Source of the DNA: Dictyostelium firmibasis
Taxonomy: Eukaryota > Evosea > Eumycetozoa > Dictyosteliales > Dictyosteliaceae
Direction: 5' to 3'
NCBI GenBank assembly: GCA_036169595.1
Contig: CM069769.1
Span: forward strand, 4,250,001-4,277,925
Length of the DNA stretch: 27,925 nt
Shown: one piece after another, positions 1 through 27,925 of the stretch
Layout: every line of letters starts with the position of its first letter
Numbering within the stretch: the first letter of the stretch is position 1
Program-made: the position numbers and the translations under genes
The notes under the pieces: generated by a model
The model's input: only the letters and a program-made list of their open reading frames with translations
Databases searched by the model: none
Told to the model about the DNA's origin: nothing

Positions 1-2185
1 AACTATCAGAATCCACTCTTTTCTTTTTATTGGACAGTAATGTAATCAACGCAAACATTTGCTCCCAGAGCTTAGAAATCTGTTAATGGATAAGATTATA
101 TTGTTAATATATATATATATATATATATATATTCCCAACTATTATTACAATCAGAGTAAAAACAATTACCTTTGATTTATGCGGATTTCTAGAATGTTTT
201 TCGACAATCTCCATCAACTTTCTAAATTTAAATAGTATTCTTATCAATTCATTATACTTTATTCTAGACTTTGAAAAGTTGGTATGTAATTGGCCAATAG
301 AACCATCAGAAGGTTTAATCAACTTGATCTTACATTTTTGTGTTAAAAATGCCTCCAACTCTCTCCTATACTCACTTTTACATGATGGATGTCCACTTAT
401 TCGAGTAACTTCACCATCTTCACAAATCAATTTAAAAAAGTGTTTTATCAACGCCTGGACCATGTGCAGAAAATCAGGAACTATTTTTTCTAAGGGTATC
501 GGTAAAATTGGTCTACCTCTTTGTCCTCTATACTTGGCTTTCCCGGCATTTTCTGAACGTAGTGGTGGTGTGGTTTCATACATTTTGTAAATGTTACGGT
601 ATTGAAATTTTTTAAAAGTATTTATTTCATGTTTAGTACAGTAACACCATATACACCTGTATGTGGATTGCCTTTTCCATACAGTGTATAGGCCAAGGTA
701 GTTGATCAGAAAAGCAAGATCAGCTACCAGTACAAATTGAAATGTATAATCGATGTTTTGGTTTGGTATTGGTGATTTAATTACAAATGAATTAAAGATG
801 TTTCGACGATCACATTCCTTGGTCATTAATTTCAAATCTTTTTTCATTAGTTTTAGTTGTGGTGCAAGCATTTCTGGCTCTTCATTACCTTTGTATACCA
901 AAAATTCATATGAATCATATGGTGATTTAGAAAGTGATGTTTTCTTTGAACCGTAAACCAACTGCATTGTTGCAATCACTTGAGATACGGACCCATTTCG
1001 TGTCATTGCAGCACCATCAACTCCCAAATGAACAAGAAATTTGTTTGGAGGTCTTTCGTTTAATATTGCTTGCTCTATCAAAGATTTTATTGGAATATAC
1101 TTTCCAATAATGTTTGCTTCGGCTGTGTCGTTTGTAACATCCACAATCATTCTTCTAAAATGTTGCAACTCGATGTTACATCTTCTTTTCACTCTATTTA
1201 GCGAAAAACTGTTTGACATACGCATGCTAGATCTAAATGATTCCCAATTTTTATCAACTATTCCATGTATCAACTTCATACATGCTACTGTTTGAATGTT
1301 CAGGTGACTTGAATCAATTAATGCAGTTTGATTTACCTCCAAACGATTCTGATTTCTTTCACGTAAAACCAACTCTTTACTACAACCTGGACAACCAACC
1401 TCTTCATTATTGGCCAAATCTAAATGGTGCTTTGTATCTTTTACATGTTTGGCAAAGTTTTTGTATGAAACAACTACGTTACAACCTGTATGGATGCATG
1501 CCTTTCGCTGACGAATACCATCAACACCATTTTCATTTACAACCACTGGTGGAGTTATTTGCTGTCTTGGTGGGTTTGTATCATATCCTCTTTGAAGATT
1601 ACGATTAGATGGAATAGAATAATACAAACAAACACTGCATTCCACTGTATGGTCGTTATTTATTGGATGAAGTCTTTTTTCGTGCTTGTTACGATAAATA
1701 GATTTTTTAAAACCTCTATCAACATCAGTATTATTGGCACAACCTTGGTGTCTACAAAAAAAACGATTCAAATTATCATTCACTGTTCGAGTTGGTACTT
1801 CATCTTCACTTACATCAATATCTACTTCAACTTCAACTTCAACATCATCTTCATCATCATCATCACCATCATCATCATCACCACCAACATTTGCAACTGG
1901 TACTCGACTTGTTGTTGGTTGTGTTGGTACCAGTAATTGAACATTTTCAAATTGCACTTGATTAGTTACTATTGGATGTGTAGGCGCAGGGTATGGAATA
2001 TTATTTAAATGGCGATATGGGTGAAACCTTTGATTTGGAACGTAATTATCAGCAACCACGGCCAACAAATTTAAATAGTTCTGATTCTGGTCTCCATTAT
2101 TGTGTTTTTGGTTTCCATCATTCATACCACCACTCAAACCAACATTCAAGAAAAAGAAAATTAAAAAAATTATAATGGAATTCAT
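1..2185 (-). CDS. Zinc-finger protein with DDE-transposase-like core (5' part, spliced, runs off the left edge)
   Basis: Exon 1 is 2185-170 and exon 2 begins at 79 and continues past the window edge. Start choice is uncertain. The first ATG (2185) gives a hydrophobic N-terminus, and a second in-frame ATG lies at 2125. Numbering from an in-frame TTG at 2218, an acidic Asp/Glu-Val tract lies at about 114-142. It is followed by two similar modules, each a C-x4-C...H-x4/5-H finger plus a CxxC pair (about 155-205 and 240-285). The C-terminal half resembles an RNase H-like DDE core: Asp401 in a VDGAAM motif, Asp500 in VADLAFL, a CIWCYC zinc cluster just after it, and a DFLHMVQ motif. Exon 2 encodes ISKLWEQMF, where a catalytic Glu could lie. 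This order (D, D, Cys cluster, D/H motif, E) recalls RAG1/Transib and KDZ-type transposases. The family assignment is inference. It may be a domesticated gene or a transposon gene. Confidence 0.6.
80..169 (-). other. Intron of the zinc-finger/DDE-like gene
   Basis: On the minus strand, GTAATT at 169 follows an AAAG exon end and TTAACAG ends at 80. Splicing removes 90 nt, contains a (TA)n run at about 107-132, and keeps the frame, so that HKSK is followed by ISKLWEQMF. Without splicing the frame runs into a TA-repeat Ile-Tyr tail and stops at 104, which is not protein-like. Size, AT content and sites are typical of Dictyostelium introns. Confidence 0.7.
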
Positions 2186-2481
2186 CAAGAAAAAATATTT
2201 AGAAATATTTAGAAACAATAAAATTGTGGAACTATAATTATATGATAATAATACTAAAACAATTAAATAATAATATACTAGGGAAAATTAATAAAAAATA
2301 GTTAAAAAAAAAAAAAACTGAAAACAAACCAACCGACAATAATTTGGGCAAATTAAAACAAATTTTTCAAAAAAAAAAAAAAACAATCTAATCAAACACC
2401 AACTCACAAATCAAATCAAGTTTATTTTAATCAAATCAAATCAAGTTTATTTTAATCAAATCAAATCATTATTTTTCATTA
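2172..2481 (-). repeat. Promoter/leader block of the zinc-finger gene, copy 1 of 2
   Basis: This block covers the first codons from ATG 2185 and the AT-rich region upstream. It recurs in the same orientation at 7345-7620 with near identity apart from homopolymer lengths and one 25-bp unit. It probably holds the gene's promoter. The duplication shows that the gene belongs to a dispersed repeat family, or that its 5' end was copied by rearrangement. Confidence 0.8.
2411..2468. repeat. Two tandem 25-bp units plus a partial third
   Basis: The 25-bp unit beginning TCAAATCAAGTTTATTTTAA occurs at 2411-2435 and 2436-2460, and 8 bp of a third follow. The second copy of the block (7345-7620) has one unit fewer, so the array has changed in number since duplication. 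Confidence 0.85.
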
Positions 2482-2528
2482 AAAAAAAAAAATTAAATAA
2501 AGTTTAATGCACCTCATATTTATTACTA

Positions 2529-3086
2529 TTAATTTTTTTGAATGAGAGGGAAACTACGAATGTTAGGTTGAATATGCAGTTTTCTTAGTGTGTCATGTAA
2601 AAATTTCAATTGAAAAAAGTGGGGGGTGGGGGTATTTTCCCACATTAATTTACCCCCACGGAAACTACGATAATTTGCAGTGCTATTACTAGTATTATTA
2701 TTATTATTATTGTTAATATTATTATTATTATTATAATTGTGGTTATATATATATAATGGTGGGTTTGAAGCTTCGTGAATGCTTGGTGAATGGATTGGAG
2801 AATGGGTTGGTGTTTGAGTTGGTGTATGAGTTGGTGTTAATTCATAACAACCGTCATTGTCACTGTCGCCACTACTTTTATTATTAAATTTAGTACTGTT
2901 TGTGCTAAAATTTGAATTTAAAGGTTGACTTTCTGTATTAATATTCCCATGATTGAAACTATTGTTTAATTGAAGGCTTGAAGGTGAATCGGTGACATTA
3001 GCATCCGTATCACATGTAATAATATTATTGTAACTATTATTATTTTTATTAATATTATTATTATCCATATTATTATTATTATCCAT
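2529..3086 (-). CDS. Asn-rich hypothetical protein, 185 aa
   Basis: The frame starts at a true ATG (3086) in an A-rich context (AAATATGG) and is open for 185 codons. The product is low-complexity: Asn repeats at residues 1-20 and about 115-135, and a Thr/Pro/His/Ser tract (TPTHTPTQTPTHSP) near 85-98. Only the last ~45 residues look like ordinary protein (FRGGKLMWE... then FFQLKFLHDTLRKLH). I see no signal peptide, membrane segment or known domain. The 10-bp word CGTAGTTTCC occurs twice near the 3' end of the gene. It could be a small host gene, or the N-terminal piece of a gene damaged by later insertions. I do not recognise it and propose no function. Confidence 0.45.
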   Translation of the reverse strand: MDNNNNMDNNNINKNNNSYNNIITCDTDANVTDSPSSLQLNNSFNHGNINTESQPLNSNFSTNSTKFNNKSSGDSDNDGCYELTPTHTPTQTPTHSPIHSPSIHEASNPPLYIYNHNYNNNNNINNNNNNNTSNSTANYRSFRGGKLMWENTPTPHFFQLKFLHDTLRKLHIQPNIRSFPLIQKN

Positions 3087-3585
3087 ATTTGAATATATTT
3101 TTATGAATCTTGTAGAAATCTTTCATCTTAGACTACTTCCTATTTTGTATAATATTGAGATTAATAGAAATTGTAGATCGTATATTAATTTAAAATTTAA
3201 AAAATAAAAAAAAATAAAAAAAAAAAAATTAAAAAACAATTTCGAATTTTTACGATCTACAATTTCTATTTATATTTTTTTTTTTTTTTATTTTCTCATT
3301 TAATTTTTTTTTTTTAATATTTTTTAATATTTAAGGTCTTAAATACAAAATCAATTTATATTTTTTTTTTATTTTTTTATATTTTTATCTATTTATTATT
3401 TTTTTTTAAAATATAAAAAAAATTTACATGCAAAAAAAAAAAAAAAAAAATTATTATAATATTTACCATTTACAATTTCCTATTTATATTATATTTTTTT
3501 ATATTTTATTATTTAATTTTTTTTTGAATAATTATTAATACATAATAAAAATTTACATATAAAAAAAAAAAAAAAAAAAATTTTT
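3087..3585. other. AT-rich intergenic spacer with homopolymer runs
   Basis: This stretch consists largely of A and T homopolymers. I find no open frame with protein-like composition. The only structured element is the inverted repeat at 3163-3270; a related partial word (ACAATTTCCTATTTATAT) recurs near 3471. It is ordinary Dictyostelium intergenic DNA otherwise. Confidence 0.6.
3163..3270. repeat. Perfect 20-bp inverted repeat with 68-nt AT spacer
   Basis: AATAGAAATTGTAGATCGTA at 3163-3182 is the exact reverse complement of 3251-3270. In such AT-rich DNA, a 20-bp perfect arm containing a non-repetitive GTAGATCG core is unlikely by chance. It may be the ends of a very small inverted-repeat element or a hairpin-forming site. 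Confidence 0.8.
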
Positions 3586-3593
3586 ACCCATAA
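3584..3593 (+). promoter_or_regulatory. DUSE-like upstream element
   Basis: TTACCCATAA matches the CCCATAA core of the Dictyostelium upstream sequence element (DUSE), which lies roughly 60-70 bp before many small non-coding RNA genes. It sits that distance before the structured sequence starting near 3655. The match is short, so it counts mainly in combination with its position. Confidence 0.45.
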
Positions 3594-3654
3594 AAAAAAA
3601 AAAAAAAAAAAAAAAATCACCATTTAAAATGACATTATTACTTTTTTTTCATAG

Positions 3655-3790
3655 TTATTGATTAAAAACATCTAAAACACTCATATAACCCAAGAAGATA
3701 CCTTATCATAATGAAAGGGCCTGTTGTTCTGTTATGACATGGTTATTTTGGAGTGTTGATAAGGCTTTTCAAAACTCCGCAAGATCTAAA
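3655..3790 (+). ncRNA. Candidate structured non-coding RNA
   Basis: This is a more GC-balanced island in nearly pure A/T DNA, without a useful open frame. It can fold into one long stem. AACACTC (3676-3682) pairs with GAGTGTT (3751-3757), ATAACC (3685-3690) with GGTTAT (3741-3746), and TCATAA (3706-3711) with TTATGA (3732-3737), giving 19 perfect pairs around a 20-nt loop (3712-3731). A U-rich word followed by GG (TTATTTTGG, 3743-3751) loosely resembles an Sm site but overlaps the stem. A DUSE-like element lies about 65 bp upstream. I see no convincing C/D or H/ACA boxes and cannot assign it to a known class. Ends are approximate. Confidence 0.35.
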
Positions 3791-3946
3791 AAAATAAAAA
3801 AATAAAAAAAATATTTTTTTAATTTAAATTTTAATTTTTTTTATTTTTATTTTTAAATTAATTTTTTCCCGGGTTATATAACAAATAAAATCGAATGCAC
3901 CAGATTATTGGTCATTTTAATATGAACTTATCAATACTAAAAACCG

Positions 3947-4041
3947 GAGGGACTTACTTAAATTTAAATATTAAATTACAATTTCAAAACTTAAGATGTG
4001 TATACTTTCACAGATTTAAATTTAATTTTTGTCAAAAACAT
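3947..4041 (+). repeat. Left terminal inverted repeat of the Harbinger-like element
   Basis: It pairs with 7213-7307 on the opposite strand. The inner 30 bp (4003-4032) are identical and the outer part is about 70% identical with small gaps. The outer limit, 3947, is where similarity to the right end stops. A short open frame across it (3895-4077) is not a gene. Confidence 0.75.
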
Positions 4042-4097
4042 AAAGGCTTAAAAAATGAATACTTTTTTTATAATTAATAAATGTAAAGATTTAATTT

Positions 4098-4961
4098 TTA
4101 TTTATTGGGATTGGTTTTATTTTTTAATAGTTGAATCAATATTTCAGACAATACTTCTAATTGGTTACTTGATCTTTCTAGTTGTGTTATTAATCTAGAG
4201 TTTAAAGAGTTATTAACACTATCTTGTTTAATTTGATGATCTAACTTTTCTCTTTCGATCTGTTCTTGTTTTTCAAGTCTGGAGCATACCTTCCCTCTGA
4301 ATGATTTTTCATCTTGAAAGATATTTGTTAAAGTTGAATAACGATCTCTTCTTACATTTGTTCTATTCTGTTGTTGAGAAGCAATATCATCAGAGATTTG
4401 GGAAGAATTTAATCTTGATTCGGTATCACCAATTACTTGAGAACTTCTTAATTCTTTCTCTATTAATTCCAACAATTTAGAAGATTTGTTAAAATAGTTT
4501 TCACAAGTATCAAGATATAAACTGAAATTATGTTTGGAACCATATTTATTGATGTGATGACTTGTGAATCTCTTTGGACGAGTGAATGGTTTTTTTAATT
4601 TTGAATTAACGCCTCTGAGATTTGATAAGTACGACAAAGCTTGTTTGACACTGAGATTGGTTTTATACTTTTTATTATAGTCGGAAACGGTTAATTGCAT
4701 TACACTTTTGTTTGATAATGAATTGATATTCGGGTTTCTTAAATTCTTTAAATAAAATGTCAAGAATGTATGTGTTGTTTCCCAATTCCAAACATTTGAG
4801 TTTAAATCTATATCTCTGGAATCAGAGTCATCTAAATCATCATCTGACTCGCTAGAATCAAGTGATTGTTGTTGACTTTCGATATCAGTATCTTCAAACC
4901 TATTATCATTATCATTAAAAGTATCATTATCACTGTAATCATCATTTTCATTGTTTGACAA
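4098..4961 (-). CDS. Myb/SANT-like DNA-binding partner protein of the Harbinger-like element (start not resolved)
   Basis: 287 codons are given from 4961, but that codon is TTG. The frame stays open upstream to about 5144 without an in-frame ATG, so the true start is probably in an upstream exon. The N-terminal ~55 residues are highly acidic (Asp/Asn/Ser). Residues ~57-125 carry a tryptophan-led helical region (VWNWETTHTFLTFYLKNL) followed by further predicted helices and a basic stretch (KKPFTRPKRF). This suits the Myb/SANT or trihelix-like domain of the second PIF/Harbinger protein, which in that family binds the transposon ends and helps the transposase enter the nucleus. The C-terminal third is rich in charged residues and Leu, possibly coiled coil (LEKQEQIEREKLDHQIKQ). 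Function is inferred from domain type and from the divergent neighbour. Confidence 0.6.
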   Translation of the reverse strand: MSNNENDDYSDNDTFNDNDNRFEDTDIESQQQSLDSSESDDDLDDSDSRDIDLNSNVWNWETTHTFLTFYLKNLRNPNINSLSNKSVMQLTVSDYNKKYKTNLSVKQALSYLSNLRGVNSKLKKPFTRPKRFTSHHINKYGSKHNFSLYLDTCENYFNKSSKLLELIEKELRSSQVIGDTESRLNSSQISDDIASQQQNRTNVRRDRYSTLTNIFQDEKSFRGKVCSRLEKQEQIEREKLDHQIKQDSVNNSLNSRLITQLERSSNQLEVLSEILIQLLKNKTNPNK

Positions 4962-5144
4962 TGCAATATCATCACTATATTCTTCATTTTCACTACTAGA
5001 TTCTGTTGATTCTGTTGATTCATAGTTATTACTAATATTATTTTTATTAATATTGTTATTGTTTGATTTATCTAATTTATATTTTTTTAGATTTCTAAAA
5101 TCTATTAAAACACATTTTGTTAATAAAACAATTTGTAAACTATA

Positions 5145-5692
5145 TTATTTTTATTTTACTATTGCATACCCATGGTGTTTAATAAAAGAATGTTATTACT
5201 TAATATATATGTTTGTTTTTGTTTTTAATAATTAAATTGTTTTGTGTAACTTATTGTAGTTTTCTAATTAAAAAATTAAAGATATTAAAAAATAAAAAAT
5301 AAAAAATAATAAAAAATAAAAAATAAAATTAAAAATGTGGGTGTTTTTATTAATTTATTTTAATAATAATATTGCCACGTGTCAATTGTTGTAAATTATC
5401 GATATAATTTAACCACATTAGGGGTAAATAATTAAATTAAATTAAATTATTTATTTTTTTCAATTTATTTTCAATAATTTTTACCACGTGTGGGTTAGTG
5501 TTAAAAAGTAATTAAATTTAATTAAATTTATTATTTTTTTATACCACTTGCGTGAAAATAATTGTTTCACATTAATTTTCTATTCACATTAAATAATATA
5601 ATTAAAAACCTATAAACTATAAATATTATTTAAACTTATAAACTATAATTCCTATAAATAACAATTATTTAATTGATATAAAGTTAACTCAA
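5145..5692. promoter_or_regulatory. Divergent promoter region with repeated CCAC/CACGTG motifs
   Basis: This 548-bp interval separates the two Harbinger-like genes and should drive both. It contains several copies of a CCAC-led word: TTGCCACGTGTCA (5372-5384), CCACATTAGGGG (from 5413), CCACGTG (5484-5490) and CCACTTGCGTG (5544-5554). Two are canonical CACGTG palindromes. The rest is A/T. Short open frames here (for example 5053-5235) have no protein-like features. Confidence 0.5.
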
Positions 5693-7128
5693 ATGGATAG
5701 TAACAATTATCGATATAATGTTGAAGAAATTTTAGATAAAAGAATTATAGATGGTTCGATAGAATACTTTATAAAATGGGAAGGATATAGTTTTAATGAA
5801 TCTACTTGGGAAATTTTAGATGATGGTTTTAATAAAAACATGTTAGAAACATTCGAACGAAATCGATTTGAAACAATTGTAAAAGATTTTATAAATACAA
5901 ATCAATTCGATAACGATGATGTAGAAACTATTGTAGTAATAAAGATGATTATAGCAACAATTTCCAAAATCAACTTAATAAAGAGTATTATAATTAAAAA
6001 ACTTAACTCGAATACAAACATATTCAACAATGATCCATTCAGGATTTTGAATCAACTGAATGAAAATAATGATGTTCAACAAAAGAAAATTATTAGACAT
6101 AACTATATTAATATTAATAGATTGGAAAGAACAATTAAAAAGAGATATAGAAATGATACATTTGTTCCAACTCCATTAAATAAAAACCAATCTCGTAAAA
6201 CTGTTAGAATATTTAAAGATTTATATCCAACTCATTACAATCAAGTAGATGTTTACAATGAATTAGGTTTACCAATAGATCTCGTTGATGAAATTGTTAG
6301 ATTGTGTAGAAACTCAGTCAAAGCGTTTAAATGTTTGTTAGATTCAAGATTGAAAGTGTTGTTAGTATTGTTTTTTTTGAAGGTCTGTACATATTAAAAA
6401 TAAGTATTAGATTACTATTATATTAGAATATTAAATATTTTTGTCAAATAATTTAGAAAGGACCAAATTCGACCTCATTGTTAAAGAGAATCTTTAGTAT
6501 TAGTAGTGCTACTATTTCAAGAGCTGTACGTTCACTTATTCCACTTATGATACCATGTCTTTATACCATCTCGTTGGAGTTAATGAACTTAAACTGTTTA
6601 CATTATGTCGATTGTACCGATTTTAGAATCAATCGAGTGCATCCATATCAATTCGAATGGTACAGAGGCGACTTAAAGTATCACTCTTTTACAATTCAAA
6701 TACTTGTCGATGAAAATGGTACAATCGATTCTGCGATCATTGGTAAAGGTCATAATAATGATTCAGGTATGTCAATGTTAACTGGTCTCAATGATCTAAT
6801 TTACTCTTTTATAAAAAACGGAGAAGAGTTTTCAGTACTTGCAGACCCTGCTTATAACGGTACCTTGTTTTATACACCAAAGAGAATCAAAAATCTTCTT
6901 GGTAAAGGTGACGAAATACTTTCCAATCAAGAAAGAAAAGTTGTGGAATCAAGATTCCATCATTTCCAAGCTGGTAAACGGTCATTGGTAGAGAACAAGT
7001 TTGCTGATATGAAGAATAGATGGGGAATAGTAAAACAAAGAGGAATTCATCATCCAAACTTCCTTTCGTACTGTTTAATAATGATATTCCATATTGAACA
7101 AATCAATTTTAAATTTAAGAAACAATAA
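5693..7128 (+). CDS. Chromodomain-DDE transposase of the Harbinger-like element (two exons)
   Basis: Exons 5693-6382 and 6457-7128 encode 453 aa. Residues 8-55 form a chromodomain with the three aromatic-cage positions kept: Tyr8 (YNVEEIL), Trp29 and Tyr32 (IKWEGY), and then TWE. Such a domain usually reads methylated histone tails and may guide insertion. A linker with basic patches follows, then a helix-turn-helix-like segment across the splice junction (LLVLFFLK joined to KGPNSTSLLKRIF, then ISSATISRAV). The catalytic domain resembles DDE_Tnp_4 of PIF/Harbinger: Asp282 (VDCTDF), Asp360 (LADPAY) and Glu409 (VENKFADMKNRWGI), with the GHNNDS motif between the first two. All three acidic residues are present and I see no stop after splicing. 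The ATG at 5693 lies in a good AACTCAAATGG context. Confidence 0.7.
6383..6456 (+). other. Intron of the chromodomain transposase gene
   Basis: GTCTGT at 6383 and ATTTAG ending at 6456 delimit 74 nt of AT-rich sequence. Removing it joins the chromodomain frame to the DDE frame in phase, within what reads as one helix. The unspliced frames each end in this interval (stops at 6395 and 6454). The 5' site is GTCTGT rather than the usual GTAAGT/GTATGT, so the splice is probable rather than certain. Confidence 0.6.
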
Positions 7129-7212
7129 ATGAATATATTTTTTAAAATTATATTATTTTTTTATTCCTTTAAAAGTTTATTTTAATTTAAAAGAGTTTTC
7201 ATCGAAAATTTG

Positions 7213-7307
7213 ATATGTTTTACAAAAATTAAATTTAAATCTGTGAAAGTACACCGTACTTAATTTTTGAATTCAATTTGATTTCTACAATTTACTGTAA
7301 ACACCTC
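7213..7307 (-). repeat. Right terminal inverted repeat of the Harbinger-like element
   Basis: It is the partner of 3947-4041, with the identical 30-bp block at 7222-7251 and the outer end at CACCTC (7302-7307). DIRS-derived sequence starts directly outside it. Confidence 0.75.
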
Positions 7308-7342
7308 AATATAAAATATAATTTAATTATTAAATTTTTAAA
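7308..7342 (+). repeat. Isolated DIRS right-end stub, about 35 bp
   Basis: The sequence matches the outermost ~35 bp of a DIRS-1 right ITR, including the ATTATTAAA variant seen in copy D (19741-19760) rather than the ATTATTTAAA of copies A and C. No other DIRS sequence is attached on its inner side, where the Harbinger-like element begins. Confidence 0.7.
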
Positions 7343-7344
7343 TA

Positions 7345-7620
7345 ATGGAATTCATCAAGAAAAAATATTTAGAAATATTTAGAAACAATAAAATTGTGGA
7401 ACTATAATTATATGATAATAATACTAAAACAATTAAATAATAATATACTAGGGAAAATTAATAAAAAATAGTTAAAAAAAAAAAAACTGAAAACAAACCA
7501 ACCGACAATAATTTGGGCAAATTAAAACTAATTTTTCAAAAAAAAAAAAAACAATCTAATCAAACACCAACTCACAAATCAAATCAAGTTTATTTTAATC
7601 AAATCAAATCATTATTTTTC
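7345..7620 (-). repeat. Promoter/leader block of the zinc-finger gene, copy 2 of 2
   Basis: It is near identical to 2172-2481 in the same orientation, with one 25-bp unit instead of two and shorter homopolymers. It stops within the first codons of the zinc-finger gene on the left and is cut by DIRS copy A on the right, so it is a fragment without the rest of the gene. Confidence 0.8.
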
Positions 7621-7886
7621 ATTTATATTATCATATATATATTTAAATTTATGAATATATTTATTTATTTGAAATTCCCAAATATTTAAGATAATTTTCA
7701 GAGAAATTCAAGAGAATTTTCTGGAGATATTTTAGCTCGAAAAAATTATTGAAAAAATGAAAAATTTCGAGTTTGAAAAAAGTTGCCACGTGTCACGCAC
7801 CTATTTTTTTGAGTTTTGAGAAATTTTTCAGAAAGTAAAAACAGTATAAATAGTGGCACTAAATATTGAAAACAATTTGATTTATT
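7620..7886 (+). repeat. Left ITR of DIRS copy A
   Basis: Inverted match to 12070-12361, apart from the extra ~30 bp at the outer right end that DIRS-1 is known for. It contains the CACGTG palindrome in TTGCCACGTGTCA (7783-7795) and a TATAAATAG box near 7845. DIRS-1 ITRs are reported to act as heat-shock-responsive promoters. Confidence 0.85.
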
Positions 7887-8031
7887 TTATTTGGGAATTC
7901 CTCCTATATATATTTAAGATACACACACATAATTTATACAAATAATTAAAAAAAAAAAAAAAAAAATTCTTTTATTAATTTAATACTTTTTCTCTATCTC
8001 TATAAAAATAATTTTAGATATCAATAAAATA

Positions 8032-9033
8032 ATGTCTACCACCGATAATAATAACCACGCTAGTAGCTCTACCGAAAATAATTCTAATTCTTATGAAACT
8101 AGAATGAAATCGCTTGAGGATCAAATCTCCAATCTCTCATTAGCTTTTACCAGATATATGAAAGAGCCAATCAGAGAGTCGTACGGTAACTCTGATAATC
8201 AACGTTCTAATGATGAATCTGAAACTGAGAATGAACAAGGTGATGATGAATCTATCGATCCAGTCGATGTTCCAACTGATTATCAACTATCAGAGTCATT
8301 GCTTGCTAACTACAAACATTTAATCAATAATCAAGGTTTGTTAGTTGAAGAAAAATGTATCCTTAAGAAGAACGAAATCGCTGATGTTAACAAAATCTTT
8401 TGCTTTCCATCTAACTTCCAAGTGAATGTAGCTCCATTCGGTACTCCAGAAGGTATATCTGCTTCATCGAATCTCAAGAATAATGATACAGACTTGTACA
8501 TTGTCGAAAAGAGAATCAATGATATTTTGAAACCAATACTTTTACTTTCAAGTATGATATCATCCGATAAAACTGATATCGATACCGAACTCTTAGGTTA
8601 CTTAGCTGACTCGTCAATTCAATTAGTTGTTAGTGCTCAAGCAACATTAGCTCGTGTTCGTCGTAACAACATCTCAAAAGAAATCTACGGTTCCGAAGTG
8701 GTTCAACCAATCAAGATCAAAGACACTCCAAAGATGTTTGATGATACCGAATCTGAACGTGTAAGAAAGTTAGCAAAGTCAATTAGAAAGAACAATGAAG
8801 CCAAACAATCATTGTTAAAAGTTAACAATCAATCAAAGTCAAACTTTAAGAAATCAACCAACACAGGTGGTAATAACACTACTGGAAGTAGTAGTTCGAA
8901 TAACAAGTCCAGTAGTGGGAGTAATGGCCGATCCAATAACTTCAATGGATCCCAAAGTAATGCTGCATCAGGTAGCAGCAATACCAAGTCTGGAAACGGT
9001 ACCAATTATCGTTTTCAGAAGAACAAGAAGTAA
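8032..9033 (+). CDS. DIRS-1 gag-like protein (ORF1), copy A
   Basis: 333 aa from a true ATG in the AAATAATG context. A short Asn/Ser-rich head leads into a heptad-like segment (ETRMKSLEDQISNLSLAF, about residues 23-40) that could multimerise. An acidic stretch follows, then a conserved central region ending in YGSEVVQPIKIKDTPKMF near 240, and finally a low-complexity Ser/Gly/Asn tail with basic residues. No zinc knuckle is visible. By position and by what is known of DIRS-1, this is the putative structural protein. The copy in D is nearly identical, whereas copy B carries a clearly diverged version. Confidence 0.8.
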   Translation: MSTTDNNNHASSSTENNSNSYETRMKSLEDQISNLSLAFTRYMKEPIRESYGNSDNQRSNDESETENEQGDDESIDPVDVPTDYQLSESLLANYKHLINNQGLLVEEKCILKKNEIADVNKIFCFPSNFQVNVAPFGTPEGISASSNLKNNDTDLYIVEKRINDILKPILLLSSMISSDKTDIDTELLGYLADSSIQLVVSAQATLARVRRNNISKEIYGSEVVQPIKIKDTPKMFDDTESERVRKLAKSIRKNNEAKQSLLKVNNQSKSNFKKSTNTGGNNTTGSSSSNNKSSSGSNGRSNNFNGSQSNAASGSSNTKSGNGTNYRFQKNKK

Positions 9034-11953
9034 ACTTACCAGTAGGTGGACGTCTCGTCCACTTCAAACAAGTTTGGAAAGAATTGGGTCTTCCAAACTT
9101 TTGTCAAGAAGTAGTAAACGGATTAAAGGTTCCACTACTTTCAAACTTCAAACCGATGCTGAACCCAATTCCGATTTCAATTCCAGAGGGTCCGAAATCA
9201 GATTGTATCACAAACGAAGTACAAGATTTATTAAAAGACAATGCAATAGAACAGGTACTTCCAAACCGTCACTCCCAACTCGTTTTTTACTCCAACGTGT
9301 TTACGGTTCCAAAAGCTGGAACGAATTTACATCGTCCAGTACTAGATCTAAAAAGGTTAAACCTTTTTATCAAAAATCAATCATTCAAGATGGAAGGTCT
9401 AAAGAATCTGTCTTCAATGGTAAAACAAGGTTACTACATGGTAAAACTCGATATCAAGAAAGCTTATCTCCATGTATTAGTCGACGAAAGTTATCGAGAT
9501 TTATTCCGATTCGTTTGGAAAGGAACTCATTACAGATGGAGAACAATGCCATTCGGGTTATCGTCAGCTCCTCGAATCTTTACAATGTTAATGAGACCAG
9601 TACTCCGAATGCTGAGAGATATCCACATTTCCGTAATCGCCTACTTAGACGATCTTCTAATCGTTGGTTCAACAAAAGAAGAATGTTTAAACAACCTCAA
9701 CCAAACAATGAATCTGTTAGTCAAACTCGGATTCAAGTTAAATCTAGAAAAGAGTGTTCTCGAGCCAACTCAATCAATAACGTTTCTAGGATTACAAATC
9801 GATTCAATATCAATGAAGCTACTTGTTCCAAAAGAAAAGAAGAAGAGTATCATCAAAGATATCAGGAACTTTCTAAAACTCGAAACTTGTACTCTAAGAA
9901 AGTTAGCTGGTTTAAAAGGAAAACTAATTGCATTGAAAGATGCAGTAATACCATTCCGTTTGTACACTCGTCAAACAAACAAGTTTCATTGTCAAAGTCT
10001 GAAACTAGCAAATGGAAATTGGGATCAATCATTTCCAATTTCTCAAGATGTCAAGAAAGAAATTTCAAATTGGTTAACTCTCTTAAACCAATGGAATGGA
10101 AAAGAAATAAGTCTGTTTCCAAGTTACGATTATGTTCTAACAACAGATGCATCAGAATCAGGTGCAGGTGCAACTTTAATGAAAGAAAACAAAGTCATCA
10201 AAACTTGGTCGTTCCAGTGGTCAGAAGTCCAATCAAACATGTCATCGAATCGTCGAGAAATGCTTGCTCTACTAATGGCATTTCAAACTCTATGTCGGAA
10301 GTTGAACAACTGCAATCTAAAGATTCAAACCGACAACACAACAACTCTCTCGTATGTCAATCGTCAAGGTGGTCAGATTCAAGATCTATCGACTCTCTTC
10401 GAACAACTTTGGAAACAATGTCTCAAGAAGAAAATCAATCTGTTTGGGGAACACATTCCAGGATTCTTCAATGTCAAAGCCGATCACCTCAGTCGTCTAT
10501 CAGAGATGAATCACAAATCATCCAAGCCGATCAAGAGTTACAACTGGCAACTCAAAAAAGAAGTGTTCAATCGAATTCAACTCCAATTCGGTCAAATTCA
10601 AATGGATCTGTTTGCTTCACACTTCAACCACCAAACAGTCAATTACTCAACCATGAAAATGAATGCTCTACAACTCGATTGGAGTCAATGGAATCAATGT
10701 CTAGCGTTCCCACCTCCAATACTTTTGCCTTCTGTGATGGAGAAGATGAACTTATTGAGTTCGAAGATGGTTTCTATAATACTGATCTTCCCGATTTGGA
10801 GATCAGCAACTTGGTATCCGATGATTCAAGCTCAAGTTCCTCGTCATCATCGCCATCTGTTTCCTCAAGTACTGGGTACGTTCCAAGAAGTATTGACAAA
10901 GGAATCGATAGAGTCAATACCAATTCAAATTCAGCAACGATGGAAACTGGGGATTATTCGACTTTCCAATCTCATGTAAAGTCAATAATTAAAACAAGTA
11001 AATCGAGTACTTCGAATTTGTTTATGAACTCTTGGCAACCATCAACCTTAAAGGTCTATGATTCAAATTACTCAAAGTTCCATTTCTTTTGTATTTTAAA
11101 TCGTTTGGATCCATCAAAGATTACTCTGGTAGTTTTTATGGACTATTTGACCTATTTATTCAAGCTACAACCTCCGTTGGCTTATTCAACAATTAACAGT
11201 CATCGTTCAATGCTTAATCAGTTACTCATTCTTAGGAATCAATCTGAAATAGTTAATGATCCATTCATATCAAGAATAATGACTGGTATTCACAAGTTAC
11301 GTCCGAGTAACTCAAGGTATAATGAAATCTGGAATGCAAATCAAGTTTTCAAATACTTATCTACAATCAACGTTTATCCAAAGTTTACATACTCTGTCCT
11401 TCTACATAAGACTTTTGTTCTTTGTAAAATGTTTGGTTTAGCAAGGTCATCTGACTTGGTCAAATGGTCTTACAAGAATTTAATAATCACTGAACACTCA
11501 ATTAAAGCTCCTGTTATCAATTCAAAAGAACAAAGGAATACAAAGAATGCTGATATTTCCATTTTAGAATTAACTTCACTAGATGAATCCAATGCAAGTA
11601 TTTGTCCGGTTATCCATCTTTCAAGATACCTCAAACACTCTGAACAAAGAAGAACTGTTTCTTCTGGTGATTCAGTATTCATTCTCCGTGATGGTAGTCC
11701 AGTTTCAGTCGAATATATAAACTCTATAGTTTTATCAATACTTTCAAAATCAGGTATTGATATTACAAAGTTCAAATCTCACTCTACTCGTTCCGCTATG
11801 GCTTCTCTCTTGTTGTCCAGTAATGTTCCATTCCATGTGGTCAAGAAACTCGGTCGTTGGAAATCAAATGATACAGTTGATAACTTTTATGACAAGAAAA
11901 TCATTGGTGAAAAATCTGGTGGTTTCTTAAATAATGTAGTCCAACTTTCATAA
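8867..11953 (+). CDS. DIRS-1 tyrosine recombinase ORF, copy A (overlaps the RT ORF)
   Basis: An open frame of 1028 codons; the first codon counted is GTG, so the true start is uncertain. The last ~330 residues are a tyrosine recombinase: a core-binding-like N-terminal part (from about NSWQPSTLKVYDSNYSKF), Arg860 in GLARSSDL, His972 and Arg975 in HSTRSA, the LGRWKSNDT motif and the nucleophile Tyr1008 in NFYDKK. It would join the circular DNA intermediate to the target. The first two thirds are Arg/Ser-rich and lie over the RT gene in another frame. Near-complete overlap of these two ORFs is a known trait of DIRS-1, but how much of the upstream part is translated is unclear. Confidence 0.8.
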   Translation: MVITLLEVVVRITSPVVGVMADPITSMDPKVMLHQVAAIPSLETVPIIVFRRTRSKLTSRWTSRPLQTSLERIGSSKLLSRSSKRIKGSTTFKLQTDAEPNSDFNSRGSEIRLYHKRSTRFIKRQCNRTGTSKPSLPTRFLLQRVYGSKSWNEFTSSSTRSKKVKPFYQKSIIQDGRSKESVFNGKTRLLHGKTRYQESLSPCISRRKLSRFIPIRLERNSLQMENNAIRVIVSSSNLYNVNETSTPNAERYPHFRNRLLRRSSNRWFNKRRMFKQPQPNNESVSQTRIQVKSRKECSRANSINNVSRITNRFNINEATCSKRKEEEYHQRYQELSKTRNLYSKKVSWFKRKTNCIERCSNTIPFVHSSNKQVSLSKSETSKWKLGSIISNFSRCQERNFKLVNSLKPMEWKRNKSVSKLRLCSNNRCIRIRCRCNFNERKQSHQNLVVPVVRSPIKHVIESSRNACSTNGISNSMSEVEQLQSKDSNRQHNNSLVCQSSRWSDSRSIDSLRTTLETMSQEENQSVWGTHSRILQCQSRSPQSSIRDESQIIQADQELQLATQKRSVQSNSTPIRSNSNGSVCFTLQPPNSQLLNHENECSTTRLESMESMSSVPTSNTFAFCDGEDELIEFEDGFYNTDLPDLEISNLVSDDSSSSSSSSSPSVSSSTGYVPRSIDKGIDRVNTNSNSATMETGDYSTFQSHVKSIIKTSKSSTSNLFMNSWQPSTLKVYDSNYSKFHFFCILNRLDPSKITLVVFMDYLTYLFKLQPPLAYSTINSHRSMLNQLLILRNQSEIVNDPFISRIMTGIHKLRPSNSRYNEIWNANQVFKYLSTINVYPKFTYSVLLHKTFVLCKMFGLARSSDLVKWSYKNLIITEHSIKAPVINSKEQRNTKNADISILELTSLDESNASICPVIHLSRYLKHSEQRRTVSSGDSVFILRDGSPVSVEYINSIVLSILSKSGIDITKFKSHSTRSAMASLLLSSNVPFHVVKKLGRWKSNDTVDNFYDKKIIGEKSGGFLNNVVQLS
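9084..10979 (+). CDS. DIRS-1 reverse transcriptase / RNase H / methylase-like protein, copy A
   Basis: 631 codons as listed. The first is TTG and the frame is open upstream into the end of gag (PVGGRLVHFKQVWKELGLP), so the real start is earlier. The RT carries the YLDDLLIVGS catalytic motif at residue ~187, preceded by the KLDIKKAYLHVLVD and MPFGLSSAPRIF motifs. RNase H follows with TTDASESGAG (Asp355), SNRREMLAL, IQTDNTTTLSYVN and ADHLSR. The C-terminal ~150 residues (MDLFASHFNHQ, AFPPPILLPSV, PIWRSATWYP) fit the DNA adenine methylase-like domain described for DIRS elements. The protein copies element RNA into DNA. Confidence 0.85.
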   Translation: MGLPNFCQEVVNGLKVPLLSNFKPMLNPIPISIPEGPKSDCITNEVQDLLKDNAIEQVLPNRHSQLVFYSNVFTVPKAGTNLHRPVLDLKRLNLFIKNQSFKMEGLKNLSSMVKQGYYMVKLDIKKAYLHVLVDESYRDLFRFVWKGTHYRWRTMPFGLSSAPRIFTMLMRPVLRMLRDIHISVIAYLDDLLIVGSTKEECLNNLNQTMNLLVKLGFKLNLEKSVLEPTQSITFLGLQIDSISMKLLVPKEKKKSIIKDIRNFLKLETCTLRKLAGLKGKLIALKDAVIPFRLYTRQTNKFHCQSLKLANGNWDQSFPISQDVKKEISNWLTLLNQWNGKEISLFPSYDYVLTTDASESGAGATLMKENKVIKTWSFQWSEVQSNMSSNRREMLALLMAFQTLCRKLNNCNLKIQTDNTTTLSYVNRQGGQIQDLSTLFEQLWKQCLKKKINLFGEHIPGFFNVKADHLSRLSEMNHKSSKPIKSYNWQLKKEVFNRIQLQFGQIQMDLFASHFNHQTVNYSTMKMNALQLDWSQWNQCLAFPPPILLPSVMEKMNLLSSKMVSIILIFPIWRSATWYPMIQAQVPRHHRHLFPQVLGTFQEVLTKESIESIPIQIQQRWKLGIIRLSNLM

Positions 11954-12034
11954 ATTTAAATATATATATGATAATATAAATTAAAAATTTAAATAATTAA
12001 ATTATATTTTATATTAAATATATATATTTAAATT
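11949..12034 (+). repeat. Internal complementary region (ICR) of DIRS copy A
   Basis: About 86 bp formed by the complement of the left ITR outer end (11949-11980) followed by the complement of the right ITR outer end. This circle-junction template is diagnostic of DIRS replication. It carries the same ATTTAAATAATT variant as this copy's own right end. Confidence 0.85.
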
Positions 12035-12069
12035 GGTCCCAACCCGCCCTCCCTTAGTCGGAATTCCAT

Positions 12070-12361
12070 ATAAATCAAATTGTTTTCAATATTTAGTGCC
12101 ACTATTTATACTGTTTTTACTTTCTGAAAAATTTCTCAAAACTCAAAAAAATAGGTGCGTGACACGTGGCAACTTTTTTCAAACTCGAAATTTTTCATTT
12201 TTTCAATAATTTTTTCGAGCTAAAATATCTCCAGAAAATTCTCTTGAATTTCTCTGAAAATTATCTTAAATATTTGGGAATTTCAAATAAATAAATATAT
12301 TCATAAATTTAAATATATATATTTAATATAAAATATAATTTAATTATTTAAATTTTTAATT
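12070..12361 (-). repeat. Right ITR of DIRS copy A
   Basis: Inverted partner of 7620-7886 with the longer outer extension (12310-12361). It ends at TTTTTAATT where the body of copy B resumes. Confidence 0.85.
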
Positions 12362-12597
12362 AAGCATTGAACGATGACTGTTAATTGTTGAATAAGCCAA
12401 CGGAGGTTGTAGCTTGAATAAATAGGTCAAATAGTCCATAAAAACTACCAAAGTAATCTTTGATGGATCCAAACGATTCAAAATACAAAAGAAATGGAAC
12501 TTTGAGTAGTTTGAATCATAGACCTTTAAGGTTGATGGCTGCCAAGAGTTCATAAACAAATTCGAAGTACTCGATTTACTTGTTTTAATTATTGACT

Positions 12598-15132
12598 TTA
12601 CATGAGATTGGAAAGTCGAATAATCCCCAGTTTCCATCGTTGCTGAATTTGAATTGGTATTGACTCTATCGATTCTTTTGTCAATACTTCTTGAAACGTA
12701 CCCAGTACTTGAGGAAACAGATGGCGATGATGACGAGGAACTTGAGCTTGAATCATCGGATACCAAGTTGCTGATCTCCATATCGGGAAGATCAGTATTA
12801 TAGAAACCATCTTCGAACTCAATAAGTTCATCTTCTCCATCACAGAAGGCAAAAGTATTGGAGGTGGGAACGCTAGGCATTGATTCCACTGACTCCAATC
12901 GAGTTGTAGAGCATTCATTTTCATGGTTGAGTAATTGATTGTTTGATGGTTGAAGTGTGAAGCAAACAGATCCATTTGAATTTGACCGAATTGAAGTTGA
13001 ATTCGATTGAACACTTCTTTCTTGAGTTGCCAGTTGTAACTCTTGATCGGCTTGGATGATTTGTGATTCATCTCTGATAGACGACTGAGGTGATCGGCTT
13101 TGACATTGAAGAATCCTGGAATGTGTTCCCCGATCAGATTGATTTTCTTCTTGAGACATTGTTTCCAGAGCTGTTCGAAGAGAATCGATAGATCTTGAAT
13201 CTGACCACCTTGGCGATTGACATACGAGAGAGTTGTTGTGTTGTCAGTTTGAATCTTTAGATTGCAGTTGTTCAACTTCCGACATAGAGTTTGAAATGCC
13301 ATTAGTAGAGCAAGCATTTCTCGACGGTTCGATGACATGTTTGATTGGACTTCTGACCACTGGAACGACCAAGTTTTGATGACTTTGTTGTCTTTCATTA
13401 AAGTTGCACCTGCACCTGATTCTGATGCATCTGTTGTTAGAACATAGTCGTAACTTGGAAACAGACTTATTTCTTTTCCATTCCATTGGTTTAAGAGAGT
13501 TAACCAATTTGAAATTTCTTTCTTGACATCTTGAGAAATTGGAAATGATTGATCCCAATTTCCATTTGCTAGTTTCAGACTTTGACAATGAAACTTGTTT
13601 GTTTGACGAGTGTATAAACGGAATGGTATTACTGCATCTTTCAATGCAATCAGTTTTCCTTTTAAACCAGCTAACTTTCTTAGAGTACAAGTTTCGAGTT
13701 TTTGAAAGTTCCTGATATCTTTGATGATACTCTTCTTCTTTTCTTTTGGAACAAGTAGCTTCATTGATATTGAATCGATTTGTAATCCTAGAAATGTTAT
13801 TGATTGAGTTGGCTCGAGAACACTCTTTTCTAGATTTAACTTGAATCCGAGTTTGACTAACAGATTCATTGTTTGGTTGAGGTTGTTTAAACATTCTTCC
13901 TTTGTTGAACCAACGATTAGAAGATCGTCTAAGTAGGCGATTACGGAAATGTTGATATCTCTTAGCATTCGGAGTACTGGTCTCATTAACATTGTAAAGA
14001 TTCGAGGAGCTGACGATAACCCGAATGGCATTGTTCTCCATCTGTAATGAGTTCCTTTCCAAACGAATCGGAATAAATCTCGATAACTTTCGTCGACTAA
14101 AATATGGAGATAAGCTTTCTTGATATCGAGTTTTACCATGTAGTAACCTTGTTTTACCATCGAAGATAGATTCTTTAGACCTTCCATCTTGAATGATTGG
14201 TTTTTGATAAAAAGGTTTAACCTCTTTAGATCTAGTACTGGACGATGTAAATTTGTTCCAGCTTTTGGAACCGTAAACACGTTGGAGTAAAAAACGAGTT
14301 GGGAGTGACGGTTTGGAAGTACTTGTTCTATTGCATTGTCTTTTAATAAATCTTGTACTTCGTTTGTGATACAATCTGATTTCTCCGGGACAAGCAATTT
14401 CATTGATATTGAATCGATTTCTAAGCCGAGAAATGTTATTGTTTGAGTTGGTTGTAAAACACTCTTTTCTAGATTTAATTTGAATCCCAGTTTTAATAAA
14501 AGGTCCATTGTTTGGTTGAGGTTGAGAGTACATTCTTCTTTTGTTGAACCAACAATTAGAAGATCGTCCAAGTAAGCGATTACTGATACATTGATTTCTC
14601 TTAATCTTTGGAGTACTGGTCTCATTAACATTGTGAAGACTCGAGGAGCTGTTGATAATCCGAATGGCATCGTTTTCCAACGATAATGAATTCCTTTCCA
14701 AACGAACCGAAATAGGTCTCTGAATCTTTCGTCCACTAAGATATGAAGATAGGCTTTCTTGATATCGAGTTTTACCATGTAATAACCTTGTTTCAACATT
14801 GATGAGAGGTTCTTTATTCCTTCCATCTTGAATGATTGATTGCTGATGAACTTGTTTAATCTTTTTAAATCTAGTACTGGACGAAGTAAATTCGTTCCAG
14901 CTTTTGGAACCGTAAACACGTTGGAGTAAAAAACGAGTTTTGAATAACGGTTTGGAAGTACTTGCTCTATAGCATCGTCTAGTAGCAATTCTTGTACTTC
15001 GTTTGTGATGCAATCCGTTTTCGGACCATCTGACATCGAGATCGGAATTGGGTTCAGCATCGGTTTGAAGTTTGGAAGTAGATGAATCTTTAGACCATTC
15101 ACTACTTCTTGACAAAAGTTTGGAAGACCCAA
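12598..15132 (-). CDS. Mosaic DIRS RT/RNase H reading frame, copy B
   Basis: One long open frame of 844 codons, compared with 631 in copies A and D. It contains two RT palm regions, each with a YLDDLLIVGS motif: the first of the diverged subfamily and the second of the common type, followed by a single RNase H and methylase-like region. Whether such a double-palm protein would work is doubtful. It is best read as a fossil of recombination or template switching between two DIRS copies. Confidence 0.75.
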   Translation of the reverse strand: MGLPNFCQEVVNGLKIHLLPNFKPMLNPIPISMSDGPKTDCITNEVQELLLDDAIEQVLPNRYSKLVFYSNVFTVPKAGTNLLRPVLDLKRLNKFISNQSFKMEGIKNLSSMLKQGYYMVKLDIKKAYLHILVDERFRDLFRFVWKGIHYRWKTMPFGLSTAPRVFTMLMRPVLQRLREINVSVIAYLDDLLIVGSTKEECTLNLNQTMDLLLKLGFKLNLEKSVLQPTQTITFLGLEIDSISMKLLVPEKSDCITNEVQDLLKDNAIEQVLPNRHSQLVFYSNVFTVPKAGTNLHRPVLDLKRLNLFIKNQSFKMEGLKNLSSMVKQGYYMVKLDIKKAYLHILVDESYRDLFRFVWKGTHYRWRTMPFGLSSAPRIFTMLMRPVLRMLRDINISVIAYLDDLLIVGSTKEECLNNLNQTMNLLVKLGFKLNLEKSVLEPTQSITFLGLQIDSISMKLLVPKEKKKSIIKDIRNFQKLETCTLRKLAGLKGKLIALKDAVIPFRLYTRQTNKFHCQSLKLANGNWDQSFPISQDVKKEISNWLTLLNQWNGKEISLFPSYDYVLTTDASESGAGATLMKDNKVIKTWSFQWSEVQSNMSSNRREMLALLMAFQTLCRKLNNCNLKIQTDNTTTLSYVNRQGGQIQDLSILFEQLWKQCLKKKINLIGEHIPGFFNVKADHLSRLSEMNHKSSKPIKSYNWQLKKEVFNRIQLQFGQIQMDLFASHFNHQTINYSTMKMNALQLDWSQWNQCLAFPPPILLPSVMEKMNLLSSKMVSIILIFPIWRSATWYPMIQAQVPRHHRHLFPQVLGTFQEVLTKESIESIPIQIQQRWKLGIIRLSNLM

Positions 15133-15182
15133 TTCTTTCCAAACTTGTTTGAAGTGGACGAGACGTCCACCTACCGGTAAGT

Positions 15183-16235
15183 TTACTTCTTGTTCTTCGG
15201 AAAACGGTAGTTGTTGTTGGAACCGTTTCCAGACTTGGTATTGTTGCTACCTGCTGCAACAGTACTTTGGGATCCATTGAAGTTGTTGGATCGGCCATTA
15301 CTCCCACTATTGGATTTATTATTACTACTGTTTCCATTAGTGTTATTACCACTTGAGTTGTTATTATTGTTATTATTGTTGTTATTATTAAATGATTTCT
15401 TAAATCTTGATTTTGATTGATAACTACTTTTTGATAATGATTGTTTTGTTTCATTATTCTTTCTGATTACCTTTGATAACTTTCTTATACGTTCAGTTTC
15501 AGTTTCATCAAATAATTTTGGAGTATCCTTTATCTTGATTGGTTGAACGACTTCAGAACCATATATTTCTTTTGATATGTTGTTACGACGAACACGACTT
15601 AATGATGCTTGTGCATTAATAGTTAAAAGAATAGTAGAATCAGCTAAATAACTTAATAGTTCAGTATCGACTTTAGAATTATCAGTAGATGATAACATGT
15701 TTGATATCAAGAGGATAGGTTTCAATATATCATTGATTCTTTTTTCGACAATGAATAGATCAGAATCATTATTCTTGAGATGAGATGAGGCAGTAATACC
15801 ATCTGGAGTACCGAATGGAGCAACATTAACTTGAAAATTTGATGGAAAGCAAAAAGTTTTATTAAAATCAGAAATATCGTTCTTTTTGAGGATACATTGT
15901 TCTTCAACAAGTAAACCTTGATTGTTTAATAAATGTTTATATTCATTAAACAATGAATCAGATAATTGATATTCAGTTGGTATATCGACATCATTATTTG
16001 AATCATCATCATTATCTTCATTCTCTATATCTGAATTGTTATTATTCTCTTGATTTTTACTTATATTATTGTTAGATGTTATTGGTTCTTTAACGTATCT
16101 ACTAAATGTTAATGTTAATTTATTTATTTGATCTTCAATTGATTTCATTCTAATATCCATTAAATTTGTGTTATTATCTGTAGATGAACTGCCATAGCTT
16201 TGATCATTAGAGTTATTATTAACAGTGGTGTTCAT
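15183..16235 (-). CDS. Diverged DIRS gag-like protein, copy B
   Basis: 350 aa from a true ATG. Collinear with the 333-aa gag of copies A and D, sharing RRNNISKEIYGSEVVQPIKI and KCILKK/QCILKK-type blocks, but with many substitutions throughout, a different Asn-rich head and an extended poly-Asn tract near residues 282-292. The degree of divergence marks a separate DIRS subfamily. The plus-strand Leu-rich frame at 15211-15420 is only its antisense shadow. Confidence 0.75.
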   Translation of the reverse strand: MNTTVNNNSNDQSYGSSSTDNNTNLMDIRMKSIEDQINKLTLTFSRYVKEPITSNNNISKNQENNNNSDIENEDNDDDSNNDVDIPTEYQLSDSLFNEYKHLLNNQGLLVEEQCILKKNDISDFNKTFCFPSNFQVNVAPFGTPDGITASSHLKNNDSDLFIVEKRINDILKPILLISNMLSSTDNSKVDTELLSYLADSTILLTINAQASLSRVRRNNISKEIYGSEVVQPIKIKDTPKLFDETETERIRKLSKVIRKNNETKQSLSKSSYQSKSRFKKSFNNNNNNNNNNNSSGNNTNGNSSNNKSNSGSNGRSNNFNGSQSTVAAGSNNTKSGNGSNNNYRFPKNKK

Positions 16236-16239
16236 TATT

Positions 16240-16631
16240 TTATTTAATTTAAAATATTGTATGAGTTAGTATAATATTAAATTAAAATATATAAAAATAT
16301 TGTTATAAATTAATTATTTGTATAAAAATTGTGTGAATGTATCTTAAACATATAGGAGGAATTCCCAAATAAAATAAATCAAATTGTAAAAGTATCTGTG
16401 TGGTATTTATAATGAAATGCATTCGTCTGTAAAAATTTCAACAAAAAAAAAAAAAAAAAAAAAAATTTTATTTTTCCCCCACTTTTTGGCGCACTTATTT
16501 GCGCGGGAAATTTTAACACACCCCACACCACACTTTGCGCGAAATTTTTAAAAATTTAAAAATTATCTTAAATATTTGGGAATAATCAAATAAATAAATG
16601 TATTCATAATATAAATATATATATGATAATA
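16240..16631 (-). promoter_or_regulatory. Left ITR/promoter of the diverged DIRS subfamily with E2F-like sites
   Basis: The outer ~70 bp (16563-16631) match the common DIRS left end in its GATTATTCCC variant. The interior is unrelated to the common ITR and lacks its CCACGTGTC block. Instead it holds three words resembling E2F sites: TTTTTGGCGC (16483-16492), TTTGCGCGGGAAA (16498-16510) and TTTGCGCGAAA (16534-16544). A long A run (16442-16465) lies beside them. A cell-cycle-linked promoter is an inference. Confidence 0.5.
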
Positions 16632-16988
16632 GGGCGCGAAGATAGCACTATGAGAGGCTAGCAAGAAAAGAGCTGAAAAGGAGATTAAGAGGCTCTGAAA
16701 AAAGAAACCGCATAGGCCTAAAAGCATAATGCCAATCTCAATCATTCTGGTAATAACGATGATCTTCTGTTTGCTAAATCGATCTGCCAATGTTCCTCAA
16801 ACTGATGCGAGTAGCAAAAATGGAATGACGTAGATAATGCCTGTCAAGGAGAGAGTCAAACTATTTGCTCTATTCCCTTCAATCATAATACAGAAATAGA
16901 TCAACAAAAGTTTAAAGATATTATCATTCAAAGCGCCTATAAATTGGCAGATATTGAGAAAGCGAAAGGATTTCCAATTCGATAGCAT
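16632..16988 (-). pseudogene. lplT: LplT/YgeD-like MFS transporter, N-terminal fragment (bacterial)
   Basis: From ATG 16988 the frame encodes about 119 residues of a major facilitator protein: a first membrane helix with FLNICQFIGALNDNIFKLL (typical of the LplT family, where GA-NDN is conserved), a second helix ending IPFLLLASV, the loop motif GTLADRFSKQK (the MFS D-R signature between helices 2 and 3), and helices 3 and 4 up to HSAIFAP. The family flips lysophospholipids or acts as an efflux-type carrier in the inner membrane. An in-frame TGA (16797-16799) stands where the family has Trp before GTLADR. The remaining ~300 residues are lost at the DIRS junction. There is no strong Shine-Dalgarno sequence (GAAGAAAAAAA precedes the ATG). 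Confidence 0.65.
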
Positions 16989-17212
16989 TTTTTTTCTTCA
17001 ATTGTATAGTTCGAACTCATATAACGTCTCAGGTATGCTCTCTTGTATATTCTGCTATTATCAATAAAAACTCTTCTCAATCGGGACTATATCATGGCCG
17101 AGAGGAGCAAAAAAACTGTATCATACTATTCATAAGAAATTCCCTGAAGAAAAATGCATGAATATTGAGTAGATTGAAGTTTGATGAGAGAAATTCCGTT
17201 CCACCTTAGTAA
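16989..17212. other. Degenerate spacer between the transporter and recC fragments
   Basis: 224 bp of bacterial-like composition with stops in all frames. In one plus frame, weakly recC-like words appear (for example KKLYHTIHKKFPEEKCMN) between stops, so this may be decayed recC sequence. RecC homologues would need roughly 750 bp of coding sequence here, so part of the gene has been deleted. Confidence 0.4.
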
Positions 17213-18669
17213 TTCTCTTTCCTCCCAATCTCAGATGCTTATAAAGACTATAGAGCGCCTTATCAAGAGATGCTCATTCCTGAATATCTCAATACCTCTT
17301 TAATTACATTAGAGACGCATGCCTCTCTTCTTCATGTAATTCAAGCTGATATCGTCTCTTTTGTCTTAAAAAGAGAGATAAAGGAGACTATTGAAAATGA
17401 AAATTAGGAGTCTCTCTATTTCGTTTTAGCTCCTACCATTATCCAAGAGGTTCAAGCATTTCGAAAGTACCTTCTTCAAAAGAGATCTAGCACGGTCAAA
17501 ATTGGATATATTTTTGTACTTGTTCCATCGATTGATGAGTATAGAGATGCCTTTATGCAGGTCTTTCATAGCGATCAAAAGGCTATTCTTCAGTTTTGGC
17601 CAAAGTCAAAAATGGAGATGAGTGCCTATGAGTCTGAAAGTGAGCTTCTCTCTTGGATCTCTCTTCTTTTTGGTCTTCTTGGAATGAAGAGAAAGCAGAC
17701 GAATCTGAGAAAGGGCAGCTATGCATTGATGAACCTTGCTTTTCACCCGCTCACACTTCGAGCTCTCTTTGCTGAAGAGGCAGAGAGCTGTGAGGGTGAA
17801 TTTCGGAGGTATTTAGAAAAATTGGGACTCGATTGGTATATCTCTTCCGCACATCTCGCACGCGAAATGGAAGCCAAAGGAATCAATCTCATCTATGAAA
17901 GCGAAATAGGCGATTTTTCTTCAATTAAAGAGAAAAAAATAGGGGAGCTGATCGGTCAGTCTGCCGATGGAGAGTCAGCAACTCTCTTGCATCGAGAGAT
18001 GAGTAATGCCTTCATCTCACTTGCCCTATTTTTTGAATCTTGTGACGCTCTCTGGACTCTTCCGATTTCTCCAGATAGGGTACAAAAAATTGAGGAGTGG
18101 ATTTCTCCTCTTCAACAAACAGAGAGCCTTTTCCCCCTATTGGAAGAGGCTATAGAGATGGATGATTTAGAGGCTTTTGAGGTTGTCATCTCTCGATTTG
18201 TAGATTTAAGTCACCGTTTTCCAGAAGTGAAAATGAGCTTTGATTGGTTTACAGACTCCTTTCAGCGAGAGCTATTTGAGGAGATTTCCAATAGGCAGCA
18301 GCTTCGTCGATTTACTGGACATATCATCATCAGCGATAGAGAGAGCTTCGATTCGATTCCATGTGCGGGGGTTGCCATTTTAGGCGCAGGACACGATCAG
18401 TTCCCTCACGTAACTCGTGAGCATCTTCTCTCCCATTTAACGAAGATTGCACCAACTGTTCTTCATGATCCGTCTAGCATCGATAAGCAGCTCTTCTTAG
18501 AACAACTGCTCTCTAGCTCTTCTTGGTTCTACTGCAGTGCGCTCTCGGCAAGTATAGAAAAAGAGGGGTTGCACCATTTCTCTCCTCTGGTTCGAGACCT
18601 TATTCGCTATGTCGATCAAAACTTCATCTATCGGGATGGAGCTGCTTTTTCACAAAAAAATGTCTCCTT
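17213..18669 (+). pseudogene. recC: recC (exodeoxyribonuclease V gamma subunit), internal fragment, bacterial
   Basis: About 485 codons in one frame with an in-frame TAG at 17405-17407; the longest open part starts at ATG 17555. The sequence lines up with E. coli RecC from about residue 250 to 730 as I recall it: LLHVIQADI (RecC LLHNIQSDI), a block ending EVQAFRKYLLQ (REVEVLHDRLL), VLVPSIDEYRDAFMQVF (VMVADIDSYSPFIQAVF), LEKLGLDWYIS, and later HIIISDRESFDSIPCAGVA with LGAGHDQFP and DKQLFLEQLLSSSSW. RecC recognises Chi and partners RecB and RecD in double-strand break repair. The N-terminal helicase-like part and the C-terminal RecB-binding part are absent. Trp is encoded by TGG throughout, so TGA is not a Trp codon in the source genome. 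Confidence 0.75.
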
Positions 18670-19386
18670 TTATATTATCATATATATATTTAAATTTATG
18701 AATACATTTATTTATTTGATTATTCCCAAATATTTAAGATAATTTTCAGAGAAATTCAAATGAATTTTCTGGAGGTTTTTTAGCTCGAAAAAATTATTGA
18801 AAAATGAAAAATTTCGAGTTTGAAAAAAGTTGCCACGTGTCACGCACCTATTTTTTTGAGTTTTGCGAAATTTTTCAGAAAGTAAAAACAGTATAAATAG
18901 TGGCACTAAACATTGAAAACAATTTGATTTATTTTATTTGGGAATTCCTCCTATATATATTTAAGATACACACACATAATTTATACAAATAATTAAAAAA
19001 AAAAAAAAAAAATTCTTTTATTAATTTAATACTTTTTATCTATCTCTATAAAAATAATTTTAGATATCAATAAAATAATGTCTACCACCGATAATAATAA
19101 CCACGCTAGTAGCTCTACCGAAAATAATTCTTATGAAACTAGAATGAAATCACTTGAGGATCAAATCTCCAATCTCTCATTAGCTTTTACAAGATATATG
19201 AAAGAGCCAATCAGAGAGTCGTACGGTAACTCTGATAATCAACGTTCTAATGATGAATCTGAAACTGAGAATGAACAAGGTGATGATGAATCTATCGATC
19301 CAGTCGATGTTCCAACTGATTATCAACTATCAGAGTCATTGCTTGCTAACTACAAACATTTAATCAATAATCAAGGTTTGTTAGTT
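18670..19386 (+). mobile_element. DIRS-1: DIRS-1 copy C, first part (left ITR and start of gag)
   Basis: Left ITR 18670-18932, then leader and the first ~103 codons of gag, at which point copy D is inserted. The element resumes at 24124. The ITR is a distinct variant: GATTATTCCC near the outer end (as in copy B), a GGAGGTTTTTTAGC stretch, and a run of five A where copy A has six and D eight. It differs from C's own right ITR at several of these sites. Confidence 0.85.
19078..19386 (+). pseudogene. DIRS-1 gag-like protein, N-terminal part, copy C
   Basis: A true ATG and the same N-terminal sequence as the gag of copies A and D, with minor differences in the Asn/Ser head. It is interrupted after the HLINNQGLLV codons by the insertion of copy D; the remainder of the gene lies at 24124-24813. 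Confidence 0.8.
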
Positions 19387-19675
19387 AAAAATTTAATAAT
19401 TAAATTATATTTTATATTAAATATATATATTTAAATTTATGAATACATTTATTTATTTGAAATTCCCAAATATTTAAGATAATTTTCAGAGAAATTCAAG
19501 AGAATTTTCTGGAGATATTTTAGCTCGAAAAAATTATTGAAAAAAAATGAAAAATTTCGAGTTTGAAAAAAGTTGCCACGTGTCACGCACCTATTTTTTT
19601 GAGTTTTGCGAAATTTTTCAGAAAGTAAAAACAGTATAAATAGTGGCACTAAATATTGAAAACAATTTGATTTAT
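19387..19675 (+). repeat. Right ITR of DIRS copy D
   Basis: Inverted match to 23860-24123 plus the longer outer extension characteristic of the right end. It carries the TTAATAATT variant. Confidence 0.85.
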
Positions 19676-19710
19676 ATGGAATTCCGACTAAGGGAGGGCG
19701 GGTTGGGACC

Positions 19711-19795
19711 AATTTAAATATATATATTTAATATAAAATATAATTTAATTATTAAATTTTTAATTTATATTATCATATATATATTTAAATTTATG
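19711..19795 (-). repeat. ICR of DIRS copy D
   Basis: Circle-junction sequence complementary to both outer ends of this copy. It shows the same ATTATTAAA variant as the right ITR of D and not that of A or C, as expected if the ICR and ends are copied from one another. Confidence 0.85.
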
Positions 19796-22700
19796 AAAGT
19801 TGGACTACATTATTTAAGAAACCACCAGATTTTTCACCAATGATTTTCTTGTCATAAAAGTTATCAACTGTATCATTTGATTTCCAACGACCGAGTTTCT
19901 TGACCACATGGAATGGAACATTACTGGACAACAAGAGAGAAGCCATAGCGGAACGAGTAGAGTGAGATTTGAACTTTGTAATATCAATACCTGATTTTGA
20001 AAGTATTGATAAAACTATAGAGTTTATATATTCGACTGAAACTGGACTACCATCACGGAGAATGAATACTGAATCACCAGAAAAAACAGTTCTTCTTTGT
20101 TCAGAGTGTTTGAGGTATCTTGAAAGATGGAGAACTGGACAAATACTTGCATTTGATTCATCTAATGAAGTTAATTCTAAAATGGAAATATCAGCATTCT
20201 TTGTATTCCTTTGTTCTTTTGCATTGATAACAGGAGCTTTAATTGAGTGTTCAGTGATTATTAAATTCTTGTAAGACCATTTGACCAAGTCAGATGATCT
20301 TGCTAAACCAAACATTTTACAAAGAACAAAAGTCTTATGTAGAAGGACAGAGTATGTAAACCTTGGATAAACGTTGATTGTAGATAAGTATTTGAAAACT
20401 TGATTTGCATTCCAGATTTCATTATACTTTGAGTTACTTGGACGTAACTTGTGAATACCAGTCATTATTCTTGATATGAATGGATCATTAACTATTTCAG
20501 ATTGATTTCTAAGAATGAGCAACTGATTAAGCATTGAACGATGACTGTTAATTGTTGAATAAGCCAACGGAGGTTGTAGCTTGAATAAATAGGTCAAATA
20601 GTCCATAAAAACTACCAAAGTAATCTTTGATGGATCCAAACGATTCAAAATACAAAAGAAATGGAACTTTGAGTAGTTTGAATCATAGACCTTTAAGGTT
20701 GATGGCTGCCAAGAGTTCATAAACAAATTCGAAGTACTCGATTTACTTGTTTTAATTATTGACTTTACATGAGATTGGAAAGTCGAATAATCCCCAGTTT
20801 CCATCGTTGCTGAATTTGAATTGGTATTGACTCTATCGATTCTTTTGTCAATACTTCTTGAAACGTACCCAGTACTTGAGGAAACAGATGGCGATGATGA
20901 CGAGGAACTTGAGCTTGAATCATCGGATACCAAGTTGCTGATCTCCATATCGGGAAGATCAGTATTATAGAAACCATCTTCGAACTCAATAAGTTCATCT
21001 TCTCCATCACAGAAGGCAAAAGTATTGGAGGTGGGAACGCTAGGCATTGATTCCACTGACTCCAATCGAGTTGTAGAGCATTCATTTTCATGGTTGAGTA
21101 ATTGATTGTTTGATGGTTGAAGTGTGAAGCAAACAGATCCATTTGAATTTGACCGAATTGAAGTTGAATTCGATTGAACACTTCTTTCTTGAGTTGCCAG
21201 TTGTAACTCTTGATCGTCTTGGATGATTTGTGATTCATCTCTGATAGACGACTGAGGTGATCGGCTTTGACATTGAAGAATCCTGGAATGTGTTCCCCGA
21301 TCAGATTGATTTTCTTCTTGAGACATTGTTTCCAGAGCTGTTCGAAGAGAATCGATAGATCTTGAATCTGACCACCTTGTCGATTGACATACGAGAGAGT
21401 TGTTGTGTTGTCGGTTTGAATCTTTAGATTGCAGTTGTTCAACTTCCGACATAGAGTTTGAAATGCCATTAGTAGAGCGAGCATTTCTCGACGGTTCGAT
21501 GACATGTTTGATTGGACTTCTGACCACTGGAACGACCAAGTTTTGATGACTTTGTTGTCTTTCATTAAAGTTGCACCTGCACCTGATTCTGATGCATCTG
21601 TTGTTAGAACATAGTCGTAACTTGGAAACAGACTTATTTCTTTTCCATTCCATTGGTTTAAGAGAGTTAACCAATTTGAAATTTCTTTCTTGACATCTTG
21701 AGAAATTGGAAATGATTGATCCCAATTTCCATTTGCTAGTTTCAGACTTTGACAATGAAACTTGTTTGTTTGACGAGTGTATAAACGGAATGGTATTACT
21801 GCATCTTTCAATGCAATCAGTTTTCCTTTTAAACCAGCTAACTTTCTTAGAGTACAAGTTTCGAGTTTTTGAAAGTTCCTGATATCTTTGATGATACTCT
21901 TCTTCTTTTCTTTTGGAACAAGTAGCTTCATTGATATTGAATCGATTTGTAATCCTAGAAATGTTATTGATTGAGTTGGCTCGAGAACACTCTTTTCTAG
22001 ATTTAACTTGAATCCGAGTTTGACTAACAGATTCATTGTTTGGTTGAGGTTGTTTAAACATTCTTCCTTTGTTGAACCAACGATTAGAAGATCGTCTAAG
22101 TAGGCGATTACGGAAATGTTGATATCTCTTAGCATTCGGAGTACTGGTCTCATTAACATTGTAAAGATTCGAGGAGCTGACGATAACCCGAATGGCATTG
22201 TTCTCCATCTGTAATGAGTTCCTTTCCAAACGAATCGGAATAAATCTCGATAACTTTCGTCGACTAATACATGGAGATAAGCTTTCTTGATATCGAGTTT
22301 TACCATGTAGTAACCTTGCTTTACCATTGAAGATAGATTCTTTAGACCTTCCATCTTGAATGATTGATTTTTGATAAAAAGGTTTAACCTCTTTAGATCT
22401 AGTACTGGACGATGTAAATTCGTTCCAGCTTTTGGAACCGTAAACACGTTGGAGTAAAAAACGAGTTGGGAGTGACGGTTTGGAAGTACTTGTTCTATTG
22501 CATTGTCTTCTAATAAATCTTGTACTTCGTTTGTGATACAATCTGATTTCGGACCCTCTGGAATTGAAATCGGAATTGGGTTCAGCATCGGTTTGAAGTT
22601 TGAAAGTAGTGGAACCTTTAATCCGTTTACTACTTCTTGACAAAAGTTTGGAAGACCCAATTCTTTCCAAACTTGTTTGAAGTGGACGAGACGTCCACCT

Positions 22701-22877
22701 ACTGGTAAGTTTACTTCTTGTTCTTCTGAAAACGATAATTGGTACCGTTTCCAGACTTGGTATTGCTGCTACCTGATGCAGCATTACTTTGGGACCCATT
22801 GAAGTTGTTGGGTCGGCCATTACTCCCACTACTGGACTTGTTATTCGAACTACTACTTCCAGTAGTGTTATTACCAC
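19791..22877 (-). CDS. DIRS-1 tyrosine recombinase ORF, copy D
   Basis: 1028 codons, the same length as in copy A and nearly identical to it. The C-terminal recombinase domain keeps the GLARSSDL Arg, the HSTRSA His/Arg pair, LGRWKSND and the NFYDKK Tyr. The first counted codon is not ATG, so the start is unresolved. The upstream two thirds overlap the RT gene in another frame and are likewise free of stops, as in copy A. Confidence 0.8.
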   Translation of the reverse strand: MVITLLEVVVRITSPVVGVMADPTTSMGPKVMLHQVAAIPSLETVPIIVFRRTRSKLTSRWTSRPLQTSLERIGSSKLLSRSSKRIKGSTTFKLQTDAEPNSDFNSRGSEIRLYHKRSTRFIRRQCNRTSTSKPSLPTRFLLQRVYGSKSWNEFTSSSTRSKEVKPFYQKSIIQDGRSKESIFNGKARLLHGKTRYQESLSPCISRRKLSRFIPIRLERNSLQMENNAIRVIVSSSNLYNVNETSTPNAKRYQHFRNRLLRRSSNRWFNKGRMFKQPQPNNESVSQTRIQVKSRKECSRANSINNISRITNRFNINEATCSKRKEEEYHQRYQELSKTRNLYSKKVSWFKRKTDCIERCSNTIPFIHSSNKQVSLSKSETSKWKLGSIISNFSRCQERNFKLVNSLKPMEWKRNKSVSKLRLCSNNRCIRIRCRCNFNERQQSHQNLVVPVVRSPIKHVIEPSRNARSTNGISNSMSEVEQLQSKDSNRQHNNSLVCQSTRWSDSRSIDSLRTALETMSQEENQSDRGTHSRILQCQSRSPQSSIRDESQIIQDDQELQLATQERSVQSNSTSIRSNSNGSVCFTLQPSNNQLLNHENECSTTRLESVESMPSVPTSNTFAFCDGEDELIEFEDGFYNTDLPDMEISNLVSDDSSSSSSSSSPSVSSSTGYVSRSIDKRIDRVNTNSNSATMETGDYSTFQSHVKSIIKTSKSSTSNLFMNSWQPSTLKVYDSNYSKFHFFCILNRLDPSKITLVVFMDYLTYLFKLQPPLAYSTINSHRSMLNQLLILRNQSEIVNDPFISRIMTGIHKLRPSNSKYNEIWNANQVFKYLSTINVYPRFTYSVLLHKTFVLCKMFGLARSSDLVKWSYKNLIITEHSIKAPVINAKEQRNTKNADISILELTSLDESNASICPVLHLSRYLKHSEQRRTVFSGDSVFILRDGSPVSVEYINSIVLSILSKSGIDITKFKSHSTRSAMASLLLSSNVPFHVVKKLGRWKSNDTVDNFYDKKIIGEKSGGFLNNVVQLS
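20765..22660 (-). CDS. DIRS-1 RT / RNase H / methylase-like protein, copy D
   Basis: 631 codons, collinear with copy A. It has the YLDDLLIVGS RT motif, the TTDASESGAG / SNRREML / QTDNTTT / ADHLSR RNase H motifs and the C-terminal DLFASHF...AFPPPILL region. The frame is open upstream of the first counted codon. Only a handful of residues differ from copy A, which supports a recent common source. Confidence 0.85.
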   Translation of the reverse strand: MGLPNFCQEVVNGLKVPLLSNFKPMLNPIPISIPEGPKSDCITNEVQDLLEDNAIEQVLPNRHSQLVFYSNVFTVPKAGTNLHRPVLDLKRLNLFIKNQSFKMEGLKNLSSMVKQGYYMVKLDIKKAYLHVLVDESYRDLFRFVWKGTHYRWRTMPFGLSSAPRIFTMLMRPVLRMLRDINISVIAYLDDLLIVGSTKEECLNNLNQTMNLLVKLGFKLNLEKSVLEPTQSITFLGLQIDSISMKLLVPKEKKKSIIKDIRNFQKLETCTLRKLAGLKGKLIALKDAVIPFRLYTRQTNKFHCQSLKLANGNWDQSFPISQDVKKEISNWLTLLNQWNGKEISLFPSYDYVLTTDASESGAGATLMKDNKVIKTWSFQWSEVQSNMSSNRREMLALLMAFQTLCRKLNNCNLKIQTDNTTTLSYVNRQGGQIQDLSILFEQLWKQCLKKKINLIGEHIPGFFNVKADHLSRLSEMNHKSSKTIKSYNWQLKKEVFNRIQLQFGQIQMDLFASHFNHQTINYSTMKMNALQLDWSQWNQCLAFPPPILLPSVMEKMNLLSSKMVSIILIFPIWRSATWYPMIQAQVPRHHRHLFPQVLGTFQEVLTKESIESIPIQIQQRWKLGIIRLSNLM

Positions 22878-23712
22878 CTGTGTTGGTTGATTTCTTAAAG
22901 TTTGACTTTGATTGATTGTTAACTTTTAACAATGATTGTTTGGCTTCATTGTTCTTTCTGATTGACTTTGCTAACTTTCTTACACGTTCAGATTCGGTAT
23001 CATCAAACATCTTTGGAGTGTCTTTGATCTTAATTGGTTGAACCACTTCGGAACCGTAGATTTCTTTTGAGATGTTGTTACGACGAACACGAGCTAATGT
23101 TGCTTGAGCACTAACAACTAATTGAATTGACGAGTCAGCTAAGTAACCTAAGAGTTCGGTATCGATATCAGTTTTATCGGATGATATCATACTTGAAAGT
23201 AAAAGGATTGGTTTCAAAATATCATTGATTCTCTTTTCGACAATGTACAAGTCGGTATCATTATTCTTGAGATTCGATGAAGCAGATATACCTTCTGGAG
23301 TACCGAATGGAGCTACATTCACTTGGAAGTTAGATGGAAAGCAAAAGATCTTGTTAACATCAGCGATTTCGTTCTTCTTAAGGATACATTTTTCTTCAAC
23401 TAACAAACCTTGATTATTGATTAAATGTTTGTAGTTAGCAAGCAATGACTCTGATAGTTGATAATCAGTTGGAACATCGACTGGATCGATAGATTCATCA
23501 TCACCTTGTTCATTCTCAGTTTCAGATTCATCATTAGAACGTTGATTATCAGAGTTACCGTACGACTCTCTGATTGGCTCTTTCATATATCTTGTAAAAG
23601 CTAATGAGAGATTGGAGATTTGATCCTCAAGTGATTTCATTCTAGTTTCATAAGAATTAGAATTATTTTCGGTAGAGCTACTAGCGTGGTTATTATTATC
23701 GGTGGTAGACAT
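22711..23712 (-). CDS. DIRS-1 gag-like protein (ORF1), copy D
   Basis: 333 aa from a true ATG, with the same layout as in copy A: Asn/Ser head, heptad-like ETRMKSLEDQISNLSLAF, acidic stretch, YGSEVVQPIKIKDTP block and Ser/Gly/Asn basic tail. It is almost identical to copy A. Confidence 0.8.
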   Translation of the reverse strand: MSTTDNNNHASSSTENNSNSYETRMKSLEDQISNLSLAFTRYMKEPIRESYGNSDNQRSNDESETENEQGDDESIDPVDVPTDYQLSESLLANYKHLINNQGLLVEEKCILKKNEIADVNKIFCFPSNFQVNVAPFGTPEGISASSNLKNNDTDLYIVEKRINDILKPILLLSSMISSDKTDIDTELLGYLADSSIQLVVSAQATLARVRRNNISKEIYGSEVVQPIKIKDTPKMFDDTESERVRKLAKSIRKNNEAKQSLLKVNNQSKSNFKKSTNTGGNNTTGSSSSNNKSSSGSNGRPNNFNGSQSNAASGSSNTKSGNGTNYRFQKNKK

Positions 23713-23859
23713 TATTTTATTGATATCTAAAATTATTTTTATAGAGATAGAGAAAAAGTATTAAATTAATAAAAGAATTTTTTTTTTTTTTTTTTTAATT
23801 ATTTGTATAAATTATGTGTGTGTATCTTAAATATATATAGGAGGAATTCCCAAATAAAA

Positions 23860-24123
23860 TAAATCAAATTGTTTTCAATATTTAGTGCCACTATTTATAC
23901 TGTTTTTACTTTCTGAAAAATTTCGCAAAACTCAAAAAAATAGGTGCGTGACACGTGGCAACTTTTTTCAAACTCGAAATTTTTCATTTTTTTTCAATAA
24001 TTTTTTCGAGCTAAAATATCTCCAGAAAATTCTCTTGAATTTCTCTGAAAATTATCTTAAATATTTGGGAATTTCAAATAAATAAATGTATTCATAAATT
24101 TAAATATATATATGATAATATAA
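23860..24123 (-). repeat. Left ITR of DIRS copy D
   Basis: Inverted partner of 19387-19675. It includes TTGCCACGTGTCA on the minus strand (about 23948-23960) and ends in GATAATATAAA directly against the gag sequence of copy C. Confidence 0.85.
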
Positions 24124-24813
24124 ATTGAAGAAAAATGTATCCTTAAGAAGAACGAAATCGCTGATGTTAACAAGATCTTTTGCTTTCCATCTAACTTCCA
24201 AGTGAATGTAGCTCCATTCGGTACTCCAGAAGGTATATCTGCTTCATCGAATCTCAAGAACAATGATACCGACTTGTACATTGTGGAAAAGAGAATCAAT
24301 GATATTTTGAAACCAATACTTTTACTTTCAAGTATGATATCATCCGATAAAACTGATATCGACACCGAACTCTTAGGTTACTTAGCTGACTCGTCATTTC
24401 AATTAGTTGTAAGTGCTCAAGCAACATTAGCTCGTGTTCGTCGTAACAATATCTCAAAAGAAATCTACGGTTCCGAAGTGGTTCAACCAATCAAGATCAA
24501 AGACACTCCAAAGATGTTTGATGATACCGAATCTGAACGTGTAAGAAAGTTAGCAAAGTCAATTAGAAAGAACAATGAAGCCAAACAATCATTGTTAAAA
24601 GTTAACAATCAATCAAAGTCAAACTTTAAGAAATCAACCAATGCAGGTGGTAATAACACTACTGGAAATAGTAGTTCGAATAACAAGTCCAGTAGTGGGA
24701 GTAATGGCCGATCCAATAACTTCAATGGATCCCAAAGTAATGCTGCATCAGGTAGCAGCAATACCAAGTCTGGAAACGGTACCAATTATCGTTTTCAGAA
24801 GAACAAGAAGTAA
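24124..24813 (+). pseudogene. DIRS-1 gag-like protein, C-terminal part, copy C
   Basis: Resumes at EEKCILKKNE and runs to the normal gag stop. Closely matches residues ~105-333 of copies A and D, including the YGSEVVQPIKIKDTP block and the Ser/Asn-rich basic tail. Confidence 0.8.
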
Positions 24814-25814
24814 ACTTACCAGTAGGTGGACGTCTCGTCCACTTCAAACAAGTTTGGAAAGAATTGGGTCTTCCAAACTTTTGTCAAGAAGTAGTAAACG
24901 GATTAAAGGTTCCACTACTTTCAAACTTCAAACCGATGCTGAACCCAATTCCGATTTCAATTCCAGAGGGTCCGAAATCAGATTGTATCACAAACGAAGT
25001 ACAAGATTTATTAAAAGACAATGCAATAGAACAAGTACTTCCAAACCGTCACTCCCAACTCGTTTTTTACTCCAACGTGTTTACGGTTCCAAAAGCTGGA
25101 ACAAATTTACATCGTCCAGTACTAGATCTAAAGAGGTTAAACCTTTTTATCAAAAATCAATCATTCAAGATGGAAGGTCTAAAGAATCTATCTTCGATGG
25201 TAAAACAAGGTTACTACATGGTAAAACTCGATATCAAGAAAGCTTATCTCCATGTATTAGTCGACGAAAGTTATCGAGATTTATTCCGATTCGTTTGGAA
25301 AGGAACTCATTACAGATGGAGAACAATGCCATTCGGGTTATCGTCAGCTCCTCGAATCTTTACAATGTTAATGAGACCAGTACTCCGAATGCTAAGAGAT
25401 ATCAACATTTCCGTAATCGCCTACTTAGACGATCTTCTAATCGTTGGTTCAACAAAGGAAGAATGTTTAAACAACCTCAACCAAACAATGAATCTGTTAG
25501 TCAAACTCGGATTCAAGTTAAATCTAGAAAAGAGTGTCCTCGAGCCAACTCAATCAATAACGTTTCTAGGATTCTGAAGCATCTGTTGTTAGAATATAGT
25601 CGTAACTTGGAAACAGACTTATTTCTTTTCCATTCCATTGGTTTAAGAGAGTTAACCAATTTGAAATTTCTTTCTTGACATCTTGAGAAATTGGAAATGA
25701 TTGATCCCAATTTCCATTTGCTAGTTTCAGACTTTGACAATGAAACTTGTTTGTTTGACGAGTGTATAAACGTGCAGGTGCAACTTTAATGAAAGACAAC
25801 AAAGTCATCAAAAC

Positions 25815-27518
25815 TTGGTCGTTCCAGTGGTCAGAAGTCCAATCAAACATGTCATCGAACCGTCGAGAAATGCTTGCTCTACTAATGGCATTTCAGACTC
25901 TATGTCGGAAGTTGAACAACTGCAATCTAAAGATTCAAACCGACAACACAACAACTCTCTCGTATGTCAATCGTCAAGGTGGTCAGATTCAAGATCTATC
26001 GACTCTCTTCGAACAACTCTGGAAACAATGTCTCAAGAAGAAAATCAATCCGATTGGGGAACACATTCCAGGATTCTTCAATGTCAAAGCCGATCACCTC
26101 AGTCGTCTATCAGAGATGAATCACAAATCATCCAAGACGATAAAGAGTTACAACTGGCAACTCAAGAAAGAAGTATTCAATCGAATTCAACTTCAATTCG
26201 GTCAAATTCAAATGGATCTGTTTGCTTCACACTTCAACCATCAAACAATCAATTACTCAACCATGAAAATGAATGCTCTACAACTCGATTGGAGTCAGTG
26301 GAATCAATGTCTAGCGTTCCCACCTCCAATACTTTTGCCTTCTGTGATGGAGAAGATGAACTTATTGAGTTCGAAGATGGTTTCTATAATACTGATCTTC
26401 CCGATTTGGAGATCAGCAACTTGGTATCCGATGATTCAAGCTCAAGTTCCTCGTCATCATCGCCATCTGTTTCCTCAAGTACTGGGTACTTTTCAAGAAG
26501 TATTGACAAAAGAATCGATAGAGTCAATACCAATTCTCATGTAAAGTCAATAATTAAAACAAGTAAATCGAGTACTTCGAATTTGTTTATGAACTCTTGG
26601 CAACCATCAACCATAAAGGTCTATGATTCAAACTACTCAAAGTTCCATTTCTTTTGTATTTTAAATCGTTTGGATCCATCAAAGATTACTTTGGTAGTTT
26701 TTATGGACTATTTGACCTATTTATTCAAGCTACAACCTCCGTTGGCTTATTCAACAATTAACAGTCATCGTTCAATGCTTAATCAGTTACTCATTCTTAG
26801 AAATCAATCTGAAATAGTTAATGATCCGTTCATATCAAGAATAATGACTGGTATTCACAAGTTACGTCCGAGTAACTCAAAGTATAATGAAATCTGGAAT
26901 GCAAATCAAGTTTTCAAATACTTATCTACAATCAATGTTTATCCAAAGTTTACATACTCTGTTCTTCTACATAAGACTTTTGTTCTTTGTAAAATGTTTG
27001 GTTTAGCAAGGTCATCTGACTTGGTCAAATGGTCTTACAAGAATTTAATAATCACTGAACACTCAATTAAAGCTCCTGTTATCAATGCAAAAGAACAAAG
27101 GAATACAAAGAATGCTGATATTTCCATTTTAGAATTAACTTCATTAGATGAATCCAATGCAAGTATTTGTCCGGTTATCCATCTTTCAAGATACCTCAAA
27201 CACTCTGAACAAAGAAGAACTGTTTCGTCTGGTGATTCAGTATTCATTCTCCGTGATGGTAGTCCAGTTTCAGTCGAATATATAAACTCTATAGTTTTAT
27301 CAATACTTTCAAAATCAGGTATTGATATTACAAAGTTCAAATCTCACTCTACTCGTTCCGCTATGGCTTCTCTCTTGTTGTCCAGTAATGTTCCATTCCA
27401 TGTGGTCAAGAAACTCGGTCGTTGGAAATCAAATGATACAGTTGATAACTTTTATGACAAGAAAATCATTGGTGAAAAATCTGGTGGTTTCTTAAATAAT
27501 GTAGTCCAACTTTCATAA
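25815..27518 (+). pseudogene. DIRS-1 tyrosine recombinase region, copy C
   Basis: 567 codons of the recombinase frame, with the complete C-terminal catalytic domain (GLARSSDL, HSTRSA, LGRWKSND, NFYDKK) nearly identical to copies A and D. The upstream part of the frame overlaps the RT region and is separated from it by the rearranged section, so the gene as a whole is treated as a fossil. Confidence 0.7.
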
Positions 27519-27599
27519 ATTTAAATATATATATGATAATATAAATTAAAAATTTAAATAATTAAATTATATTTTATATTAAATATATATATTTAAATT
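27514..27599 (+). repeat. ICR of DIRS copy C
   Basis: Same structure and same ATTTAAATAATT variant as copy A, agreeing with the right ITR of C that follows. Confidence 0.85.
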
Positions 27600-27633
27600 G
27601 GTCCCACCCGCCCTCCCTTAGTCGGAATTCCAT

Positions 27634-27925
27634 ATAAATCAAATTGTTTTCAATATTTAGTGCCACTATTTATACTGTTTTTACTTTCTGAAAAATTTCT
27701 CAAAACTCAAAAAAATAGGTGCGTGACACGTGGCAACTTTTTTCAAACTCGAAATTTTTCATTTTTTCAATAATTTTTTCGAGCTAAAATATCTCCAGAA
27801 AATTCTCTTGAATTTCTCTGAAAATTATCTTAAATATTTGGGAATTTCAAATAAATAAATGTATTCATAAATTTAAATATATATATTTAATATAAAATAT
27901 AATTTAATTATTTAAATTTTTAATT
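27634..27925 (-). repeat. Right ITR of DIRS copy C
   Basis: Almost the same as the right ITR of copy A (12070-12361), including TTTCTCAAAACTC and the run of six T. It differs at those sites from the left ITR of copy C. Confidence 0.85.

Follow-up and report, generated by a model that had tools for sequence, protein, structure and literature searches.

The segment at positions 16632-18669 of the stretch analyzed here is one remnant of about 18.7 kb of chlamydial DNA, pieces of which lie among DIRS retrotransposons on several contigs of the Dictyostelium firmibasis assembly. The pieces are of chlamydial origin, go back to one donor stretch, exist in many copies, are decaying and have been interrupted by transposons. 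As the best explanation we propose, with a probability of roughly 0.92, a single capture of endosymbiont chromosome DNA that has spread between DIRS arrays and is now decaying in the nucleus. The stretch analyzed (the window) comprises the terminal 27,925 nucleotides of contig C5 (4,250,001-4,277,925; C5 total 4,277,925 bp) of strain TNS-C-14, the one strain covered by the assembly (31.46 Mb, 12 contigs). The C5 sequence was inspected from 4,080,001 to its end, of which 4245001-4250000 is given as N.

According to the passages on assembly and annotation in the genome report (PMC11193728), the TNS-C-14 genome was assembled with Flye from Nanopore reads and polished with Illumina reads. Mean coverages of 199x (long-read) and 540x (short-read) are given there, the coverage, calculated per 2.5-kb interval, is stated to be constant genome-wide, contigs of bacterial origin and contigs below 50x were discarded, and the annotation was generated by MAKER from assembled transcripts and D. 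discoideum proteins. The same source locates DIRS1 clusters at 4.5-4.8 Mb on chromosome 1 and terminally on chromosomes 2 to 5. The strings 'chlamyd' and 'centromer' occur 0 times each in its main text. In Dictyostelium, DIRS1 elements serve as centromeres, as stated in the relevant part of PMC12324515. Since DIRS arrays are difficult to assemble, the order of pieces in the assembly may be wrong in places.

The segment and its surroundings in the window comprise the following features:

12334-16631, minus strand: DIRS element adjoining the segment by its left terminus (RT, RNase H, Dam-like domain).
16632-18669, no strand assigned: chlamydial segment, one remnant of the ~18.7-kb stretch (genome DNA search, tetranucleotide scan).
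16632-16988, minus strand: 5' part of lplT (lysophospholipid transporter), broken, assigned via the longer C5 copy.
17184-18669, plus strand: recC, broken, assigned by the family match of a frame and by copy alignment.
17270-19422, plus strand: public gene model RB653_007972 (P0001), 521 aa, spanning the right bacteria-DIRS junction.
18670-19409, plus strand: truncated DIRS whose left terminus abuts the segment, with an ORF without Pfam family.

The original prediction, made from the window alone, had placed the segment between two DIRS left termini with sharp borders, and this was borne out with coordinates correct within about 3 bp. On the left, the DIRS terminus ends at 16631 and bacterial DNA starts at 16632, and on the right the bacterial DNA ends at about 18667-18669 and is followed by the other DIRS terminus (from ~18670). 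Bacterial DNA is joined in this way to host chromosomal DNA on both sides, and at several loci in the assembly. In the copies at C5:4140 kb and on C6 the bacterial sequence continues uninterrupted across both positions, so that the borders in the window are not the edges of the capture. The remnant in the window would rather have been cut at both ends by the two DIRS elements.

The flanking elements can be classified as DIRS retrotransposons by their predicted RT, RNase H and methyltransferase-like domains and by a tyrosine recombinase, the last of which is found in the neighboring copy. Pfam places RT, RNase H and the Dam-like domain of the left neighbor at 12601-15132 and the tyrosine recombinase domain in the next DIRS copy at 8867-11950. 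The first 391 bases of the truncated right element have at least 43 matches in the genome, itself included (best 40 of 181 candidates scored). The proposed residence of the segment inside a DIRS cluster is supported. The two termini at the segment are inverted copies of each other (97% over 74 bp) but belong to two separate elements, and similar sequence was seen by eye at both ends of single DIRS elements. Despite the 97% identity of its terminus, the body of the left element (12334-16631) is, in the stretches that align, only about 70% identical to the right element and to the other DIRS copies of the window.

A bacterial base composition had also been claimed for the segment, which holds for its tetranucleotides and not for its GC content. 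A tetranucleotide scan separates the segment from DIRS, the model having been trained on the C5 blocks described below and also marking weak patches of 500-750 bp elsewhere. The GC content of the segment (about 0.34-0.44) overlaps that of DIRS coding DNA (up to about 0.41), and GC alone is therefore no argument for foreign origin. One further region on C5 (4195001-4195751, L024) combines a GC content of 0.43 with tetranucleotides of bacterial type. Its 114-aa frame does not match the transposons of the window, and the region is possibly a second foreign fragment.

The predicted gene content, fragments of an LplT/YgeD-like transporter gene and of recC in divergent order, is supported by family matches of the segment and of the longer C5 copies. 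In the longer C5 copy, the transporter part of lplT matches PRK08633 (LplT-acyltransferase fusion) with an E value of 4e-64. The recC frame at 17555-18670 (372 aa) matches the recC family TIGR01450 with an E value of 7e-6, which is weak by itself, and has no Pfam match above cut-off; its identity gains from recB and recD, which adjoin it on C5. A protein database search with the recC fragment returned the window's own gene model RB653_007972 as the sole relative, and no match to the fragment was found in two chlamydial genomes.

Elsewhere on C5, the bacterial DNA occupies three blocks:

C5 about 4121755-4126960: block A, bacterial.
C5 about 4137660-4145478: block B, bacterial.
C5 about 4150190-4154652: block C, bacterial.

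The total of ~18.7 kb, about nine times the 2-kb piece in the window, includes two recC stretches that block B lacks and C6 retains. Blocks A and B meet inside recB, which indicates one donor stretch; the gap between them measures about 10.7 kb and carries short inverted repeats at its ends, and what we take by eye to be a helicase motif lies at their meeting point. Blocks B and C are separated by a DIRS of 4709 bp. Ten ORFs of the C5 blocks were scanned against Pfam and NCBIfam. Matches were obtained for RecD in block A (TIGR01447, E 1e-80), for RecB in two pieces (TIGR00609), for RecC and lplT, and for a calcineurin-type phosphatase (PF00149), while four of the ten ORFs had no family in either collection. 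One of these four lies at the expected middle of recB, two have no assigned identity, and one, of 433 aa, is termed porin-like here after a relative that bears the name 'putative porin'. The expectation of a 2-kb insert was thus right as regards bacterial DNA inside a DIRS cluster and wrong as regards a single insert, since the segment is one of many remnants of the ~18.7-kb stretch distributed over half of the contigs.

On C5, both outer ends of the chlamydial blocks are flanked by a 287-bp LTR-like repeat with TG...CA ends (C5:4121450-4121736 and C5:4154653-4154938, in opposite orientation), which is frequent in the clusters. In block C, about 110-118 bp (L020, about 3729-3845) are absent from those copies on C2, C3 and C1 that cross this point, and 45 bp of this extra sequence match C4:157921-157965. 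The porin-like gene (C5:4150573-4151874, L020:573-1874, minus strand) has an open frame of 433 aa, whereas recB, recC, recD and lplT are broken on C5, and matches of 99% on C1 and C2 cover it.

The donor was identified through two predicted proteins with close matches, RecD and the porin-like protein. RecD of block A was searched against a protein database, the 7,998 candidates sharing most words being scored, and its best match was P0002, 'MAG: AAA family ATPase [Chlamydia sp.]' (84% over 98%), the next match being at 47%. The porin-like protein matched P0122 best (89% over 100%, on a contig of 1,543,817 bp; next 55%), and of its 58 matches the three with an organism in their name are Chlamydiales (2) and Parachlamydiaceae (1). 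In a RecD tree of 34 rows, the D. firmibasis sequence groups with P0002 (support 100/100) inside Chlamydiota, and the 23 rows of the chlamydial side split from 11 other bacteria, one labeled Klebsiella, with support 99/95. The chlamydial side consists of five named Chlamydiota, two Parachlamydiales MAGs, the query and 15 rows without taxon label; all rows were chosen by hand from the protein-search matches and from a RecD profile search of contigs, which supplied outgroups and in which other bacteria dominate the matches listed. Among 232 Chlamydiota genomes, 227 contain a RecD match and none a close one, the best-scoring being 38% identical and the highest identity among the matches listed being 46% over part of the protein.

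The proposed chlamydial origin and an intracellular type of donor are supported by the family matches, both protein matches and the tree. Judged by sequence, the segment falls into an identifiable lineage of intracellular bacteria. For three relatives, the longest contigs given with the RecD match and with the porin-like match are identical in size (23,166, 26,593 and 39,788 bp), and the two genes are therefore probably close together there as well; for a fourth relative the contig given with both proteins (1,489,984 bp) is too long to be informative. Chlamydia-like endosymbionts with genomes described as 'complete, circular 1.5 Mbp' occur in Dictyostelium isolates, as the pertinent part of PMC12324515 states, and the donor was probably a relative of those living in Dictyostelium today.

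A bacterium grown as food could also have left its DNA in the culture, and the TNS-C-14 amoebae were indeed fed E. coli 281, according to the culture description in PMC11193728. No blastn match to the window segment was found in 5,426 E. coli genomes or in 72,556 plasmid records, and RecD falls in Chlamydiota, which, unless the food strain contained unrelated DNA, leaves contamination by a food bacterium a practically negligible probability. A plasmid as the source of the segment was likewise rejected on the plasmid records.

DNA searches of the genome with the window segment, block A, block B (in two queries) and block C located chlamydial pieces on C1, C2, C3, C5, C6 and C7, that is, on 6 of the 12 contigs; the search with the window segment by itself returned further places on C1, C5 and C6. 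As each search scored the best candidates only, the following list of copies is a lower bound:

Block A: C1:4729999-4733077; C1:4737821-4738548; C7:70635-71921; C5:4084079-4085191.
Block B: the window; C6:34932-40449 (in pieces); C1:4590283-4591775 (partly inverted); C1:4722460-4725596 (in pieces); C1:4522574-4523037; C2:4953592-4954055.
Block C: C2:4954054-4956346; C2:4969181-4971309; C1:4591773-4593656; C3:4859653-4861058; C1:4541756-4546859 (in pieces).

All of these copies sit in regions with DIRS elements, and the other matches of the block queries were DIRS ends, the ~287-bp LTR-like repeat and further repeats at the query edges. The copies on C2, C3 and C1 that reach the outer end of block C break off at one common bacterial position, C5:4154653; on C5 and C2 the LTR-like repeat begins there. 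This position may be either an edge of the capture or the site of an early LTR insertion.

The association with DIRS raises the question of whether the elements themselves picked up the bacterial DNA and carried it along, composite DIRS-bacterial units then having moved as transposons. Pieces ending exactly at DIRS termini (both ends in the window, C1:4733077, C7:70635 and C1:4722460) would fit such carriage. However, the bacterial position at the DIRS borders varies between copies, other borders consist of the LTR-like repeat or of a DNA-transposon-type end, and one DIRS lies between two adjoining bacterial positions. All three point to insertion into bacterial DNA rather than carriage by DIRS, which we regard as an unlikely origin of the distribution.

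To follow the history of the copies, five copies of the window stretch were aligned. The window differs from the C5:4140 kb copy at 7 of 1590 sites, from C6 at 23 of 2037, from C1:4723 kb at 15 of 1222 and from C1:4522 kb at 5 of 464, and C6 differs from C1:4723 kb at 29 of 1910 sites; one pair of copies has 60 aligned sites only, and its 2 differences are too few to weigh. Divergence ranges from 0.4 to 1.5%, and all pairs with more than 400 aligned sites other than the window and C5:4140 kb lie at 1.1-1.5%. Three lesions are common to the window and the C5:4140 kb copy. A premature stop in lplT (16797-16799) is absent in C6 and lies outside the part covered by the C1 copies. About 760 bp of recC are gone at 17249/17250, in a deletion whose ends match over 5 bp, and are retained in C6 and, for the part covered, in C1:4723 kb. 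A premature stop in recC (17405-17407) is absent in C6 and in both C1 copies. The shared lesions are thus all between two copies on the same contig, C5.

Private lesions comprise stops in the C5:4140 kb and C6 copies, a deletion of 443 bp in the C5:4140 kb copy and one of 277 alignment columns in C1:4723 kb. RecD of block A carries one frameshift and one stop, neither of which is present in the partial recD copy at C5:4084605-4085225, where the only stop occurs where the frame exits the bacterial sequence. On C1, a block B match (4590606-4591775, reaching C5:4145479) runs with a 3-bp overlap into a block C match (4591773-4593656, starting from C5:4150189). This continuity over C1:4590606-4593656, as seen in the match coordinates, represents a state without the 4709-bp DIRS of C5. 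The stretch therefore shows stops, a frameshift, deletions and transposon insertions, as in decaying non-coding DNA, with the open porin-like ORF as the exception.

A combination of shared and private lesions is expected for duplicated nuclear DNA and not for a live symbiont or a single misjoin. This bears on the possibility that the assembly misjoined DNA from a living chlamydial symbiont of the culture into the DIRS arrays. Chlamydia-like endosymbionts are known in Dictyostelium isolates, as PMC12324515 states in the part concerned, repeat arrays are prone to misassembly, and bacterial contigs were removed, as the assembly passages of PMC11193728 record. Yet a live symbiont should contribute one intact chromosome, whereas the copies found here are several, have diverged and carry private as well as shared stops and deletions; transposons sit inside the bacterial genes, the stretches examined hold pieces from one ~18.7-kb stretch only, and the C1 matches are unbroken where C5 has a DIRS. 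We consider such a chimera highly improbable. The divergence of 0.4-1.5%, the pattern of lesions, the unbroken state on C1 and the lack of E. coli matches together argue for old nuclear DNA rather than contamination or food. The constant coverage stated in the genome report, and its removal of bacterial contigs, also count in favor of nuclear residence.

Copies differing by up to 1.5% might also go back to several captures, in which different chromosomes took up this chlamydial region independently. This is scarcely plausible, as all pieces found derive from one stretch and have DIRS elements around them, and derived lesions are common to some copies, though those seen concern two copies of the same contig.

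A single capture with later spread would thus proceed as follows. In the D. firmibasis lineage, the nucleus would have taken up at least ~18.7 kb of chromosomal DNA from a Chlamydia-like endosymbiont, presumably when bacteria lysed within the cell and their DNA was joined in by end-joining repair. This DNA would have come to lie in a DIRS cluster, which is presumed to be the centromere. Judging from the distribution of the pieces, exchange between DIRS clusters of different chromosomes may then have copied parts of it, after which the copies acquired the shared and private lesions seen today, namely deletions, stop codons and insertions of transposons. The remnant in the window is most likely without protein function and may persist because the array is silenced and additional DNA there is of little cost. 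A point against is the porin-like ORF, which is still open although a purely neutral block would not need it to be.

The public gene model RB653_007972 fuses chlamydial recC pieces (17270-18538) to a piece of a DIRS-type ORF (19036-19422), so that a public D. firmibasis protein record combines a bacterial pseudogene with retrotransposon sequence. It may be an annotation artefact or a real chimeric transcript, and the model may be purely predicted. There is a slim chance that the chlamydial DNA is a working part of the centromeric or heterochromatic arrays, transcribed together with DIRS and feeding the small-RNA pool reported for the clusters. The crossing of the bacteria-DIRS junction by RB653_007972 would fit such a function. 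If it were true, the host would pass on a source of RNA that matches a lineage of symbionts still infecting Dictyostelium.

Nuclear endosymbiont DNA is known in animals, for example as Wolbachia inserts in insects and nematodes. Like the DNA described here, these inserts are large multi-gene fragments of an obligate intracellular bacterium, mostly decayed and sometimes multi-copy. In D. firmibasis, by contrast, the donor is chlamydial and the host a social amoeba, which is haploid and has no segregated germ line; the copies found are located in clusters of retrotransposons on several chromosomes. The Chlamydia-like endosymbionts of Dictyostelium described in PMC12324515 are likely kin of the donor, but their genomes are those of free symbionts, and integration into the host genome is not mentioned in the part of that paper concerned with them. 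The DIRS-1 clusters treated in PMC11193728 and PMC12324515 are arrays of the same kind, near chromosome ends and considered centromeric, and the sections of these papers on the clusters make no mention of bacterial DNA there. Transfers of chlamydial genes into algae and plants (PMC2490706, relevant part) likewise lead from a chlamydial donor to a eukaryotic nucleus, but concern ancient single genes, whereas a contiguous, decaying block is found here. In a literature search that mostly did not reach subscription journals, no title or abstract opening reported that DIRS clusters or the nucleus of a dictyostelid contain chlamydial DNA, and no large recent symbiont-to-nucleus transfer from a chlamydial donor to a free-living protist was found. 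While nuclear endosymbiont DNA as such is already known, a chlamydial fragment spread over several centromere-type retrotransposon arrays of a protist therefore appears to be new.

Since probable kin of the donor live in Dictyostelium isolates, the host is a laboratory organism and several copies of differing divergence lie on different chromosomes, the case makes three questions testable: how often symbiont DNA enters the amoeba nucleus, how DNA is exchanged between the DIRS clusters of different chromosomes, where the bacterial block can serve as a natural tracer because the repeats around it are so much alike, and whether small RNAs silence foreign DNA that lies in such arrays. The stretch represents the fossil of an infection within the host genome, preserved in retrotransposon-rich, probably centromeric regions.
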